Assembly: GCA_944384815.1 (NCBI GenBank)
Contig: CALWUW010000026.1
Location: forward strand, 1-64,000
From: an uncultured Clostridia bacterium
Lineage (GTDB): Bacteria; Bacillota; Clostridia; Oscillospirales; Acutalibacteraceae
DNA length: 64,000 nucleotides
Reading direction: 5' to 3'
A model generated the notes under the pieces. That model searched no databases. It was not told where the DNA came from and was given only the letters and a program-made list of their open reading frames with translations. Positions 1-64,000 of the stretch are shown here, one piece after another; the first letter of the stretch is position 1; each line of letters opens with the position of its first letter. A program made the translations under genes and the position numbers.

Positions 1-1
1 G

Positions 2-67
2 GTAGTCTCCGCAGAACAAATCCTTATCCTCTTCAAAGACGGTACTGAGATGACGGCAGATCTGTAA
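2..67 (+). CDS. C-terminal tail of a truncated gene, possibly a large serine recombinase
   Basis: Only 21 codons and a TAA are inside the window; the gene begins upstream of it. The tail reads VVSAEQILILFKDGTEMTADL split here by description: a beta-strand with a central FKDGTE motif. Tails with a hydrophobic strand followed by (F/Y)xDGTE(I/M) are common at the end of large serine recombinases of clostridial integrative elements, which is the basis for the suggestion. With so few residues any other protein ending in a beta-strand is possible. If correct, the body of an integrative element lies to the left and its end would be within the following gene-free 550 bases. Confidence 0.35.
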   Translation, partial: VVSAEQILILFKDGTEMTADL

Positions 68-215
68 ATCAGAAAGGAAATGCAAATGACTTATATTATG
101 AGTTGTGTTTGGCTTGATTATATGGTAAAATATTTTCAGTGTAAAAACTGTGTGGGTTCAAGTCTCAAGACAAAAAAATGCGTGGCATCTTTTTTAGTCC
201 CCGGAGACAACCGAG

Positions 216-248
216 AGCCCCGAGCGCGAACTGCACTCGGGGCTTTTT
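216..248 (+). terminator. Rho-independent terminator
   Basis: Stem AGCCCCGAG (216-224) pairs with CTCGGGGCT (236-244), with an 11-nt loop and a run of five T. It lies 150 bases after the truncated first gene and probably terminates it. Confidence 0.75.
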
Positions 249-376
249 CCTTTTATTAAGCTATGTTGTCCGCGCCCATAGCTGGCGTCTTTTTTTTTGT
301 TCTCTCTTCCCAGCGGCAAGTTGCCGTTTCTAAGATACGTCCTTACTCTTGAAAAGTGCGTTTTCAGCATACGAAA

Positions 377-411
377 ATCCCCGGCCTATCACAAGGTCGG
401 GGATGATTTTT
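377..411 (+). terminator. Terminator-like hairpin
   Basis: Ten-base stem (377-386 with 395-404, one G-T pair) and an 8-nt loop, followed by GATTTTT. The other strand also has a TTTT tract after the stem, so it could stop transcription from both sides, including read-through from the minus-strand gene at 615-2006. Confidence 0.6.
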
Positions 412-614
412 CTGGCAATCAGGTTGTTCTGCGCCTGCCGCAAAAGAAGCGGATTTTATAGTTGCTTTTTACTCAGGGAAACCACAGCTGCTCTGGTTTA
501 TGTGGGAGCTTCTCATTCCAGTTCGATTTGCGGGGACACCGTTTTCCCTTTGCGGGAAAATCCTCATGACCTTATCATAGCCTATGGGGGTATTCCATAA
601 CAGTAGTTTTAAAT

Positions 615-2006
615 TTATCCCAGGTTAAATCGATGTGCCAAGGCTTCCAACCGGCGACACACGTCTTCAATTTCCAAATATTCCGGCAATTGATTCAGGT
701 AAATATGCATTCTTCCCTGGAAGGGACGGATCCAATGTTTCGGAATGTTTTCTTTACCGATGATCGCGCCTAAAATACTCCCCGCTGTGGCTCCGGTGCA
801 GTCGTTATCCCCGCTGATTGCTACGGTTTCTCCAATGGTTCGAGTGAAATCTTTATTTCCGATTTTTAGCCTCATTACTACGTGCAGCGCATTGGTGATG
901 GCACTTCCATTGAACATACCTGCATATCGTTTCCATGTAAGATCAAAGGCCTCTTGATAATCAGTGGGAGATTGTTCCAGAGCCCACCGTACTCCTTCTG
1001 CGAACAGACAGTCCTTGGAAATTTCTGTTAATCCGATCTGTAAGGCCTCTATGGGGTCATCTACCGTAAAGGCAGCGGCAATCGTCGCCGCCATAAACAT
1101 GGAGCCGTAAACTCCGTTTCACCGGTGGTTCATAGCGGCATCTCGATAAGCCAGTTCTGCCGCCCGTTCCGGGTTGCCGGGAAAAACATATCCATAGCTG
1201 TCCGCTCGTGCCCAGGCGGCGATGCTTTGCAGGTTGGGATTTCCGTTGATCCCCGCTTCCGGTAAGGATTGCCCAGCCAGCAGATTTCGCAACATGGTGC
1301 GTTCTCCCCACCAGCAGCCTTTTTCTCCATCGGGCTTCTCTTTTCCCAGAGGCAGATACTTTTTCCAAATTTCCGCCAGTTGTTCCTGACGAAAATCTGC
1401 TCCATACTCTTCCATGACCAGAAGACCCAGCAAAGTATAAATGGTGTCGTCATCCGGAGGAACAGCGTTCATCCCGGATTTGGTTAAGTCTTGCTTTTTG
1501 CCTACAATATAGTGAACATTTTGTGGGTAGCGGACCTGGTTCCAGTAATCCGTCAGCGGGTAAGAATCACCATGGGAAAGAGCCCAGTTCTTAGCCGATG
1601 CAATGGGTTCAAATTCTAATGCGGCTCCCAAAGTGCAGCCGGCCATTCTTCCGAAAACGGCCCCCCGAAGCCGGTTGGAATAATCGGCGGGGAGCGCTTT
1701 TTGCAAACAGCGCGGCCCTTGCGGACGTAATTTGCGGATTTCAGCAAGGGAGTCCGGTTCATCGGGATCTTTTGCGGAAAGCACTAACGACTGAAAGCTG
1801 CGCAAAGTATTTTCCATGGATCTTTCCAACTCTTTGTATAAGGCTTCTCCGTCATTCCCACACCCAAATTCAGCAGCTAAGCGCAAGTAACGGGTGAGGT
1901 CATCCAGTTGATCCCACAGAGGGCTTTCGTTTATTTTTTCTGAGTATTGAATGTCTTGAATTTTCAATTTCTTTTTCTCCTGCCCTGTTAAGTCCATGAG
2001 CAGCAT
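615..2006 (-). pseudogene. ADP-ribosylglycohydrolase family protein interrupted by an in-frame TGA
   Basis: Two open segments in the same frame, 2006-1122 (295 codons) and 1118-615, are separated only by one TGA at 1121-1119. Joined they give about 463 residues, a normal length for the larger ADP-ribosylglycohydrolase proteins. The first part has the family's GRMAGCTLGAALEF segment and the metal-binding PPDDDTIYTLL motif; the second has the C-terminal GDNDCTGATAGSILGAI motif. Around the stop the reading is NHR-stop-NGVYGSMF, where relatives usually have a basic residue before NG(I/V)YG; one C-to-T change of CGA would explain it. The family removes ADP-ribose from proteins or small molecules using two Mg ions. 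Start ATG 2006 or ATG 1997. Either a recent nonsense mutation, a sequencing error, or (unlikely) recoding. Confidence 0.85.
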
Positions 2007-2147
2007 ATCTTACCTGCATAGCATGAATGCTGAGTTTTAGCAAGAATCCAAAAGTATTTTATATCTGAATGATATAAATGACTGCACGTTTATTTAATTG
2101 ACAAATACGATTTGATTTTTTGTTGGTTATTTCTTGTAAAAAAAGCC

Positions 2148-2176
2148 TTGACAAAAGATGGAAACAGGTGTATACT
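2148..2176 (+). promoter_or_regulatory. Consensus sigma-A promoter of the feo operon
   Basis: TTGACA (2148-2153), a 17-nt spacer and TATACT (2171-2176). Transcription should start near 2183, directly in front of or within the first operator-like palindrome. Confidence 0.85.
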
Positions 2177-2184
2177 CATCCTCG

Positions 2185-2200
2185 GTTAGCAAAGGCTAAC
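2185..2200. promoter_or_regulatory. DtxR/IdeR-type metal repressor operator, site 1
   Basis: GTTAGCAAAGGCTAAC has the TTAG-N6-CTAA layout of iron- or manganese-dependent DtxR-family operators. It sits at the predicted transcription start of feoA, where a bound repressor would block RNA polymerase. Confidence 0.65.
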
Positions 2201-2217
2201 TTTTATCTTTCTTGGAT

Positions 2218-2235
2218 TGTTAGTCAAAACTAATC
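2218..2235. promoter_or_regulatory. DtxR/IdeR-type metal repressor operator, site 2
   Basis: The core TTAGTCAAAACTAA (2220-2233) is a second copy of the TTAG-N6-CTAA pattern, about 35 bases after the first and within the feoA leader. Confidence 0.6.
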
Positions 2236-2272
2236 ATAAGGGTTACTTTTAAAAATGGAGGTGTAACATAAA

Positions 2273-2491
2273 ATGACACTAAAGGAAGCAGTTGAGGGCA
2301 AAGCGTATACGATTCAGCAGGTTCAGACCGATGATGAAGAGATGGATGCCTTTTTGTTTTCTCTGGGTTGTTACACCGGTGAGCCTATTACGGTGGTTTC
2401 CCATTTAAAGGGAAGCTGTGTGGTTTCGATCAAAGATGGTCGCTACAATATTGATCATTTGCTTGCGGACGCAATAGTCATCGGCGAATGA
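2273..2491 (+). CDS. feoA: FeoA family protein, ferrous iron transport
   Basis: A 72-residue protein of the small SH3-like FeoA family, cytoplasmic, thought to assist or regulate the FeoB iron channel. The ATG at 2273 follows GGAGGTG at a normal distance. The sequence has the family pattern of an N-terminal strand (LKEAVEGKAYTIQQV), a central LGCYTGEPITVV turn corresponding to the (L)G(I/L)xxG-x-I-x-V signature, and a C-terminal strand with DGRYNIDHLLADAIVI. It is the first gene of a three-gene operon with feoB and a small Cys-rich protein, behind a consensus promoter and operator-like palindromes, so iron-responsive expression is expected. Confidence 0.93.
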   Translation: MTLKEAVEGKAYTIQQVQTDDEEMDAFLFSLGCYTGEPITVVSHLKGSCVVSIKDGRYNIDHLLADAIVIGE

Positions 2492-2507
2492 GAGGATATT
2501 GTTTTGC

Positions 2508-2535
2508 CGGAAGGTTAGTTTAAACTAACCTTCCG
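2508..2535. promoter_or_regulatory. Perfect 28-bp palindrome with metal-repressor core, between feoA and feoB
   Basis: The two 14-base arms (CGGAAGGTTAGTTT and its exact complement) meet without a spacer at 2521/2522. The core TTAGTTTAAACTAA (2515-2529 region) repeats the TTAG-N6-CTAA pattern seen twice upstream of feoA. As RNA it could form a hairpin just before the feoB ribosome binding site. It is inside the operon, with no T-run, so it is not an ordinary terminator. Confidence 0.75.
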
Positions 2536-2559
2536 ATATTTACAGTGAGGAGGGCTTTT

Positions 2560-4596
2560 ATGCGAATCGCTTTAACCGGCAACCCCAATTCAGGAAAAAC
2601 CACAATGTACAATGCATTAACAGGCCGAAATGAAAAGGTAGGCAACTGGGCCGGCGTGACCGTGGAGAAAAAAGAACATCCTATCCGGAAAACATATGCA
2701 TCCGGTGGAGAACAGGTGGTGGTTGTGGATCTTCCCGGCGCCTATTCTATGTCTCCGTTTACCAGCGAGGAAAGCATCACCAGTTCCTATGTAAAGAAAG
2801 AAAACCCCGATGTGATCATCAATATTGTGGACGCCACAAATTTAAGCCGAAGCTTGTTCTTTACCACGCAGTTTTTGGAGTTGGGAATTCCTGTGGTGAT
2901 CGCGTTGAACAAAAGCGACATCAATGCTAAAAAAGAGACCAAAATTGATGCACAGACTCTCAGTGAAAAGTTGGGCTGCCCGGTAGTGGAAACGGTTTCC
3001 ACTTCTTCTCAAGGGTTGGATACAGTGGTAAAAAAAGCTTTGTCCGTAGCCCATACCGTTCAGATTCCTCCTTATCAACAGGAGAATATCAATTTAACGG
3101 ATAAAAAAGCCGTAGAGGAAGCGGATCGGAAACGGTTTGCATTTGTAAACCAGTTGGTTTCCTCTGTGGAAAATCGGAAGATTTTGACAAAGGACAGAGA
3201 TTTCAGTGATAAAGTAGATACGGTGCTTACCAACAAATGGTTGGGGATCCCGATTTTTGCGGTGGTTATGTGGTTGGTATTCCAGATCTCTCAGGTCTGG
3301 GTTGGAACACCCATTGCAGACTGGATGGTAGGATGGCTGGAGACCTTTCAAGAATTTGTAAGAACATCCCTGGAAAATGCCAATCCGCTGCTGTCCGCTC
3401 TTCTTGTGGACGGTATTATCGGAGGCGTGATCGCGGTAATCGGCTTTTTGCCATTGGTCATGGTAATGTATTTTCTGATCGCCATTCTGGAAGACTGCGG
3501 TTATATGTCTCGTGTGGCGGTGGTACTGGATCCCATCTTTAAGAAAGTGGGACTTTCCGGGAAATCCGTGATTCCGTTTGTAATCACCATCGGATGCGCC
3601 GTGCCGGGAATCATGGCCAGCCGTACCATTCGCAGCGAACGTCAGCGGCGGGCCACAGCTATGCTTGCTCCGTTTATGCCCTGCGGTGCTAAAATCCCGG
3701 TGATCGCTTTGTTTGCCGGTGCATTTTTCGATGATGCCGGATGGGTAAGCACGCTGATGTATCTTTCCGGGATCGTGTTGATTTTCCTGGGAGCTTTACT
3801 GGTCAATAAAATTGCGGGCTATAAGTCCAGAAAATCCTTTTTCATTATGGAATTGCCCCAGTATAAACTTCCTTCCTTGTGGAGCGCGTTTAAATCCATG
3901 TGCGGGCGCGGCTGGGCTTACATTGTAAAAGCGGCGACCATTATCCTGCTGTGCAATACGGCCGTACATATTATGCAGACCTTCAGTTGGAATTTTTCTG
4001 TTGCAGAGACGGCGGATTCTTCCATCCTGGCTTCCATAGCAGGACCTTTTGCCTATCTTCTGGTTCCCATTGTGGGCGTTCTTTCCTGGCAATTGGCGGC
4101 GGCAGCCGTTACCGGATTTATCGCAAAAGAAAACGTGGTGGGCACGTTAGCTGTTTGCTTTGTAGGACTGGAAAATTTCATTGATACTGAGGAATTGGTC
4201 CTTATGGAAGGTGCCGGCGCGGAAGTTGCGGGCGTGATGGCCATTACCAAAGTTGCTGCTTTGGCCTACCTGATGTTCAATCTTTATACCCCGCCTTGCT
4301 TTGCGGCTATTGGCGCTATGAATGCGGAAATGAAAAGCGGAAAATGGCTTTTGGGTGGAATCGGTCTTCAGTTGGGAGTAGGATATACCGTAGGTTACTT
4401 GGTATACACCATCGGAACTTTGATTACAGCTCCGGCTTCTCTGCATGTAGGTGCGGCTATAGGAGGTTTGTTAGTTGTGTTGGCGTTCGCTGTCACGATT
4501 CTGCTTTTGATTCGTCATACCAATCAGAAACTTAAAAAGGAATATGTGCTGAGTGGGGCTGAAAAAATAGGAAAGGAATGTGTGGTGAGCCAATAA
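2560..4596 (+). CDS. feoB: FeoB ferrous iron transporter
   Basis: Membrane Fe(II) transporter of 678 residues with a cytosolic N-terminal G domain. Visible G motifs are GNPNSGKT (G1, residues 7-14), DLPGAYS (G3) and NKSD (G4). The membrane part has the two Gate repeats: GCAVPGIMASRTIRSERQRR and LAPFMPCGAKIPV, the latter with the conserved cysteine. I chose the ATG at 2560, preceded by GAGGAGG at 2547-2553; the upstream GTG at 2545 would lie in front of that site. It follows feoA by 68 bases, with a perfect palindrome between them, and is followed within 2 bases by the Cys-rich small protein. Length is typical of the shorter clostridial FeoB proteins. Confidence 0.96.
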   Translation: MRIALTGNPNSGKTTMYNALTGRNEKVGNWAGVTVEKKEHPIRKTYASGGEQVVVVDLPGAYSMSPFTSEESITSSYVKKENPDVIINIVDATNLSRSLFFTTQFLELGIPVVIALNKSDINAKKETKIDAQTLSEKLGCPVVETVSTSSQGLDTVVKKALSVAHTVQIPPYQQENINLTDKKAVEEADRKRFAFVNQLVSSVENRKILTKDRDFSDKVDTVLTNKWLGIPIFAVVMWLVFQISQVWVGTPIADWMVGWLETFQEFVRTSLENANPLLSALLVDGIIGGVIAVIGFLPLVMVMYFLIAILEDCGYMSRVAVVLDPIFKKVGLSGKSVIPFVITIGCAVPGIMASRTIRSERQRRATAMLAPFMPCGAKIPVIALFAGAFFDDAGWVSTLMYLSGIVLIFLGALLVNKIAGYKSRKSFFIMELPQYKLPSLWSAFKSMCGRGWAYIVKAATIILLCNTAVHIMQTFSWNFSVAETADSSILASIAGPFAYLLVPIVGVLSWQLAAAAVTGFIAKENVVGTLAVCFVGLENFIDTEELVLMEGAGAEVAGVMAITKVAALAYLMFNLYTPPCFAAIGAMNAEMKSGKWLLGGIGLQLGVGYTVGYLVYTIGTLITAPASLHVGAAIGGLLVVLAFAVTILLLIRHTNQKLKKEYVLSGAEKIGKECVVSQ

Positions 4597-4598
4597 GT

Positions 4599-4778
4599 AT
4601 GGAAGATGGTGTCATCATTGGAATTGTTGTTTTCCTTGTAGTTGGAATTTCCTTGTATTTGTATCGCTCTAAAAAACGAGGAGAGACTTGTATTGGCTGC
4701 CCTTACTGCAAAAAATGTGCAGGAAAAGGAAGCTGTGGAAACTGTGGAGGAAAAGAAGAAAAAAAGCATACCGGATAA
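4599..4778 (+). CDS. FeoB-associated Cys-rich membrane protein
   Basis: A 59-residue protein with one N-terminal membrane helix (VIIGIVVFLVVGISLYLY) and a cytosolic tail rich in cysteine: CIGCPYCKKCAGKGSCGNCGG. This layout matches the small virus-attachment-like/FeoB-associated Cys-rich family that follows feoB in many Firmicutes. The ATG at 4599 comes two bases after the feoB stop, with GGTGAG inside the feoB end as ribosome binding site; an earlier in-frame ATG at 4578 would overlap feoB. Role unknown; a metal- or Fe-S-binding partner of FeoB is a reasonable guess. The operon ends at the strong terminator that follows. Confidence 0.85.
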   Translation: MEDGVIIGIVVFLVVGISLYLYRSKKRGETCIGCPYCKKCAGKGSCGNCGGKEEKKHTG

Positions 4779-4818
4779 AAAACGGCGGAAGAGAGTCTAT
4801 TCTCTTCCGCCGTTTTTT
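4777..4818 (+). terminator. Terminator of the feo operon
   Basis: An 18-bp perfect stem (4777-4794 with 4801-4818) with a 6-nt loop, flanked by A and T tracts, so it can act on both strands. Confidence 0.93.
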
Positions 4819-4901
4819 GTAAAGAATAGGCAAGAGGCAGACACTTTTCGTTAGGGAATGAATAGAATGAAGTGGAATACAATAAACAGGGAGGGGATCA
4901 T

Positions 4902-5477
4902 TTGTCTATTCGTATTTTTGTGGATCAGGGTCATAATCCCAGTGGGCCGAATGCCGGAGCGGAGGGAAACGGACTTCGTGAGCAGGATATTACGTACAAC
5001 GTAGGAATTTATTTGGCGAAAATGCTCAATGATGATCCTAGGTTTACCGCAAGAGTGTCCAGACCCACCCCGGAAACCGTGTTGGGAACCAGTAATTCCA
5101 CCAGCTTGCAGGCACGGGTCAATATGGCCAATTCCTGGCCAGCCAATTATTTTCTCAGCATCCATTGCAACGCCAATACCAATCCGGCCATTAACGGCAG
5201 TGAGATGTATGTATTTCGTACCAATACGCAGTCTTATTGGATGGCGCAGCATCTTTTAAATGCAGTGGTTCAGACGGTGGGAACAAAGGATAACGGCGTG
5301 CGGTTAAATCCTTCTCTTTACGTGCTGCGGCGAACCACCATGCCGGCGGTTTTGGTGGAATTGGCGTATCTTACCAATACATCCGACGCGCAAAAGCTTC
5401 GGGACGATCAAAAGGAATTCGCCCAGGGAATTTATACGGGTCTGCTTAGCTATTTTGGTCTTCCAGCGCTTTCGTAA
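4902..5477 (+). CDS. N-acetylmuramoyl-L-alanine amidase (Amidase_3)
   Basis: A 191-residue Zn amidase that cleaves the bond between MurNAc and the peptide stem in peptidoglycan. The zinc and catalytic residues of the family are visible: His in FVDQGHNPS, Glu in GLREQDITYN, His in SIHCNAN and the catalytic Glu in VLVELAYLTN. I chose TTG at 4902, which follows GGGAGGGG at a good distance; the frame is open further upstream but without a ribosome binding site. No signal peptide or wall-binding domain is present, which is seen in the small sporulation or lysis amidases of clostridia that are released by holin-like routes or act in the mother cell; that role is inference. It stands alone between two terminators. 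Confidence 0.9.
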   Translation: MSIRIFVDQGHNPSGPNAGAEGNGLREQDITYNVGIYLAKMLNDDPRFTARVSRPTPETVLGTSNSTSLQARVNMANSWPANYFLSIHCNANTNPAINGSEMYVFRTNTQSYWMAQHLLNAVVQTVGTKDNGVRLNPSLYVLRRTTMPAVLVELAYLTNTSDAQKLRDDQKEFAQGIYTGLLSYFGLPALS

Positions 5478-5489
5478 GTTGAAAAGTGC

Positions 5490-5526
5490 GCAGCTTTCTG
5501 ATTTTCTGAATCGGAAAGCTGCTTGT
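5490..5526 (+). terminator. Terminator after the amidase gene
   Basis: A 14-bp stem with one G-T pair (5490-5503 with 5509-5522), loop of five, followed by TTGTTTT. Confidence 0.8.
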
Positions 5527-5828
5527 TTTAAAAGTGTTCAAAATATTCCATATAAAGGATGTGGCTTCACGGAATTTAAGACAATTTTCACTTGGTCCCA
5601 GAAATGAAATTTTGTTGTTTTTGTCAGATGTTATATAAATTAATTAAGTTTATAGGGGATAAACATACACAATATATATGGATTGAATATCGCATTTTTA
5701 ACAAATAGTTTAAATAATGAATAAATATATAAAATATTATTGGCAAATTATAAACAGATTTCCATACTAAAGTTAACAAAGGGCCGAATTTGAGAATAGG
5801 CTCAAATTTTTTTCAAGGAGGAATGGTT
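5527..5828. other. AT-rich leader region of the ABC importer
   Basis: About 300 bases without a gene. The DNA is clearly richer in A and T than its surroundings, including runs such as AAATATATAAAATATT. A possible promoter is annotated at 5612-5639. No riboswitch or operator palindrome was recognised. Confidence 0.5.
5612..5639 (+). promoter_or_regulatory. Possible promoter of the ABC importer
   Basis: TTGTTG, a 16-nt spacer and TATAAA. The match is moderate and the region is AT-rich, so chance matches are likely. Confidence 0.35.
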
Positions 5829-7226
5829 ATGAAAAAATTGCTGGCACCGTTGCTGGCTTGCGTGCTTTTGATAGGAACATTTGCAGCTTGCAGCAACAAT
5901 CCGTCTGAAAGCAGTTCTGGAAGCGGATCCGGTACTTCTTCCGGCGGAGGAACTTCGGAAGAACCCAAAGGGGAAATTATCGGCGAGAATGTACAGTTCG
6001 ATACAGGCAAAGAGATGGAAGGCGAATTGAATGTCTGGTTCTATGAAGACGGCAAACGTTTCATCCAGCCTCTGTTTGATGATTACCAGAAGTATCGTCC
6101 TAATGTAAAGCTGAACGTTACATATGTAGCTTGGGGTGATTATTGGACCAAGATTCCTGTAGAAGTCAGCGGCGGAAATGGACCGGACGTGTTCTATTTC
6201 CATAATTCCTACCAGAACCTGATGGTAGACAGCGGCTTGATGAAGCCGTATTCGGATGAGCTGGTAGAAGCTCTGCGTAAGGATTACAAAGGCGTAGACA
6301 GCTACGCAGCTCTGGACGGAAACATCTATTATATCGCTACCGGCGGCGGCCACGGTGTTATTTACTACAATAAAGCTCTTTGGGCGGATGCCGGTTTGAC
6401 GGAAGAGGATATTCCGGAAACCTGGGAAGAATTCCGCGAGATCGCTATGCAGCTGACCCAGAAAGAAGGCGACAGTATTAAGGTCGCTGGCTTTAACTAT
6501 ACGCCTGCAAGTGCGTTTATCAACGATTGGAGCCTCTTGAGCGGACGTTTCCTGTTTAGTGAAGACGGCAAGCAGCTTCTCTTTGATAACGATGATTTCA
6601 AGAAATCCATGCAGTTCTTTGTGGATATGTACCTGGTAGATGGAATTTGCTCTCCCACCTTCCCCGATGCAGAGCAGTCCTTTAAGGATGGTACATCGGC
6701 TATGATTTGGAATCATCCGTATTTCGCAGGTATCCTGCGCGGTGAACTTCCGGATTTTGAATTCGGCGTATTCCCGCAGCCCAGATTTGAAGACAAGGAA
6801 CGTAACTGGCACTATAACAACCCGGACGTTTCCATGGGTATCAATGCGCAGTGCGACGAAAAGCAGACGGAGCTGGCAGAAGATCTGCTGACCCTGTTCT
6901 TTGCAAGCGATAAGTATATGCTGGATTGGTGCAAAGAGCAGTGCTTGGCTCCCACTAAGATCTCTCTGGAAGATAACGAAGAGCTGGCATCCGATCCGGT
7001 GATCAAGGTTCTGATGGAAGACTATGACAATAGTATCTACGTTGGTCCTACTCCTAATCAGATGGGCCAGGATTTGGTTCAGACTTTGTTGGACCCCGTT
7101 CTGCTGTCTGGTGTATCCATCGACGAGGCCTTGCCCAATGCAGTAGCCAAAGTAAATCAGACATTGGCGGACTATAACTGGAAGCCTGCTGAATGCGACT
7201 CAGCAATAGCAGACGAGCTTAAATAA
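5829..7226 (+). CDS. Sugar-type ABC transporter substrate-binding lipoprotein
   Basis: A 465-residue extracellular solute-binding protein of family 1 (MalE/UgpB type). The N-terminus has a Lys-Lys start, a hydrophobic stretch and a lipobox-like FAAC, followed by a Ser/Gly-rich linker, so it should be a membrane-anchored lipoprotein. The mature part shows family features such as GGNGPDVFYFHNSY, GVIYYNKALWADAGL and PETWEEFREIA. Start ATG 5829 is 7 bases after AAGGAGG; an ATG at 5823 is too close. It is followed by a terminator-like hairpin and two permease genes; no ATPase is encoded here, so a shared MsmK-type ATPase elsewhere is probably used. The substrate is likely an oligosaccharide or glycoside but cannot be read from the sequence. 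Confidence 0.93.
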   Translation: MKKLLAPLLACVLLIGTFAACSNNPSESSSGSGSGTSSGGGTSEEPKGEIIGENVQFDTGKEMEGELNVWFYEDGKRFIQPLFDDYQKYRPNVKLNVTYVAWGDYWTKIPVEVSGGNGPDVFYFHNSYQNLMVDSGLMKPYSDELVEALRKDYKGVDSYAALDGNIYYIATGGGHGVIYYNKALWADAGLTEEDIPETWEEFREIAMQLTQKEGDSIKVAGFNYTPASAFINDWSLLSGRFLFSEDGKQLLFDNDDFKKSMQFFVDMYLVDGICSPTFPDAEQSFKDGTSAMIWNHPYFAGILRGELPDFEFGVFPQPRFEDKERNWHYNNPDVSMGINAQCDEKQTELAEDLLTLFFASDKYMLDWCKEQCLAPTKISLEDNEELASDPVIKVLMEDYDNSIYVGPTPNQMGQDLVQTLLDPVLLSGVSIDEALPNAVAKVNQTLADYNWKPAECDSAIADELK

Positions 7227-7239
7227 ACTGTTTTTGAAA

Positions 7240-7281
7240 GGCGGGGTGTGGAAAGAAAGAATTCCATACCCCGCCCTTTTT
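7240..7281 (+). terminator. Intra-operon terminator/attenuator
   Basis: A 14-bp stem with one G-T pair (7240-7253 with 7262-7275) and CTTTTT after it, between the binding protein and the first permease. Partial read-through at such a site would give more binding protein than permease. Confidence 0.8.
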
Positions 7282-7315
7282 CAAGACTGGGTGAGGAAAG
7301 AGGTGCAATGATCCT

Positions 7316-8224
7316 ATGAAAAGAGGCAAGTCTCTGACGTTTAAGCAGACGCTGTTTGCGTGGAGCGCGGTAATTCCATGTTTTATTGTTATCTGCATAT
7401 TCGTATTAAGTCCTATTATACAAACTTTTTACGGCAGCTTTTTTAACTGGAATGCTTTGACCGGTAAAATGACATTTAACGGTTTTGATAATTATTCCAA
7501 TGCGTTTAAGGATCCCCTTTTGGGAAAAACATTGCTCAATACGTTTTATCTGACATTTTTCGCAGTTTTGATCAAAACGATTTTAGCTTTCTTTGTGGCC
7601 ATGGCAGTCAGCAGTGTGAAAAAGGTGCAGGGACTTTATCGCTCCATTTTCTTCCTTCCTACGATTTGCACCATGATTGCCACGGCATATGTATTCCGGT
7701 TTTTACTGCAGCCGGAAGCCGGTACCATTAACGGCTATCTTGCCGCCTTGGGAATTTCCGGTCCCGGATGGCTGCTGGATCCCAACTGGGCCATGCCTAC
7801 GGTTATTCTTTTTACGATTTGGAAAGACTTTGGCTACGTATTTTTGATTTTCCTGGCAGGTGTGCAGGGAATTTCAAAAGATGTGGTGGAAGCCGCTATG
7901 ATCGACGGTGCTACCGGATTCAAAAAAGTCCGCTACGTAATTCTTCCCCTTCTGCGGCCTATCACAGTTTATAACGTGGTGACCCAGGTGATCGGATTGC
8001 TGCAGATCTTTATCTCCATCGTGGGCTTGACAGGAGACAGCAGCAACGCGTCCACCGGCGGACCAATGTATTCCACGACAACAACCGGATTGTATATTTA
8101 TCAGCAGGCCTTTATCAGTTATAAACTCGGATATGCTTCGGCAATAGCGGTTATCCTGTTTGTGATCATTATGGTGTTTACGTTATTGCAGATTAAATTT
8201 GGCGACAGGAAGGGGGATTTCTGA
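7316..8224 (+). CDS. ABC transporter permease (MalF/UgpA type)
   Basis: A 302-residue inner membrane permease with six predicted membrane segments. It has the EAA loop that contacts the ATPase: VVEAAMIDGATGFKKVRYVILPLLRP (written here as its key part EAAMIDGATGFKKV). A start at ATG 7316 fits the purine-rich AGGAAAGAGGTG upstream; the ATG at 7308 stops after three codons. Its stop overlaps the start of the second permease as TGATG, so the two are translationally coupled. Together with the upstream lipoprotein it forms a carbohydrate importer of the CUT1 type. Confidence 0.93.
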   Translation: MKRGKSLTFKQTLFAWSAVIPCFIVICIFVLSPIIQTFYGSFFNWNALTGKMTFNGFDNYSNAFKDPLLGKTLLNTFYLTFFAVLIKTILAFFVAMAVSSVKKVQGLYRSIFFLPTICTMIATAYVFRFLLQPEAGTINGYLAALGISGPGWLLDPNWAMPTVILFTIWKDFGYVFLIFLAGVQGISKDVVEAAMIDGATGFKKVRYVILPLLRPITVYNVVTQVIGLLQIFISIVGLTGDSSNASTGGPMYSTTTTGLYIYQQAFISYKLGYASAIAVILFVIIMVFTLLQIKFGDRKGDF

Positions 8225-9064
8225 TGACAGGGATGAATAAACGCCCCATTCGTCCGGGAAAAATCCTGATACATGTTTTTTTGATTCTGGGCTGTGTGAT
8301 TGCTCTGTATCCCTTGTTCTGGATGTTTTTCTCTTCCTTTAAAGCTACGCCGAAAGTTATGAGCGTTCCGCCAAAGTTCTTCCCGGAAGAGCCTACTTTT
8401 GAGAACTATGAGACAATTTTTAAGGATAATCTGGGCGTATTCCTTTGGCAACAGCGTTTATATCGCCATCCTTCGTACAGCAATCCCCGTATATACCAGT
8501 GCTCTTTTAGGGTATATATTTGCGAAGTTCAAATTTAAGGGAAAAAATGTCATCTTCACTATTTTTATAGCTACGATGATGATTCCCTGGGTGGTTACCA
8601 TTATTCCGTTATATAACTTATTTAACCAAATTGATTTGTTAAATACCCACTGGGCATTGATCCTTCCGTCTATTTGCTCCGGCTATGGTGTGTACCTGGT
8701 TCGTTCGTTTATGCACCAGGTTCCTGCTTCTTTGGTTGAATCTGCCCGCATAGACGGATGCGGCGAGTTTAAAATTTTTAACCGGATCGTTCTTCCTTTG
8801 GTGACACCAGCCATGGCCGCTTTGGGAATTATTCTGTTCCTGGGAGCATGGGATGATTATCTCTGGCCTTTCCTGGTGCTGACAGATGAGAAGAAGTATA
8901 CACTGACCATTGGGCTTTCCAAGTATGCGTTCCGACATAAGACCGTTGAGTATGGCCCTGTTCTGGCTGGAGCGGTAATGTCCATCATGCCGGTGGTAAT
9001 CGTATACATAATCCTTCAGAAAAATATTGTGGAAGGAATCAGTATTGGCGGCGTAAAGGGATAA
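8224..9064 (+). pseudogene. Second ABC permease (MalG/UgpE type) with a +1 frameshift
   Basis: The first 74 codons from ATG 8224 give the usual MalG-like N-terminus (ALYPLFWMFFSSFK, then NYETIFKDNLGV). The rest of the protein, from FGNSVYIAILRTAI to the end at 9064, is in the next frame. The change occurs at 8440-8448, read TTC CTT TGG; removing one base gives VFFGNSVYI and one continuous protein of about 279 residues, the normal size. The second part holds the EAA loop (ESARIDGCGEFKIFNRIVLP). Either an indel in this strain, a sequencing error in the CC/TTT tract, or programmed +1 frameshifting at a CTT-TGG site. Without it the importer has only one intact permease. Confidence 0.88.
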
Positions 9065-9112
9065 CATGTATCCGATTCTGTAAAGAATGAAGAGCGGACA
9101 GGTTCGTGAAAG

Positions 9113-9660
9113 TGAAGTGCCCCCAAAAAGTTAGACAATATTTTCAAGTAAAAAATGCGCAAGCAACCGAAAGGGTTTGCTGTCTGTGAATTGCAGGCGG
9201 CAAGCCCTTTGGCTTTTCCTTAATAGGTCAGTCATTGTAGCAGTCCAGGTGTTCAATGAGCTCTTGCTTGAAATGTACCATAGACTAAAATTTTAAGACT
9301 TGCAAGTTTTTTAAGGATTCGTTTCCTGCATGTAGCTGCTGGTTCTCTGCAATACGGTCTTCCAACCTTCTTAGGCAACTTAGCTGGTCCCCTGCTACTT
9401 TTATACCCCCGGCGTTCTACCGCCAAGCCTTCCAGGCCTACCTCAAGATAAATTTGCTCTCAGCGTTCTATGATGCCATGGTCATTGATTTTAAACATTC
9501 CCATTGTTTCGTGAACACTTGAGTGTTCTTTTCGCATTGTCTATATAACCGTTTGCTTAAATTCCATCGTGTATCTTTTGTTCGGTATCCCTTTTGGCAT
9601 AATAAAGCACCCCGCTTGTTATCCGTATATCATACAGTCTAACAAATGGGGTGCAGTTCA
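9113..9660 (-). mobile_element. Internally deleted IS3-family element
   Basis: The ends are inverted repeats: TGAAGTGCCCCCAAAAAG at 9113 and, on the other strand from 9660, TGAACTGCACCCCATTTG, both followed by TTAGAC. On the minus strand from 9600 the orfA start can be read (MPKGIPNKRYTMEFKQTV), then decayed orfA with an EGLAVERRG segment. Near the left end the C-terminus of orfB is recognisable (YND, then PIKEKPKGLPPAIHRQQ). Most of the integrase domain of orfB is missing and stops break the frames, so the copy cannot move by itself. No clear target duplication is visible (AAG left, AGG right). Confidence 0.85.
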
Positions 9661-9698
9661 AGGTTGGATCATTGAAGGGAAAGAAACAAGCAGAAAAC

Positions 9699-10817
9699 TC
9701 AATATTGTCCGTATTCCTGGATAGCAAACATCACAGCCCGCATACTGGTCAGAAGGGAGCCATTGTTAATGGAACCGGCGGTGCTTATGTTCAAGCCACG
9801 GCTTTTGCAGGCGCGAATGCTTTCACAGTCCCTTCGAACCTCCGCAATGATGGCTTCTTCGTCGTTGCCCATGAATGTAAACGGAGCCAGTTGCCCGTCA
9901 ATGCGTGTATTAGGCATATAGCGACGGATTTCCTCCACTGTTACGGTAGGACCGAAATTGCAGCCGGTCAAATTAAGCCGGGAAAGAATGGGTATTAGGT
10001 GCCCCATGGCAGAATCCGAGTGTTGGTAGCGTTCGTCTTCCGGATTGGGAGAGCACAGAGAAAAAACTTCTTTCAAAATTGGAAATCCAAAGATCTCATA
10101 CATTTCCGGTGTGAACAAATTACAGTCATCGTCTGCGAAAGAGAAACCGTGGGGAGCGGTTTCGGGGGTATACCCTGCCTCCCGTGTGGAAACCCGGATG
10201 TAAGTGAGAATGACCCGAAGGATGCTTTGGCTGAACCGGAGGAAAAGTTCCGGAGCATCATAATAGAGAAATATCAGATTTTCTGTGCCAAAAATGGAAG
10301 TAGCCAGCGTTACAGGCCCTCGAACGTGTCGCCATAGAGGCGGCTTTGTACCGTAAGTTTGGAAGATTCGTTCCTTTTCCCGATACCAGTTGGAAGGAAG
10401 CAGAAAATCTTCCACATCCATTCGATCGACTCGATCCAGTACAGCTTCCAGTTCTTCAGGGGTTTGGCAAGAGCTTTTCAGCCAGGTTACGTTTCCGTCA
10501 AATACGTAGGAACCGCCGAACACTTCTCCGATTCCGCGATACGCCGGGAAAATTTCATCCGGATGAGGGAAATTCTCCCGAAGCAGACGTTTTCCCACGA
10601 TTTTCTCCGCTTTGTCATTATAGCGCCGGTTCAGTTCCATCCGTCGTTCTCTGGGAGTTTCACCCCAGGGATTTCCCGGTTCTCCCAGCTCTGCAAAAAC
10701 ACATTCATCGCTCATTCGGATTCCTAAAGCAACTTGCTTTGCTGTTGAGGAAAAACAGTTTTCTTCATGTGCGCGTTCATCCTCTGCCCAAAATCGTTCC
10801 AGATCTACCGGCCTCAT
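9699..10817 (-). CDS. URO-D superfamily protein (methyltransferase-like), subtype 1
   Basis: A 372-residue protein of the uroporphyrinogen decarboxylase/MtaA fold, a TIM barrel. It lacks the N-terminal RPVWxMRQAGR of true HemE, so it is not a heme enzyme. Recognisable parts are the FADDDCNLFTPEMYEIFGFP segment typical of the superfamily, HSDSAMGHLIPIL in the place where MtaA-type enzymes have a zinc ligand His, and TGCNFGPTV. Start ATG 10817 follows AAAGGAG. Relatives act as corrinoid- or thiol-dependent methyltransferases in O-demethylation and methanol/methylamine pathways; the substrate here is unknown. It is divergent from an AraC gene, with a repeat-rich spacer between them, and lies in a locus with two more URO-D proteins and a glycosidase. 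Confidence 0.8.
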   Translation of the reverse strand: MRPVDLERFWAEDERAHEENCFSSTAKQVALGIRMSDECVFAELGEPGNPWGETPRERRMELNRRYNDKAEKIVGKRLLRENFPHPDEIFPAYRGIGEVFGGSYVFDGNVTWLKSSCQTPEELEAVLDRVDRMDVEDFLLPSNWYREKERIFQTYGTKPPLWRHVRGPVTLATSIFGTENLIFLYYDAPELFLRFSQSILRVILTYIRVSTREAGYTPETAPHGFSFADDDCNLFTPEMYEIFGFPILKEVFSLCSPNPEDERYQHSDSAMGHLIPILSRLNLTGCNFGPTVTVEEIRRYMPNTRIDGQLAPFTFMGNDEEAIIAEVRRDCESIRACKSRGLNISTAGSINNGSLLTSMRAVMFAIQEYGQY

Positions 10818-10845
10818 ACATACGGCTCCTTTCAATTTACACATT

Positions 10846-10941
10846 TGCGTGACTGCGTAACTATGTAACTATGTAGCTGCGTAACCACATGACTGTGAGT
10901 TTATGTGCCTGTGTGCCTGCGTCTTTGAACTTCTGTAGTCT
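10846..10941. repeat. Imperfect tandem repeat, 8-nt unit, about 12 copies
   Basis: Units keep an exact 8-nt register with consensus TGYGTAAC; the first nine units are the clearest and later ones decay. The tract fills the spacer between the divergent URO-D and AraC genes. Confidence 0.85.
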
Positions 10942-11076
10942 GTACGGTTGCGTATTCCCATGGATTTAGGCTGTACATAAGCTTTCTGATATGATACAGT
11001 ATACAAAAAGCGGAGAAAAAGTACATGGATAAATTCGGCAGGATTTGCACAAAATACGGATTTTTGGGGTGAAACT

Positions 11077-11814
11077 ATGGATCTTTCCGTAGAGTATTTT
11101 GTCCATAAGCGTTGTTCTTCTCAGTGGCAGTTAGCGCCTGAAAGGATTCCTTTCCATGATTTGACCTTTCTGCTGAAAGGAAGTGGCGCCTATTATTCGG
11201 AAAGCGGAGAATATTGGTTGCGTGCCGGGCAGGCGGTGTATCTTCCCAAGGAAAGTTTGAGACGTGCTCAAACCCAAGGGATGGAATGCGTGGCGTTTAA
11301 TTTTCAGGCAAGTTCTCCTATCCCTTTATCTCCGGGCGTTTTAGATTGGGAACAGGATGAGCTGCTGAGAAATTATTTTTTGAACTTTGAGAAGGTATGG
11401 ATGAGTTTGGACCCGCAGAGATCTCTTTATGGGCAGGGAATGCTGCTGCTGATTCTGCATCGTTTGCAGACGCTTTCCGGGCGCAAGCAAAATAGTCCTC
11501 ATGTGGAAACCATACGGCAATATTTGGAGCAGCATTATCTGGAGCCGCTTACGGTGGAGGAAGTGGCGGCTTCCGTAGGATTAAGCCCTTCATACTGTGG
11601 GGCGTTATTCCGAAAAGAAACCGGACGCACGATTTTACAGACAGTCAATCTTCTGCGAATCAATCGCGCCAGTGCAATGTTGGCATATGGAGGGTCCGGA
11701 ATTACGGAAGTGGCATTGGAATGTGGTTTTTCAGATTTGTTCTATTTCAGCCGTGTTTTTCGAAAAGTAACAGGCCGCTCTCCCCGGCAATATGCCGCTG
11801 AGATGAACAAATGA
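11077..11814 (+). CDS. AraC-family transcriptional regulator
   Basis: A 245-residue regulator. The N-terminal ~130 residues form a cupin-like ligand-sensing domain (FHDLTFLLKGSGAYYSESGEYWLRAGQAVYLPK). The C-terminal ~100 residues hold two helix-turn-helix motifs: LTVEEVAASVGLSPSYCGALFRK and ITEVALECGFSDLFYFSRVFRK, ending in GRSPRQYAAE. ATG 11077 follows GGGGTG. It is divergent from the URO-D gene at 9699 and runs in the same direction as the glycosidase 55 bases downstream, so it probably controls one or both in response to a sugar or glycoside. Confidence 0.92.
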   Translation: MDLSVEYFVHKRCSSQWQLAPERIPFHDLTFLLKGSGAYYSESGEYWLRAGQAVYLPKESLRRAQTQGMECVAFNFQASSPIPLSPGVLDWEQDELLRNYFLNFEKVWMSLDPQRSLYGQGMLLLILHRLQTLSGRKQNSPHVETIRQYLEQHYLEPLTVEEVAASVGLSPSYCGALFRKETGRTILQTVNLLRINRASAMLAYGGSGITEVALECGFSDLFYFSRVFRKVTGRSPRQYAAEMNK

Positions 11815-11869
11815 TTTTACGATTAACGAATCAGGCTCTATAAATATTCTTTGAAAGGAAGGGAAATGG

Positions 11870-12808
11870 ATGTATTTCGAACCCAAAGCGCCGCTTTACC
11901 GGGATCCTATTTGGGATGGTGCGGCAGATCCTGTGGTGATTTGGAACCGGGAGGAAAAAAACTGGTGGATGCTGTATACCAATCGGAGAGCCGCCGCCAT
12001 CAATCACGGAGTAAGCTATATTCACGGCACACGGATCGGTGTAGCCAGTTCCGGGGACGGCGGAAGAACTTGGCTTTACCGGGGTGAATTGGATCTGGAG
12101 TTTGAAAAGGGACACAACACCTTTTGGGCGCCGGAGGTGATCTGGGCACAGGGGAAATATCATATGTATGTTTCTTATGTCCGGGGAATCCCTCAGGAAT
12201 GGCAAGGTGACCGGCATATCCTGCATTATACGGCGGATACACTGTGGGACTGGAAATGGGAAGGCGTTGTGCCTCTTTCTTCGGAACGGGTGATTGATGC
12301 CTGTGTATGTGAAGTCCGCCCAGGGGAATATAAGCTTTGGTATAAGGATGAAGCCCATGGCTCCCATACATATTCCGCTGTCAGCCGGGATTTGTATCAC
12401 TGGAGCGTTCTGGGGCCGGAGATCCAGCGGAATCCTCATGAAGGGCCAAATGTGTTTTCTTTTGCAGGAAAATTCTGGATGCTGACAGATCCCTGGCATG
12501 GCTTGGACGTATACAGCAGCTTGGATGCTTCCCAGTGGGAATACCGGGGCAATATTCTGCGAACCCCAGGGATTCGTCCGGACGATGGGAGTATAGGCGG
12601 GCATGCGGATGTGGTGGTGCATCAGGGGCACGCATATGTTTTTTACTTTACCCATCCCCAGGTAACGGAGGAGCAGAGAAATCAGGAGGACTTTGTCTGG
12701 GAATACCAGCATCGGCGTTCTTCCATTCAGGTGGCAGAGCTTCAGGAAAAAGACGGAAATCTGATTTGTTCCCGGGATCATGTCCTGTTTTCTTTGGATC
12801 CTGTGTAA
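11870..12808 (+). CDS. Five-bladed beta-propeller glycoside hydrolase-like protein
   Basis: A 312-residue protein with the blade repeats of GH43/GH32/GH117-like enzymes: DPVVIWNREEKNWWMLYT, GIASS-type GVASSGDGGRTWLYRG, WAPEVIWAQGKYHMYVSY, YKLWYKDEAHGSH, GKFWMLTDPWHGLDVYSS and a last HAYVFYFTHP. An Asp in the first blade (GAADPVV) is a candidate catalytic base; the exact family cannot be fixed by eye. There is no signal peptide, so it acts in the cytoplasm on an imported glycoside or oligosaccharide. ATG 11870 follows AAAGGAAGGG. It lies between two AraC genes and close to the ABC importer, which suggests a shared catabolic pathway. The stop codon lies in the first unit of a 9-nt duplication. 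Confidence 0.82.
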   Translation: MYFEPKAPLYRDPIWDGAADPVVIWNREEKNWWMLYTNRRAAAINHGVSYIHGTRIGVASSGDGGRTWLYRGELDLEFEKGHNTFWAPEVIWAQGKYHMYVSYVRGIPQEWQGDRHILHYTADTLWDWKWEGVVPLSSERVIDACVCEVRPGEYKLWYKDEAHGSHTYSAVSRDLYHWSVLGPEIQRNPHEGPNVFSFAGKFWMLTDPWHGLDVYSSLDASQWEYRGNILRTPGIRPDDGSIGGHADVVVHQGHAYVFYFTHPQVTEEQRNQEDFVWEYQHRRSSIQVAELQEKDGNLICSRDHVLFSLDPV

Positions 12809-12820
12809 ACCGTGTAAACG
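12803..12820. repeat. Two-copy 9-nt direct repeat over a stop codon
   Basis: GTGTAAACC is followed by GTGTAAACG. The first copy holds the TAA that ends the glycosidase gene. Confidence 0.7.
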
Positions 12821-12840
12821 AAGCTTTAAAATTTAGAAGA

Positions 12841-12874
12841 AAAACCCGCGGAAGAATTTTTCCGCGGGTTTTTT
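12841..12874 (+). terminator. Terminator between convergent glycosidase and AraC genes
   Basis: A 13-bp perfect stem (12841-12853 with 12860-12872), six-base loop and T tract; A tract on the left makes it bidirectional. Confidence 0.93.
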
Positions 12875-13052
12875 GGCTTCTTTTTCAATACTGAAAGTAT
12901 ATTCTGATTTAAAATAGTCATATAGTAGTAAAATCGCTTGTATAAAAAAGACAATGTGTTGATTCTGATGTGCGGCAGAGGGCACAAGGCATGGTATACG
13001 TTACATAGCTTTATGGGGATAAAAGAAAAAAGGAGCCGGCCCAGCCGTTGCG

Positions 13053-13925
13053 TCAATCTTGAATGGAAGAAAGCAGCTTTTTCTGGTACTGCAAAGGAGT
13101 CATACCGAAACGGCGCTTGAATTTACGGTAAAAAAAGGCGTTATCTGTAAATCCGCATTTTTCCCAAATTTGGGCCAGAGGGCATTGCCGTTCCGCCATA
13201 AGCTGGCAGGCATACTGCAGGCGAAGCTCCGAAAGGTAGGAAGAGGGTGTGGTGCCATAAATCTCTTTAAATACCCGGTCATATTGGCGGGGAGAGAGAA
13301 AAACCTGCTCTGCCAGCTGAGGAATGGTGATTTTTTGCCGAAGATTTTCTTCCATAAAGGTGACAGTGGGGATGATTTTTTCCATGCGCAGGGAAAGAGC
13401 ATTCTCATCCGGCAGAAAGCACCGGGCCAGATAAGCTGTCAGCGCCAGAAGATGGGTTCGGATAATGATTTTGTACCCGGGTCTGCGCTGGGAGAATTCC
13501 TGAAACATGGTGGAGATCAGCATGCGTACATGCTCCAGCTGCTGCGCATCCAGAAGCAGAGGCGCTCCCGCTTTTTGGCTTTGCAGGGAAGGAGGACATT
13601 GAATAAACAAAGAACGAAATCCGGCATGGTTGCGCAGGTCATATCCATAGGAATTCAGGCCGTTTAAGTCGAATTTCAGCACATACATTTCCAGATCTTT
13701 CATTTTATCCATTTCATGAGCCAACGGAGGGGGAACCGTTACAACAGCGCCGGTGGAAAGAAGAAATTTTCCTTTGTCCGAACAATGCCATCCTGTGCCG
13801 CTGAGCACCACCAAAAGTTCCGTATAAGAATGGGTGTGTTCCGGAAAAAATCCCTGGGCTACCGCGTATTCCGCCGCAAAGGGAAATGTGTCGTCCGGTC
13901 TTCCTGTTATATCATAGCTTCGCAA
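13053..13925 (-). CDS. AraC-family transcriptional regulator with cupin domain
   Basis: A 290-residue regulator. Residues ~15-90 form the cupin sensor (EHTHSYTELLVVLSGTGWHCSDKGKFLLSTGAVVTVPP). The C-terminal domain has helix-turn-helix motifs ITIPQLAEQVFLSPRQYDRVFKE and LAQIWEKCGFTDNAFFYRKFKRRFG, ending GMTPLQYQ. The start is TTG at 13925, placed after GGGAGGG; there is no better ATG. It is divergent from the two URO-D genes at 14083 and 15140 and most likely controls them. The mirror arrangement of URO-D1 with the other AraC gene makes a paired pattern. Confidence 0.92.
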   Translation of the reverse strand: MRSYDITGRPDDTFPFAAEYAVAQGFFPEHTHSYTELLVVLSGTGWHCSDKGKFLLSTGAVVTVPPPLAHEMDKMKDLEMYVLKFDLNGLNSYGYDLRNHAGFRSLFIQCPPSLQSQKAGAPLLLDAQQLEHVRMLISTMFQEFSQRRPGYKIIIRTHLLALTAYLARCFLPDENALSLRMEKIIPTVTFMEENLRQKITIPQLAEQVFLSPRQYDRVFKEIYGTTPSSYLSELRLQYACQLMAERQCPLAQIWEKCGFTDNAFFYRKFKRRFGMTPLQYQKKLLSSIQD

Positions 13926-14082
13926 AGGCGACCCTCCCTTTTCAATCGTTGGTATGTCTCAAGAATACAATAACAAGTCCGGAATGTCAATTGCGGAAAA
14001 AAGAGCACAGGTTATAATGAAAGAGAATTTGAAGCAGATTGAGTAGATTAAACAGAAGAACATAAAAGAGAGGAAGATACGT

Positions 14083-15087
14083 ATGAATCGACGGGAACGG
14101 GTTCAGCTGGCTATCCGGCATCTGGAAGGAGACGGGATCCCTTCCTGCATCCATTTGGACGCAGGCGGGCAGAAAAAATACTTTGACGCTCTCATGGAGA
14201 AATACGTTCACGGAGAAATCTTGGAACTGTATCGGGAAGGAAAAATTTCCAAACGGCATGCCATTTATTATTCCATGGGGAATCATGTGCTTACTGTGGA
14301 TTGTCCGTGGTGGGATTGGTATCAGGTGCCGGAAGAGTATCTGCAGGAAGAGGCGCCGGAGTATCTTCCCCGTACCATAGGCACAGGCAGCTATGAGGAG
14401 TTTATTCGCCAGATCCAAAGCATCAAGCAGTATACGGATGCGTATGTTTTGGTTACTATCTGGGGAAGCCACTTTGAAAAAGCGTATTTTGCCAGAGGAA
14501 TCGAGAATTTTCTGGCGGACCTGGCGGTGGAGCCGGAATATGCGGAAAAGCTGCTGAAAACCATTATCCGGAAAAACATGGTGATGCTGGAAAATATTGT
14601 GCATATCCCGGGAATCGACGGGATTCTTCTGGGAAGCGACTGGGGCTCCCAAAAGGATTTGCTTATGTCTCCTAATGTGTGGCGGCAGCTGATCCGTCCG
14701 GGAGAAGAAGAGGAGTATGCGCTGATTCGGGAAGCGGGGCTGGATGTATGGGTGCATTCCTGCGGCAATATTCGCCGGATCATGCCCGATCTGGCGGAAA
14801 TAAAAGTGGATGTTTTAAACCCTCTGCAACCGGAGTGTATGGATGTCTATGAAATTAAAAAGGAGTTTGGCAACGCTATGACCTTCTGGGGCGGCATAAG
14901 CACACAGGAGATTTTGCCCTATGGCACGCCGGAGCAGGTTCGGGAAGAAACGCTGAAAATCGCGAAAAATCTCTCGAAGGGCGGCGGCTATATTACGGCG
15001 CCTTCCCAGGAGATTCAGGCGGATGTTCCTTTCGAAAATCTTTGCATGCTGGTGGATACAGCCAAAGAATTGGCGGGAATCGATTAA
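14083..15087 (+). CDS. URO-D superfamily protein (methyltransferase-like), subtype 2
   Basis: A 334-residue URO-D/MtaA-fold protein. It keeps the zinc-type motif of methylcobamide methyltransferases, VWVHSCGN (His-x-Cys), and the following GGISTQEILPYGTPEQVREE, which matches the GGIdxxxxLpxGtpeeV pattern. IDGILLGSDWGSQKDLLMSPNVWRQLIRP is the superfamily's central segment. No HemE N-terminal motif is present. Start ATG 14083 follows GAGAGGAAG. It is followed after 52 bases by a third URO-D gene and is divergent from an AraC gene. A corrinoid-dependent methyl transfer is plausible from the retained Zn ligands, but no corrinoid protein is encoded in the window. Confidence 0.83.
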   Translation: MNRRERVQLAIRHLEGDGIPSCIHLDAGGQKKYFDALMEKYVHGEILELYREGKISKRHAIYYSMGNHVLTVDCPWWDWYQVPEEYLQEEAPEYLPRTIGTGSYEEFIRQIQSIKQYTDAYVLVTIWGSHFEKAYFARGIENFLADLAVEPEYAEKLLKTIIRKNMVMLENIVHIPGIDGILLGSDWGSQKDLLMSPNVWRQLIRPGEEEEYALIREAGLDVWVHSCGNIRRIMPDLAEIKVDVLNPLQPECMDVYEIKKEFGNAMTFWGGISTQEILPYGTPEQVREETLKIAKNLSKGGGYITAPSQEIQADVPFENLCMLVDTAKELAGID

Positions 15088-15139
15088 GGATAATCGGTTT
15101 TTATCCGTAATATAAACCGTATAAAAAGGAGGAAGTTGT

Positions 15140-16198
15140 ATGTCCAAAATCCATGGAATGCAGGCGCTGAATCTGGAAATGCCGGAGCGGGTACCCAGAA
15201 CGGAGTATTCTGTTCTGGGGCATCCGGAACTATTGACGCGTGTTACGGGGATACCGGTAACTAAGGACTCTTCTCCGGATGTTTGGCGGCAGGCGCAAAG
15301 AGCCTTTCTTAAAGCCTGGAACTTTGACTTTATGTGGAATACGGATATCGCCCACTCCATTTTTGGGGAGTATTATACGGATATGGGCCACGCGGTATAC
15401 GCAGCCGGAGGAACGGATTTCAGCGCGGCAAAGGAAAGTAAATTTAAGGATGAAGACGATGTTCTGGCGTTTGATCCCTGGGAAGCCTTTGGGGAGAGAA
15501 AGGAAGAGGAGATCATTGCCTTTTTGAATCAGGAGTATGCGCGAGGCTGTGATTTCTGGGACGACGCCGTGAATATGAACGGCATCTATGTCACCTGCAT
15601 GTCCGGATTGATTGATCTGTTTGGCTGGGACCTTTTGCTGACGGCGGCAGGGGTGGATCCCAAGGGGTTTGGTGAAACGGCTAACCGGTATGCCCAGTGG
15701 GTGCAGCAGTATATAAACGCCCTGGCCAAATGCCAGGCTCCGGTGATTATGCTCCACGACGATATTGTATGGACGGAAGGGCCGTTTTTGCATCCTCAGT
15801 GGTATCGGGAGTATATTTTCCCCAACTATAAAAAGTATCTTCGCCCGCTTTTGGAGGCAGGGAAGAAAGTGCTCTTTACTTCCGATGGGTGTTACACCCA
15901 GTTTGTGGATGATATTGCCCAGTGCGGATTTCATGGCTTTGTGCTGGAACCGGGCACCGATATGGAGTATATCGCCCATAAATATGGGAAGACCCACGCG
16001 TTTGTTGGAAACGCAGATACCCGCATTTTGCTGATGGGAGACCGGGAAGACATTTATAAAGAGGTAAAGCGGTGCATGGATATTGGGAAAAACTGCCCCG
16101 GCTTTTTCATGGCAGTGGGGAATCACATTCCGGCTAATACCCCGGTGGACCATGCTTTATGGTACAATGAATTTTATGAAGAGCTTTCCCGGCGTTAA
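15140..16198 (+). CDS. URO-D superfamily protein, subtype 3
   Basis: A 352-residue URO-D-fold protein in the same operon as subtype 2. Superfamily features are VIMLHDDIVWTEGPFLHPQWYREYIFP (central segment), VLFTSDGCYTQFVDDIAQCGFHGFVLEPGTDM and AFVGNADTRILLMGDREDI. The His-x-Cys zinc motif of subtype 2 is replaced by TSDGCY, so the metal site, if any, differs. The N-terminal PERVPRTEYSVLGHPELLTRVTG segment is typical of gut Clostridia proteins of this group with no assigned role. Start ATG 15140 follows AGGAGGAAG. The pair may form a heteromer or act in series; this is inference. Confidence 0.82.
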   Translation: MSKIHGMQALNLEMPERVPRTEYSVLGHPELLTRVTGIPVTKDSSPDVWRQAQRAFLKAWNFDFMWNTDIAHSIFGEYYTDMGHAVYAAGGTDFSAAKESKFKDEDDVLAFDPWEAFGERKEEEIIAFLNQEYARGCDFWDDAVNMNGIYVTCMSGLIDLFGWDLLLTAAGVDPKGFGETANRYAQWVQQYINALAKCQAPVIMLHDDIVWTEGPFLHPQWYREYIFPNYKKYLRPLLEAGKKVLFTSDGCYTQFVDDIAQCGFHGFVLEPGTDMEYIAHKYGKTHAFVGNADTRILLMGDREDIYKEVKRCMDIGKNCPGFFMAVGNHIPANTPVDHALWYNEFYEELSRR

Positions 16199-16235
16199 TG
16201 GGAAAAAGAGCAGACAAAAGAGATTCTTCAAAACA

Positions 16236-16271
16236 AACCGTGCCCCGGCGAAAGTCCGCCGGGGCACGGTT
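16236..16271. terminator. Bidirectional terminator between convergent genes
   Basis: A 15-bp perfect GC-rich stem (16236-16250 with 16257-16271) between the URO-D gene on the plus strand and the UvrA-like gene on the minus strand. The T tract is stronger in the minus direction. Confidence 0.8.
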
Positions 16272-16303
16272 GCTGTTTTGCTGTTTTGTCGTTTTGTGCT
16301 TTG
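16272..16303. repeat. Imperfect tandem repeat, 8-nt unit
   Basis: Two exact GCTGTTTT units are followed by GTCGTTTT and a decayed copy. The tract starts at the base after the terminator stem. Confidence 0.75.
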
Positions 16304-16318
16304 TTGCTCTTTAGTTTT

Positions 16319-18586
16319 TCAGGAAAGGCCGATCTCTTTTCTCAGATAAGGAGCCGTTACGGAATGGGGACATTCCAGCATAGCAGCCGGTGTGCCGGAA
16401 AAAAGCAGATGGCCGCCCCGGTGTCCTCCCCCGGGGCCTAATTCCACCACATAGTCCGCGGCTTTTAAAACTTCCAGGCTGTGCTCGATGAGAAATACGG
16501 AATTTCCGTTTTCTACCATGCGCCGAAACAGATCCAGCAGCCGGCGGATATCTCCAATGTGCAGGCCGTCCGTGGGTTCATCCAAAATGAAGATCTGGTT
16601 CTTTTCTCCCAGATAGGAAGCCAGTTTCAGGCGCTGCAGCTCTCCTCCCGAAAGCGTGGAGAGGGACTGATTCAAATGCAGATAGGAAAGCCCTACTTCC
16701 AAAAGAGGAAGAAGCAACGTGCGGACCGATGTTCCCTGGAACCATTCCGCCGCCTGAGCAACGGTCAGATCCAGAACCTGAGCGATGTTCAGGCCGTCCA
16801 CTGTATATTGCAGCACCTCCGGAGAATATCGAAGGCCCTGGCAGGCTTCACATACAGTTTCAATGGAATCCATAAAGGCCATATCCGACACTAAAACGCC
16901 CTTGCCTGCGCATACAGGACAAGCCCCCTTGCCGTTAAAGGAAAAAAGGCTGGCTTTTACGCCGCAGCGTTTGGCGAAAATTTTCCGGATCTCATCGGCG
17001 GCCCCCAGGTAGGTGGCTGGGGTGGAACGCAGACTGATGCCAATATTTTTCTGGCTGATATACACGGGGGTTTCCTGGGCCGCCTTGCAGAAGCACTCCA
17101 TCAGGGAGCTTTTCCCGGAACCCGCTACTCCGGCAATCACCGCCAGCACTCCCAAAGGAAGGGACACATTCAGGTTCTGCAGATTATGAAGGGAAAGGTT
17201 CTTCAGCGGAAACCATCCGTTGGGGGCTTTCGGAGAAGGATTCAGCCCTCCGGTCTCCAGGAGCAGCCGTGCCGTCAGCGTATTGCTGTTTAAAAAATCC
17301 GCCCGGGAACCCTGAAACAGGATCTCTCCGCCGGAAGAACCCGGCCCGGGACCCATATCCACCACATAGTCCGCCGCCAAGATCATCTCTTTATGGTGCT
17401 CCACCAGAAGGACCGTGTTTCCCCGGTCCCGAAGCTGTTCCACCGCTTCCCGAAGCCGGTAGATGTCATGGCTGTGAAGCCCCACACTGGGCTCGTCCAG
17501 AATATACAAAAGATCGGAAAGGGAGGAATTGTTGTATTTGGCGATTTTGCAGCGCTGGGCTTCCCCGCCGGAAAGGGTGTTCATCCCCCGGTCCAGAGTA
17601 AGATAATCCAGGCCGATCTGTACCAGGCCGGAAAGCCTCGCCTTTAAAGTTCTTACAATATCTTCCCCCAAAGGATCGGTAATGGCGCAGACCCAGTCCA
17701 ACAATTCCTCCAAGGGCATGGCGGCCGCTTCCGCAATGTTCTTTCCCTGGATCTTGCAGGAAAGGATCTTAGGATTCAGCCTGGCTCCGTGGCATTCCGG
17801 GCAAACCCCTTGAGTCACCATGGGCTCCAGGATCTTCCAGTGCAGCTTCCCTTCCTCGGACTGGATCACGCTGCGGTACATTCGAGGAACCAAACCCTCG
17901 TATTTGGCGGTTTTGGGCCAATTTTCCGGCCTGGGATTCAGACGGATCTGGGGAGAGTAGAGAAAAAGCTCCAGCTCTTCCGGGGTATAGTCCCGGATTT
18001 TTTTATTGAGATCAAACAGGCCGCTGTTGGCGTAACGGATCCAGCGCCACTGCCCGGGTTCAAAATCCACGTAATGGATCACTCCGGGGTCGTTCAGGCA
18101 TTTATCAAAATCCACCAGCTTGTGGATATCCAAATCCGTAACCTGGCCCAATCCGTCACAGCGCAGGCACCGCCCTTGGGGGTGATTAAAGGAAAAACTG
18201 TCAGAATAGCCTACAAACGGCTTTCCCACCCGGGAAAATAAAAGGCGGAGCAGGGCGTAGATGTCCGTATACGTTCCCACAGTGGATCGGGCGTTGGGCG
18301 CAGGCTTCTTTTGGTCAATGACAATGGCCGCCGGAAGATGGTCGATCCGGCTGACATGGGGCCTGCCGTATTTGGGTAGATAGTTTTGCACAAAGCTGGG
18401 GAACGTATCGTTCAGCTCCCGCCTGGACTGGGCGGCGATGGTGTCCATCACCAAAGAGGATTTCCCGGAGCCGGAGACGCCGGTAAAAACCGTAATGGCT
18501 CCTTTGGGGATGTCCAAAGAAAGATGTTTCAGGTTGTTTTCATACGCGTTTTCTACATGGATATATTCATGGGTATTGATCTCCAT
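16319..18586 (-). CDS. Short UvrA-like ABC ATPase
   Basis: A 755-residue paralogue of UvrA with two ABC ATPase modules. Walker A motifs are GVSGSGKSSL and GVAGSGKSSL, signatures LSGGEAQR and LSGGELQR, Walker B LYILDEPSVGLH and IFILDEPTDGLH. Zinc-finger cysteines appear in CLRCDGLG, CPECHGAR, CPVCAGKG and CEACQGL. Standard UvrA is about 940 residues; the missing part corresponds to the UvrB-interacting insertion, so this protein probably does not act in normal UvrABC repair. Short UvrA homologues are linked to resistance to DNA-binding drugs. Start ATG 18586 follows ACGGAGG. It is monocistronic and convergent with the URO-D operon. Confidence 0.9.
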   Translation of the reverse strand: MEINTHEYIHVENAYENNLKHLSLDIPKGAITVFTGVSGSGKSSLVMDTIAAQSRRELNDTFPSFVQNYLPKYGRPHVSRIDHLPAAIVIDQKKPAPNARSTVGTYTDIYALLRLLFSRVGKPFVGYSDSFSFNHPQGRCLRCDGLGQVTDLDIHKLVDFDKCLNDPGVIHYVDFEPGQWRWIRYANSGLFDLNKKIRDYTPEELELFLYSPQIRLNPRPENWPKTAKYEGLVPRMYRSVIQSEEGKLHWKILEPMVTQGVCPECHGARLNPKILSCKIQGKNIAEAAAMPLEELLDWVCAITDPLGEDIVRTLKARLSGLVQIGLDYLTLDRGMNTLSGGEAQRCKIAKYNNSSLSDLLYILDEPSVGLHSHDIYRLREAVEQLRDRGNTVLLVEHHKEMILAADYVVDMGPGPGSSGGEILFQGSRADFLNSNTLTARLLLETGGLNPSPKAPNGWFPLKNLSLHNLQNLNVSLPLGVLAVIAGVAGSGKSSLMECFCKAAQETPVYISQKNIGISLRSTPATYLGAADEIRKIFAKRCGVKASLFSFNGKGACPVCAGKGVLVSDMAFMDSIETVCEACQGLRYSPEVLQYTVDGLNIAQVLDLTVAQAAEWFQGTSVRTLLLPLLEVGLSYLHLNQSLSTLSGGELQRLKLASYLGEKNQIFILDEPTDGLHIGDIRRLLDLFRRMVENGNSVFLIEHSLEVLKAADYVVELGPGGGHRGGHLLFSGTPAAMLECPHSVTAPYLRKEIGLS

Positions 18587-18810
18587 ATTAGCCTCCGTAA
18601 GCCTTCATAAGTCTCCCACAGCTGAAATCTTTTGGGTTCCGGCAAAGTGTATTGTTTATGCATGATTCACGGTTATTATAAAAGAACCGGAAGGAAAAAG
18701 CAAATTTTCTCCAGAGAAGAGAGAGGGGGCTTGCTCTCTTGTTAAAAAAAGGTGTATGATAAAAGAAAAGCAGTTGTTTTGCCCCGTGAGGGAGAGAATA
18801 GGAGGAAACC

Positions 18811-19821
18811 ATGGCAAACGTAACTTTAGGAAGAACGGGGATCACCGTGAACCGCAACGGATTCGGTGCTTTGCCTATTCAGCGGATCTCTTTGCAGGAG
18901 AGTGTAAAGCTTTTGCAAAAAGCTTATGCCCACGGAATCAACTTTTTCGACACAGCCCGGGCATATTCCGACAGTGAAGAAAAATTGGGAGCGGCGCTGT
19001 CCCACGTTCGGGATGAGATCATACTGGCAACGAAAACCGGGCAGACCACGGTGGAAGGATTTTGGAAGGATCTGGAAACCAGTCTTTCTTTGCTGAAAAC
19101 AGACCACGTGGACATTTATCAGTTTCACAATCCCGCTTTCTGCCCTAAACCGGGGGACGGCACCGGGCTGTATGAAGCCATGCTTCAGGCAAAAGAACAG
19201 GGAAAGATCCGCTTTATCGGGTTGACCAATCATCGCCTTTCTGTGGCCCGGGAAGCGGTGGAGTCGGGATTGTATGATACGCTGCAGTTTCCTTTCAGCT
19301 ATTTGGCCAGCGAAAAGGAAGAGAAGCTGGTGAAGCTTTGCAAAGAGAAAAATGTAGGATTTATCTGCATGAAAGCTCTTTCCGGCGGCCTTATTACCCG
19401 TTCCGATGCGGCGTATGCCTTTTTGGCGCAATTTGAGAACACCCTTCCCATTTGGGGTATTCAGCGGGAAAGTGAATTGGATGAATTCCTTTCGTATATG
19501 GAGAACCCTCCCCAAATGACCGGGGAGATCCAGAAGCTGATCGAAAAGGACCGGCTGGAACTGGCAGGGGAATTCTGCCGGGGCTGCGGGTATTGCATGC
19601 CCTGCCCCCAGGGAATTGAGATCAACACTTGCGCTCGGATGTCGTTATTGCTGCGGCGCTCTCCGGCGGCGGGATGGCTTTCTCCTTCCGGCCAGGAAAT
19701 GATGAAGAAAATTGAAAGCTGCCTGCACTGCGGGCTTTGCAGCTCCAAATGCCCCTATGGTTTGGATACGCCCAATCTTTTACAGCGTAACTATGAGGAT
19801 TATAAAACTTTTCTTTCATAA
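18811..19821 (+). CDS. Aldo/keto reductase with C-terminal 4Fe-4S ferredoxin domain
   Basis: A 336-residue cytosolic oxidoreductase. The aldo/keto reductase barrel (1-~250) shows the catalytic Asp and Tyr in FDTARAYSDSE, Lys in IILATKTG and His in DIYQFHNP. The C-terminal domain has two cysteine clusters, CRGCGYCMPCPQGIEINTC and CLHCGLCSSKCPYG, for Fe-S clusters. Such fusions are common in anaerobes and are thought to take electrons from ferredoxin-like donors instead of, or as well as, NADPH. ATG 18811 follows AGGAGG. It is divergent from the UvrA-like gene and ends at a terminator. Substrate unknown. Confidence 0.93.
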   Translation: MANVTLGRTGITVNRNGFGALPIQRISLQESVKLLQKAYAHGINFFDTARAYSDSEEKLGAALSHVRDEIILATKTGQTTVEGFWKDLETSLSLLKTDHVDIYQFHNPAFCPKPGDGTGLYEAMLQAKEQGKIRFIGLTNHRLSVAREAVESGLYDTLQFPFSYLASEKEEKLVKLCKEKNVGFICMKALSGGLITRSDAAYAFLAQFENTLPIWGIQRESELDEFLSYMENPPQMTGEIQKLIEKDRLELAGEFCRGCGYCMPCPQGIEINTCARMSLLLRRSPAAGWLSPSGQEMMKKIESCLHCGLCSSKCPYGLDTPNLLQRNYEDYKTFLS

Positions 19822-19852
19822 GAGCTGCAGGGAAAGGAACATAATATAAGCA

Positions 19853-19880
19853 AAAAGCAGAAGGCATGCCTTCTGCTTTT
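19853..19880 (+). terminator. Terminator after the aldo/keto reductase gene
   Basis: A perfect 28-base inverted repeat centred at 19866/19867 (14-base arms beginning AAAAGCAGAAGGCA), followed by CGCTTTTT. Confidence 0.85.
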
Positions 19881-19992
19881 CGCTTTTTAGATGTGAGGGA
19901 AATAGAGCCAATGGGGAAAAGCAGGACTAAAAGAAAAGGAGAAACAGGGTTTCATAAAAACAAGAGAAAGGCTCCCGTTTTTCTTTGAAATA

Positions 19993-20001
19993 TGATATAA
20001 T
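19993..20001 (+). promoter_or_regulatory. Extended -10 element
   Basis: TGATATAAT gives TG-N-TATAAT about 70 bases before the HD-domain gene. No good -35 hexamer is visible, which is acceptable for extended -10 promoters. Confidence 0.45.
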
Positions 20002-20070
20002 AAAAAGACGTAAAGCCAACGGCGATTGGGCTGCTGGGGAAAATGGTTTGGAGAAAAGGGAGGAAGACAT

Positions 20071-20640
20071 ATGCTGACATTGGAACAGGCACGGGAGATT
20101 TTAAAAAAATACGTAAAGCAAGAGCATTTGCTGGCGCATTCTCTGGCAGTGAGCGGCGCCATGGGCGCTATGGCTCGGCATTTTGGCCAGGATGTTGCAT
20201 ATTGGGAAGGAATCGGTTATCTGCATGATGTGGATTTTGAGCTTTACCCCCAGGAGCATTGCGGCCATGTGAAGGAGCTTTTGGAGCCGGAGGGTATTTC
20301 TGCCGAAGATATTCGGGCTATTGAAAGCCATGGATATGGCCTGGTTTGCCAGGTGGAACCGAAGACCTCCATGGAGAAAAGCCTGTTTACGGTGGACGAG
20401 CTGACGGGGATCCTGATGGCGGCGGCTTTGATGCGTCCTACAGGAATTACGGATCTTACCGTGAAAAGCGCTATGAAAAAATTTAAGGATAAAAAATTTG
20501 CCGCCAAGTGTGATAGAGATGTGATCTTACATGGCTGCCAGATGCTGGGAATGGAACTTTCCCAGGTGATGGAGCTGTGCATTCAGGGAATGCAGAAATA
20601 TGCCGGAGAACTGGGCTTGCTGGGCAGTGAGCAGAGCTGA
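20071..20640 (+). CDS. HD-domain protein
   Basis: A 189-residue predicted metal-dependent phosphohydrolase. HD-family residues are His in LLAHSLAVSG, the HD pair in GYLHDVDFEL and a downstream Asp in FTVDELTGI. The start ATG 20071 is 7 bases after GGGAGGAAG; the frame is open 15 codons further up without a ribosome binding site. Closest in style to small HD hydrolases of clostridia annotated as hydrolases without a known substrate. It is followed by an anion permease gene after 55 bases. Confidence 0.82.
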   Translation: MLTLEQAREILKKYVKQEHLLAHSLAVSGAMGAMARHFGQDVAYWEGIGYLHDVDFELYPQEHCGHVKELLEPEGISAEDIRAIESHGYGLVCQVEPKTSMEKSLFTVDELTGILMAAALMRPTGITDLTVKSAMKKFKDKKFAAKCDRDVILHGCQMLGMELSQVMELCIQGMQKYAGELGLLGSEQS

Positions 20641-20686
20641 ATGCTGTGGGTTACTCCGGAAAAAAGAAAAGACCATAAGATCTTGA

Positions 20687-20702
20687 GGTGATTGGGTGAT
20701 TA
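20687..20702. repeat. Two-copy 8-nt direct repeat at a GTG start
   Basis: GGTGATTG is followed by GGTGATTA. The second copy holds the GTG start of the permease gene and the first its ribosome binding site. Confidence 0.6.
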
Positions 20703-21805
20703 GGCGTTTAGGGCATTTCTTCCGAAAGGAAGCTGTGCTTTGTATTTCAGCGGTGTGTGCCGCTCTCTCCATGCTGTTGGTTCCCCCCAGCCAGGTGTAT
20801 GCTTCTTATATTGACTATCGCGTGTTAGGGCTGTTGTTTTCTTTGATGGCGGTGGTAGCGGGGCTGCAGCGGTCCGGGCTGTTTGTATTCTTGGCTCAGA
20901 AGCTTCTCAACGGAAAAAAGCAGCTGCGTGTGCTTTCTTTGCTTCTGGTTTTGCTTCCTTTCTTTTCCTCCATGCTGATTACCAACGATGTGGCACTGAT
21001 CACTTTTGTGCCCTTTGCTTTACTGACACTTCGTTTGATTGGGCAGGAACAATATACCATCTGGATCCTGGTGCTGCAGACGGCGGCAGCCAACCTGGGA
21101 AGCATGATGACGCCGGTGGGAAATCCGCAGAACCTGTTTTTATACGCAAAATTTCAGCTTTCTCCGGAAAACTTTTTTTCCACCATGCTGCCCCTGACTT
21201 TGGCCAGCTTATTTGTACTTTCCATCGCGGCTTTGAGCGTGCGGAATGTGATTTTACAAGTAGAGCTTCCAAAAGGGGAGATCCCTTTGGCCCCTCAAAA
21301 GTTGATTGTATTCGGAGCCTTATTTTTACTTTGTCTTTTGTCGGTATTTCGTGTGCTGCCATATGAGATCCTTTTGGGAATCATTGTTTTGGGCTTGTTG
21401 GTGTTTGACCGGAAAATTTTTTGCTTGGTGGATTATAGCCTTCTTCTCACATTTGTTTGCTTTTTTGTTTTTGCTGGAAATTTGGGGCAGTATCCGCCGG
21501 TGCGGGGATTTCTGGAAAGATTGATGCAGAACTCTCCTCTTTTTACATCCATTGCGGCCAGCCAGGTGATCAGCAATGTGCCGGCGGCTGTATTGCTGTC
21601 CGGCTTCAGCACGGATTGGAAAAGCTTGCTGCTGGGAACCAATATCGGCGGCTTGGGAACTTTGATTGCTTCCCTGGCCAGCTTGATTTCGTTCCGATTC
21701 TATATGAAGACGCCCGGAGCAAAACCGCTGCGGTATCTGGGAGTATTTACGCTGGTCAACGGTATTGGTTTGGCGGTTCTGATTTCCGTATGTTTCCCGG
21801 GATAA
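20696..21805 (+). CDS. SLC13/ArsB-type anion permease
   Basis: A 369-residue membrane protein of about 10 helices in the ion transporter (CitMHS/ArsB/DASS) superfamily. The two re-entrant signature regions are SSMLITNDVALITFVPFALL and NLGSMMTPVGNPQNLFLY, with a C-terminal SQVISNVPAAVLLSG and GTNIGGLGTLIASLASLISF repeat of the same motif. The N-terminus is short compared with full ArsB (~430), so the protein is of the small type found in Clostridia. Start GTG 20696 follows GAGGTG. Substrate may be a dicarboxylate, arsenite or sulfate; no ars gene is near. Confidence 0.82.
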   Translation: MIRRLGHFFRKEAVLCISAVCAALSMLLVPPSQVYASYIDYRVLGLLFSLMAVVAGLQRSGLFVFLAQKLLNGKKQLRVLSLLLVLLPFFSSMLITNDVALITFVPFALLTLRLIGQEQYTIWILVLQTAAANLGSMMTPVGNPQNLFLYAKFQLSPENFFSTMLPLTLASLFVLSIAALSVRNVILQVELPKGEIPLAPQKLIVFGALFLLCLLSVFRVLPYEILLGIIVLGLLVFDRKIFCLVDYSLLLTFVCFFVFAGNLGQYPPVRGFLERLMQNSPLFTSIAASQVISNVPAAVLLSGFSTDWKSLLLGTNIGGLGTLIASLASLISFRFYMKTPGAKPLRYLGVFTLVNGIGLAVLISVCFPG

Positions 21806-21839
21806 ACGGGGAACGCGGCAAAAGAAAGGAGATCCGGTT

Positions 21840-22664
21840 TTGGCGCAGGAAAAGACGGTTGATTTAAGAGAGCAGGAAGAAATTTGGGAAAACGCAAACC
21901 CGGAAAGTCCGTTGGAGCTTTCGGTTTTGGCAGGAGAGATCCTTCTTTATAACGGCGCGGAAATTTTTCGCGTGCAGGAAACCATGGAGCGAATTGCCAA
22001 GGCGTATCGGATGGATTCTTTTCATGTGTATGTCATTTCCAACGGTATCTTTGCTTGCGGAACAGAAAACGGAGTGGTGCATACGGCGGAGATTCGAGCG
22101 GTTTCTTTGGCGCCTACACATTTAGGAAGAATCGCGGCGGTGAACCAGCTTTCCCGGGAGATCGAGGAAGGAAAATATACGGTGCCCCAAGCCTTTCAGC
22201 GGTTGGAGGAAATCAAAGCCCTTCCTTTTGCTTCCAAGTGGTTTCGTTTGCTGGCCTGCGCTGTGGGCAGTGCCGGATTTTGCTACCTTTTGGGCGGAAC
22301 CTTGTGGGATAGCTTTGCCTCCTTTTTCACCGGGCTTCTGCTGTATTTGTTCCTTTTGATGAAGGGAACCCAAAAACTTTCCAAAATCATGACCAATATT
22401 TTGGGAAGCGGTTTGGTCACCCTTTGCAGCGTGCTTTTGTATATGCTGGGAATTGGGCATCATATCGACCACATGGTGATCGGTTCCATTATCCCTTTGG
22501 TGCCGGGAGTGGCGTTTACCACGTCCATTCGGGATTTTTTCAACGGCGATTATGTATCCGGAGCCATCCGGTTGATAGATGCGCTGTTGATCGCGGCTTG
22601 TATCGCGTTAGGTGTAGGCTTTGTGCTTCGTACAGCCAGCGCGTGGTTTGGGGTGGTGTTATAA
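21840..22664 (+). CDS. Threonine/serine exporter, ThrE N-terminal domain protein
   Basis: A 274-residue protein with the cytosolic ThrE/DUF1212 domain (LAGEILLYNGAEIFRVQETMERIAKAYRM, then FHVYVISNGIFACG) and five membrane helices, including GSIIPLVPGVAFTTSIRDFFNGDYVSGAIR, the conserved (L)VPGxxxxxxxRD(x)xxGD segment. Start TTG 21840 after AAAGGAG. Its stop is directly followed by the ATG of the ThrE C-terminal gene; in actinobacteria the two parts are one protein. Exports threonine and serine, or another small acid, by proton antiport. Confidence 0.88.
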   Translation: MAQEKTVDLREQEEIWENANPESPLELSVLAGEILLYNGAEIFRVQETMERIAKAYRMDSFHVYVISNGIFACGTENGVVHTAEIRAVSLAPTHLGRIAAVNQLSREIEEGKYTVPQAFQRLEEIKALPFASKWFRLLACAVGSAGFCYLLGGTLWDSFASFFTGLLLYLFLLMKGTQKLSKIMTNILGSGLVTLCSVLLYMLGIGHHIDHMVIGSIIPLVPGVAFTTSIRDFFNGDYVSGAIRLIDALLIAACIALGVGFVLRTASAWFGVVL

Positions 22665-23114
22665 ATGGGAGATATACAGTGGTTGGAATGGGCCTTTCAA
22701 ACGGCCGTGGCCTTTGCGGGAGTAATTTCTTTTGCGGTTCTTTTCAGCGCGCCTAAGGAGCAGTATATTTGGGCAGGAATCACGGGAGCTGTGGCATGGA
22801 TGGTATATCTTTTGGCCGGCCATATGGGTGCGTCTTTTTGGGTAGCTTCTTTTTTCTCCACCATGGTTCTTACAGCTCTTTCCCGCGTGTTTGCTATTTG
22901 GCGGAGAACGCCGATTACCATTTTTTTGATTTGCGGGATCTTCCCGTTGGTGCCCGGCGCCGGGATCTACTATACGGCCTACTATCTTATCAACGGAGAT
23001 ATGAATATGGCCGGCATCAAAGGAATGGAGACTTTGAAGATCGCCGTGGCCATTGCGCTGGGAATTGTAGTGGTGTTATCGCTGCCCCAAAGAATTTTTC
23101 GCCTGAAAAAATAA
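22665..23114 (+). CDS. Threonine/serine exporter, ThrE C-terminal domain protein
   Basis: A 149-residue membrane protein of the ThrE_2/DUF3815 family with four to five helices. It repeats the VPGAGIYYTAYYLINGDMNMA motif of the N-terminal partner, here in GIFPLVPGAG. The ATG at 22665 abuts the TAA of the partner, so both are made from one message and probably form one transporter. The family was first described as small YjjB-like proteins. Confidence 0.88.
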   Translation: MGDIQWLEWAFQTAVAFAGVISFAVLFSAPKEQYIWAGITGAVAWMVYLLAGHMGASFWVASFFSTMVLTALSRVFAIWRRTPITIFLICGIFPLVPGAGIYYTAYYLINGDMNMAGIKGMETLKIAVAIALGIVVVLSLPQRIFRLKK

Positions 23115-23153
23115 AATCCGCCCGATCCCGAAAGGATCAGACGGAAAGAGTGC

Positions 23154-23194
23154 AAAAAAGGGTTTCGCCGGCTTAAAGCTGGCGGAACCCTTTT
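23154..23194 (-). terminator. Terminator overlapping the end of the yitT-like gene
   Basis: On the minus strand the stem formed by 23194-23177 and 23172-23154 encloses the TAA stop in its loop, so the last five codons form the left arm. It is followed by a T6 tract. Confidence 0.8.
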
Positions 23195-24045
23195 CCAATG
23201 GTCTCCGAAGAGTTAACGATGCTTAAAAAGGCTTTGGCATCGGTTTTGCGAATGAAGTTTCGGAGTTCTACTGCCTGGCGCCGGCCAACAATGGTGGTGA
23301 TCACATGCAAAGGCTGGTGAGAATAAGCGCCTTGTGCCTCATAGATTGTAGCGCTTCTTCCTAATTTGTTCATAATGAAATCCAGAATTTCATCAGGGTG
23401 TGCAGAAACGATAGTAATTTTCTTACGGACGTTGATGCCTTCAATAACGCTGTCTACCAAAAAGGCTTTGGAAAGCAATCCTAAGATACAGTAGAGACCG
23501 GTGCGAACATCGTAAATAAACAAAGTGGAGGCCGCGATCAGAAAATCGCAAACTAAAAGGGCTTTTCCGATTTCCAGGCTGGTGTGTCTGGAAAGAATCA
23601 TGGCAAGGATATCCGTGCCGCCGGTAGAAGCGCCTACATTAAACACAATGGCACTTCCGGCTGCGGGGAGTATCACCGCAAAGCAAAGCTCCAAAAAAGT
23701 GTCTTGGGTAAACGGCGACGGCATGGGATAGACCCATTCAAAAATCCATACATATAGGGAAAGCGCCAAAGAAGAATAGATCGTGATTCCCATGGACTTG
23801 GCCCCCAGAAAAATCAAGCCCAAAAGGATAAGCAGCGCATTGACGATGAACATAAAGTCGCCCACATTCAAAGCCGGGAAGAGGGTAGAGGCCAGAATGG
23901 AGATACCGGAAGTTCCTCCCATGGCAAAATGGTTGGGGCTTTTAAACAGGTGAATGCCGGCCGCGGTGAGGAACAGGCCAAAATTCAGCAGGGTGAAATA
24001 GATCACGTGGTTTCGGGTGAAAATTTTACGCAGCATGCCGGACAT
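23173..24045 (-). CDS. YitT family membrane protein
   Basis: A 290-residue protein with five to six membrane helices (YitT/DUF161, residues ~15-200; GGTSGISILASTLFP and GASTGGTDILAMILSRHT are the typical Gly-rich segments) and a cytosolic DUF2179 domain (TIVSAHPDEILDFIMNKLGRSATIYEAQGAYS). Firmicutes have many paralogues of unknown role, often linked to sporulation or membrane homeostasis. Start ATG 24045 follows AAGGAGACG. It is convergent with the ThrE pair and co-directional with proC downstream of it, but each has its own terminator. Confidence 0.9.
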   Translation of the reverse strand: MSGMLRKIFTRNHVIYFTLLNFGLFLTAAGIHLFKSPNHFAMGGTSGISILASTLFPALNVGDFMFIVNALLILLGLIFLGAKSMGITIYSSLALSLYVWIFEWVYPMPSPFTQDTFLELCFAVILPAAGSAIVFNVGASTGGTDILAMILSRHTSLEIGKALLVCDFLIAASTLFIYDVRTGLYCILGLLSKAFLVDSVIEGINVRKKITIVSAHPDEILDFIMNKLGRSATIYEAQGAYSHQPLHVITTIVGRRQAVELRNFIRKTDAKAFLSIVNSSETIGKGFRQL

Positions 24046-24176
24046 AAATACGTCTCCTTGTCAGTTAAAATAAGAGCATGAAAGGAAATCACAATATTTG
24101 CTTTTATCATAGCACAGAATGAAAAAAAATGAAAGATATTTCTCTTGTGAGCAAAATATCAATCATTCAAAATAAA

Positions 24177-24203
24177 ACTGCTCCTTGCAGCGCAAGGAGC
24201 AGT
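24177..24203 (-). terminator. Terminator of proC
   Basis: A 12-bp perfect stem (24177-24188 with 24192-24203) with a 3-nt loop; the minus-strand side continues with TTTTATTTTG. Confidence 0.88.
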
Positions 24204-24210
24204 CGCAGAA

Positions 24211-25002
24211 TCAAACTTCAGCCGCTTTTTTGGTGCAGGCTTTCATGGCCTCAAAAATCGTGCTGCGGAATCCTTTTTCTTCCAGAACACGAACGGCCTC
24301 AATGGTGGTTCCTCCGGGGGAGCAAACCATATCCTTCAGTTCACCGGGATGTTTGCCGGTTTCCAAAACCATCTTGGCGCTTCCCAAAACAGCCTGTGCG
24401 GCAAAGGTGTACGCCTGAGCACGGGGCATACCGTCAGCCACGGCGGCGTCGGCCATAGCTTCAATAAAGATGAAAACGTAAGCCGGAGAGCTTCCGCTTA
24501 CGGAAACAACAACGTCCATCAGCCGTTCCGGAATGATTTCTACCCGGCTGAATCCGCTGAGGATCTTCAGAGCCCGGTCTTTTTCCTCTTCGGTAACGTA
24601 GGGGCTCAGGCAAACAGCAGTAATGCCTTCATTGACCATAGCCGGTGTGTTGGGCATAGTGCGAATCACATGAACATGTTTGCCGAAGGTCTCATCCAGC
24701 CAAGCCAGCGTTTTTCCGGGAGCAATGGTGATGACCAGCTGGTCCGTGATATGAGGAGCGATTCCATGAATAACTTCTGCGTAAAACTGAGGTTTTACAG
24801 ACAAAATAATGGTATCCGCAAAAGCTACCACTTCGTTATTATCCTGCGTGGTGTGAATGCCCAGGTCTTTGGAAGCTTTTTCCAAAGCCGGCGCAAACAG
24901 GTCGGAAGCCATAATATTTTCCGCCGGGCAGATATTGTTTTGAATAATGCCGCCCATCATGGCCTTTGCCATGTTTCCACATCCAATAAACCCTAACTTC
25001 AT
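24211..25002 (-). CDS. proC: Pyrroline-5-carboxylate reductase
   Basis: A 263-residue NAD(P)H-dependent enzyme reducing 1-pyrroline-5-carboxylate to proline. The N-terminal Rossmann motif is GFIGCGNMAKAM; RTMPNTPAMVNEGI and the C-terminal SSPAYVFIFIEAMADAAV and SPGGTTIEAVRVLEEKGFRSTI are family signatures. Start ATG 25002 follows GAGAGGAG. It lies directly downstream of hypD on the same strand, with its own promoter (25117-25145), and completes the conversion of trans-4-hydroxyproline to proline. The same association of hypD and P5C reductase is known from gut Clostridia. Confidence 0.96.
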   Translation of the reverse strand: MKLGFIGCGNMAKAMMGGIIQNNICPAENIMASDLFAPALEKASKDLGIHTTQDNNEVVAFADTIILSVKPQFYAEVIHGIAPHITDQLVITIAPGKTLAWLDETFGKHVHVIRTMPNTPAMVNEGITAVCLSPYVTEEEKDRALKILSGFSRVEIIPERLMDVVVSVSGSSPAYVFIFIEAMADAAVADGMPRAQAYTFAAQAVLGSAKMVLETGKHPGELKDMVCSPGGTTIEAVRVLEEKGFRSTIFEAMKACTKKAAEV

Positions 25003-25116
25003 AATGGAATTCTCCTCTCATTCTTTCCTGCCAGGACGGCAGAGATTTACACAAGTAAGCAACAACACAATTTTCGGAAAGCACCCCGCTTTCCGACATT
25101 TTTATCAGCCTTCGCC

Positions 25117-25145
25117 ATTATACTCTTTTTTTAGTGTCTTGGCAA
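25117..25145 (-). promoter_or_regulatory. Promoter of proC
   Basis: On the minus strand TTGCCA, a 17-nt spacer and TATAAT, about 115 bases before the proC start. Confidence 0.78.
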
Positions 25146-25193
25146 ATGAATTTTGAAAAAAAGCGGAATTTTTTCAATAAAATGAAACGGCAT

Positions 25194-25245
25194 AAAACAC
25201 CCCCGCACATTTGAATTTTTTCGAATGTGCGGGGAATTGTGTTTT
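25194..25245 (-). terminator. Terminator of hypD
   Basis: A 15-bp stem with one G-T pair (25201-25215 with 25220-25234), extended by flanking AAAACAC and GTGTTTT. On the minus strand it ends in GTTTTATG. It separates hypD from proC. Confidence 0.85.
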
Positions 25246-25265
25246 AGAATTCTTTACACCGAAAA

Positions 25266-27695
25266 TCAGGCAAAGGACTGCTCTGTACGTTCGATGATCT
25301 CATCCTGCAGTGCACGGCTCAGATTGTTGAAGTGGTCGCTGTAGCCGGCAACACGAACGATCAGATCCTTGTAATCTTCCGGATGTGCCTGTGCATTCAG
25401 AAGCACCTGCCGATCGATTACGTTGAACTGAATGTGATGTCCGTCCATATTGAAGTACGAACGAATCAGGTTGGCCATCTGCTGGAGGCCCTGCTCTCCG
25501 GCCACTACGCTGGGAGTAAACTTCTGGTTCAGCAAAGTGCCGCCGGTGGACAGGTGGTCCATCTTGGCGCAGGACTTCACAACAGCGGTAGGGCCATGGG
25601 TATCGGCGCTCTTTTCAGGAGAAATGCCCTCGCTTACAGGCTTATGGGCACGACGGCCGTTGGCGCTGGCCATCATCACTTCACCGAAATACACGTGGCA
25701 AGTGGTGGGCAGCATGTTCACACGATACATGCCTCCGCGCATGTTGGGACGGCCGGTCATGGTATCCCGATAGAATTCGAATACGCTCTTCATGATATCA
25801 TCGGCGTAGTCGTCATCGTTGCCGTATTTGGGGCTGTGGTTCTGCACCAGATTCAGGATCCGGTCATAACCTTCAAAGTCCTTCTTCATGGCGTCGGTGA
25901 GCTCTGCCATGGTGAACTTCTTCTCATCATAGACGTTGTACTTGATAGCGGCAAGGCAGTCCGTAATGGTGCCGATGCCTACGCCCTGCAGATAGCTGGT
26001 GTTGTAACGAGCGCCGCCGGCGTTGTAATCCTTGCCCTTCTTGATGCAGTCATTGGTAATGATGGAGAGGAAGGGAACAGGCATATACTCCGCATAGATC
26101 TTTTCGATCACGTTGCTGCCTTTGACCTTGATGTCGGCAAAGTATTCCACCTGCTTCTTGAAGGCGTCAAACAACTCTTCGTAGGACTTGAAATCCTCCG
26201 CATTTCCCAGCTGCAATCCCAACTGCTGGCCGGATACATGGTCATAGCCGTTGTAAAGGGTCAGTTCCAGGATCTTAGGCAGGTTGAAATAACCGGTGAG
26301 GATATACGCTTCGTTTCCGAAAGCGCCGGTCTCCACGCATCCGCTGGTGCCGCCCATACGAGCGTCCTCAATGGATTTGCCGGCATTCAGCAATTCCTGA
26401 ATGATGGCTTCCGTGTTGTAGAAAGCGGGCTGGCCCCATCCCTTCCGGGAGATCTCGCAGGCGCGCAGCAGGAACTTGTTGGGAGTCTTGCGGCTGATCT
26501 GCACGTTGGAGCTGGGCTGGAGCAGACGCATATCGTCCATGCAGTCCAGAATCAGATAGCTTACATCGTTTACGCCGTTGCTTCCGTCCGGAGCAATACC
26601 GCCGGTGTTGATGTTGGCGAAGTCCGTATAAGTGCCGCTCTCCTTCAGAGTGATGCCTACCTTAGGCGGCGCAGGCTGGTTGTTGAATTTTACCCACAGA
26701 CATTCCAGCAGCTCCAGAGCGTGCTCACGATCCAGAGAGCCGTCCGCTACATCTTTCTTGTAGAAGGGATACAAATGCTGATCCAAACGGCCGGGGCTGT
26801 AAGCGTCCCAGGGGTTGAGTTCGCTGGTTACGGCCAGATGCACGAACCAGTACATCTGCAGAGCCTGATGGAAGGTTTCCGGCTTATGAGCGGGAACCAC
26901 ATCGCAGTTGGCGGCGATCTTCAGCAGATCTTCTTTCCGCTGGGGATCGGTTGCCTCTGCAGCCATGCTCCGAGCCAGTTCGCCATAGCGGCGGCCCAGG
27001 ATCATAATGGCATCGCAGGCGATAGACATAGCGTTCAGCTGCTCTTTCTTCTTCAGAGCTTCCGGATCATGATAGAAGTCCAGAGCGTCGATAGCCTCCT
27101 GAATATCCTTCTGGTAATCCAGGAAACCTTTCTGGTAGATCTTAATGGATCCTACCGTGTGGCCGGGGCCGCGCTGCTCCATGAACTCGGTAAAGATACC
27201 GGCATGGTAAGCTTTCTTCCATTCCTCGGTCATGCTGTTCAGGATCTTATGACGGATAGAACGCTTCTCCCAGAAAGGAATGATCTTCTCTTCCTGGATC
27301 TTGAAATCCTCATCCTTCACTTTGAAGTTGATGAGATCCCGATCGTTCATAACGTGCATGTCTTCCAAAGTGTGGCAGCACAGTTCCGGGAAGGAAGGAG
27401 CGGACTGCGGTCCGTTTCCCTTTTCACCAACGATCAGTTCGCCGTCGTGAATGGAGATCTCTTTGTTGGAAAAATAGTGCTTCAGGAACAGAGCGCGGAG
27501 CTCAGGAACGGAAACTTCACCTTCATATTTTTCATAGGCTTCCGTTTCCAATACTGCACGGCCAATGTACAGGCTGGGCTGCGTGTTCAGGCTTTCCGCA
27601 CGAAGCTTGCGAATTCGCTCGTTCATGCCGTGAACTTCGTTTCTGCCGCTGTTATCCGATACGGGAGCAGCGCAGGAGCAATTGATTTCTGCCAT
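25266..27695 (-). CDS. hypD: Trans-4-hydroxy-L-proline dehydratase (glycyl radical enzyme)
   Basis: An 809-residue glycyl radical enzyme that removes water from trans-4-hydroxy-L-proline, giving (S)-1-pyrroline-5-carboxylate. The thiyl cysteine is Cys453 in MGGTSGCVETG, with the catalytic Glu455; the radical glycine is Gly784 in VRVAGYSDHFNNL near the C-terminus. The 331-residue distance between them equals that of C. difficile HypD as I remember it (Cys434, Gly765), leaving a 19-residue N-terminal extension here with a Cys pair. The start ATG 27695 is 8 bases after AGGAGG, which lies in the last codons of hypE. Neighbours support the assignment: the activase upstream and proC downstream. A pyruvate formate-lyase lacks the GCVE motif. 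Confidence 0.93.
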   Translation of the reverse strand: MAEINCSCAAPVSDNSGRNEVHGMNERIRKLRAESLNTQPSLYIGRAVLETEAYEKYEGEVSVPELRALFLKHYFSNKEISIHDGELIVGEKGNGPQSAPSFPELCCHTLEDMHVMNDRDLINFKVKDEDFKIQEEKIIPFWEKRSIRHKILNSMTEEWKKAYHAGIFTEFMEQRGPGHTVGSIKIYQKGFLDYQKDIQEAIDALDFYHDPEALKKKEQLNAMSIACDAIMILGRRYGELARSMAAEATDPQRKEDLLKIAANCDVVPAHKPETFHQALQMYWFVHLAVTSELNPWDAYSPGRLDQHLYPFYKKDVADGSLDREHALELLECLWVKFNNQPAPPKVGITLKESGTYTDFANINTGGIAPDGSNGVNDVSYLILDCMDDMRLLQPSSNVQISRKTPNKFLLRACEISRKGWGQPAFYNTEAIIQELLNAGKSIEDARMGGTSGCVETGAFGNEAYILTGYFNLPKILELTLYNGYDHVSGQQLGLQLGNAEDFKSYEELFDAFKKQVEYFADIKVKGSNVIEKIYAEYMPVPFLSIITNDCIKKGKDYNAGGARYNTSYLQGVGIGTITDCLAAIKYNVYDEKKFTMAELTDAMKKDFEGYDRILNLVQNHSPKYGNDDDYADDIMKSVFEFYRDTMTGRPNMRGGMYRVNMLPTTCHVYFGEVMMASANGRRAHKPVSEGISPEKSADTHGPTAVVKSCAKMDHLSTGGTLLNQKFTPSVVAGEQGLQQMANLIRSYFNMDGHHIQFNVIDRQVLLNAQAHPEDYKDLIVRVAGYSDHFNNLSRALQDEIIERTEQSFA

Positions 27696-27698
27696 GAT

Positions 27699-28616
27699 TC
27701 ATCCTCCTATTCTTACATTCGGGAAACCGTTCTTTCGGAACAGTTCCGCAATTTCTTCCAATCGTTCAGGGCTGGGGACATTAAAAACGGAATTTATATC
27801 GTAAAGCCGGCCGAGCCGCGCATATTTACTTTTCCCTGTGTTATGATAGGGAAGCAGATATACCCGTTCCGCCCGCACTCCCTGCTGCATGAGCTGAATC
27901 ACCGGGAGAATATCCTCGTCATCGGTGTTCAGGCCTCCCACCAGAGGCATACGCAAGTAAACTTTGGCGCCGTTCTGGCTCAGCTTTCGGAGATTATCCA
28001 AAATCAGATTGTTTTCAGCGCCGATCAGCCTTTTATGCTTTTCCGGATCCATGGCTTTCAGATCATAAAGGAAAACATCCGCAAAAGGAAGCAAGGCTTC
28101 GAATCGTTCCCAAGGAGCAAATCCGCTGGTATCAATAGCCACGGGGATCCCTTTCTCGTGCAGACGGCGGGTAAGTTCCACGATCAAATGGAAAGGTTCC
28201 TGCGCCATCACTTCGCCGCCGGAAAGAGTCACGCCGCCGCCGGATTCTTCGTAGAACATCTGATCTTTCTCAGCTTCTTCCACCAGTTCTTCCACAGTGT
28301 AATATTTTCCCGCCAACTCCCGGACGTTATTCAGGCAAGCCTCTACGCATTTTCCGCATTGGGTGCACAGAGAACGATCCATGATTACTTTGGAACCATT
28401 CCATTTCATCGCGTGTGTGGGGCAAACCTCCACGCAGGCGCCGCAGTTGGTGCATTTTTCCTGGTTCCACAGCAGCTCCGGGCCAAAGCGTTGGCTTTCC
28501 GGATTGTGACACCATGCGCAGCGAATGGGGCATCCTTTAAAGAAAATAGTTGTACGAATTCCGTCCCCATCGTGGATGGAATATTTTTGAATGTTAAATA
28601 CGAAAAGCTTATCCAT
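27699..28616 (-). CDS. hypE: Glycyl radical enzyme activase for HypD
   Basis: A 305-residue radical SAM protein. The cluster motif CPIRCAWC (CX3CX2C) is followed by two ferredoxin-type clusters, CTNCGACVEVCP and CTQCGKCVEAC, typical of activases for GRE dehydratases but absent from the PFL activase. SGGGVTLSGGEVMAQ is the SAM-binding GGE region. It installs the radical on Gly784 of HypD. I chose ATG 28616 (MDKLFVFNIQKYS), which fits the family's N-terminus; the frame is open 14 codons further. Its stop is 3 bases before the hypD start, so both are cotranscribed. Confidence 0.93.
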   Translation of the reverse strand: MDKLFVFNIQKYSIHDGDGIRTTIFFKGCPIRCAWCHNPESQRFGPELLWNQEKCTNCGACVEVCPTHAMKWNGSKVIMDRSLCTQCGKCVEACLNNVRELAGKYYTVEELVEEAEKDQMFYEESGGGVTLSGGEVMAQEPFHLIVELTRRLHEKGIPVAIDTSGFAPWERFEALLPFADVFLYDLKAMDPEKHKRLIGAENNLILDNLRKLSQNGAKVYLRMPLVGGLNTDDEDILPVIQLMQQGVRAERVYLLPYHNTGKSKYARLGRLYDINSVFNVPSPERLEEIAELFRKNGFPNVRIGG

Positions 28617-28681
28617 GTTGCACCCATTCCTTCTCCGTACGGCTTTCCTTATATACATAGCCGTATGTTTTTCTGTGGTAC

Positions 28682-28713
28682 GCTTATAGGCTTATAGGCT
28701 GGTTCGCGGTACG
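28682..28713. repeat. Imperfect tandem repeat, 8-nt unit, in the hypE leader
   Basis: Two exact GCTTATAG units are followed by GCTGGTTC and GCGGTACG in the same register. Confidence 0.65.
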
Positions 28714-28792
28714 TTTGCGCCTTTTAGCAGAAGCAACGAGCATTTCATTTCCGTGAAAATTCATCCGAAGTGCTCTCCTTGGTTACAACCTC

Positions 28793-28821
28793 ATTATATT
28801 CGATTGATATACTTTTGTCAA
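28793..28821 (-). promoter_or_regulatory. Consensus promoter of hypE-hypD
   Basis: On the minus strand TTGACA, a 17-nt spacer and TATAAT, a perfect consensus. The transcript would start near 28786. Confidence 0.88.
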
Positions 28822-28965
28822 CCCTGTTATTTCATACTTTTTGCCGATTTATTCCTGATTTTTTCATTAAAAATTCAGCAAAAATATGAGACGTTTCTAT
28901 TTCACGAAAAACCTGAATTTTCAGAGACGATTTCATACCTATAAAATTTAAGTTGGGAGCGCAGA

Positions 28966-28994
28966 TTGACAAAAAAACGTAAAAACAATATACT
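28966..28994 (+). promoter_or_regulatory. Consensus promoter of the XRE-cupin regulator gene
   Basis: TTGACA, a 17-nt spacer and TATACT, about 100 bases before the start codon. Confidence 0.85.
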
Positions 28995-29100
28995 TTATAT
29001 CGTATTAATACTGTTGTGAAAAATAAGACAAAGTGTTGCTCCGGCCATTTCCGTATGCTGTCGGTTCAACAATCGGTTCTACAAATGGGGAGTGGGAAGT

Positions 29101-29703
29101 ATGAACGCGAATGAAGCGATCGGAGCGAAAGTGAAACAGCTGCGGATGGATAAAAATCTGACATTAAAGCAGCTGAGTGAAGCCAGCGGTTTATCCATTG
29201 GTTTTTTGTCACAGTTTGAGCGGGGATTGTCCTCCATTGCGTTGGATTCTTTGGAAAAATTGGCAGAGATCATGGAGGTTTCCCTTTTTGATCTTTTGGA
29301 AAAGAAGCCTTCGGCTTCCGGCAATGACCCGGTTTGTCATCATGTGGATCTTTTGCCTACGGAGATTAGTCCGGAGATTTATCAGTATATGTTGGGCACG
29401 CCGGATACGGATTTTATTCTTCTTCCCAGAATTTACCTTCTTTTGCCCTTTGCGGAAGCCACCACGGTGTCGGAACCCTATGTCCACGAGGGAGAAGAGT
29501 TTATTTATGTGCTGGAAGGCGTAGTGACGGTATACTTGGAAGAAAATCAGTATGTTCTTTATCCGGGGGACAGCATCCATATTTTGTCTACCCAGCCTCA
29601 TAACTGGATGAATCGTACCAATAAAATCGCGCGGATTCTTACAGTGAACACACCCAATCCTCTGCATCATCCGGAGGCGGAAGAAAAAATGAATCAGGAA
29701 TAA
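29101..29703 (+). CDS. XRE-family regulator with cupin sensor domain
   Basis: A 200-residue regulator. Residues ~8-65 are a helix-turn-helix of the XRE type (VKQLRMDKNLTLKQLSEASGLSIGFLSQFERG, cut here to its key part LTLKQLSEASGLS). Residues ~120-195 are a Cupin_2 barrel with HEGEEFIYVLEG and PGDSIHILSTQPHNW. The ATG at 29101 follows GGGGAGTGGG. It is divergent from hypE, with back-to-back consensus promoters, which suggests it controls hydroxyproline use, sensing hydroxyproline, proline or a related compound in the cupin. Relatives such as PuuR-type proteins bind small metabolites. The control target is inference. Confidence 0.88.
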   Translation: MNANEAIGAKVKQLRMDKNLTLKQLSEASGLSIGFLSQFERGLSSIALDSLEKLAEIMEVSLFDLLEKKPSASGNDPVCHHVDLLPTEISPEIYQYMLGTPDTDFILLPRIYLLLPFAEATTVSEPYVHEGEEFIYVLEGVVTVYLEENQYVLYPGDSIHILSTQPHNWMNRTNKIARILTVNTPNPLHHPEAEEKMNQE

Positions 29704-29872
29704 GAATCAGAATCAGAGAGAGCATACTGCAGGAATGATATTGAAAAGGTGCAAAGAAAAATAGGATTCTTTAGGATTCTTCATGAAAATGAAAAGGTTT
29801 GTCGGATAGGTACTTTAAAATCAAAAATAATGGGTTTTGATTTTTGACCAATCGGTCTGGGAGGAATTTTGT

Positions 29873-31036
29873 ATGAAAAAAATTGTATTGATTCCGGATT
29901 CTTTTAAGGGGACGTTGTCCTCCGAAACCATCTGCCGGATTTTAGGAGAAGAGTGCCGCAGGCAGTTTCCTGGTATACAGGCGGTGGAGATTCCTGTGGC
30001 GGACGGCGGGGAAGGAAGTATAGACGCCTTTCTGCAGGCTTTAGGGGGCGATAAGGTTCCGGTTACTGTAAAAGATCCCTACGGGAATCCCATGAAAAGC
30101 GCTTACGGGATCATGCTGGATGGAGTAGGCATTGTGGAAGTGGCTTCCACAGCCGGTCTCCCTTTGGTGGAAGGAAACAAAGATCCGGAAAAAACCACCA
30201 CCTACGGAGTAGGCCAGCTCATTGCCGCAGCTATGGAAGAGGGCTGCCGGAAAATTATTGTAGGGCTGGGCGGCAGCGCTACCAACGATGGCGGCTGCGG
30301 CGCGGCTGCAGCGTTGGGGGTTACGTTCCGCAACCGGCAGGGGAATTCGTTTATCCCTACCGGGAAAACCCTTCGGCAGATCGATTCTATCCATCTTGAT
30401 AAAATGCATCCCCTTTTAAGGCAAACGGAAATCATCGTTATGTGTGATGTTGATAATCCTTTGTGCGGCGAAAATGGCGCCGCCAGGGTATTTGCTCCTC
30501 AAAAAGGAGCGGATGAAGCTATGGTAAAGCGGTTGGATAAGGGATTGGCGCATCTGGCGGAAATCATTGAACGGGATGTGGGCGTTTCCATTTTGAATAT
30601 GCCGGGAGCCGGCGCGGCCGGGGGTATGGGCGGCGCTATGGCGGCGTTTTTCGGAAGTCCTCTGCGAATGGGCATTGAAACCGTATTGGATACCGTAGGG
30701 TTTGACGCGCTTTTGGAAGGCGCGGATTTGGTAGTGACAGGGGAAGGCCGGTTGGATGCACAGTCTCTGCGGGGGAAAGTAGTCTTGGGAGTTTGCCGGA
30801 GAGCCAAGAAAGCCGGTGTGCCGGTGGTAGCCATCGTAGGAGATGTGGGAGAGGGAATCTCTTCCCTTTATGAGGAAGGACTTTCGGCGGTTTTCAGCAT
30901 CAACCGTGTGGCAGTTCCTTATGAAGAGGCAAAACTTCGGGCTCGGGAAGACCTTCGGGAGACCATGTCCGCCATTTTGGAACTATGGAAAATAGCGGAG
31001 AAGGCAGGAAAAGGCGAAATGCCCCAACGCGGGTGA
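29873..31036 (+). CDS. glxK: Glycerate kinase
   Basis: A 387-residue kinase of the GlxK/GarK family that phosphorylates D-glycerate, usually to 2-phosphoglycerate. Family motifs are IPDSFKGTLSS at the N-terminus, VADGGEGSIDAFL, GLGGSATNDGGCGAAAALG and GAGAAGGMGGAMAAFF, and DLVVTGEGRLDAQSLRGK. Start ATG 29873 follows GGGAGGA; the frame is open 12 codons further upstream. It stands between the XRE-cupin gene and lepA, with a terminator behind it. It could serve in serine or glycerate/tartrate breakdown; no partner genes are adjacent. Confidence 0.94.
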   Translation: MKKIVLIPDSFKGTLSSETICRILGEECRRQFPGIQAVEIPVADGGEGSIDAFLQALGGDKVPVTVKDPYGNPMKSAYGIMLDGVGIVEVASTAGLPLVEGNKDPEKTTTYGVGQLIAAAMEEGCRKIIVGLGGSATNDGGCGAAAALGVTFRNRQGNSFIPTGKTLRQIDSIHLDKMHPLLRQTEIIVMCDVDNPLCGENGAARVFAPQKGADEAMVKRLDKGLAHLAEIIERDVGVSILNMPGAGAAGGMGGAMAAFFGSPLRMGIETVLDTVGFDALLEGADLVVTGEGRLDAQSLRGKVVLGVCRRAKKAGVPVVAIVGDVGEGISSLYEEGLSAVFSINRVAVPYEEAKLRAREDLRETMSAILELWKIAEKAGKGEMPQRG

Positions 31037-31046
31037 AAAACGAAAC

Positions 31047-31086
31047 AAAGCGGTTTCTTCTGTGCATTGGGAAGAGACCGCTTTCT
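31047..31086 (+). terminator. Terminator after glycerate kinase
   Basis: A 14-bp stem with one G-T pair (31047-31060 with 31071-31084), loop of ten, then CTTTCTT. Confidence 0.7.
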
Positions 31087-31188
31087 TAATGGAAGCTGCT
31101 TTTTTCGGCTGCATTTAAGCTGGATTTACAGGGAAGGCTAGACGCTTTATTATAAAAGGAAAAGAAAGAGTTTTTCCTGCTTTCTCTG

Positions 31189-31216
31189 TTCAAGTGTGGC
31201 CGGTTTGTGGTATAAT
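31189..31216 (+). promoter_or_regulatory. Promoter of lepA-hemW
   Basis: TTCAAG, a 16-nt spacer and TATAAT. It rules out the in-frame start at 31194, which would lie inside it. Confidence 0.6.
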
Positions 31217-31307
31217 GCACAGGAAAGCGCCTTGGATTTTCCGCAGTGCAAAGATAAGGCGGAAAAATCAGCTTTGGAAGAACCGAAAATTCACGAAAAC
31301 GGATAGG

Positions 31308-33125
31308 ATGATAGGATTGGCCATTGACAGGAATAAAATTCGAAATTTTAGTATAATCGCACATATCGACCATGGAAAAAGCACCTTGGCGGATCGGATC
31401 CTGGAGCAAACCAGCGCTGTGGCTTTGCGGGATATGGAGGATCAGATTCTGGACAATATGGACCTAGAACGGGAAAGAGGCATCACCATCAAAGCCCATG
31501 CCGTTACGCTGGTCTATCATGCAAAGGACGGGCAGGAGTATGTATTCAACCTGATCGATACCCCGGGCCATGTGGACTTTAACTACGAAGTATCCCGGAG
31601 CCTGGCGGCCTGTGAAGGCGCGGTGCTGGTAGTGGACGCGTCCCAGGGAATTGAAGCACAGACCCTGGCCAATACGTATCTTGCGGTGGACGCAGGGCTG
31701 GAGATCGTGCCGGTTATCAATAAAATCGATCTTCCCAGTGCGGACCCGGATCGTGTGCGCCATGAAGTGGAGGATGTGATCGGTATTCCTGCCGATGACG
31801 CGCCGGCCATCTCCGCCAAAATGGGGATCAATATCGACCAGGTAATGGAGCAGGTGGTTCGCTTGGTCCCTCCGCCGGAAGGGGACGAAAAAGCACCCTT
31901 AAAAGCCTTGATTTTCGACTCGTATTATGATGCCTATAAGGGAGTGATTGCCCATGTCCGCCTGAAGGACGGCACGGTGCATCCCGGAGATACCATCCGT
32001 ATGATGAGTGTGGGCAGCGAGTTTACCGTTACGGAATGCGGCTATATGCGGGCTACCAATTTTGAGCCGGCCAAAGAACTTTCCGCAGGAGAGGTGGGTT
32101 ATATTGCGGCCTCCATTAAAGCGGTAAAAGACGCTCGGGTGGGCGATACCATCACTCGGGCGGATGATCCGGCCAAGGAGCCGCTTCCCGGTTACCGGGC
32201 TGTGCAGCCTATGGTGTTCTGCGGCATTTATCCGGCGGACGGAGCGAAGTATCCGGATCTGCGGGATGCTTTGGAGCGTCTGCAGCTGAACGACGCGGCG
32301 CTTTCCTTTGAGCCGGAAACGTCTGTGGCGTTGGGGTTTGGATTCCGCTGCGGATTTTTGGGGCTTTTGCACATGGAAGTGATCCAGGAACGCTTGGAGC
32401 GGGAATACAATCTGGATCTGATCACCACTGCTCCCAGCGTAATTTATCGAATCACCAAAACCAGCGGCGATGTGATTTACATTGATAATCCCACCAATTA
32501 TCCCGATCCTTCTTTGATTGCCACAGCGGAAGAACCCATGACCAACGCTCATATTTATACACCTACAGAGTACGTGGGAAACATCATGGAGCTTTGTCAG
32601 GAACGGCGGGGCACTTTTAAGGATATGACCTATATTGATTCCGATCGGGTGGATATTCACTATGAGCTTCCTCTGAATGAAATCATCTACGATTTCTTTG
32701 ACGCGCTGAAATCCAGGACCCGGGGATACGCCAGTTTTGACTATGAGCTGATGGGATATCAGAAGAGCGACCTGGTGAAGCTGGATATTATGCTCAACGG
32801 AGAAGTGGTGGACGCCCTTTCCTTTATTGTTCACGCGGACAAAGCGTATCCCAGAGCCCGGAAGATGGCCGAAAAGCTGAAGGATAAAATTCCGCGTCAG
32901 CTGTTTGAGGTGCCTATTCAGGCCTGTGTGGGAGGCAGGATCATCGCCCGGGAAACGGTAAAGGCTTTGCGCAAGGACGTTTTGGCCAAATGCTACGGCG
33001 GCGATATTACCCGAAAGAAAAAGCTTCTGGAAAAGCAGAAGGAAGGAAAGAAACGGATGCGCCAGCTGGGAACGGTGGAAGTGCCCCAGGAGGCCTTTAT
33101 GTCCGTGCTGAAACTGGACGAGTAA
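31308..33125 (+). CDS. lepA: Elongation factor 4 (LepA)
   Basis: A 605-residue ribosomal back-translocating GTPase. G motifs are [10 protein letters not shown] (G1), [12 protein letters not shown] (G2), DTPGHVDF (G3) and [10 protein letters not shown] (G4). The LepA-specific C-terminal domain ends with [25 protein letters not shown]. Start ATG 31308 ([21 protein letters not shown] start) gives the usual length; TTG 31317 is also possible. hemW follows after 45 bases, the same pair order as in many Firmicutes. Confidence 0.97.
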
Positions 33126-33127
33126 CG

Positions 33128-33157
33128 GAAAAAAGACGAGAAAAGACAAGAAAAGAA
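33128..33157. repeat. Imperfect tandem repeat, 10-nt unit, three copies
   Basis: GAAAAAAGAC, GAGAAAAGAC and AAGAAAAGAA follow directly after the lepA stop and end just before the hemW ribosome binding site. Confidence 0.6.
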
Positions 33158-33170
33158 AGGGGAAAGCAGT

Positions 33171-34313
33171 ATGTCCTGGAACTCCCCGCCGATCGGCCTC
33201 TATATTCACACTCCGTTCTGCCAGGTGAAATGTCCGTATTGCGATTTTTATTCCCTGCCATCCCAGGGAGAAGAATTTTATGATGCCTATGTGGAAGCTT
33301 TGGAGAAGCAGCTTTCCTGCTTTTTTGGGGGAACGGCAGCGCGACGAATAGACAGCGTGTATTTTGGCGGCGGAACGCCGAATCTTTTGGGAGAAAAACG
33401 GATCGGCCGGATTTTGGAACAGGTGAGCCCTTATTTGGAAAACGATACGGAGATCACTTTGGAGGCCAATCCGGGAGAGAATCTGGAATCTTTCTTTCAA
33501 GGAATCCACAAATCCGGGGTGAACCGGATTTCTCTGGGGCTTCAGTCTGCCTGCGCAGAAGAATTGAAACAGCTGGGAAGGCGCCACACAGCTATGCAGG
33601 CGGCGCAGGCCGTGGAAGCGGCCAGAAAAGCGGGAATTTCCAATATTTCGCTGGATCTGATGCTGGCCATTCCCCGGCAAACGCAGGATTCCTTGGGGCA
33701 AAGCCTGGCATTTTGCGAAAAGCTCCATCCGGAGCATCTTTCCGCTTATCTTTTGAAGTTGGAACCGGGAACCCGGTTCTGGAAGGAAAAAGAGCGGCTT
33801 TTTCTGCCGGAGGAAGAAGAGACCTGTGAATTATATTTGTTCGCCTGCCGGGAGCTGGAGCGCTTGGGATATCACCAGTATGAGATCTCTAATTTTGCCC
33901 GTCCCGGAAAAGAAGGAAGGCATAACCTGAAATATTGGCACTGTGAGGAATATTTGGGGCTGGGCCCCGGAGCTCATTCCTTTCTGGAAGGAAAGCGATT
34001 TTATTATCCCCGGGATCTTCACGGATTTCTGGACGGGAAGCCTCCTGTGCAGGATGGAGCCGGCGGGGGTATGGAAGAATTTTGTATGCTGGCCCTTCGC
34101 CTGCGGGAAGGTTTGCAGGAAGAGACGTTTCAAAAGCGTTTTGGTATTCCTTTGCCCAAGTCCCTGCTCCGGTTTGCCGGGCAGCTGGAAAAAGCGGGAT
34201 ACGCGGAGGTTAGACCGGGAGGCTTTGCCTTAACGGCCAAGGGCTTTTTGGTGTCCAATTCCATTTTGGCGCAAGCGGCGGTTTGCCTGGAACAAGCAGG
34301 CCTTTGTACATAA
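33171..34313 (+). CDS. hemW: Heme chaperone HemW-like radical SAM protein
   Basis: A 380-residue radical SAM protein with the cluster motif CQVKCPYC (CX3CX2C) at residues ~17-24 after LYIHTPF, FGGGTPNLLG, NRISLGLQSACAEELKQLGR and the C-terminal HemN_C-type domain (LRLREGLQEETFQKRFG). HemW binds heme and delivers it to membrane proteins; it is distinct from the coproporphyrinogen dehydrogenase HemN. Start ATG 33171 follows AAAGGGGAAAG. Downstream of lepA, the usual neighbourhood. Confidence 0.94.
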   Translation: MSWNSPPIGLYIHTPFCQVKCPYCDFYSLPSQGEEFYDAYVEALEKQLSCFFGGTAARRIDSVYFGGGTPNLLGEKRIGRILEQVSPYLENDTEITLEANPGENLESFFQGIHKSGVNRISLGLQSACAEELKQLGRRHTAMQAAQAVEAARKAGISNISLDLMLAIPRQTQDSLGQSLAFCEKLHPEHLSAYLLKLEPGTRFWKEKERLFLPEEEETCELYLFACRELERLGYHQYEISNFARPGKEGRHNLKYWHCEEYLGLGPGAHSFLEGKRFYYPRDLHGFLDGKPPVQDGAGGGMEEFCMLALRLREGLQEETFQKRFGIPLPKSLLRFAGQLEKAGYAEVRPGGFALTAKGFLVSNSILAQAAVCLEQAGLCT

Positions 34314-34425
34314 AATGTAAGCGGATAAAGGCCTGATTAAAAGGACTGGGAAAAAGGCGCAATAACATAATGTAGCACAATGTAAAAAACGGATCAATGG
34401 TCAAATGACCGGTATGCCGAGGAAA

Positions 34426-34474
34426 ATCGGCAATCGGCAACAGGGAACCGGCAACCGGCAACAGGGAATCAGAA
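34426..34474. repeat. Tandem repeat, 7-nt unit, seven copies
   Basis: Seven units in exact 7-nt register; consensus A(T/C)CGGCA with two ACAGGGA units at positions three and six, so a three-unit block is itself repeated. It lies about 20 bases before the natA start and runs into its leader. Confidence 0.9.
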
Positions 34475-34495
34475 TTCCAGAAAAGGAGCATTGGT

Positions 34496-35284
34496 ATGGA
34501 AGAGATTTTGCGAGTAGAAAATCTTCGAAAAACATTTCAGCTTTCTCAAAAACAGCAAAAATTGGAGCATACCCGGGAAAAGAAGCGAGTGGCAGTGGAC
34601 GGGATCTCATTTTCCGCATATCGCGGGGAAGTGTTTGGACTGTTGGGCCCCAACGGCGCCGGAAAAACCACCACACTGCGGATCCTGGCTTCTTTGATCC
34701 GGCCGGATGAAGGGGATGCCTGGGTCCAGGGGTGCAGCGTATGCCATGAACCAGGAAAGGTGCGGGAAAAGATCGGATTTCTGACCAGCGAATTGAAGCT
34801 GGAGGATTTTTTTACCCCCAATTACCTGTTTGACTTTTTCTCCCAGCTTCACAGCGTGGAACCGCAAGTGCGGGAACAGCGGAAAAAGGAGCTGTTCCAC
34901 ACTTTTGGCATTGAAAACTTTGCGGAAGTGAAGGTGGCCAATCTTTCCACCGGTATGAAGCAAAAAGTATCTCTGGTGATTTCCATTGTGCACGATCCGG
35001 ACTTTATCATTTTTGATGAACCCACCAACGGACTGGATGTGCTGACGGCAAAAGTAGTGACGGATTTCCTTTTGGACCTGAAACGTCGGGGAAAAAGCAT
35101 TCTGCTTTCCACACATATCTTCAGCCTGGCGGAAAGCATTTGTGACCGGGTAGGAATCATTATAAACGGGAAAATGATCCTCTGCGATACGCTGCAGCAA
35201 GTGACAAACGGGGATACGTTGGAAAACCGGTTTTTCCAGCTGTATAACGCATATGCCCAGGAGACAGGAGGCGAGCAGGTATGA
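34496..35284 (+). CDS. natA: ABC transporter ATP-binding protein (NatA type)
   Basis: A 262-residue ATPase: Walker A GPNGAGKTT, signature LSTGMKQKV, Walker B FIIFDEPTNGLD and H-loop STHIF. It is the partner of the permease encoded next, with which it overlaps by ATGA. The pair resembles the NatAB sodium exporter and related ABC-2 exporters. Start ATG 34496 follows AAAAGGAG. The N-terminal RVENLRKTFQLSQKQQKLEHTREKKRVAVDG has a longer linker than usual, like NatA proteins that carry an extra segment before Walker A. Confidence 0.92.
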   Translation: MEEILRVENLRKTFQLSQKQQKLEHTREKKRVAVDGISFSAYRGEVFGLLGPNGAGKTTTLRILASLIRPDEGDAWVQGCSVCHEPGKVREKIGFLTSELKLEDFFTPNYLFDFFSQLHSVEPQVREQRKKELFHTFGIENFAEVKVANLSTGMKQKVSLVISIVHDPDFIIFDEPTNGLDVLTAKVVTDFLLDLKRRGKSILLSTHIFSLAESICDRVGIIINGKMILCDTLQQVTNGDTLENRFFQLYNAYAQETGGEQV

Positions 35285-36495
35285 ATAGAAAGAAATCTCC
35301 CGGAAGCGGTGCCGGCGGGCGTAATGTATGGACGATTATGAAAAAGGAATTCGCCCGTTTTTTTGGAGATAAAAAATTGGTTTTCACCACTTTGCTGCTC
35401 CCGGGCCTTTTGATTTATGCGGTGTACTCCTTTATGGGCGAAGGAATCACCCGGCAATTTTCTCCTGATGAGGAAAATCCGCCGGTCATTTACGGAGAGA
35501 ATATGCCGGCGTCTGTGCAGACGATTTTGGACCAGACGTCCCTTCCCTGGCAAGAAACCCAGGATGCGGAAGCTGTCAAGGAAGAGATCCGGGAAAAAAC
35601 AGCCGATCTTCTTCTGGTGTTCCCGGAAGATTTTGACCGGCAGGTGGAAGCATACCAGACGTCGGAAGAGCCTGCTCCGGAGATCCAAATTTTCTTTAAC
35701 TCCTCTCAGTCTTCCTCCCAGTCGGCGTATACCCAGATACGGGAGCTGTTGGACCAATACGAAACCGGCCTTGCCAATAAGTTTGATGTGAACCGAAGCC
35801 AGGAAACAGGGGAGCCCTTTGATCTTGCCACTAAGGAGGATACCACAGCCCAAGTCTTTTCCATGCTGCTGCCTCTTTTGCTGATGGTGTTCCTGTTCAG
35901 CGGATGTATGGCGGTGGTGCCGGAATCCATTGCCGGCGAGAAAGAACGGGGAACCATTGCTACGTTGTTGGTTACGCCGGTTCGCCGGTGGGAATTGGCG
36001 GTGGGCAAGATCTTAAGCCTGAGCATCATCGCTTTGCTCAGCGGCATTTCCAGCTTTGCGGGCACGATCCTCTCCCTGCCTAAACTGATGGGAGCGGCGG
36101 CGGACAGTATGAGCGCCAGCGTGTATGGGATCTCGGAATATTTGCTTCTTCTGGGGCTGGTTTTAAGTACGGTTTTGGTGCTGACGGCCCTGATGGCTAT
36201 TATTTCCTCCTTCGCCAAAAGCGTAAAGGAAGCCGGAACAGCCGTGACGCCTTTAATGATAGTGGTCATGTTTTTGGCCATTACTTCCATGATGGGAGGA
36301 GGGCCTGCCCAGGATGTGCTCCTGTATATGATCCCTCTCTATAATACCGTGCAGAGCATGGTGTCCATTTTCTCCCTGCAGTATTCCATGGTATGTGTGG
36401 GTGTGGCCATTGTTTCCAATCTGATTTGTTCCGTTTTGCTGGCCTATGTGGTCACCAGGCTGTTCAGCAGCGAAAAAGTAATGTTTACTCGATAA
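35281..36495 (+). CDS. natB: ABC-2 type permease (NatB type)
   Basis: A 404-residue membrane protein. One N-terminal helix (LVFTTLLLPGLLIYAVYSFM), a large extracellular part of about 150 residues rich in Asp, Glu and Ser/Gln (EENPPVIYGENMPASVQTIL and onwards), and then five to six helices with PESIAGEKERGTIATLLVTPVRRWELAVGKI, the conserved ABC-2 GEKExGTxexLLvtPvxRxxi segment. The start overlaps natA. NatAB exports Na+; other members export antibiotics or peptides, so the substrate is open. Confidence 0.9.
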   Translation: MNRKKSPGSGAGGRNVWTIMKKEFARFFGDKKLVFTTLLLPGLLIYAVYSFMGEGITRQFSPDEENPPVIYGENMPASVQTILDQTSLPWQETQDAEAVKEEIREKTADLLLVFPEDFDRQVEAYQTSEEPAPEIQIFFNSSQSSSQSAYTQIRELLDQYETGLANKFDVNRSQETGEPFDLATKEDTTAQVFSMLLPLLLMVFLFSGCMAVVPESIAGEKERGTIATLLVTPVRRWELAVGKILSLSIIALLSGISSFAGTILSLPKLMGAAADSMSASVYGISEYLLLLGLVLSTVLVLTALMAIISSFAKSVKEAGTAVTPLMIVVMFLAITSMMGGGPAQDVLLYMIPLYNTVQSMVSIFSLQYSMVCVGVAIVSNLICSVLLAYVVTRLFSSEKVMFTR

Positions 36496-36506
36496 ATTGA
36501 AAGATG

Positions 36507-36546
36507 AAAAATTCCTCCCGGCTGCTGTCAACCGGGAGGAATTTTT
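36507..36546. terminator. Bidirectional terminator after natAB
   Basis: A 15-bp perfect stem (36507-36521 with 36532-36546), with A5 before and T5 after it. Confidence 0.9.
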
Positions 36547-36847
36547 GTTGTGATTGTTGTGATCGTATTTACCTGGTTTCGGATACGGAAATGCGAAGGA
36601 CCGCAAAGGTATTGCCCTGAAGCTGATAGAAACCTGCAAAAGAGGCTTCGCCGGAAACCGAAACGACCTTTTCCTTTGAAATCTGAATTTGTATGGTGTC
36701 ACATCTCCATTTAGATTGCAGAAATTATTAGAATTATAAATTTGTGAAATTAGAATTTTATTTGGGTAAGCGTATCATATTTTTAAAAGGGAAACAAGAG
36801 TCTTTTAAAGAAAATACAAAAATTTGCCGGAAAAATTTTGTTTTTGA

Positions 36848-36877
36848 TTGACAGGGAAAAGGAGGACATGCTAAGGT
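36848..36877 (+). promoter_or_regulatory. Possible promoter of the ZIP transporter gene
   Basis: TTGACA, an 18-nt spacer and TAAGGT; the -10 is poor. Confidence 0.3.
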
Positions 36878-36908
36878 GAAAGAAATCGTTTTCCTGATGC
36901 AGAAGACT

Positions 36909-36944
36909 TAGAAAGCATAGGAAACATAGGAAGCATAAAAAGGA
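36909..36944. repeat. Imperfect tandem repeat, 9-nt unit, four copies
   Basis: Units follow the pattern TAGGAARCA; the last one merges into the AGGAGGAGG ribosome binding site of the ZIP gene. Confidence 0.75.
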
Positions 36945-36955
36945 GGAGGAAAGAT

Positions 36956-37747
36956 ATGCAGGAGGCTTTGCTGTGGGCGGCGGCCGGAACAGGCTTTACG
37001 TTTTTTATGACAGCTCTGGGCGCGGCGGTGGTATTCTTTTTCCGTGGAGAGATCCGCCCGGGGGCGCAACGGATCTTTTTGGGTTTTGCTGCGGGCGTTA
37101 TGATCGCGGCTTCGGTATGGAGCCTTTTGATCCCGGCCATTGAAGAGGCGGAGGCCGCAGGGACCATTGGTTTTATTCCGGCGGCGGGAGGATTTATATT
37201 GGGTGTGGCTTTCCTTATGCTGTTGGACAGCGTGATGCCTCATTTGCATCCCGGCGGAGAAAAAGAAGGAATGAAATCTTCCCTGGGCAACAGCGCTCTT
37301 TTGCTTTTGGCGGTGACCCTTCATAACATCCCGGAGGGAATGGCTGTGGGGCTTACTTTTGCTTTGGCCAGTCAGCAGGCACATCGTCCGGAACTGTATA
37401 TGTCGGCTTTGGTGCTGGCTTTGGGTATGGGTATCCAGAATTTTCCCGAAGGAACGGCGGTTGCGCTGCCTCTTCGAAAAGAAGGATTGAGCCCCCGCAA
37501 GGCGTTTCTGTGGGGAAGCGCTTCGGGGATCGTGGAGCCGATTTTCGGCACGGCCGTGGTGCTGTGCGCCCGATTCATTCAGCCTGCCATGCCTTGGATG
37601 CTGTCTTTTGCGGCCGGTGCCATGCTGTATGTGGTGGTAGAGGAGCTGATTCCCCAGGCGCATTTAGGTGAGCATTCCCACGCGGGGACGTTGGGCGTTA
37701 TGACCGGTTTTCTTCTCATGATGATTTTGGATGTGGCGCTGGGATAA
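36956..37747 (+). CDS. ZIP family metal transporter
   Basis: A 263-residue membrane protein of eight helices, GufA/ZupT subgroup. The metal-binding motifs are TLHNIPEGMAVGL (HNxPEG) in helix 4 and MGIQNFPEGTAVALP in helix 5. A His-containing loop (DSVMPHLHPGGEKE) precedes helix 4. It imports Zn(II) or Fe(II) and related ions. Start ATG 36956 follows AGGAGGAGG. No Zur-like operator was seen. Confidence 0.93.
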   Translation: MQEALLWAAAGTGFTFFMTALGAAVVFFFRGEIRPGAQRIFLGFAAGVMIAASVWSLLIPAIEEAEAAGTIGFIPAAGGFILGVAFLMLLDSVMPHLHPGGEKEGMKSSLGNSALLLLAVTLHNIPEGMAVGLTFALASQQAHRPELYMSALVLALGMGIQNFPEGTAVALPLRKEGLSPRKAFLWGSASGIVEPIFGTAVVLCARFIQPAMPWMLSFAAGAMLYVVVEELIPQAHLGEHSHAGTLGVMTGFLLMMILDVALG

Positions 37748-37951
37748 GCCGCAAGACAGAGAAAAAAAGAGTAAACAGTTCCCGATCCGCCGGAAATGGC
37801 CGGAGCTTTTTGTGATTTTCCGGAGATTTTCCGTGGGTTTGGAAACCTGAGACATCTTCTGCGGCCGGAAACAGCAACTCTATAAGAAATTTGTAAAAAA
37901 GACGGAGAAAAAATATAGGAAAGAAAAACCTTTTTTGTGCAGGGAAACACC

Positions 37952-37980
37952 TTGACAGAGAAGGTTTTTTATTGTATAAT
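37952..37980 (+). promoter_or_regulatory. Consensus promoter of the ylxM-ffh operon
   Basis: TTGACA, a 17-nt spacer and TATAAT, a perfect consensus, 46 bases before the ylxM start. Confidence 0.9.
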
Positions 37981-38026
37981 AACCAACTGTAAAGTAAATA
38001 TCTTTACAGCGTGAGGGGGCTGGAAA

Positions 38027-38389
38027 ATGGCAAAAAACCTGGAAATTTCGTTTTTGTTGGATTTTTACGGCGAGATGCTCACGCAAAAGCAGAGAGAAGT
38101 TATCGAGTATTATTATAACGATGATCTTTCTCTTTCCGAAATTGCGGATAATGAGGGGATCACCCGCCAGGGCGTGCGGGACGCCATCAAGCGCGCGGAA
38201 GCGCAGCTTTTGGAGATGGAAGAGCGACTGGGCCTTGCCCGTCGGTTCCGGGAAGTACAGGGCGGTTTAGAGGAGATTCTGGAAGCATCCCGGGCTATTC
38301 TGGAATACAATCGAAAATATGTGTACGCTCCTGTTTTAGAGCAGCAGGCGACGCGCATTGAAGAAACGGCAGAACGGCTCAGCCGCTGA
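38027..38389 (+). CDS. ylxM: YlxM family DNA-binding protein
   Basis: A 120-residue protein with a sigma-70 region 4-like helix-turn-helix (LTQKQREVIEYYYNDDLSLSEIA and GITRQGVRDAIKRAE). The second half is a coiled-coil-like helix. YlxM is encoded before ffh in most Firmicutes and is thought to assist signal recognition particle formation. Start ATG 38027 after GTGAGGGGG. It opens an operon with ffh, rpsP, khpA, rimM and trmD. Confidence 0.95.
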   Translation: MAKNLEISFLLDFYGEMLTQKQREVIEYYYNDDLSLSEIADNEGITRQGVRDAIKRAEAQLLEMEERLGLARRFREVQGGLEEILEASRAILEYNRKYVYAPVLEQQATRIEETAERLSR

Positions 38390-38452
38390 GAGTTGGGCGT
38401 ATAGAGAAAAGCCGAGGTTTGAATCCATTTGTTTTTGGAAGGAGAGATCCGG

Positions 38453-39772
38453 TTGGCGTTTGAAGGTCTTGCAGATAAACTTTCCGCTGCGTTTAAGCGG
38501 CTGAAATCCAAGGGAAAGCTTTCTCCTTCGGATATTAAGGAAGCCATGCGGGAAGTGCGGCTGGCTCTCCTGGAAGCGGATGTAAACTATAAAGTGGCCA
38601 AAGAATTTACCGCGAAAGTCAGCGAACGTGCTGTGGGAACGGAGGTCATGGAAAGCCTGACTCCGGCTCAGATGGTGGTGAAGATCGTCAATGAAGAGTT
38701 GACGGCTCTCATGGGCGGCGGAGAAGCCCGGTTGGCTTCCCCCTCCACCCCTCCGGCGGTGGTTCTGATGTGCGGCCTGCAGGGCTCCGGTAAAACCACC
38801 CATTGCGGAAAACTGGGGCGGATGCTGAAAAGCAAAGGTCATAGGCCTCTTTTGGTGGCTTGTGATATTTACCGCCCGGCTGCTATCCAGCAGCTGCAGG
38901 TAGTGGGGCAAAAGGCGGAAGTGCCTGTATTCGAAATGGGAACGGCGGACCCGGTGGATATTTGCCGCCAGGCTATCCGCCACGCCAAGGATTATGGAAA
39001 CGATTATGTGATCATCGATACCGCCGGTCGTCTCCAGATCGATGAAGCCCTGATGGGCGAGCTGAAACGGATCCGGGACGCAGTGCAGCCCACGGATATT
39101 CTCCTGGTGGTGGACGCTATGACCGGCCAGGAAGCGGTAAACGTCGCTAAAGCGTTTGATGAGCTTTTGGATATTACCGGCGTGATCCTTACCAAACTGG
39201 ACGGCGATACCCGAGGCGGCGCCGCTTTGTCCGTACGGGCGGTAACAGGAAAGCCTATTAAATTTGCCGGTACCGGGGAAAAAATCTCCGATTTGGAAGT
39301 GTTCCACCCGGATCGTATGGCTTCCCGAATTTTGGGCATGGGCGATGTGCTGACTTTGATCGAAGAAGCCCAGGCGAAGCTGGATGAGAAAGAAGCCGCT
39401 AAAATGGCCCAGAAGCTGATCCAGAACAAAATGGACTTCAACGATATGTTGGCGCAGTTTCAGCAGGTGAAAAAAATGGGCCCGCTGAAAAATGTTCTGG
39501 GACGCTTGCCAGGCATGGAGAAGCAGCTGAAAGATGTGGATATAGATGATCGGATTATGGACCGCACAGCCGCTATTATATTGTCCATGACGCCGGAGGA
39601 GCGGAGCAAACCGTCTCTCATCAACCCCTCCCGGAAACGCCGGATCGCGGCGGGCTCGGGAATGCAGGTGGAAGACGTGAACCGTCTGCTGAAACAGCTG
39701 GAGCAAATGCAGAAGCTGATGAAGCAGTTTGGTGGCAAAAACGGAAAACGCAGAATGCGGCTTCCGTTTTGA
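38453..39772 (+). CDS. ffh: Signal recognition particle protein Ffh
   Basis: A 439-residue SRP GTPase: N domain (FEGLADKLSAAFKRLKSKGKL), G domain with GLQGSGKTTHCGKL, CDIYRPAAIQQLQ, DTAGRLQIDE and TKLDGDTRGGAALS, and the methionine-rich M domain (SGMQVEDVNRLLKQLEQMQKLM), which binds SRP RNA and signal peptides. I chose TTG 38453, seven bases after AAGGAGAG; an earlier TTG at 38429 is in frame but lies in front of that site. No SRP RNA gene was recognised in the window. Confidence 0.97.
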   Translation: MAFEGLADKLSAAFKRLKSKGKLSPSDIKEAMREVRLALLEADVNYKVAKEFTAKVSERAVGTEVMESLTPAQMVVKIVNEELTALMGGGEARLASPSTPPAVVLMCGLQGSGKTTHCGKLGRMLKSKGHRPLLVACDIYRPAAIQQLQVVGQKAEVPVFEMGTADPVDICRQAIRHAKDYGNDYVIIDTAGRLQIDEALMGELKRIRDAVQPTDILLVVDAMTGQEAVNVAKAFDELLDITGVILTKLDGDTRGGAALSVRAVTGKPIKFAGTGEKISDLEVFHPDRMASRILGMGDVLTLIEEAQAKLDEKEAAKMAQKLIQNKMDFNDMLAQFQQVKKMGPLKNVLGRLPGMEKQLKDVDIDDRIMDRTAAIILSMTPEERSKPSLINPSRKRRIAAGSGMQVEDVNRLLKQLEQMQKLMKQFGGKNGKRRMRLPF

Positions 39773-39876
39773 CCGGACAGACTTCAGCGCATTTAAACCT
39801 TAACCTTTTTAACATGCATTCACCCAATATTATTTATTGGTGAAATAGATCTTATCAAACCCGGAGGTGAATCAAA

Positions 39877-40119
39877 ATGGCAGTAAAGATCAGACTGCGC
39901 AGAATGGGCGCCAAGAAGGCTCCTTTCTATCGCATTGTTGTAGCGGATTCCCGTTTTCCCCGTGACGGCCGTTTCATCGAAGAAATCGGTACGTATGATC
40001 CCATGCAGGAGCCTTCCGTTGTGAAGGTGGACGCTGAGAAGGCAAAGAAGTGGATTTCCAACGGCGCTCAGCCCACGGATACCGTGAAGACTCTCTTCAA
40101 GAAACATGGTGTTCTGTAA
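39877..40119 (+). CDS. rpsP: 30S ribosomal protein S16
   Basis: An 80-residue protein with the S16 signature [26 protein letters not shown] (first part VKIRLRRMG) and [14 protein letters not shown]. Start ATG 39877 follows GGAGGTG. It is in the conserved place between ffh and khpA. Confidence 0.98.
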
Positions 40120-40134
40120 TTGGAGGGAATAAGC

Positions 40135-40368
40135 ATGGAAGAATTGCTGGTTGCCATTGCCCGCGGACTGGTGGAAGATCCTTCCGCTGTTCGTGTGGAT
40201 GTGGATGAGCCGGATGAAGACGGCACGGTTGTGTATCATCTTCATGTGGCCGAAGGAGATATGGGCAGAGTTATCGGCAAGCAAGGACGGATCGCGAAAG
40301 CGATTCGTGTTGTGATGCGTGCCGCTGCAACTCGCAGCAACGATAAGATTTCCGTGGAAATCGATTGA
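40135..40368 (+). CDS. khpA: KH-domain RNA-binding protein KhpA
   Basis: A 77-residue single KH-domain protein (formerly YlqC) with the motif GRVIGKQGRIAKAIR (GxxGxxG loop). KhpA pairs with KhpB/Jag in binding RNA and influences cell length in streptococci. Start ATG 40135 follows GGAGGG; the frame is open from TTG 40120. A terminator-like hairpin follows it. Confidence 0.96.
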   Translation: MEELLVAIARGLVEDPSAVRVDVDEPDEDGTVVYHLHVAEGDMGRVIGKQGRIAKAIRVVMRAAATRSNDKISVEID

Positions 40369-40373
40369 TGAAG

Positions 40374-40402
40374 GGCGGACAGCGTATGCGTCCGCCTTTT
40401 TT
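40374..40402 (+). terminator. Terminator-like hairpin between khpA and rimM
   Basis: GGCGGAC (40374-40380) pairs with GTCCGCC (40390-40396), followed by T6. In the middle of a conserved operon it is likely a partial terminator. Confidence 0.75.
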
Positions 40403-40439
40403 CTTCTGTGGAGAAACCAATAGAAAGGAAATGGAAAAC

Positions 40440-40967
40440 ATGGAGCATAGCCTGAAGCAGTATTTGGAAGCGGGAAAAATTGTAGGGACCCATGGCGTTC
40501 GGGGAGAGCTTCGGGTAGAGCCCTGGTGTGATTCGGCGGACTTTTTAACGGGAATGCGGCAGTTTTACTGGGATGAAAAAGGAGCCCGCCCCGTCAAAGT
40601 TTTGCAGGCACGTCCTCATAAATCCTTGCTGCTTTTAAAATTAGAAGGCATCGAAACCGTGGAACAGGGAGACGCTTTGCGGGGGAAGATTTTGTACTTG
40701 GATCGGAAAGACGTGAAGCTACCTAAGGGGCGTTATTTTATACAGGATTTGCTGGGCCTTTCTGTGCTGGATGCGGACACGGGAAAGGCATGTGGTGTGC
40801 TGACACAAGTGATCCCCACAGGCGCTAACGATGTGTATGAAGTAAAGACGCCGGAGGGGAAGACGTATTTGGTTCCTGCCATTAAGGAGATCATTGTGGA
40901 GATTCAGCCGAAAAACGGAAAGCTGCTTCTTCGTCCCATGAAAGGGTTGTTTGACGATGAGGATTGA
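40440..40967 (+). CDS. rimM: 16S rRNA processing protein RimM
   Basis: A 175-residue ribosome maturation factor that binds S19 and helps assemble the 30S head. N-terminal barrel: EAGKIVGTHGVRGELRVEP; C-terminal PRC barrel: GRYFIQDLLGLSVLD and VPAIKEIIVEI. Start ATG 40440 after AGAAAGGAA; ATG 40431 is too close to that site. It overlaps trmD by 11 bases. Confidence 0.96.
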   Translation: MEHSLKQYLEAGKIVGTHGVRGELRVEPWCDSADFLTGMRQFYWDEKGARPVKVLQARPHKSLLLLKLEGIETVEQGDALRGKILYLDRKDVKLPKGRYFIQDLLGLSVLDADTGKACGVLTQVIPTGANDVYEVKTPEGKTYLVPAIKEIIVEIQPKNGKLLLRPMKGLFDDED

Positions 40968-41697
40968 TATATTGACACTGTTTCCGGAAATGTGTGAAGC
41001 AGTGATGGGGGAAAGTATTATCGGACGTGCCCGAAAAAAGGGGGTTCTGCAGGTTTTTTGCCATCAATTTCGGGATTTTGCCGGTAATAAACACAATCGG
41101 GTAGACGATACTATATTTGGCGGCGGAATGGGAATGCTGCTGATGGCGGAGCCTATCGCCGCTTGTTTGGACGACCTATATGAACAATTGGGGAAACGTC
41201 CGCATACAGTGTATATGTCTCCGCAAGGAAAAACATTGACCCAGGCCCGGGTCAAAGAATTGGCATCCATGGAAAATCTGGTGATTCTTTGCGGCCATTA
41301 CGAAGGCGTGGATGAGCGGGTTCTGGAAGAGTACGTGGATGAGGAAATCTCCTTGGGAGATTTTGTGCTCACCGGCGGGGAGATTCCGGCATTGGCACTG
41401 GCGGATTCGGTAAGCCGACTGGTTCCCGGGGTGCTTTCGGCGGAGGAATGTTTCGAGGAGGAAAGCCATTACAACGGGCTTCTGGAATATCCCCAGTATA
41501 CCCGGCCTGCGGTATGGCGGGGAAAAGAAGTGCCGGAAGTTCTGCTTTCCGGGCATCATGCCAATATTCGCCGGTGGCGGCATCAGCAATCTTTGCTTCG
41601 GACGGCGCAGAAACGTCCTGAACTTTTGGAGAAAGCTGATTTAACGGAAGAAGATCGGATGTTTCTTGAGGAGATGAAAAAGTCGGAAGATCTTTGA
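40957..41697 (+). CDS. trmD: tRNA (guanine-N1)-methyltransferase TrmD
   Basis: A 246-residue SPOUT methyltransferase making m1G37 in tRNA. Key segments: RIDILTLFPEMCEAV, DDTIFGGGMGMLL, CGHYEGVDERVLE and the knot region DEEISLGDFVLTGGEIPAL. ATG 40957 lies inside the end of rimM. The ribosomal protein gene rplS, which follows trmD in most Firmicutes, is absent here. Confidence 0.97.
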   Translation: MRIDILTLFPEMCEAVMGESIIGRARKKGVLQVFCHQFRDFAGNKHNRVDDTIFGGGMGMLLMAEPIAACLDDLYEQLGKRPHTVYMSPQGKTLTQARVKELASMENLVILCGHYEGVDERVLEEYVDEEISLGDFVLTGGEIPALALADSVSRLVPGVLSAEECFEEESHYNGLLEYPQYTRPAVWRGKEVPEVLLSGHHANIRRWRHQQSLLRTAQKRPELLEKADLTEEDRMFLEEMKKSEDL

Positions 41698-41792
41698 TCT
41701 ATGCTGTCTGGTGTATATTTTTAGACGGCGAAAACAAAGTTTCACATATGAAAATTCAGCATAAACAATAATAGTTTTCCACAATAATAGCA

Positions 41793-41810
41793 AAGTGCAC
41801 AATTGCACTT
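41793..41810. promoter_or_regulatory. Small inverted repeat upstream of the HPr promoter
   Basis: AAGTGCA (41793-41799) and TGCACTT (41804-41810) with a 4-nt spacer, about 50 bases before the -35 element. It could be an operator; no known regulator was matched. Confidence 0.35.
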
Positions 41811-41860
41811 GGTCACTAAAACCACGCTTTCAGCTAGAAAACCAAAGTTTTGGAAAGCAG

Positions 41861-41888
41861 TTGACGGTATGTGGGTTTGTGATATAAT
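41861..41888 (+). promoter_or_regulatory. Promoter of the HPr gene
   Basis: TTGACG, a 16-nt spacer and TATAAT, about 100 bases before the start codon. Confidence 0.8.
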
Positions 41889-41988
41889 AGGGTCATATAG
41901 AGCTGAAGGCAGTTGTCTGCCGGGCAGGTATGTCCTTATACGAAAATTTGAAATTAAGAATTTTGACGAATGTAGGAGTGAATTTGCA

Positions 41989-42252
41989 ATGTGTGTGAAA
42001 GAAGTACTGGTTCAGAATCAGGTAGGGCTGCATGCCCGTCCGGCCACATTTTTTATTCAGAAGGCCAATGAGTTTAAGTCTTCCATTTGGGTGGAAAAGG
42101 AAGAGAGAAGAGTAAACGCGAAGAGTTTGCTGGGCGTTTTGTCTTTGGGTATTGTGGGCGGAACCAGTATCCGCATTATTGCAGACGGCTCGGATGAAGA
42201 AGAAGCTGTGGACAGCCTGGTAAGCCTGGTGCAGTCCGGATTTGCCGAATAA
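41989..42252 (+). CDS. ptsH: HPr family phosphocarrier protein
   Basis: An 87-residue HPr. His15 (GLHARPA) is the site phosphorylated by enzyme I, and Ser46 (NAKSLLGVLSLGI) the site for HPr kinase, so both functions, sugar phosphotransfer and CcpA co-regulation, are possible. This excludes a Crh-type protein, which lacks His15. Start ATG 41989 follows TAGGAGTG. It stands alone with its own promoter and terminator, away from enzyme I. Confidence 0.93.
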   Translation: MCVKEVLVQNQVGLHARPATFFIQKANEFKSSIWVEKEERRVNAKSLLGVLSLGIVGGTSIRIIADGSDEEEAVDSLVSLVQSGFAE

Positions 42253-42324
42253 GGCTGGGATCGGAAGATCTTGGTTTTCCGGAAGAAGACAAGCTGCTCT
42301 TTCGGAGGGCAAAATGAAGAAATG

Positions 42325-42358
42325 AAAGCGCTCTGTACAATGTACCGGGCGCTTTTTC
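42325..42358 (+). terminator. Terminator after the HPr gene
   Basis: AAAGCGC (42325-42331) pairs with GCGCTTT (42349-42355), with an inner GTAC-GTAC pairing, then TTCTCTTTT. Confidence 0.75.
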
Positions 42359-42409
42359 TCTTTTCCGATGTATTGCTTATGAAGCCGCCTTTGCGGAGAA
42401 AGGAAAAAC

Positions 42410-44341
42410 ATGGAGACCCAGAAGCAAAGAATTAGGAGATTACGGGAAAAAGCCATGAAACTGCCGCTGCAGCCCGGCGTGTATATCATGCGGGACGCAT
42501 ATGGGCATATTATTTACATTGGTAAGGCAAAGGCGCTGAAAAATCGTGTCAGCCAATATTTTGGCAGCGATAAAAACCATCATGAAAAGGTTCGGCGTAT
42601 GGTTTCCAATGTGGAGGATTTTGAGTATATTCTTACGGACAGCGAATTTGAAGCTTTGGTTTTGGAATGCAGCCTGATCAAGCAGCATACGCCTAAATAT
42701 AATATCCTTTTGAAGGACGACAAGGGGTATCATTATATCCGGATCACCCGGGAGGCTTGGCCCAAAATTTCCCCGGCAAAGCAAAAACTGGAGGACGGAG
42801 CCGAGTACATTGGCCCATATGTCAGCGCCTGGGCTACCCGGGAAAGTGTGGAGGAAGCGCTGCGTATCTTTAAACTGCCGGATTGTAGCCGGGTGTTCCC
42901 CCGGGATATAGGGAAAGAACGGCCCTGTCTGCAGTTTTTTATCGGTCAGTGCTGTGCTCCCTGTGCCGGAAAAGTCAGCCAGGAAGAATATGCGGAATTT
43001 TGCCGGGAGGCGGAAGCATTTCTTCGGGGCGGAGGAAAAACCAATCTTCAGGAATTGTCCAGAGAGATGGAAGAAGCGGCGGAAAATCTGGAATTCGAAA
43101 AGGCGGCCCGGCTGCGGGATCGCATCGCCGCGCTGAAGAAAATCACAGCGAAGCAAAAGGTGGTGGCCCTGAAATATCCGGAACAGGATATGATTGCTCT
43201 GGCCCAGGTGGGAGGAACCAGCTGCTTTGAAGTGTTTCGCTTTTCCGGGGGGCGCCTGTACGATCGGGAAACGTTTCTTCTGGGTGAAATCGGGGATACC
43301 GCTCAGGCACGCATGGAGTTTTTAGAGCGGTATTATTCCATGCGGGAGCATGTCCCTCCCCGGATCTGTTTGGACGGAGAGGCCGCAGAGATGCCTCTTC
43401 TTTCCCAGTGGCTTTCTTCCAAAGCCGGGAGAAAGGTGACTTTGTTCCTGCCCCAGCGGGGAGAGCAGGCCCAGCTGGTGGAAATGTGCCGCAGCAACGC
43501 GGCGGAGCACGTCGCCCAAGCTGTGGGGCGGACAGGCCGGGAAGCGGCGGCTTTAAATGAATTGGCCCGGCTTTTGGGAATGGAGGTTCCTCCCAGACGG
43601 ATCGAGGCGTATGACATCAGCCATTTGGCCGGCGGGGAAAACGTCGCAGGTATGGTTGTGTTTGTGGACGGAAGGCCGGCAAAGCAGGAATACCGAAAAT
43701 TTCAAATCAAAACTGTTTCCGGAGCGGATGACTACGCTTCCATGCGAGAAGTGCTGCAACGGCGGCTGCAGGAATACAAAAAATCTTTGGAAACAAAGGA
43801 AGCAGAGAAACCAGAAAGCGAAAAAACAGGGTTCGCCTGTTTGCCGGATCTGATCTTGTTGGATGGAGGCAAGGGGCAGGTGTCCGCGGTGCGGCCTGTG
43901 CTGGAGGAGGCAGAAGTGGATATCCCTCTGTTCGGCATGGTGAAGGATGATAAGCACAGGACCCGTGCCATTGCCCAGGAAGGCGGGGAAATCTCCATTT
44001 CTTCCACCCGTTCTGCGTTTACGCTGGTCAGTGCCATTCAGGAAGAAGTGCATCGGTTTGCTATCGGATACCATCGGCAGCTGCGGAAAAAGAATGTGCT
44101 GGGATCTTCCTTGCAGGAAATTCCTGGAATCGGTCCTGCCAGAGCCAAGGCGCTTTTGCGGTATTTCCGAACAGTTTCCTCCATTCGGGACGCACAGGTG
44201 GAGGAGCTGGAAAAGGCGCCGGGAATGAATCGCCCCGTGGCTTTGGCGGTATACCGTTTTTATCATCCGGAACAGGCTTCCGGAGAATGTGAAGAGAAGG
44301 AAATAACAGAGAAAGACGGAGGCGTTTCTCCTCTGGGTTGA
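42410..44341 (+). CDS. uvrC: Excinuclease ABC subunit C
   Basis: A 643-residue nuclease of nucleotide excision repair. Domains: GIY-YIG (PGVYIMRDAYGHIIYIGKAKALKNRV in residues ~20-50), Fe-S cysteines (CLQFFIGQCCAPCAG), UVR helical motif (EEAAENLEFEKAARLRDRI), RNase H-like domain (RRIEAYDISHLAG, LILLDGGKGQ) and C-terminal helix-hairpin-helix pair (IPGIGPARAKALL). Between ~465 and 475 there is a Lys/Glu-rich insertion (SLETKEAEKPESEKTG). Start ATG 42410 follows GAAAGG. rsmD and coaD follow. Confidence 0.97.
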   Translation: METQKQRIRRLREKAMKLPLQPGVYIMRDAYGHIIYIGKAKALKNRVSQYFGSDKNHHEKVRRMVSNVEDFEYILTDSEFEALVLECSLIKQHTPKYNILLKDDKGYHYIRITREAWPKISPAKQKLEDGAEYIGPYVSAWATRESVEEALRIFKLPDCSRVFPRDIGKERPCLQFFIGQCCAPCAGKVSQEEYAEFCREAEAFLRGGGKTNLQELSREMEEAAENLEFEKAARLRDRIAALKKITAKQKVVALKYPEQDMIALAQVGGTSCFEVFRFSGGRLYDRETFLLGEIGDTAQARMEFLERYYSMREHVPPRICLDGEAAEMPLLSQWLSSKAGRKVTLFLPQRGEQAQLVEMCRSNAAEHVAQAVGRTGREAAALNELARLLGMEVPPRRIEAYDISHLAGGENVAGMVVFVDGRPAKQEYRKFQIKTVSGADDYASMREVLQRRLQEYKKSLETKEAEKPESEKTGFACLPDLILLDGGKGQVSAVRPVLEEAEVDIPLFGMVKDDKHRTRAIAQEGGEISISSTRSAFTLVSAIQEEVHRFAIGYHRQLRKKNVLGSSLQEIPGIGPARAKALLRYFRTVSSIRDAQVEELEKAPGMNRPVALAVYRFYHPEQASGECEEKEITEKDGGVSPLG

Positions 44342-44399
44342 CAAGAGAACCGAATCATGTGATAATTGTAACAACATCGGGAGCAGTGGAGGAAAGAGC

Positions 44400-44948
44400 A
44401 TGCGAGTCATTACAGGCACAGCCCGGGGGAAACGGCTGGTTACTCTGGAAGGAGAAGCGGTTCGGCCTACGCCCGATCGGGTAAAAGAAGGGATTTTCAG
44501 CGCCGTGCAGTTTCAGGTAGAAGGACGTACGGTTTTGGATTTGTTTACAGGCTCCGGGCAGCTGGCCATTGAGGCGCTGAGCCGGGGAGCGGCGAAAGCC
44601 GTTATGGTGGACGCCTCCAAGAACTCTCTGGCGGTGGCGGAAAAGAATTTGAAAACAACGGAGCTGCTGGATAAAGCGAAGTTGGTGCGTTCGGATTTTG
44701 CGTCCTATCTTTCTGCGTCCGGAGAGAAATTCGATTTAGCGTTTTTGGACCCTCCCTATCGGGCGGGGCTTCTTCAGCAGGCTTTGCCCATGGTGGTAAA
44801 GCGGATGAATCCGGGAGGAAGCATTTTTTGTGAACATCCCTGGGACGAGCCTCTTCCGGAGCAGGTGGAAAATTTTGTAAAGAAGAAAGAATACCGTTAC
44901 GGTAAAATTCTGGTGACACTTTATCAACGTGAGGATGTGGAGCTATGA
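44400..44948 (+). CDS. rsmD: 16S rRNA (guanine966-N2)-methyltransferase RsmD
   Basis: A 182-residue SAM-dependent methyltransferase. Motif I VLDLFTGSGQLAIEALSRGA and the catalytic LDPPYRAG are present. Start ATG 44400 follows GGAGGAAAG. The stop overlaps the start of coaD as ATGA, the usual pair. Confidence 0.95.
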   Translation: MRVITGTARGKRLVTLEGEAVRPTPDRVKEGIFSAVQFQVEGRTVLDLFTGSGQLAIEALSRGAAKAVMVDASKNSLAVAEKNLKTTELLDKAKLVRSDFASYLSASGEKFDLAFLDPPYRAGLLQQALPMVVKRMNPGGSIFCEHPWDEPLPEQVENFVKKKEYRYGKILVTLYQREDVEL

Positions 44949-45439
44949 CAATGGCAATTTGTCCCGGCAGTTTTGACCCGGTGACATTGGGTCATATGGA
45001 TATTATTCAAAGAGCGACCAAGCTGTTCGATCATGTGATCGTGGCTGTAATGGTGAATCCCGCCAAGAAAACCATGTTCAGTGTGGAAGAACGGATGGAG
45101 CTTCTGAAAAAATGCGTTGCCGATATGCCCAATGTGGAAGTGGTAGGTTTTCGGGGCCTTTTGGCCGAGTATGCCCGGGAAAGAGGAATCACAGCCATTG
45201 TGAAAGGGCTCCGGGCAGTTTCCGATTTTGAATACGAGTTCCAGATGGCTTTGACAAACAAAAAGCTGAATCACGAGCTGGAGACGGTATTTCTCACCAC
45301 TCAGGCGCAGAATATGTATCTCAGCTCCAGTATTGTAAAAGATATTGCCAGCTTTGGCGGAGATATTTCCGGGTTTGTTCCGGAGCCGGTTTTGGAAGAT
45401 ATCCGCAAGAGACTGTATACAGGGGGAACGGAAAAATGA
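44945..45439 (+). CDS. coaD: Phosphopantetheine adenylyltransferase
   Basis: A 164-residue enzyme of CoA synthesis, transferring AMP to 4'-phosphopantetheine. Signatures: GSFDPVTLGHMDII (nucleotide binding, (T/H)xGH) and MYLSSSIVKDIASFGGDISGFVP (ISSTxxR-type loop). ATGA overlap with rsmD in front and with the coiled-coil gene behind. Confidence 0.97.
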   Translation: MTMAICPGSFDPVTLGHMDIIQRATKLFDHVIVAVMVNPAKKTMFSVEERMELLKKCVADMPNVEVVGFRGLLAEYARERGITAIVKGLRAVSDFEYEFQMALTNKKLNHELETVFLTTQAQNMYLSSSIVKDIASFGGDISGFVPEPVLEDIRKRLYTGGTEK

Positions 45440-45900
45440 ACGTGGAAGAACTGATTGAGGAGTTGCTGAATCTGGTGGACAAGGCCTGGCATCCGCCGCT
45501 GACCAGAGGCCATATTATGCTGGACGGAGAAGAGGTGCGCCAGATTTTGGAGGAAATCCAAAGCGGCCTCCCCGATGAAATCCGTCAGGCGAAAGCCATT
45601 GTAGCCGATCGTTCCCAGATCATCAGTGACGCAAAGCGGGAAGCGGAAACCATTGTACGGGTGGCGGAAGAGCGGGCCAAGGCCATGGTGAATCAGAACG
45701 AGATCGTAAAGCAGGCGCAGCAGAAGTCCAGTGAAATGCTGGCTCAGGCTCAGGCCCGGTTCCGGGAGATGCGCAAAGCTTCCAACGACTATATTGACGA
45801 TTTGATGCGGAGAACGGATGAAGGCCTGGCTGCCAATCTGGCGGAATTGCGTCAGACACGGCAGAATATCAAGGCTTCTCAAAAGTCCGGGCAGAGCTAA
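45436..45900 (+). CDS. DivIVA-like coiled-coil protein
   Basis: A 154-residue, mostly helical protein. After an N-terminal segment (LTRGHIMLDGEEVRQILEEIQSGLP), residues ~50-150 form a long charged coiled coil rich in Ala, Glu, Gln and Arg (ISDAKREAETIVRVAEERAKAMV). It overlaps the coaD stop by ATGA. Such proteins follow coaD in many Clostridia and are annotated as ATPase or V-ATPase-like on weak similarity. I see no nucleotide-binding motif; a cytoskeletal or division role is a guess from the adjacent dcw cluster. Confidence 0.75.
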   Translation: MNVEELIEELLNLVDKAWHPPLTRGHIMLDGEEVRQILEEIQSGLPDEIRQAKAIVADRSQIISDAKREAETIVRVAEERAKAMVNQNEIVKQAQQKSSEMLAQAQARFREMRKASNDYIDDLMRRTDEGLAANLAELRQTRQNIKASQKSGQS

Positions 45901-45922
45901 ATCCTTTTGTAAATACAACAGC

Positions 45923-45964
45923 AAAGCACATTCTTTCCCAACTGCGGATAGAATGTGCTTTTTT
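45923..45964 (+). terminator. Terminator before the dcw cluster
   Basis: A 12-bp perfect stem (45923-45934 with 45950-45961), 15-nt loop, T6 tract. Confidence 0.88.
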
Positions 45965-46062
45965 GTCGCAAAATGGAAAAAGATAAAAAAGTACAGGAAA
46001 AAATTGGCGAAAAAAGCAAAAATTTTCCAGAGAAAAAGAGTTAACATAATTGTATTTTTGGG

Positions 46063-46091
46063 TTGCAATTTTGATACGCTTAGGGTATAAT
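46063..46091 (+). promoter_or_regulatory. Promoter of the mraZ operon
   Basis: TTGCAA, a 17-nt spacer and TATAAT, about 55 bases before the mraZ start. Confidence 0.78.
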
Positions 46092-46102
46092 TTTACCATC
46101 AG

Positions 46103-46136
46103 GTGGTTGAAAGTGGTTTAATATGCCACAAAGTGG
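46103..46136 (+). promoter_or_regulatory. MraZ-box-like GTGG repeats
   Basis: GTGG occurs at 46103, 46113 and 46133, that is at steps of 10 and 20 bases on the same face of the helix, two of them as AAAGTGG. MraZ binds direct GTGG-type repeats with about 10-base spacing in its own promoter, so autoregulation is likely. Confidence 0.7.
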
Positions 46137-46144
46137 AGGGAAAA

Positions 46145-46564
46145 ATGCTGATAGGGGAGTACCAACATAGCATTGACCCGAAAGGTCGGATCATTGTCCC
46201 GTCGAAATTTCGTGAAGATCTCGGCGATTGCTTCTATGTCACAAAGGGCATAGGGCAGTCTCTTTTTGTGCTTTCACTGCCTGAATGGGAAAAACTGCAG
46301 GAAAAGATCATGGCTATGCCTATGAGCAAAGCCAGAGCTTTGCAACTTTACTTTTTTGCAGGAGCCACCGAAGTGGAGCCGGACAAGCAGGGAAGAATCA
46401 TGATTCCGGCGCATCTGCGGGAACATGCAGGCCTGACGAAGGACGTAGCCTTTGTGGGTGTTTCCCGGCGGGCGGAAATTTGGGACTACAGCAAGTGGAC
46501 AGCCTTTAACGCTTCTTTGACCCAGGAGAGCATTGCCGAAGCGATGGACGAGCTGGAGCTTTGA
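46145..46564 (+). CDS. mraZ: Transcriptional regulator MraZ
   Basis: A 139-residue protein with two SpoVT-AbrB-like halves: EYQHSIDPKGRIIVPSKFRED and GATEVEPDKQGRIMIPAHLREHAGL (PDKQGRIMIP core). It forms rings and represses its own operon. I chose ATG 46145 after GGAGGG; the open frame from 46103 covers the MraZ-box-like repeats. First gene of the division and cell wall cluster. Confidence 0.97.
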   Translation: MLIGEYQHSIDPKGRIIVPSKFREDLGDCFYVTKGIGQSLFVLSLPEWEKLQEKIMAMPMSKARALQLYFFAGATEVEPDKQGRIMIPAHLREHAGLTKDVAFVGVSRRAEIWDYSKWTAFNASLTQESIAEAMDELEL

Positions 46565-46583
46565 GAAGAGAGGACGGTGTCTT

Positions 46584-47528
46584 GTGGAATTTTCGCATAA
46601 ACCGGTCCTGTTTCAGGAGACCATAGAATCTTTGGCTATTCAGCCCCAGGGAATCTACATTGACGGCACGGCAGGCGGCGGAGGTCATTCCTCTGCGATT
46701 TTGGAACGCTTGACCACAGGCAAGCTGCTTTCCATCGACCAGGATCCCGATGCCATAGCTGTGGTTACGAAGCGTTTTGCCGGAAACCCTTGTTCGTTGG
46801 TTCGTCGAGGGAATTTTTCACAAATGGCGGAATTGGCCGCAAAGGAAGGTATTTTCCAAGTGGACGGCGTTTTGCTGGACATCGGCGTATCCTCTCATCA
46901 ATTGGACACGGCGGAGCGGGGCTTTTCGTATCATCAGGATGCGCCGCTGGATATGCGCATGAGCCAGGAGGGGCTCTCCGCTGCGGATTTGGTAAATACG
47001 CTTTCCTGGCAGCAGCTGGCGGAGATCATCAGCCGCTACGGCGAAGATAAAAGTGCAAAAAGTATCGCAAAGGGCATTGTAGCCGCCCGGGAGGAGCAAC
47101 CCATTGAGACTACGCTTCAATTGGCGGAGATCATAAAAGCCTCGGTGCCGGCAGCGGTTCGGAGAGAGCCGGGACATCCCGCCAGAAAGACCTTTCAGGC
47201 GCTTAGGATCGCGGTAAACGGAGAACTGGACAGGCTTTCCGAAGGATTGGACGCCGCTTTTTCCCTGCTGAAACCGGGAGGAAGGCTGGCGGTGATCACT
47301 TTCCATTCCCTGGAAGACCGGATGGTCAAGCAAAGAATGGCTTCCTGGTGTTCGGGATGTACGTGCCCGCCGGATTTTCCGGTGTGTGTATGCGGGAAAA
47401 AGCCCAAGGCAGAGCTTCTCTACAAAAAGGGACTGGCTCCCAGTGAGAAGGAACTGGAGGAAAATCCCAGAGCGCGCAGCGCCAGGCTGCGTGTGTGTAT
47501 TCGCTTGGATAATGGAGAAAACGCTTGA
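46584..47528 (+). CDS. rsmH: 16S rRNA (cytosine1402-N4)-methyltransferase RsmH
   Basis: A 314-residue methyltransferase (MraW). Motifs: IDGTAGGGGHSSAIL (SAM), LDIGVSSHQLD, RGFSYHQDAPLDMRM and FHSLEDRMVKQ. Start GTG 46584 (VEFSHKPVLFQE) after GAGAGGA; the frame is open into mraZ without a ribosome binding site. It is 19 bases after mraZ. Confidence 0.96.
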   Translation: MEFSHKPVLFQETIESLAIQPQGIYIDGTAGGGGHSSAILERLTTGKLLSIDQDPDAIAVVTKRFAGNPCSLVRRGNFSQMAELAAKEGIFQVDGVLLDIGVSSHQLDTAERGFSYHQDAPLDMRMSQEGLSAADLVNTLSWQQLAEIISRYGEDKSAKSIAKGIVAAREEQPIETTLQLAEIIKASVPAAVRREPGHPARKTFQALRIAVNGELDRLSEGLDAAFSLLKPGGRLAVITFHSLEDRMVKQRMASWCSGCTCPPDFPVCVCGKKPKAELLYKKGLAPSEKELEENPRARSARLRVCIRLDNGENA

Positions 47529-47570
47529 AAAAAGCTGACGATAGAATTTCGGAAAGGACGGAAGTAAAAC

Positions 47571-48068
47571 ATGGCGCTGCACAACGAAGCTTACGATTTT
47601 TCGATGTTTGAGCCCAAACGCCGGGAACGGGAGGCTTCTCAAACTTCTAAAAAGAATATTATTGTCCTTCCGGAAAAAGAGCTGCAGAAAAACAGCAGAC
47701 CTAAACTGCACCCCTTTAAAATGCTTTCCCGATTTTTCTGCTTGGCTTTGATTTTAGGGGCTTTGGGAACGCTGGTGTATGGTCAGGTTCGATTGACGGA
47801 GCTGACGGAAGAAATCAATGTGGCTTCTCAAACGTTAGCGGAAGGGCAGAGCCTTCATACGCAGCTCCAGATGAAAACCAATGCACAGCTTTCTTTGGAT
47901 GACGTGGAAGAATATGCCCGGAACACTTTGGGTATGCGGCCCGCCGAACAAGGACAAGTGGAATACATTGTGCTTTCGGAAGGAGACGCCGGAGAGGTGC
48001 TGATCAGCGGGCAGGAGGAAAATGTGTTTTCTGCCATATGGCATTGGCTGGAAGACCTGCTTTCCTGA
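47571..48068 (+). CDS. ftsL: FtsL/DivIC-like cell division protein
   Basis: A 165-residue bitopic membrane protein: cytosolic N-terminus of about 50 basic residues, one helix (FFCLALILGALGTLVYG), then an extracellular coiled coil (VRLTELTEEINVASQTLAEGQSLHTQL) ending with DVEEYARNTLGMRPAEQGQVEYI, the septum formation initiator signature. It is in the normal ftsL place between rsmH and the class B PBP. Divisome scaffold with FtsQ and DivIC. Confidence 0.9.
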   Translation: MALHNEAYDFSMFEPKRREREASQTSKKNIIVLPEKELQKNSRPKLHPFKMLSRFFCLALILGALGTLVYGQVRLTELTEEINVASQTLAEGQSLHTQLQMKTNAQLSLDDVEEYARNTLGMRPAEQGQVEYIVLSEGDAGEVLISGQEENVFSAIWHWLEDLLS

Positions 48069-48150
48069 AAAGATTCGGTAAGAGAGACAGGCATAATCGC
48101 TTTCTTTAGGAAATAAGTATGAAATGCCGCATCTGCGGCTGAGCAAGGCG

Positions 48151-48187
48151 AATGGAAGTTAAGACAAACTCTTAACTTCCATTTTTG
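48151..48187 (+). terminator. Terminator-like hairpin between ftsL and the PBP gene
   Basis: A 13-bp perfect stem (48151-48163 with 48171-48183), 7-nt loop, followed by TTTTTG. It splits the dcw cluster into two transcription segments unless read through. Confidence 0.85.
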
Positions 48188-48225
48188 CAATGCCGGCGGT
48201 TTGTTCAGAAGGGATGGTGGATGAT

Positions 48226-50469
48226 TTGGCAAAAGGAACGACGGTTCGCATGTGGCGCCGAACAACGACGGCGTTATTTGCATTGATTTTAATAGGATTT
48301 GGAGCGGTGGTCGTCAGTTTATTCCGCTTGCAGATTCTGCAGGGGGAAGAACTGGAAGCCAGAGCCGTGAACCAGCAGACACAGGATACGGTTTTGACGG
48401 CCCAGCGGGGCACGATTTATGATACCAATATGCAGGTTCTTGCTCAAAGCGCCTCTGTTTGGAAAGTGATTGCCAATCCCAATTACATAAAAGATCCCGA
48501 AATGAAAGAACAGATCGCCCAGGGATTGGCGGATATTCTCAGCCTGGATAAGGATGAAGTTTTGGAAAAGCTTCAGAAAAAGACCTATTATGTAAAAATC
48601 GCCGGAGAAGTGGAAACGGATATTAAAGACAAGATTCTGGCGTTTAAGGAAGAAAATAATTTGAGCTATGCCATTACGCTGGAGGAAGACTACAAGCGGT
48701 ATTATCCGCAGCCCAACGGCTCGGCAGCAGTTGTGCTGGGATTTACCAATGCGGAGCACCAGGGTGTTATGGGCGTGGAAGCGGCTTATAACGACTATCT
48801 TTCCGGAACCTCGGGAAAATTGGTAACCTCCAGAAATGCCCGGGGCTCTGATATGCCCTTCCAGTATGAGCAGAAAATTGAAGCGGAAAATGGATGCAGT
48901 TTGGTTTTGACCATTGACGCCTCCATCCAAAGAATTTTGGAAAACGCTGTAGAGGATGCGGCAGCGGCTTGCGGGGCGGAGAACCGTGCCTGCGGAATTG
49001 TGATGGACGTGGAAACCGGAGCTATTTTGGCCATGACGGTTTCCGAAGACTTTGATCCCAACGAACCTTATGTAATTACCGATCCGGAAGTTGCTGCTTA
49101 TATCGAAACGTTGGAGGGTGAAGAAAAAAGCGCTGCTTTGCGGGAAGCTCAGGAGCAGCAGTGGCGAAACAAATGTATCAGCGATACCTATAACCCCGGT
49201 TCCGTTTTTAAAATGCTGACGGCGGCTATGGGCCTGGAAGAGGGGCTGATTACGGAAGAGACGCCCTTTAACTGCACAGGCGGGTATATGGTTTCCGGAT
49301 GGCCGCGCCCTATTAAGTGTTGGCGAACCTGGGGCCACGGGGCGGAAACCTTTAAGGAAGGCCTTTCCAATTCCTGCAACCCGGTATTTATGCAGGTAGG
49401 CGAAATGCTGGGAGCCGATACCTTTTTCCGTTATTTTGAAGGCTTTGGCCTGACGGAAAAAACCGGCATTGACTTGATCGGAGAAAGCACCAGTATTTAC
49501 TATACAGCGGAAGAATTAGGCCCCACTCAGCTGGCCACATCTTCTTTCGGACAGTCTTTCCGTGTAACGCCTATCCAGATGATCACCGCTGCCGCCTGCA
49601 TGGCCAACGGTGGATATTTGGTACAGCCGCATGTAGTGGAAAAAATTTTGGATGATGAAGGAAATATTGTCAAGACTATAGATACCACCGTAAAACGGCA
49701 GGTAGTTTCAGAGGAAACCAGCGCCCGTGTCAGCAGTATGCTGCAGTATACGGCTACGGTGGGAACCGCGAAAAACGGGTATATCCCGGGCTATCGGGTA
49801 GCCGGAAAAACCGGTACTTCCGAAAAGATTGACGAATGGAACGCTGCCGGGCGTCCGGAGGGCGGAGAAAAGCACATTGCTTCCTATTGCGGCTATGCGC
49901 CGGCAGATGATCCGGAAGTTATTATGCTGGTTTTCTTTGACGAACCGTCTGAAGAAAATGGGCAGGTTTTCGGAAGCGCCATCGCAGGGCCGGTGTTCGC
50001 GGAGGTTATGGCGCAGGTATTGGCTTCCCGGGGCGTGGAACCGCAGTATACCGAAGAAGAACTGGCGAAGCTGGATGAGGAGACCCCTGCGGTTACCGGA
50101 GAAACACTGGAAACCGCTAAGGCAAAAATAGTGGCAAAGAGCCTCACCTATAAGATTTACGGCAACGGAGAAACGGTTGTCTCTCAGATGCCCGCAGCCG
50201 GTGAAGCAGTTCCCAAGGGAGGAACGGTGGTTTTGTTCACGGATGATTCGGGAGGAGAAACGCTGGTGGAGGTGCCTAAACTTACAGGGATGACGGTAAG
50301 CCAGGCAAATGCTACAGCCGGCGCCTTAGGCTTGAACATCAGTGTTTCCGGGGCGGCTCTCACAGGGGAGAATGCCTTATCGGATTCCCAGAGCATAGAG
50401 CCGGGAGAAAAAGTTTCTCCGGGCACAGTTATCAACGTGAATTTCGTAGAGTATGAAGCTGTACAGTAG
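48226..50469 (+). CDS. Class B penicillin-binding protein with PASTA domains (FtsI/SpoVD type)
   Basis: A 747-residue transpeptidase for septal or spore cortex peptidoglycan. N-terminal helix (TTALFALILIGFGAVVVSLF), dimerisation domain with QRGTIYDTN, and transpeptidase domain with SVFK (Ser326), SCN (Ser383) and KTGTS (Lys528). Two PASTA domains follow (about 615-680 and 680-747). The start is not certain: I chose TTG 48226 (MAKGTTVRMWRR), six bases after GGTGG; an ATG at 48190 lies in the terminator tail. Two PASTA domains favour the FtsI/PBP2B side, while SpoVD usually has one. Confidence 0.93.
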   Translation: MAKGTTVRMWRRTTTALFALILIGFGAVVVSLFRLQILQGEELEARAVNQQTQDTVLTAQRGTIYDTNMQVLAQSASVWKVIANPNYIKDPEMKEQIAQGLADILSLDKDEVLEKLQKKTYYVKIAGEVETDIKDKILAFKEENNLSYAITLEEDYKRYYPQPNGSAAVVLGFTNAEHQGVMGVEAAYNDYLSGTSGKLVTSRNARGSDMPFQYEQKIEAENGCSLVLTIDASIQRILENAVEDAAAACGAENRACGIVMDVETGAILAMTVSEDFDPNEPYVITDPEVAAYIETLEGEEKSAALREAQEQQWRNKCISDTYNPGSVFKMLTAAMGLEEGLITEETPFNCTGGYMVSGWPRPIKCWRTWGHGAETFKEGLSNSCNPVFMQVGEMLGADTFFRYFEGFGLTEKTGIDLIGESTSIYYTAEELGPTQLATSSFGQSFRVTPIQMITAAACMANGGYLVQPHVVEKILDDEGNIVKTIDTTVKRQVVSEETSARVSSMLQYTATVGTAKNGYIPGYRVAGKTGTSEKIDEWNAAGRPEGGEKHIASYCGYAPADDPEVIMLVFFDEPSEENGQVFGSAIAGPVFAEVMAQVLASRGVEPQYTEEELAKLDEETPAVTGETLETAKAKIVAKSLTYKIYGNGETVVSQMPAAGEAVPKGGTVVLFTDDSGGETLVEVPKLTGMTVSQANATAGALGLNISVSGAALTGENALSDSQSIEPGEKVSPGTVINVNFVEYEAVQ

Positions 50470-50561
50470 CGGAGAGCCGTGAAAGATTTGGAAGATAGCC
50501 TGTCTGACATTTGACAGGTTTGGAAAAATAAAAGCAAAGTGCGATTGTGAGGGTGGAAGCG

Positions 50562-51581
50562 ATGGATGGGATCTGGATTTTGTTGGCAGCAGCTCTTTCC
50601 TTTGGCGTGACGGCGCTTTTGGGAAAATGGATGGTACCTTTTCTACACAAGATCAATTTTGGGCAAACCATTCGGGAAGTAGGGCCTAAATGGCATCAAA
50701 AGAAGAACGGTACACCCACAATGGGCGGATTTATGTTTATTATCGGCATTTTTGTGGCCTGCGCCGTATCCATTCCGCTGCTGTACATACTGGCGGCTGA
50801 ATCTTTTTCCGATATTCTGATTCGGGGCCAGTCTTTGGCAAAGGCGGTAGGTGGCCTGTTAATGGCCCTTGGATTTGGTCTTATTGGCTTTTTGGATGAC
50901 TACATCAAGGTAGTGAAAAAAAGAAATCTGGGGCTGACGGAAAAGCAGAAACTGGTGCTGCAATTCTTGGTGGCCGGTGCCTATCTTTTCTCCCTCTACC
51001 TTGCGGGGAATACCAGCAGTACGCTGATCCCATTTTTCGGGGCTGTGGATCTGGGCGTTTTCTACTGGATTTTGGCACTTCTGGGAATCGTGGGCCTTGT
51101 CAATGCCGTGAATTTTACCGATGGAATTGACGGCTTGAATGCTTCCGTTACGTTTTGGGTTTCCGTTGCCTTTATGATGATCGCCGGGTGGCTTCGGCTT
51201 TATAATATCAGTGTACTGGCGGCTGCCACAGCCGGAGGGTGCATCGGATTCCTGATTTGGAATTTCAACCCGGCCAAGGTTTTTATGGGGGATACCGGTT
51301 CTTTGTTTTTAGGCGGTATGGTATGCGCCTTGGGGTTTGGCCTCAATATGCCGATCCTTTTGATTTTGGTGGGGCTGATTTATATTGCGGAGATTTTGTC
51401 CGTTGTGATTCAGGTAACGTATTTTAAGCTGACTCATGGTAAGCGCTTGTTTAAAATGTCTCCCATTCATCATCATTTTGAGATGTGCGGCTGGAGCGAA
51501 GTGAAGATTTGTACGGTGTTTAGTCTGATTACGGTTCTGGCCGGAACAGCTGCCTATTTTATGGTGATATTTGGATTTTAA
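50562..51581 (+). CDS. mraY: Phospho-N-acetylmuramoyl-pentapeptide transferase
   Basis: A 339-residue polytopic enzyme that makes lipid I. Conserved parts: KWHQKKNGTPTMGGFMF, the catalytic FLDDYIKVVKKRNLGLTEKQK, NAVNFTDGIDGLNA, FNPAKVFMGDTGSLFLGG and MSPIHHHFEMCGWSE. ATG 50562 follows GAGGGTGG; a GTG at 50547 is in frame. murD, which often follows, is missing. Confidence 0.97.
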   Translation: MDGIWILLAAALSFGVTALLGKWMVPFLHKINFGQTIREVGPKWHQKKNGTPTMGGFMFIIGIFVACAVSIPLLYILAAESFSDILIRGQSLAKAVGGLLMALGFGLIGFLDDYIKVVKKRNLGLTEKQKLVLQFLVAGAYLFSLYLAGNTSSTLIPFFGAVDLGVFYWILALLGIVGLVNAVNFTDGIDGLNASVTFWVSVAFMMIAGWLRLYNISVLAAATAGGCIGFLIWNFNPAKVFMGDTGSLFLGGMVCALGFGLNMPILLILVGLIYIAEILSVVIQVTYFKLTHGKRLFKMSPIHHHFEMCGWSEVKICTVFSLITVLAGTAAYFMVIFGF

Positions 51582-51595
51582 TTAAGCGCCATGAT

Positions 51596-51623
51596 TTGAC
51601 AATATTTATGGGGAAACTATGAT
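51596..51623 (+). promoter_or_regulatory. Possible promoter of ftsW-murG
   Basis: TTGACA, a 16-nt spacer and TATGAT, about 90 bases before ftsW, in a spacer of 129 bases. Confidence 0.6.
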
Positions 51624-51710
51624 TGAATGAACTTCTGAGCGGAATTGGAGCTCCGCCGGGCAAAGTTTCAGTGATTTGTCCGAAATGAAGGAAAGAAAGG
51701 GAACGGTGCT

Positions 51711-53084
51711 ATGCGAGACAATTATTCTCAAAGAACTTCCGGACGAAGCGCCGGCAGGGGAGAACGTTCTCCCGGACGCTCCAGAGCGTCCGTTTCTCCG
51801 GGAAGACGTGAAAAGGCCGCCGTTTCTTCTGGCAGGGCAAACACTGCAGGTCGTGTGGGAGCTCCCGGAATTTGTTCCGGAGCGCCGGTCTCCCGGGCAG
51901 CGGCCACTCCCAGGCAGACGGTAACAAAACGGATTCGGAGAAAGCTGCAATGGTTTTCTGTTCGTTCCGGAATGGATTTGCCGCTTTTTTTCCTGGTGTT
52001 GGTTTTGCTGACCATCGGGCTGGTGATGCTGTTTTCTTCCAGCTATGCCTATGCCTACTATAACCGGGACGGAGATAGCTACTGGTTTATTTCCAGGCAG
52101 GCGATGTTTGCCGTTTTAGGTGTATTCCTGATGATTTTGGTTTCCTATTTTGACTACCATCATCTGCATAAGCTGGCTATCCCCATTCTGTTGGTCACCT
52201 ATGCCATTTTGGTTTTAATGCTGGTGGCTAAAGGAACGGCTTTGGTTCCCCCTGTAAATAACACGTACCGCTGGTTTTATATTGGTCCTATCAATTTTCA
52301 GCCCTCTGAAATCGCAAAATTTTCTTTGGTTCTTATTTTTTCCCATTTGATTTCCCTGAACTTTGATAAAATGCAAACCTTTCGATATGGGATATTGCCC
52401 TATGTCCTGATTTTAGGATCCATCGCCGCATTGGTAGTGGCGGAAAAGCATATGTCCGCTACCATTATTCTGCTGATGCTGGGAGCAGTTATGCTGTATG
52501 TAGGCGGCGTGCGGCTGCGTTGGTTTGGCTTTGCTTTGGGAGGCCTGGGAGCCGCCGTAATGTACTTGCTGTTTTGCACAGATGTGTTCAAATATGCTAT
52601 GGATCGCGTTTACGGGTGGCTGGATCCTTTCAACCCGCCTGCCGGCGTGGATACCTGGCAGACCCGGCAGTCTCTTATGTCCATTGGTTCCGGTGGCTTG
52701 TTGGGGCTTGGCTTAGGGCAGTCCCGGCAAAAGTACCTGTATTTGCCCGAACCCCAGAACGATTTTATTTTTGCTATTGTCTGTGAAGAACTGGGATTTA
52801 TCGGTGCCTTGATTATTATTATTTTATTTGCTATGCTGGTATGGAGAGGAATTATGGTTTCCATGCGGGCAAAGGATAAATTTGGTATGCTTCTGGGCGT
52901 AGGGCTTACCTTGCAGGTAGGTCTGCAGGTGATGCTGAACATTGCCGTCGTTACCAATACCATTCCCAATACCGGTATCAGCCTTCCGTTTTTCAGTTAC
53001 GGAGGAACATCTTTAGTGCTGCTGTTGGTGCAGATGGGAATTGTGCTTTCCATCAGCCGAAACTCGGCAATTGAGAAATCCTGA
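51711..53084 (+). CDS. ftsW: SEDS glycosyltransferase FtsW/SpoVE
   Basis: A 457-residue lipid II polymerase with ten membrane helices starting near residue 86 (PLFFLVLVLLTIGLVMLFSSS). Functional segments: NTYRWFYIGPINFQPSEIAKFSLV (with the key Asp-region replaced by family-typical residues), NDFIFAIVCEELGFIG and NTGISLPFFSYGGTSLVLLL. Unusual is the N-terminal tail of about 80 residues, rich in Arg, Ser and Gly (GRSAGRGERSPGRSRASVSP), predicted disordered and strongly basic. ATG 51711 follows AAAGAAAGGG. Works with the class B PBP encoded upstream. Confidence 0.94.
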   Translation: MRDNYSQRTSGRSAGRGERSPGRSRASVSPGRREKAAVSSGRANTAGRVGAPGICSGAPVSRAAATPRQTVTKRIRRKLQWFSVRSGMDLPLFFLVLVLLTIGLVMLFSSSYAYAYYNRDGDSYWFISRQAMFAVLGVFLMILVSYFDYHHLHKLAIPILLVTYAILVLMLVAKGTALVPPVNNTYRWFYIGPINFQPSEIAKFSLVLIFSHLISLNFDKMQTFRYGILPYVLILGSIAALVVAEKHMSATIILLMLGAVMLYVGGVRLRWFGFALGGLGAAVMYLLFCTDVFKYAMDRVYGWLDPFNPPAGVDTWQTRQSLMSIGSGGLLGLGLGQSRQKYLYLPEPQNDFIFAIVCEELGFIGALIIIILFAMLVWRGIMVSMRAKDKFGMLLGVGLTLQVGLQVMLNIAVVTNTIPNTGISLPFFSYGGTSLVLLLVQMGIVLSISRNSAIEKS

Positions 53085-53121
53085 GATTCCGAAAGGGATC
53101 GGAAAAGAAAGGTGCATGTAT

Positions 53122-54258
53122 ATGAAAGTTCTTCTGGCAGGAGGCGGTACAGCCGGGCACATCAATCCGGCTTTGGCCATCGCGGGAACCATCCGGGAAA
53201 ATGAGCCGGATGCCCAGATTCTGTATGTGGGAGCCAAGGGTGGAATGGAGGAGCGGTTGGTCCCCGCGGCGGGATATGAATTCCGCAGCGTGGTGATTTC
53301 CGGCTTCCAGAGAAAACTGACCTGGAATAATGTAAAAAAGAATGTGAAAACCGTTGCCCATATCTTTACCTCTACGGCAGAAGCCAAGAAGATCATCCGG
53401 GAATTTCAGCCGGATATCTGTATCGGAACAGGGGGATATGTTTCCGGGCCGGTGATTCGGGAGGCAATGCGTTTGGGGATTCCCGCGCTGATCCACGAGC
53501 AGAACGCTTACCCGGGAGTAACCAATAAGGCGCTTTGCAAAAAAGCGAAAAAAACAATGCTGGCCGTAGCGGATGCCCAGAGAAATCTTCCGGCCGCAGC
53601 CCGCTGCGTGGTCACCGGCAACCCGGTTCGTTCGGCAGTACTGCATGTGGATCGCCAGCAGGCACGGGAAGCCATGGGCCTGCGTGAGGAGGACCGCCTG
53701 GTTCTTAGCTTTGGCGGCAGCCTGGGAGCCCGGCGGATCAATGAAGCCATGGTGGAGGTTTTGACGCAAAGCGTTTCCTATGGAAAGATACGGCATATTC
53801 ACGGCTATGGACAGTGGGGAAAATGGTTCCCCGGAGCCTTGGAAGAAAGAGGAATTTTGCTGGGAGAACATCCTGAATTGGATATTCGGGAATATATCTC
53901 CGATATGCCCCAATGCCTGGCGGCGGCGGACCTGGTGATCTGCCGGGCGGGCGCCATTACCCTTTCCGAATTACAGGCCTGCGGTCGGGCGGCCATTTTG
54001 ATTCCCTCTCCCAACGTGGCGGAAAACCATCAGTATCACAACGCTATGGCCATGGTAAAGCGTGGAGCGGCAGAGATCCTGGAAGAAAAAGATCTTACAG
54101 GGGAAGCGCTTTGGAATAAGATCCAGGAGTTGTTGGAACAGCCGGAGCGCCTGAAAAGTTTGGCGGAGCACGCCAAAGAAATGGCCATTCTGGACGCTAA
54201 TCAGCGAATTTATAAGATCATAAAGGAAGTTCTGGCGCAACCTGCCGGACGGCCGTAA
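53122..54258 (+). CDS. murG: UDP-GlcNAc-undecaprenyl-pyrophosphoryl-MurNAc-pentapeptide transferase
   Basis: A 378-residue peripheral membrane glycosyltransferase that makes lipid II. Motifs: LAGGGTAGHINPALAIA (G loop), GTGGYVSGPVIREAM, HEQNAYPGVTNK, SFGGSLGARRINEA and AGAITLSELQACGRAAILIPSP. I chose ATG 53122 (MKVLLAGGG), about nine bases after GAAAGG; ATG 53116 is too near. Follows ftsW by 37 bases. Confidence 0.97.
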   Translation: MKVLLAGGGTAGHINPALAIAGTIRENEPDAQILYVGAKGGMEERLVPAAGYEFRSVVISGFQRKLTWNNVKKNVKTVAHIFTSTAEAKKIIREFQPDICIGTGGYVSGPVIREAMRLGIPALIHEQNAYPGVTNKALCKKAKKTMLAVADAQRNLPAAARCVVTGNPVRSAVLHVDRQQAREAMGLREEDRLVLSFGGSLGARRINEAMVEVLTQSVSYGKIRHIHGYGQWGKWFPGALEERGILLGEHPELDIREYISDMPQCLAAADLVICRAGAITLSELQACGRAAILIPSPNVAENHQYHNAMAMVKRGAAEILEEKDLTGEALWNKIQELLEQPERLKSLAEHAKEMAILDANQRIYKIIKEVLAQPAGRP

Positions 54259-54342
54259 CGGAAAAATTCGGCACACTTCCGGCACACCGTTTTTCCTTGT
54301 TTTGCATAGAATGGAATACTTTATGCAAAAGGGGAATGAGCC

Positions 54343-55602
54343 ATGGCGACTTTACAGATTCGAGGGCCTGTACGGCTTTCCGGGGAATTAACGGTGCACG
54401 GAGCTAAAAACAGCACGCTTCCTTTAATGGCGGCGGCGCTGCTTTGTGAGGAAGAAAGCGTTTTACATAATTGCCCCAAATTATCCGACGTGGATGTTTC
54501 CACCCGTATCCTTCGCCGGTTGGGCTGTAAGGTGGAGCGGCAGGGAGCGTCTTTGCGGATCGATCCCAGACCGGCGGATGATTGGGAGATCCCGGATACA
54601 CTGATGCGGGAGATGCGCTCTTCCATTGTATTTCTGGGAGCGATCCTTTCCAAAATGGGGAAGGCGGTCATGTCTTTTCCCGGCGGCTGTGAATTGGGAC
54701 CTCGCCCCATTGACCTGCATTTAAAAGCTCTTCGGCGGCTGGGAGTTGAAATTTGTGAAGATTACGGCTGTTTGACTTGCACAGTGCCCGGCAAAGTTAA
54801 AGGGGCTTCCGTGAACCTTTCCTTTCCCAGCGTAGGGGCTACGGAAAATATCCTTTTGGCTGCGGCCAGAGCGGAAGGAATCACCGTTATCAGCAATGCA
54901 GCCAGAGAACCGGAAATTTGCGATCTGGCCAATTTCCTTAACGCCTGCGGCGCGAAGATCAGCGGCGCAGGGGGAAGCACCATTGTGATCCAAGGAGTAG
55001 AAAAGCTTCATGGCTGTCAACATAAGGTAATTGCAGACAGAATCACTACAGCTACGTATCTTTCCGCCGCTGCCATTACAGGAGGAAACATCCTTCTGCA
55101 TGGAACGGAGCCGGAGCATTTACTGCCGGTTTTGCCTGTTTTTGAGGAATGCGGCTGCACGCTGGAAACCAGCGGGGATATGGTTTGGCTGAAAGCACCC
55201 AGAAGACTCTCCCGGGTACGGAGCATACGCACCATGCCCTATCCCGGCTTTCCCACGGACGCACAGCCGCCGGTGATGGCGATGCTGACGTTGGCATCGG
55301 GGACCAGCATTTTTGTGGAAAATATGTTTGAAAACCGCTATAAACACGTGGGAGAATTGCTGCGGCTGGGGGCTAACATTAAAGTAGAAGGCCGGGTAGC
55401 TGTTGTGGAAGGAACATCCCGGCTCACTGGGGCCTCCGTGGAAGCGGCGGATCTTCGGGGCGGGGCGGCGCTGGTGGTGGCTGGATTGGCCGCTCACGGC
55501 GTGACGACGGTATCCGGTGTGCGGCATATTGACAGAGGGTACGAAAGCATTGAGAAAAACCTTTCCATATTGGGAGCGGATGTCAGCCGGGTATTCTCCT
55601 GA
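54343..55602 (+). CDS. murA: UDP-N-acetylglucosamine 1-carboxyvinyltransferase
   Basis: A 419-residue enzyme of the first step of peptidoglycan synthesis. HGAKNSTLPLMAAALL carries the catalytic Lys-Asn pair; the loop FPGGCELGPRPIDLH has the catalytic Cys116, the target of fosfomycin, so the enzyme should be sensitive. RYKHVGELLRLGANI and GGAALVVAGLAAHG are further signatures. ATG 54343. It takes the place of murC/murB between murG and ftsQ. Confidence 0.96.
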   Translation: MATLQIRGPVRLSGELTVHGAKNSTLPLMAAALLCEEESVLHNCPKLSDVDVSTRILRRLGCKVERQGASLRIDPRPADDWEIPDTLMREMRSSIVFLGAILSKMGKAVMSFPGGCELGPRPIDLHLKALRRLGVEICEDYGCLTCTVPGKVKGASVNLSFPSVGATENILLAAARAEGITVISNAAREPEICDLANFLNACGAKISGAGGSTIVIQGVEKLHGCQHKVIADRITTATYLSAAAITGGNILLHGTEPEHLLPVLPVFEECGCTLETSGDMVWLKAPRRLSRVRSIRTMPYPGFPTDAQPPVMAMLTLASGTSIFVENMFENRYKHVGELLRLGANIKVEGRVAVVEGTSRLTGASVEAADLRGGAALVVAGLAAHGVTTVSGVRHIDRGYESIEKNLSILGADVSRVFS

Positions 55603-55667
55603 TCCGGTATTTTAAGTTCCGGATTCGGAAGGATGTCTTTCCGGGCGATAGAAAAGGATGTGAAACA

Positions 55668-56645
55668 ATGGATCGCAGAGCTTCAGGAAAACAAAGCCGG
55701 CCCTCCGGCAATCAACGCACGGAAGGGCAGAGAATGTATACTGCTTCCCCTTCTTCCCGGGGAAAAGAAAGAGCCGCTTTGCGCAGACGTCGCAAGAGGC
55801 GGCAAACCATTCTGTTTTATGTTTTTCTCTTTTTTCTGGTAATCACAGCAGCGGTTGTGTTAAGTTTCACAGTTCTATTCCGCATGGAAACTATATCGGT
55901 AACGGGTTCCTCTCCTTATACCCAGGAAGAGATCATAGAAGCTTCCGGGTTAAAAAAAGGAGAAAACCTGTTTCGGTTAGATCTGGAAAAGGCGGAATCT
56001 CTTTTGGAAAGCGGGCTTCCTTATATTGGAAAAGCGCAGATTAGCCGGAAATTGCCGGATAGCGTGGTGATCCACGTTGAAATGGCGGAAACTGCCGGTG
56101 CGGTAGAATATAGCGGCCAGGTGGCTCTGATCGACAGCAGCGGAAAAGTTTTAGAGATTCGATCGGATATACCGGAAGGTTGCCCTGCTATTAAAGGCGT
56201 GGATATTTCTCAGGCGCAGCCTGGGCAGGCGCTGGTGTATAAGGATACGGAGAAAAAGGAAAATTTGGAGCTTTTGATGCAAGCTATGGAAAGCACAGGC
56301 CTTTCCTCCGTAACAGAATTGGATTTAGATGATCCGTTTAATTTGATCGCTGTATACCAGGGGCGTATTCGTTTGGAATTGGGAGTTGCTACCGATCTTA
56401 CGGAAAAAATTCGCTTTTTCAAGGACGGAATTCTTCCTTCCGGACAAATTACGGAAAATATGAGAGGAACTTTGGATCTTTCTTTGGTTCCGAAAACCAA
56501 TAAGGCCTATTTTTCAGAAGAACTTACTTCTTCCCAGTCGGAAACGCCGGTTTCCTCTCAGCCGGAAGAATCTTCTTCCGCATCCGGAGGAGAAGAAGCT
56601 AGTTCTTCACAAGGATCGGCCTCTTCTGAGCAGACGACGTCATGA
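55668..56645 (+). CDS. ftsQ: FtsQ/DivIB cell division protein
   Basis: A 325-residue bitopic protein: basic cytosolic N-terminus (RRRRKRR before the helix), one membrane helix (ILFYVFLFFLVITAAVVL), an extracellular POTRA domain (FRMETISVTGSSPYTQEEIIEASGLKKGENLF and onwards to KLPDSVVIHVEMAE) and a beta domain. The last ~40 residues are a Ser/Glu-rich tail (SSQSETPVSSQPEESSSA) of low complexity. ATG 55668 after AAAAGGATG. Divisome scaffold with FtsL and DivIC. Confidence 0.93.
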   Translation: MDRRASGKQSRPSGNQRTEGQRMYTASPSSRGKERAALRRRRKRRQTILFYVFLFFLVITAAVVLSFTVLFRMETISVTGSSPYTQEEIIEASGLKKGENLFRLDLEKAESLLESGLPYIGKAQISRKLPDSVVIHVEMAETAGAVEYSGQVALIDSSGKVLEIRSDIPEGCPAIKGVDISQAQPGQALVYKDTEKKENLELLMQAMESTGLSSVTELDLDDPFNLIAVYQGRIRLELGVATDLTEKIRFFKDGILPSGQITENMRGTLDLSLVPKTNKAYFSEELTSSQSETPVSSQPEESSSASGGEEASSSQGSASSEQTTS

Positions 56646-56682
56646 CCCGGTGAAGAAAATTTAGGAAATCGGCAAATATTTA

Positions 56683-56711
56683 TTGAAATCGAGCTTTAAA
56701 CGTGTTAAATT
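56683..56711 (+). promoter_or_regulatory. Possible promoter of ftsZ
   Basis: TTGAAA, a 17-nt spacer and TAAATT in the 147-base AT-rich spacer before ftsZ. Confidence 0.4.
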
Positions 56712-56792
56712 AGTAATATATAAGCAGAATTTTACAGCTTGTGTAAAAGCAAGACGTGGAATAGAACAGATTTTTAAGGGGGACGCACACCA

Positions 56793-57893
56793 ATGCCGTT
56801 TGAAATTGATAATGATTTTGACAACAACAGTGTTCAAATAAAAGTAATCGGTGTCGGCGGCGGCGGCGGAAACGCCGTGGACCGCATGGTTACTATGGGA
56901 GCCAAAGGAATGGAATTTATTTCCATCAACACAGATCGTCAGGCTCTCAATCGTTCCAAAGCCACCCAGAAGATCCAGATCGGCGAAAAGGTTACCCACG
57001 GAAAAGGAGCCGGTTCCAAGCCGGAAGTGGGGCAGAAGTCTGCTGAAGAGAGCCGTGAGGCTGTGGCTGCGGCCATCCGCGGCAGCGATATGGTGTTTAT
57101 TACAGCCGGCATGGGCGGCGGCACCGGTACGGGAGCGGCGCCTGTAGTGGCGGAGATTGCCCGGGATATGGGCGTGCTGACAGTGGGCATCGTAACCAAG
57201 CCTTTCCATTTTGAAGGAAAACGGCGTATGGAGCAGGCTGAGAAAGGCATTACCGCCCTGAGGGAACATGTGGATTCCCTGGTGGTGATCCCCAACGAGC
57301 GGCTGAAGCTGGTCAGCGAGCAGAAAATTACTTTGCTCAATGCTTTCTCTGTGGCGGATGACGTGCTGCGTCAGGGCGTGCAGAGTATTTCCGATTTGAT
57401 TAAACTTCCCGGCCTTGTAAACCTGGACTTTGCCGACGTAACGGCGGTTATGAAGGATGCAGGATACGCTCACATGGGTGTGGGACGTGCCTCCGGCAAG
57501 GATAAAGCGGAAACTGCCGCTAAAATGGCTATTTCCAGCCCCTTGCTGGAAACCGCTATCAACGGCGCAAAGGGCGTGATCATCAACATCACTTCCTCTC
57601 CGGATGTAGGCTTGGAAGAGATCGAGACGGCTTCTTCCATGATTACTTCCCAGGCTCATGAAGATGCCAACATTATCTGGGGCGCGGCCTTTGATGATAC
57701 CATGGAAGACGAGCTAAGCGTTACTGTAATCGCTACCGGGTTTACGGATCTTGGCTCCGGCGCAGAAGCCTCCGCGGAGGGTTCTGGGGAAAGCGAAAAG
57801 GCAAATCCGCAGGCAGCGCCTGTAGCCTCTGCGGCCAATGCCATGGATGACGAAACCTGGGTGGAGATTGCTTCCATTTTTAATCGCAGATAA
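56793..57893 (+). CDS. ftsZ: Cell division protein FtsZ
   Basis: A 366-residue tubulin-like GTPase. Signature [17 protein letters not shown]-terminal [17 protein letters not shown] and the T7 loop [15 protein letters not shown] are present. The C-terminal linker is short and the conserved end peptide reads [15 protein letters not shown], deviating from the usual DIPxFLR-type peptide but keeping a final FNRR. ATG 56793 after AAGGGGG. ftsA is absent, as in many clostridia. Ends at a strong terminator. Confidence 0.98.
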
Positions 57894-57913
57894 GGAATTC
57901 TTTTAACGAGAAC

Positions 57914-57943
57914 AAAAAGGCCGATTCTATCGGCCTTTTTTTG
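57914..57943 (+). terminator. Terminator of ftsZ
   Basis: An 11-bp perfect stem (57914-57924 with 57930-57940), 5-nt loop, T tract of seven. Confidence 0.92.
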
Positions 57944-58249
57944 CTACTCTTTTTTGAAAAGAGCAGAGAGGGAAAATGGTATCTGAAAAAGGGGAGATGG
58001 ATTCGGAAGCTTTCCCTGCTTTTTTTGATTCATTTTTGTTGGTTTTTAACTGAAATTTAACGTTTCCGGCGATCAGCGTTGTTTTTCCTGCGTTTTCTGA
58101 AAATATTGGCTGTTTTCTCTTGAAATCGTTAATTTTTATGTTATAATAACCTTTGACGGCTGAAATTGGCCTGTAAGGAGGTGGCATTGTGAAACCGGAC
58201 CCTTTATGTAGTGAATCAAGGAAAAATAGAAATAAAGGAGATGAGCGCA
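57944..58249. other. Spacer between ftsZ and corA
   Basis: About 300 bases without a gene, AT-rich in the middle. It holds the probable corA promoter at 58120-58147. No Mg-sensing M-box or other riboswitch was recognised by eye. Confidence 0.5.
58120..58147 (+). promoter_or_regulatory. Promoter of corA
   Basis: TTGAAA, a 16-nt spacer and TATAAT, about 100 bases before the start codon. Confidence 0.7.
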
Positions 58250-59173
58250 ATGCTGTCTTATTACAAAACTGTGGATGGACAGATGATGCCTCTTGCTGCC
58301 TGTGAACCCGGATGCTGGATTCATTGTGTAGCGCCCACGGATGAAGAAATCAGCGGTTTGATCCGGGATTTTCAAATCGAACCGGATTTCTTCCGGTCGG
58401 CATTGGATGAGGAGGAATCTTCCCATATTGACAAGGAAGACGAGAGCACGTTGATTGTTCTGGATATTCCTGTTGTGGAAAAAAACGGAAAACATGTTAC
58501 GTATACCACGATGCCTTTGGGGTTTATTATCACAGAAAAGAATGTGATCACCGTAAGTCTTCGGGAGAATCCTGTGTTGACGGAATTTCAGGAAGGATTG
58601 GTAAAAGGAGTTCAGACCAATCTGAAGACGCGTTTCATTTTGCACGTAATGCTGCGGATCGCTACTCGCTATTTGCAGTATCTGAAGCAGATTGATAAGA
58701 TGAGCGATCAGGTGGAAAAGCTTCTGCGGAAATCCATGAAAAACGCAGAGCTGATCCAGCTTTTGGATATTGAAAAATCTCTGGTTTATTTTTCGTCTTC
58801 TCTGAAGGCCAACGAGATCACTACGGAAAAAATCATGCGGGGCCGGGCCATCAAGCTCTATGAGGAAGACCAGGAGCTTCTTGAGGATGTGCTGATCGAA
58901 ATCAAGCAGGCCATAGAGATGAGCAATATTCACCTGAATATTTTGTCCGGAACAATGGACGCCTTTGCTTCCGTGATCAGTAACAATCTGAATATTGTTA
59001 TGAAAGTGCTGGCTTCCATTACGCTGCTGATTTCCATTCCTACTGTTATTTCCAGCTTTTATGGAATGAACGTGGATGGAATGCCTGTGCCGCAGTTCTG
59101 GTTCCCTGTTGCTTTGGCAGCGGTATGTATGCTGGGAGCGTTCTTTATTTTGCGGAAAAAAGATATGTTCTGA
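58250..59173 (+). CDS. corA: CorA family magnesium transporter
   Basis: A 307-residue pentameric channel. Large cytosolic N-terminal domain (CWIHCVAPTDEEISGLIRDF onwards), long stalk helix, and two C-terminal helices joined by the selectivity motif YGMNV (GMN), with a basic end (RKKDMF). It moves Mg(II), or Co(II)/Ni(II). Start ATG 58250, nine bases after AAAGGAG; ATG 58241 abuts that site. Its neighbour downstream is unrelated in function. Confidence 0.93.
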   Translation: MLSYYKTVDGQMMPLAACEPGCWIHCVAPTDEEISGLIRDFQIEPDFFRSALDEEESSHIDKEDESTLIVLDIPVVEKNGKHVTYTTMPLGFIITEKNVITVSLRENPVLTEFQEGLVKGVQTNLKTRFILHVMLRIATRYLQYLKQIDKMSDQVEKLLRKSMKNAELIQLLDIEKSLVYFSSSLKANEITTEKIMRGRAIKLYEEDQELLEDVLIEIKQAIEMSNIHLNILSGTMDAFASVISNNLNIVMKVLASITLLISIPTVISSFYGMNVDGMPVPQFWFPVALAAVCMLGAFFILRKKDMF

Positions 59174-59309
59174 GAGAAGAAATTTTAAATGTTTCATATA
59201 GGATGAAAACAGGGTGAGGAATCTCCCTGTTTCTTTCTATGTATACCAAAGGCCGAAAAAGCGGAGAACCAGTGATTTCTCCCAGAGACTGAAAGGGGAT
59301 TTTCGTTCT

Positions 59310-59849
59310 ATGGAGCAGGAAAAAAGAATATGTATACATACGGATGAACTGGCGGAATGCGCCCGAGAATTAAAGGCCGGGCAAAGCATTCTGCTTACCG
59401 GAACGGTTTATACAGCCAGAGATGCCGCCCATAAACGAATGACGGCTATGCTGGATGCCGGAGAAGCGTTGCCGTTTTCCTTAAAGGGAGCGGTGATCTA
59501 TTATGCCGGTCCCACTCCTGCCCCCAAAGGATTGCCTATTGGTTCCTGTGGCCCCACAACATCCTCCCGGATGGATGTGTATACGCCTCGCTTTTTGGAC
59601 CTTGGCCTGAAAGCCATGATCGGGAAGGGAAATCGGAATGCCGCTGTGCAGGAGGCCATTCGCCGCAATCAGGCGGTTTACCTTTGTGCTTTGGGAGGCG
59701 CGGGAGCTTTGGCCGCTCAGGCGGTGCGCTCCATGGAGGTAGTGGCTTTTGAGGATTTGGGCTGCGAATCGGTAAAACGGCTTCAGGTGGAAAAATTCCC
59801 GCTGATTGTAGGAATCGATTGCCGGGGCGGAAGCCTGTTTTCCGTATAA
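59310..59849 (+). CDS. Class I fumarase/tartrate dehydratase beta-subunit-like protein
   Basis: A 179-residue protein matching the C-terminal (beta) domain of Fe-S hydro-lyases: GTVYTARDAAHKRM, the substrate loop GSCGPTTSSRMDVY, MIGKGNRN and the final KFPLIVGIDCRGGSLF. In two-subunit fumarases and L-tartrate dehydratases it works with an alpha subunit that carries the 4Fe-4S cluster, normally encoded next to it. No alpha gene is adjacent here, so the partner must be elsewhere. Start ATG 59310 after GAAAGGGG, spacing rather long. Confidence 0.88.
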   Translation: MEQEKRICIHTDELAECARELKAGQSILLTGTVYTARDAAHKRMTAMLDAGEALPFSLKGAVIYYAGPTPAPKGLPIGSCGPTTSSRMDVYTPRFLDLGLKAMIGKGNRNAAVQEAIRRNQAVYLCALGGAGALAAQAVRSMEVVAFEDLGCESVKRLQVEKFPLIVGIDCRGGSLFSV

Positions 59850-59861
59850 CGCCGTATAACG
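59842..59861. repeat. Two-copy 10-nt direct repeat over a stop codon
   Basis: CCGTATAACG occurs twice in a row. The first copy holds the TAA of the beta-subunit-like gene; a decayed third copy precedes the next ribosome binding site. Confidence 0.75.
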
Positions 59862-59888
59862 GGTAACGAGGAGGAAATAAGAGAATCA

Positions 59889-61064
59889 ATGACCAATTTT
59901 TTGATCCGGATTTTTGTAAGAGAATATAAAAACACCCAGGATCCAGCAGTTCGCCAGCGATATGGAAAATTTGCCGGAGCAGTGGGGATCGTCACCAACT
60001 TTCTGCTGTTCCTGGCCAAGCTTTTGGCAGGCTTACTGACAGGAAGTGTCTCCGTAGTGGCGGATGCTGTGAATAACCTTTCGGATTCCGCTTCTTCCGT
60101 TATTACGTTGGTGGGATTCAAGCTTTCCGAAAAACCGGCGGATGCGGAACACCCCTATGGGCATGCCCGAATTGAATATATTTCCGGCATGATTGTAGCG
60201 TTTTTGATCCTGATGCTGGGGTTTCAGTTGGCTGGTACATCGGTGGGGAAAATTTTGCAGCCGGAGAACGCGTTTTTCAGCTGGCTGACTTTGGTGATTT
60301 TAATACTTTCCATTTTGGGAAAAGGCTGGCAGTTTTTGTTTTACAGAAAGGTGGGCAAAACGATCTCTTCGCCTACCATTTCCGCTACAGCGGCGGACAG
60401 TTTAAACGATGTGGTCTCCACTTCGGCGGTTTTACTGGGGCTGCTGATTACCCAGTGGACAAGATTTAATCTGGATGGGTATATGGGCCTGGCGGTAGCG
60501 CTGCTGATTTTGTTTAACGGCGTAAAGGTGATTATGGAGACCAGCAGTCCTTTGCTGGGAAAAGCGCCGTCCAGGGAACTGGTAGAAAAAATGTGCCACA
60601 AGATCCTTTCGTATCCGGGAATTTTGGGCATTCATGACCTGGCGGTTCACAGCTATGGCGCGGGGCGGTGCTTTGCTACCGTGCATTGTGAAGTTTCCGC
60701 AGCTTCGGATATGATGGAAAGCCACGATGTGGTGGATACTATTGAGCGGGATTTTCTCCGGCAGGAAGGAATTCACTTGGTGATCCATATGGATCCTATC
60801 GATATTAGCGATGAGAAAACCATGCAGCTTCGGGAAACGGTGCGGAAAAAACTGGCGGAATTGGATCCGGTGATCTCTATGCACGATTTTCGAGTGGTGT
60901 GGGGTATTTCTCACAGCAACGTGATTTTTGATGTTTGTGTTCCTTTCGGCTATCCCGTAGAGGATGAGGAACTGCAGCACCGTGTACAGAATTGTGTAAA
61001 GGAAATTTCTCCGGATTATTTCGCCATAGTGACGGTGGATCACGACTATGTTCCCCAAGAGTAA
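59889..61064 (+). CDS. Cation diffusion facilitator family transporter
   Basis: A 391-residue metal/proton antiporter of the CDF family. Six helices with metal-site Asp/His residues: DAVNNLSDSASSV (helix 2), EHPYGHARIEY (loop), SLNDVVSTSAVLLG (helix 5). The C-terminal domain (VHSYGAGRCFATVHCEVSA, then a further ~80-residue extension with VHMDPIDISDEK-like sequence) is longer than in FieF, as in the MMT1-like group. ATG 59889 with GAGGAGG 13 bases upstream. Exports Zn, Fe, Mn or Co. Confidence 0.92.
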   Translation: MTNFLIRIFVREYKNTQDPAVRQRYGKFAGAVGIVTNFLLFLAKLLAGLLTGSVSVVADAVNNLSDSASSVITLVGFKLSEKPADAEHPYGHARIEYISGMIVAFLILMLGFQLAGTSVGKILQPENAFFSWLTLVILILSILGKGWQFLFYRKVGKTISSPTISATAADSLNDVVSTSAVLLGLLITQWTRFNLDGYMGLAVALLILFNGVKVIMETSSPLLGKAPSRELVEKMCHKILSYPGILGIHDLAVHSYGAGRCFATVHCEVSAASDMMESHDVVDTIERDFLRQEGIHLVIHMDPIDISDEKTMQLRETVRKKLAELDPVISMHDFRVVWGISHSNVIFDVCVPFGYPVEDEELQHRVQNCVKEISPDYFAIVTVDHDYVPQE

Positions 61065-61077
61065 AAAATGAATCCAT

Positions 61078-61114
61078 AAAAAAGAAGGAACCTCTACGAG
61101 GTTCCTTCTTTTTT
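61078..61114. terminator. Bidirectional terminator between the CDF and nrdR genes
   Basis: A 17-bp perfect stem (61078-61094 with 61098-61114) and 3-nt loop, with A6 and T6 ends. Confidence 0.92.
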
Positions 61115-61212
61115 ATCGTATGTAAAAAATCGTTCGGCAAAATACCGCTTCGCTGTACATCATTTCGGTGGGGCGCAAAGCAACCGATAGCTGATACTAT
61201 TTCCAGGGGAAA

Positions 61213-61671
61213 TCAGGCTTTGGCTTCAATCATTCGCCGCAGTTCTTCCATAAAAGTGTTAATATCCTTAAATTGCCGGTATACGGAAGCAAATCGTACA
61301 TAAGCGACTTGGTCGATGTCCTTCAGCTTATCCATGGCCAATTCTCCGATCAAAGAAGAGGGAATCTCCCGATCCAGAGAATTCTGCAGGGAATTCTGGA
61401 TTTCATCCACAGCGGCTTCCAGAGTGTCCAAAGAAACCGGCCGTTTTTCGCATGCCCGGAGCATACCGCCCAGAAGCTTGTTGGGATCAAAGGATTCCCG
61501 GGATTTGTCTTTTTTGATCACGATCACAGGCACATTTTCGATGATTTCATATGTGGTGAATCGCTTGCTGCATTTCAGGCATTCTCTCCGCCGGCGGATC
61601 CGTTCTCCTTCGTCCGTAGGCCGGGAATCGATGACCTTGCTCTCGCTGTATCCGCAGTAAGGACATTTCAT
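61213..61671 (-). CDS. nrdR: Transcriptional repressor NrdR
   Basis: A 152-residue regulator of ribonucleotide reductase genes. An N-terminal zinc ribbon with CPYC and CLKC ([18 protein letters not shown]) is followed by an ATP-cone ([28 protein letters not shown]). ATG 61671 after GGGGGAG. It senses dATP/ATP. No nrd genes are in the window. Confidence 0.97.
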
Positions 61672-61708
61672 GGCTTGCTCCCCCTGATTGTAAAGTTTCT
61701 ATACGCAA

Positions 61709-61738
61709 AGTATAACATAGAAGAATTTATACTTGCAA
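61709..61738 (-). promoter_or_regulatory. Possible promoter of nrdR
   Basis: On the minus strand TTGCAA, an 18-nt spacer and TATACT, about 35 bases before the start codon. Confidence 0.55.
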
Positions 61739-61744
61739 GCGGTT

Positions 61745-62539
61745 TCAGGAGAATTCTGTCAAAATTTGCTGCAGAAACTTCCGGGAACCCAAAAACTCTT
61801 CAGGAGAAGAAAAATTGTGCCGGTAGACTTCTAGAATCAGCGCTCCTTGGTAGTTATGATCCCGAAGAAGGGTAAACAAGGGCTTGTAGTTCATGGTTCC
61901 GGCGCCGGGGAGCAGACAGTCTTTTCCGGGAGCGTGGTCGTTGATGTGAATATGCACCAGATTTTCTCCCATGGCGTGAACCATCTGAAGGGGATCAAAT
62001 CCTGCCCGAACGGCTTGCTTGCAGTCCAGCACAAAGGCGCAGCGGTCCTTCAGCCGGCGGCGCATCCGCGCAATAAACCCGGGATCCTGGCTGCGAAACG
62101 CATTCACGTTTTCCTGGGCTAAGGTGATGCCGTATTCCTTCCCAATTTGATAAAGATAGGCATACCGTTCCATATATTCTTCTTCCGGCAGAACGGAATT
62201 CAGCAGGATTTTTTGCCCGTGAAATACCAGCAGAGAAGCTCCCAAAAACTGAGCGGCCTTGAAATAATTTCGATAAAGCTCTACCCCGTCCAAAAATCTT
62301 CTTTGATACTCCGAAAAAAACAAGGTGGTTTCAAATCCGGAGGTGAAAGGATGCAGGGAAAGGATCCTGTATTCCGGAGAAGGCGCAATTTCTTGCAGTT
62401 GGTTTAGAAAGTCCGGCTGCAGCTCCCGATAGGTATTCATAAAAAGCTCAAAGCGATGAAATCCTAAGGAAGTCAGCGTTTTCAGCGCGTCTTCCAAAGG
62501 CTGCGGGTAAAGACAAGCCGTAGAAATTCCAATTTGCAT
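61745..62539 (-). CDS. Sugar phosphate isomerase/epimerase-like TIM-barrel protein
   Basis: A 264-residue protein of the xylose isomerase-like (AP endonuclease 2) superfamily. Segments: MQIGISTACLYPQPLEDAL, RILSLHPFTSGFE, GASLLVFHGQK, GITLAQENVNAFRSQ, FVLDCKQAVRAG, LVHIHINDHAPGKDCLLPGAGTMNY and GALILEVYRHNF, which carry the usual His, Glu and Asp metal ligands. ATG 62539 after GGGAGGG. Function open: an epimerase or a DNA-repair-like enzyme cannot be told apart by eye, but the superfamily's sugar branch is more likely. Confidence 0.85.
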   Translation of the reverse strand: MQIGISTACLYPQPLEDALKTLTSLGFHRFELFMNTYRELQPDFLNQLQEIAPSPEYRILSLHPFTSGFETTLFFSEYQRRFLDGVELYRNYFKAAQFLGASLLVFHGQKILLNSVLPEEEYMERYAYLYQIGKEYGITLAQENVNAFRSQDPGFIARMRRRLKDRCAFVLDCKQAVRAGFDPLQMVHAMGENLVHIHINDHAPGKDCLLPGAGTMNYKPLFTLLRDHNYQGALILEVYRHNFSSPEEFLGSRKFLQQILTEFS

Positions 62540-62627
62540 ACCATCCCTCCCATTTTTGATTATATCCGGCTTTTGGGGAAAAGTCCAGAGAGGCTTCCCC
62601 AAAACGGCACAGAAAATGTGGAGCGGA

Positions 62628-63008
62628 TCACAGCAGATTTTCCGGAGTGGGATACTCTATGCTTTTGAGACTTTTGATCTGGGAAAGGCAGCGGGCAATT
62701 TCTGCCCGGAGCTGTTCCTGGGAAGGTTCTGCGGCCAAGGATTCTAGCAGAGCGATATTTTGGTCGATGGATTCCAGGCGGGTATGGGAAACGTAGAGGC
62801 AAAGCTTTCTGTGAGCGGTTTCCCAGGTTTCTTTGGATTGGCGGCACAAGGCCTGTGTGGTTTCCCAATCCTGCTCTAGAGAAGCGGCATGGGCTTCCTC
62901 CAAAACGGAGGTGATTTCCGTGGAGCAGGATTCCGTGGTGGAAATTTCCCAAAGGCACAGCCCTGTCAGCAAAGCCAGAAGCACGGAAGCAATCCAGAAC
63001 CGATTCAT
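62628..63008 (-). CDS. DUF4363 family protein
   Basis: A 126-residue protein with one N-terminal membrane helix (WIASVLLALLTGLCLWEI) and an extracellular helical part (residues 35-120, with two Trp and Leu-rich heptads). It matches in size and layout the DUF4363 proteins that accompany DUF421 (YetF) in spore formers. Its ATG overlaps the stop of the DUF421 gene by ATGA. No activity known. Confidence 0.8.
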   Translation of the reverse strand: MNRFWIASVLLALLTGLCLWEISTTESCSTEITSVLEEAHAASLEQDWETTQALCRQSKETWETAHRKLCLYVSHTRLESIDQNIALLESLAAEPSQEQLRAEIARCLSQIKSLKSIEYPTPENLL

Positions 63009-63697
63009 GATGTTCCCTTCTTTTCTTTCTTAATGATGTAAAATTTTCCGGAAGTATCCGCCGTCATAAGGAAAATGTCCTCCTTCTGAAGATTTTTTCC
63101 CCGGAGAACACCTTCCAGCCATCCCCGGCTTTTTCGGATGAGCTTTAAAGAAAAATCAGAAATGGAGCCGTCGCTGATGACTACAGCCTCAATGCCCTGT
63201 TCCGGAAGGGCAATGGCCAACATTCCGGCTGTCACTGTAGATTGAGGGGCTTTTTTAATCACGCTGAGCTTTCCGTTGGTTTCCACCAAGGCATATGCCA
63301 CGTCTTCCAAAGCGAAAACATCTTTTTCCCGCAATTGTTCTGTGAGATCTTCTATGCTCATACGAAGATTTTTCAAAGCGGTTTGATCCAATTTACCGTT
63401 ATTGATGACCACAACGGGTTTTCCACAGATCACCCGGCGAAACCGGGGCATTTTGATCATTAGCACGGAAATGACAATTTCGCAGAACACCAGGATTCCA
63501 ATGGGAAACAAGCCGCTGACCAGGGGCTGCCCTGTGTCCTGCATGGGAATGGCGGCAATATCGGAAATCAAAAGCGTTACCACCAATTCGCTGGTTTGCA
63601 GTTCGCTGATTTGCCGTTTTCCCATAAGCCGTACGGCTCCAATGATGCAAATATACAGTAAAAATGTCCGTAACAGAGAGATAGCCAAAAACCTCAT
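63005..63697 (-). CDS. DUF421 (YetF family) membrane protein
   Basis: A 230-residue protein: three membrane helices (LAISLLRTFLLYICIIGAVRL, SELVVTLLISDIAAIPM, LFPIGILVFCEIVISVLMIK), then a cytosolic DUF421 domain with GKPVVVINNGKLDQTALKNLRMSIEDLTEQLREK, the family hallmark (R-M-S-x-x-D-L). C-terminal half is an alpha/beta domain. ATG 63697 after AAAGG. Relatives influence spore germination or germinant receptors in bacilli; next to a GerA-type gene, here divergent, which supports a spore link. Confidence 0.9.
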   Translation of the reverse strand: MRFLAISLLRTFLLYICIIGAVRLMGKRQISELQTSELVVTLLISDIAAIPMQDTGQPLVSGLFPIGILVFCEIVISVLMIKMPRFRRVICGKPVVVINNGKLDQTALKNLRMSIEDLTEQLREKDVFALEDVAYALVETNGKLSVIKKAPQSTVTAGMLAIALPEQGIEAVVISDGSISDFSLKLIRKSRGWLEGVLRGKNLQKEDIFLMTADTSGKFYIIKKEKKGTS

Positions 63698-63846
63698 CCT
63701 TTGCTTGCTGTTTTTGTCCGCAGAATATCCACAGGGTTAGAATGCAACTGTTTTTACGGAATATGCATAAAAACACCGGATTCCCACAGACTAAAGGAAA
63801 ATAAGAAGAAACACGGGAATGAGTATGGAAGTTGGAGCGTGAAGCC

Positions 63847-64000
63847 ATGAAGAAAAATATTTCAGCGTCCCTGGAGAAAAATTTGCAGGACCTGCAGACA
63901 GAATTTGACAACAGTGCGGACCTGATGATTCGGCGAATGCAGGTCTGCGGAGTTCCGGCGGCTTTGGTCAGTATGGAGGGGTTGGTCAATAAGCTGAATA
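63847..64000 (+). CDS. Start of a GerA-family spore germination protein
   Basis: The first 51 codons are inside the window; the gene runs off the right edge. The sequence SASLEKNLQDLQTEFDNSADLMIRRMQV followed by AALVSMEGLVNK matches the N-terminus of GerA-type A subunits (LxxNLxxLkxxfgnssDlxiRxf ... alvYidGLvdk). These are integral membrane parts of germinant receptors in the spore inner membrane. ATG 63847 is preceded by a purine-rich stretch (TGGAGCGTGAAG). It identifies the organism as a spore former. Confidence 0.85.
   Translation, partial: MKKNISASLEKNLQDLQTEFDNSADLMIRRMQVCGVPAALVSMEGLVNKLN

Follow-up and report, generated by a model that had tools for sequence, protein, structure and literature searches.

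Two neighbouring AraC-linked modules with three divergent URO-D proteins: possible methyltransferases for O-methylated plant sugars in a Clostridia bacterium

Three URO-D superfamily proteins (UroD1, UroD2 and UroD3) are encoded close together in the window, i.e., the whole 64,000 nt stretch of DNA that was analysed, and may be UroD-fold MT-I enzymes that move methyl groups from O-methylated plant sugars to a common corrinoid protein. Their genes would belong to two AraC-controlled catabolic modules that are neighbours by chance. This reading draws on sequence comparisons and the gene context of a few loci, and we put its probability at about 0.4. The URO-D-fold MT-I enzymes of each module, methyltransferases acting at the first step, would take a methyl group from an O-methylated plant sugar and load it onto Co(I) of a corrinoid protein whose gene lies on another contig (contig 15), together with that of a reductive activase; the demethylated sugar would then enter ordinary sugar or uronate catabolism. 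UroD1 would most likely act on 4-O-methyl-D-glucuronate, or on another methylated sugar like it from the side chains of arabinoglucuronoxylan or pectin, and a GH159 glycosidase would trim furanosyl residues from the same oligosaccharides. UroD2 and UroD3 would act on a second methylated compound.

The six genes of the locus (three URO-D, two AraC and one glycosidase) are all present where the original prediction placed them (Table 1), with gaps of 232, 55, 244, 157 and 52 bp in the order UroD1, AraC1, glycosidase, AraC2, UroD2 and UroD3. As predicted, each regulator gene is divergent from a URO-D gene (AraC1 from UroD1, AraC2 from UroD2), and the propeller glycosidase lies between the two AraC genes; its family is GH159. 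A sugar importer is indeed nearby (5790–9064), its second permease being split by a frameshift into ORFs at 8224–8538 and 8399–9064. The connection of this importer to both URO-D modules is uncertain.

Table 1. Features of the URO-D locus and the nearby importer (positions in the window).
Feature	Position	Strand	Description	Basis
ABC solute-binding protein	5790–7226	+	sugar-type	Pfam SBP_bac_1 4.9e-29
ABC permease 1	7316–8224	+	UgpA/MalF-like	Pfam, NCBIfam
ABC permease 2	8224–9064	+	UgpE/MalG-like, frameshift-split in this assembly	ORFs, Pfam, NCBIfam
UroD1	9699–10844	−	divergent URO-D superfamily protein, 381 aa	Pfam URO-D 8.4e-10
UroD1 motif	10011–10022	−	His-Ser-Asp-Ser, residues 275–278, replacing His-x-Cys	alignment
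UroD1/AraC1 intergenic region	10845–11076		divergent, 232 bp	
AraC1	11077–11814	+	AraC-family regulator	Pfam HTH_AraC/HTH_18
GH159	11870–12808	+	glycosidase	4.1e-110 to Ch_Gaf159A (7zei)
AraC2	13053–13925	−	AraC-family regulator with cupin-type ligand domain	Pfam AraC_binding, HTH_18
UroD2	14083–15087	+	URO-D superfamily protein, 334 aa	Pfam URO-D 8.3e-19
UroD2 motif	14755–14766	+	His-Ser-Cys-Gly, residues 225–228	alignment
UroD3	15140–16198	+	URO-D superfamily protein, 352 aa	Pfam URO-D 5.9e-23
UroD3 motif	15878–15889	+	Thr-Ser-Asp-Gly, residues 247–250	hhalign registers

All three proteins score above the Pfam URO-D cut-off of 23.9 bits (38.6 for UroD1, 68.2 for UroD2 and 81.9 for UroD3). 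Their best URO-D stretches lie in the C-terminal part (residues 164–343, 119–329 and 173–341, respectively), so that none of them matches a HemE-type N-terminus, in line with the original prediction. The claim of three distinct subtypes agrees with a quick tree of uncharacterised sequences in which they form three separate clades (SH-aLRT 99, 100 and 100). No NCBIfam model reached its cut-off with any of the three. The best NCBIfam matches of UroD2 and UroD3 were to the MtaA group, at 61.2 and 49 bits, far under the cut-offs (235.4 and 244), and membership of MtaA/CmuA (TIGR01463, PRK06252) was rejected; UroD1 had no NCBIfam match at all. The HemE model (TIGR01464) was matched only by UroD3, at 18.3 bits against a cut-off of 302.95 (residues 186–338). 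Relatives of UroD1 occur at 66 loci in GTDB genomes, and the protein is well conserved between phyla (45–84% for most of alignment A1).

The predicted motifs are present and highly conserved: HSDS of UroD1 is invariant in 47/47 aligned sequences, HSCG of UroD2 in 9/9, and the D and G of TSDG of UroD3 in 24/24. The three motifs line up with one another by hhalign. Alignment of UroD2 to 4ay7 shows that it keeps His-x-Cys, whereas the third Cys of the S-methyltransferase site is replaced by Gln. The zinc site of MtaA/CmuA (His-x-Cys plus a third Cys) is incomplete in UroD2 (HSC, with Gln third), and UroD1 and UroD3 have HSD and TSD in its place. An Asp replacing Cys at the metal site is reported for O- rather than S-methyltransferases (PMC10418091), and the Asp of UroD1 and UroD3 was counted in favour of O-methyl transfer.

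The original prediction found no corrinoid protein, which holds for the window; genome-wide it does not, as a family search located a single corrinoid protein on contig 15, the contig that also encodes the one reductive activase found and three more URO-Ds. Contig 15 has an MtaA-like fusion as well; a corrinoid protein, an MtaA-like protein and an activase are what it has in common with MtaA/CmuA and Mlp systems (type 1 mlp clusters, in which Mlp2 and Mlp3 go with a corrinoid protein and Ram/RACE). The genome encodes nine Pfam-level URO-Ds (UroD1 and eight others) as against the one corrinoid protein and one activase found, and we infer that the latter pair serves UroD1–UroD3. There is a precedent for such a hub in Eubacterium limosum, where three MttB-type enzymes from separate gene clusters (MtpB, MtcB and MtyB) methylate a single corrinoid protein, MtqC (PMC8604678). 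Those enzymes are of the MttB superfamily and act on quaternary amines, whereas the window encodes URO-D proteins with sugars as the proposed substrates.

The idea of methyl transfer also gains from the gene clusters of two relatives, which are suggestive of such a role. In L272, a UroD2 ortholog (53% identity) sits inside a corrinoid/activase cluster: it is flanked on one side by the corrinoid protein and an AraC-family gene, and on the other by a RACo-type activase and an MtaA-like URO-D. In L215, a distant UroD1 homolog (46%) belongs to a co-directional run that encodes a corrinoid protein, an activase and two further URO-Ds as well as a class II aldolase, L-rhamnose isomerase and a rhamnulokinase-like kinase. 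A corrinoid protein is present in 1/83 UroD1 loci, 1/9 UroD2 ortholog loci and 0/23 UroD3 loci. At the genome level, a RACo-type activase was found in 20/20 UroD1-positive genomes tested and in 23/60 UroD1-negative genomes drawn at random (Fisher p = 3e-7), an enrichment for which additional URO-Ds of the UroD1 genomes might be responsible.

The same data bear on whether UroD1 and UroD3 are instead AraC-regulated TIM-barrel enzymes of sugars or sugar acids with a new, corrinoid-independent reaction (e.g., decarboxylation, C-O lysis or isomerisation), which we consider unlikely. UroD1 is conserved across phyla yet has no corrinoid gene nearby in 82/83 loci, zinc-type ligands are altered in both proteins, and uronate and sugar oxidoreductase genes are among the neighbours. 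Uroporphyrinogen decarboxylase is a cofactor-free decarboxylase, and enzymes of this type are the best PDB matches of the UroD3 profile (3.5e-7), followed by MtaA (2e-4) and CdmB (0.0023); the UroD1 profile retrieves no URO-D chain, and UroD1 has no convincing match in PDB. The universal presence of the activase in the UroD1 genomes tested, the corrinoid protein and activase adjoining the L215 homolog, and the unmatched HemE N-terminal region all argue the other way.

Among characterised systems, the corrinoid-dependent MT-I enzymes of the URO-D O-demethylase type (MtvB, OdmB, VdmB, MtoB) and CdmB resemble the window proteins in their URO-D domain by profile and in lost or reduced Cys ligands, and some UroD relatives are likewise clustered with a corrinoid protein and an activase. 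They differ in being distant in sequence and in their aromatic or halogenated substrates, as opposed to the sugar context of the window URO-Ds, which usually have no adjoining corrinoid gene.

The sugar context of the original prediction was borne out in relatives. A GH67 alpha-glucuronidase, glucuronate isomerase or rhamnulokinase-like gene lies within 8 kb of UroD1 in 9/83 loci. GH67 occurs in 5/83 loci against about 0.04 expected, the five representing about three independent cases because L127, L165 and L167 have a penicillin-binding-protein-like gene in common (by eye). In L165 and L183 it is directly downstream of UroD1 (~20 and ~50 bp), and in L217 it is 7 kb away. Co-occurrence of GH67 with UroD1 at the genome level is weak (6/20 genomes, 2.05 expected, p = 0.01). 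In L175, UroD1 comes immediately after genes for glucuronate isomerase and D-mannonate oxidoreductase (uxaC-uxuB-UroD1), which in L159 are 6–7 kb from it; a rhamnulokinase-like kinase is found in L215 and L219, the UroD1 of L219 being a fragment (residues 9–102). Oligogalacturonate lyase is encoded in L177, and pectinesterase in L197. The window's own genome has a glucuronate isomerase, and no match to GH67 or GH115. UroD1 neighbours are mostly diverse, with sugar families slightly commoner near than far (of 100, isomerase-type TIM barrels 6 vs. 2, GFO/IDH/MocA oxidoreductases 4 vs. ≤1, AraC 5 vs. 3); importer permeases showed no excess (6 near, 7 far).

Aldouronate utilisation clusters of the Paenibacillus JDR-2 type combine GH67, a xylanase or xylosidase and a sugar importer, and to our knowledge no URO-D has been assigned to them. 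Genes of this kind accompany UroD1 in L217 (GH67, GH3, importer, AraC), L127 (GH67, importer, AraC) and L159 (GH10, importer, uxuB, uxaC), unlike the window's genome with its lack of GH67.

The URO-Ds might also be corrinoid methyltransferases for small methylated compounds set free as plant fibre is broken down (methoxylated aromatics, methyl thiols or other methyl ethers) and adjoin sugar genes because plant material induces the two alike. This seems quite unlikely. It would fit the L215 and L272 clusters, the use of methoxylated aromatics by characterised URO-D O-demethylases and of haloalkanes by CdmB (PMC13222342), and the methyl-sulfur or methyl-selenium role proposed for type 1 mlp clusters (PMC10418091). 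It sits poorly with the S-methyltransferase site, where UroD1 and UroD3 have Asp instead of Cys and UroD2 has Gln instead of the third Cys, and with the co-directional sugar runs that include UroD1, i.e., uxaC-uxuB-UroD1, UroD1-GH67 (L165, L183) and corrinoid-UroD1-rhaA-kinase (L215).

For sugar demethylation by MT-I enzymes, the URO-D domain is found in 3/3 proteins and a corrinoid protein and an activase in the genome; the corrinoid links of L272 and L215, the activase distribution and the GH67, uronate, rhamnose and pectin neighbours counted in its favour. Counted against it were the few loci with a corrinoid protein, the own genome's lack of GH67/GH115, the L219 fragment, the diverse UroD1 neighbours, the best PDB match of UroD3, and the failure to identify a methyl-acceptor enzyme. 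Sugar methyl ethers also have poor leaving groups.

That both modules and the importer form one linked, conserved system for a methoxylated glycoside, as originally predicted, was not borne out and is very improbable: although the modules are adjacent here and UroD1 and UroD3 share a genome in 11/391 cases, including the window's own (1.3 expected, p = 1e-9), they are apart in relatives. In G134, contig 24 carries UroD1/AraC1 while UroD2/UroD3/AraC2 are found on contig 33 (the UroD3 ortholog, 77% identical, adjoining UroD2), and UroD1 and UroD3 matches are on separate contigs in nine further genomes of the class that have both. UroD3 was found in 0/83 UroD1 loci and UroD1 in 0/23 UroD3 loci. 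L154, which keeps UroD1-AraC1-GH159, has no UroD2 or UroD3 in 11.6 kb, though its contig stops ~0.6 kb past GH159.

On a wider scale it is possible, if doubtful, that UroD1 represents a new, widespread class of B12-dependent sugar-ether demethylases in anaerobes of the Clostridia, Planctomycetes and Lentisphaerae, in which scattered substrate-specific URO-Ds charge one common corrinoid protein. Substrates might include 4-O-methylglucuronate, O-methyl-rhamnose and other such sugars of plants or algae. The GFO/IDH/MocA oxidoreductases and isomerase-type TIM barrels near some UroD1 genes may pre-oxidise the sugar, making the ether easier to cleave. Plant xylan commonly bears 4-O-methylglucuronate as a side group, which known enzymes (GH67) release. 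Among the open-access matches listed, judged by titles and the starts of abstracts, none dealt with anaerobic demethylation of 4-O-methylglucuronate, and the only sugar O-demethylation was a P450 monooxygenase route. In that route (PMC10033563), marine bacteria oxidatively demethylate 6-O-methyl-D-galactose, a free methylated sugar as in our proposal, with a P450 monooxygenase and release of formaldehyde, unlike the route proposed here. A B12-dependent route, if real, would connect the breakdown of plant fibre with one-carbon metabolism where oxygen is absent, give a function to a part of the URO-D superfamily that lacks one, and could fill a gap in the use of methylated plant sugars by anaerobic microbes.

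The window glycosidase belongs to GH159 by sequence, sharing with Ch_Gaf159A both the family and the catalytic residues (D20, D143 and E191, corresponding to D19, D142 and E190). Ch_Gaf159A is a furanosidase on arabinoxylan oligosaccharides and is proposed to be intracellular (PMC9278983). GH159 accompanies UroD1-AraC1 in one other genome (L154; 1/83 UroD1 loci). No ligand domain of AraC1 was recognised by Pfam. AraC1 relatives (66% and 69%) are divergent from UroD1 in L056 and L154, and a relative of AraC2 (67%) lies beside UroD2-UroD3 in L055.

The three URO-D superfamily proteins of the window (UroD1, UroD2 and UroD3) fall into separate clades in a tree built with 100 URO-D proteins of the loci, as expected from the three clearly different subtypes originally predicted. 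The clade of UroD1 holds 38 other proteins (SH-aLRT 99), that of UroD3 14 (100) and that of UroD2 four (100), in a tree made by a quick search without bootstraps and with no characterised enzyme among its sequences. Pfam assigns all three to URO-D, with the best match over the C-terminal part of each. UroD1 has no NCBIfam match, UroD2 scores 61 bits against MtaA/CmuA (cut-off 235) and UroD3 49 bits against methylcobalamin:CoM methyltransferase (cut-off 244); membership of HemE or of MtaA/CmuA is rejected on NCBIfam scores. Profile comparisons support homology of UroD2 with UroD3 (97.9%, 3.5e-13) and of UroD1 with UroD3 (86.6%, 4.4e-6), that of UroD1 with UroD2 alone being weak (13%, 0.002). 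The motifs HSCG (UroD2), TSDG (UroD3) and HSDS (UroD1) align in one register, the first Cys being replaced by Asp in UroD1 and UroD3, and the second by Gln in UroD2. Against the PDB, the UroD3 profile matched uroporphyrinogen decarboxylases first (3.5e-7), then MtaA (2e-4) and CdmB (0.0023); the UroD1 profile matched no URO-D chain. UroD1 is a broad family, with relatives at 66 loci in GTDB genomes of Bacillota, Planctomycetota, Lentisphaerota, Spirochaetota and others. Members of a family of 360–388 aa with no Pfam hit also group together in the tree; one copy lies before an arabinofuranosidase and a URO-D gene, the other after UroD3.

All six genes of the original prediction were found at their predicted positions in the window, a 64-kb stretch at the start of a contig of 73.9 kb (assembly of 2.0 Mb in 37 contigs, 92.6% complete). 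The proposal that the two mirrored AraC/URO-D modules form a single linked system is rejected on gene order in relatives. In a genome from another genus of the same family (G134), UroD2, UroD3 and AraC2, the regulator divergent from UroD2, share contig 33, with UroD1 and its own regulator, AraC1, apart from them on contig 24 (identities to the window of 80% for UroD1, 73% for UroD2 and 77% for UroD3). UroD3 was found in none of the 83 UroD1 loci (six duplicates, 77 distinct), and UroD1 in none of the 23 UroD3 loci. Of 391 genomes from the class, 20 have UroD1, 26 have UroD3 and 11 have both (own genome counted), with 1.3 expected. Except in the window, matches to the two never share a contig; many of these assemblies are fragmented, so that a separation is not established for every genome. 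The two divergent intergenic regions share no 9–12 base word on either strand that might represent a common operator.

Gene order UroD1-AraC1-GH159 is retained in one other assembly (L154, one of the 83 UroD1 loci; identities 83%, 69% and 73%), and the glycosidase is therefore assigned to the UroD1 module. This GH159 enzyme matches Ch_Gaf159A (7zei) at 4.1e-110 and retains three of the three catalytic residues given in PMC9278983, where Ch_Gaf159A is described as acting as a galactofuranosidase and arabinofuranosidase, with arabinoxylan oligosaccharides among its substrates. Besides the window, UroD2 was seen next to UroD3 only in G134 and in a third genome (G500), the latter with just an 88-aa remnant of UroD2. 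A fixed pair is rejected, as UroD3 is absent from the fetched stretch in eight of nine UroD2 ortholog loci; an apparent UroD2 near UroD3 in L143, L147 and L149 is a mere 24% relative and was left out of the count. The frameshift in importer permease 2 is either an assembly error or the mark of a pseudogene.

Positions of features in the window and in loci around relatives
Feature	Location	Coordinates	Remarks
Importer permease 2	window	8224-9064	gene split by frameshift; importer upstream of the modules
UvrA-like ABC protein	window	16319-18586	downstream, opposite strand; read by eye; without link to the modules
360–388 aa family	L010 (own genome, contig 15)	5126-6292	
360–388 aa family	L055	8573-9655	
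MtaA-like URO-D with thioredoxin domain	L010	13255-14613	fusion by Pfam; directly after the sole corrinoid protein found
Recurring ~570–590 aa protein	L159 (UroD1 locus)	12317-14020	without Pfam match
Recurring ~570–590 aa protein	L187 (UroD1 locus)	296-2050	
Recurring ~570–590 aa protein	L190 (UroD1 locus)	9167-10942	

Genes in the loci were called by a codon-usage script, and neighbours were named by eye unless Pfam or NCBIfam is cited. Gene calling found no UroD1 gene in five of 66 named loci, although by tblastn each of the 83 loci contains UroD1 sequence. The UroD1 alignment (A1) has 47 sequences, i.e., 44 of 54 full-length proteins, the window's own, L135 and L136; the ten left out were redundant or oddly started. 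Near neighbours (A3) were 100 of 151, hand-picked so as to reduce the share of redundant or very long proteins, and far genes (A4) were the first 100 of 125 after shuffling.

A conserved neighbourhood was looked for across the UroD1 loci and largely not found; the surroundings are mostly diverse, with few recurring families. Sugar families occur only somewhat more often close to UroD1 than at a distance. GH67 alpha-glucuronidase, which releases 4-O-methylglucuronate from xylan (PMC5217386), occurs in five of the 83 UroD1 loci, compared with about 0.04 expected from a density taken from one class (many loci come from elsewhere) and an assumed mean genome size of 2.75 Mb. Its gene is directly 3′ of UroD1 in L165, L167 and L183, at most 1 kb away in L127, and 7 kb off in L217. 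Since L127, L165 and L167 have a penicillin-binding-protein-like gene in common, the five loci amount to roughly three independent cases (p about 1e-5, or 0.005 if there is one GH67 per genome). The UroD3 loci are a weak control, their stretch being short (321 kb). In L175, UroD1 comes third in a row of genes, after glucuronate isomerase and D-mannonate oxidoreductase and ahead of a sugar-isomerase-like TIM barrel; all four have relatives in L159, where a GH10 xylanase and an importer precede UroD1 and the two uronate genes come 6–7 kb after it. L217 also carries a GH3 enzyme, an importer and an AraC gene, and a rhamnulokinase-like kinase is found in L215 and L219, in the latter adjoining a UroD1 fragment at the contig end. 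These nine loci with GH67, uronate or rhamnose genes suggest that UroD1 is a methylated-sugar enzyme. The UroD1 locus of a cultivable anaerobe, Oligosphaera ethanolica (L218), has neither GH67 nor a rhamnose gene. At the genome level the GH67 association is weak (6 of 20 UroD1 genomes, p = 0.01), and there is none with UroD3 (3 observed, 2.66 expected). Searches of the own genome found glucuronate isomerase and neither GH67 nor GH115, so the window's organism would need another route to a methylated sugar.

The original prediction noted the absence of a corrinoid protein, the proposed methyl acceptor, and this does not hold for the genome: family searches found one corrinoid-binding-domain protein and one RACo-type activase, both on contig 15. 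The stretch around them further encodes a URO-D with a fused thioredoxin domain, two more URO-Ds, an arabinofuranosidase and AraC genes. The genome has nine Pfam-level URO-Ds (three in the window, three on contig 15 and three more) against one corrinoid protein found, a count that is perhaps too low, as such searches can undercount and the one for URO-D missed UroD1. A precedent for one corrinoid protein shared by separately encoded methyltransferases is Eubacterium limosum, where MtpB, MtcB and MtyB, encoded apart, are all reported to methylate MtqC, on which methyl-Co(III) formation shows as absorbance falling at about 386 nm and rising at about 534 nm (PMC8604678). The thioredoxin fusion has, by eye, Phe-Val-Cys at the position of the His-x-Cys motif and is possibly the second methyltransferase of this hub.

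A UroD1 homolog (46%) in L215 belongs to a single gene run that also includes two other URO-Ds, a corrinoid protein, an activase, RhaA, the rhamnulokinase-like kinase, a class II aldolase and a protein weakly similar (sub-threshold) to the methionine synthase activation domain, the only such corrinoid/activase run among the 83 UroD1 loci. The nearest relative in the tree of a URO-D from this run directly adjoins UroD1 in a Christensenella assembly (L177), where it stands next to an oligogalacturonate lyase. For UroD2, one of the nine ortholog loci (L272) lies within a corrinoid/activase cluster. All 20 UroD1-positive genomes carry the activase, against 23 of 60 UroD1-negative ones (p = 3e-7), as expected from a shared corrinoid protein; other URO-Ds in those genomes could also explain this enrichment.

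In the mechanism proposed here, AraC1 would sense an oligosaccharide from which GH159 would take off a furanosyl group. UroD1 would bind the methylated sugar and transfer the methyl group to the Co(I) form of the corrinoid protein from contig 15, which the activase would keep active; onward transfer of the methyl group would fall to the MtaA-like thioredoxin fusion or to some other enzyme. UroD2-UroD3 would have the same role for another compound. Beyond gene content, we infer all of these steps. The URO-D superfamily has known corrinoid methyltransferases that act on aromatics, haloalkanes and thiols (PMC13222342; PMC10418091), and sugar-directed ones would be a new variant beside these; none was found among the matches listed for the open-access literature, in titles and the starts of abstracts. 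The sugar demethylation found in that literature is described as a P450 route (PMC10033563), which also demethylates a sugar but by a P450 rather than by the URO-D/corrinoid route proposed here.

UroD3 has mannitol-dehydrogenase-like, PfkB kinase, lyxose-isomerase-like and sugar kinase neighbours, with glycine-cleavage-like genes in two genomes, which suggests a place in sugar metabolism, without a clear substrate. Three loci of one genus (L151, L152 and L153) carry UroD3 orthologs (47–49%) that adjoin, by eye, glycine-cleavage-like genes (L151, L152) or serine-synthesis-like genes (L153). Elsewhere (L143, L147 and L149), the ortholog occurs with PfkB kinase, mannitol-dehydrogenase and NAD-dependent epimerase genes, a distant URO-D and a further recurring protein, which in L147 lacks a Pfam match; L143 and L149 also have a D-lyxose-isomerase-like gene nearby. 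This stretch may encode a sugar pathway in which two URO-Ds take part.
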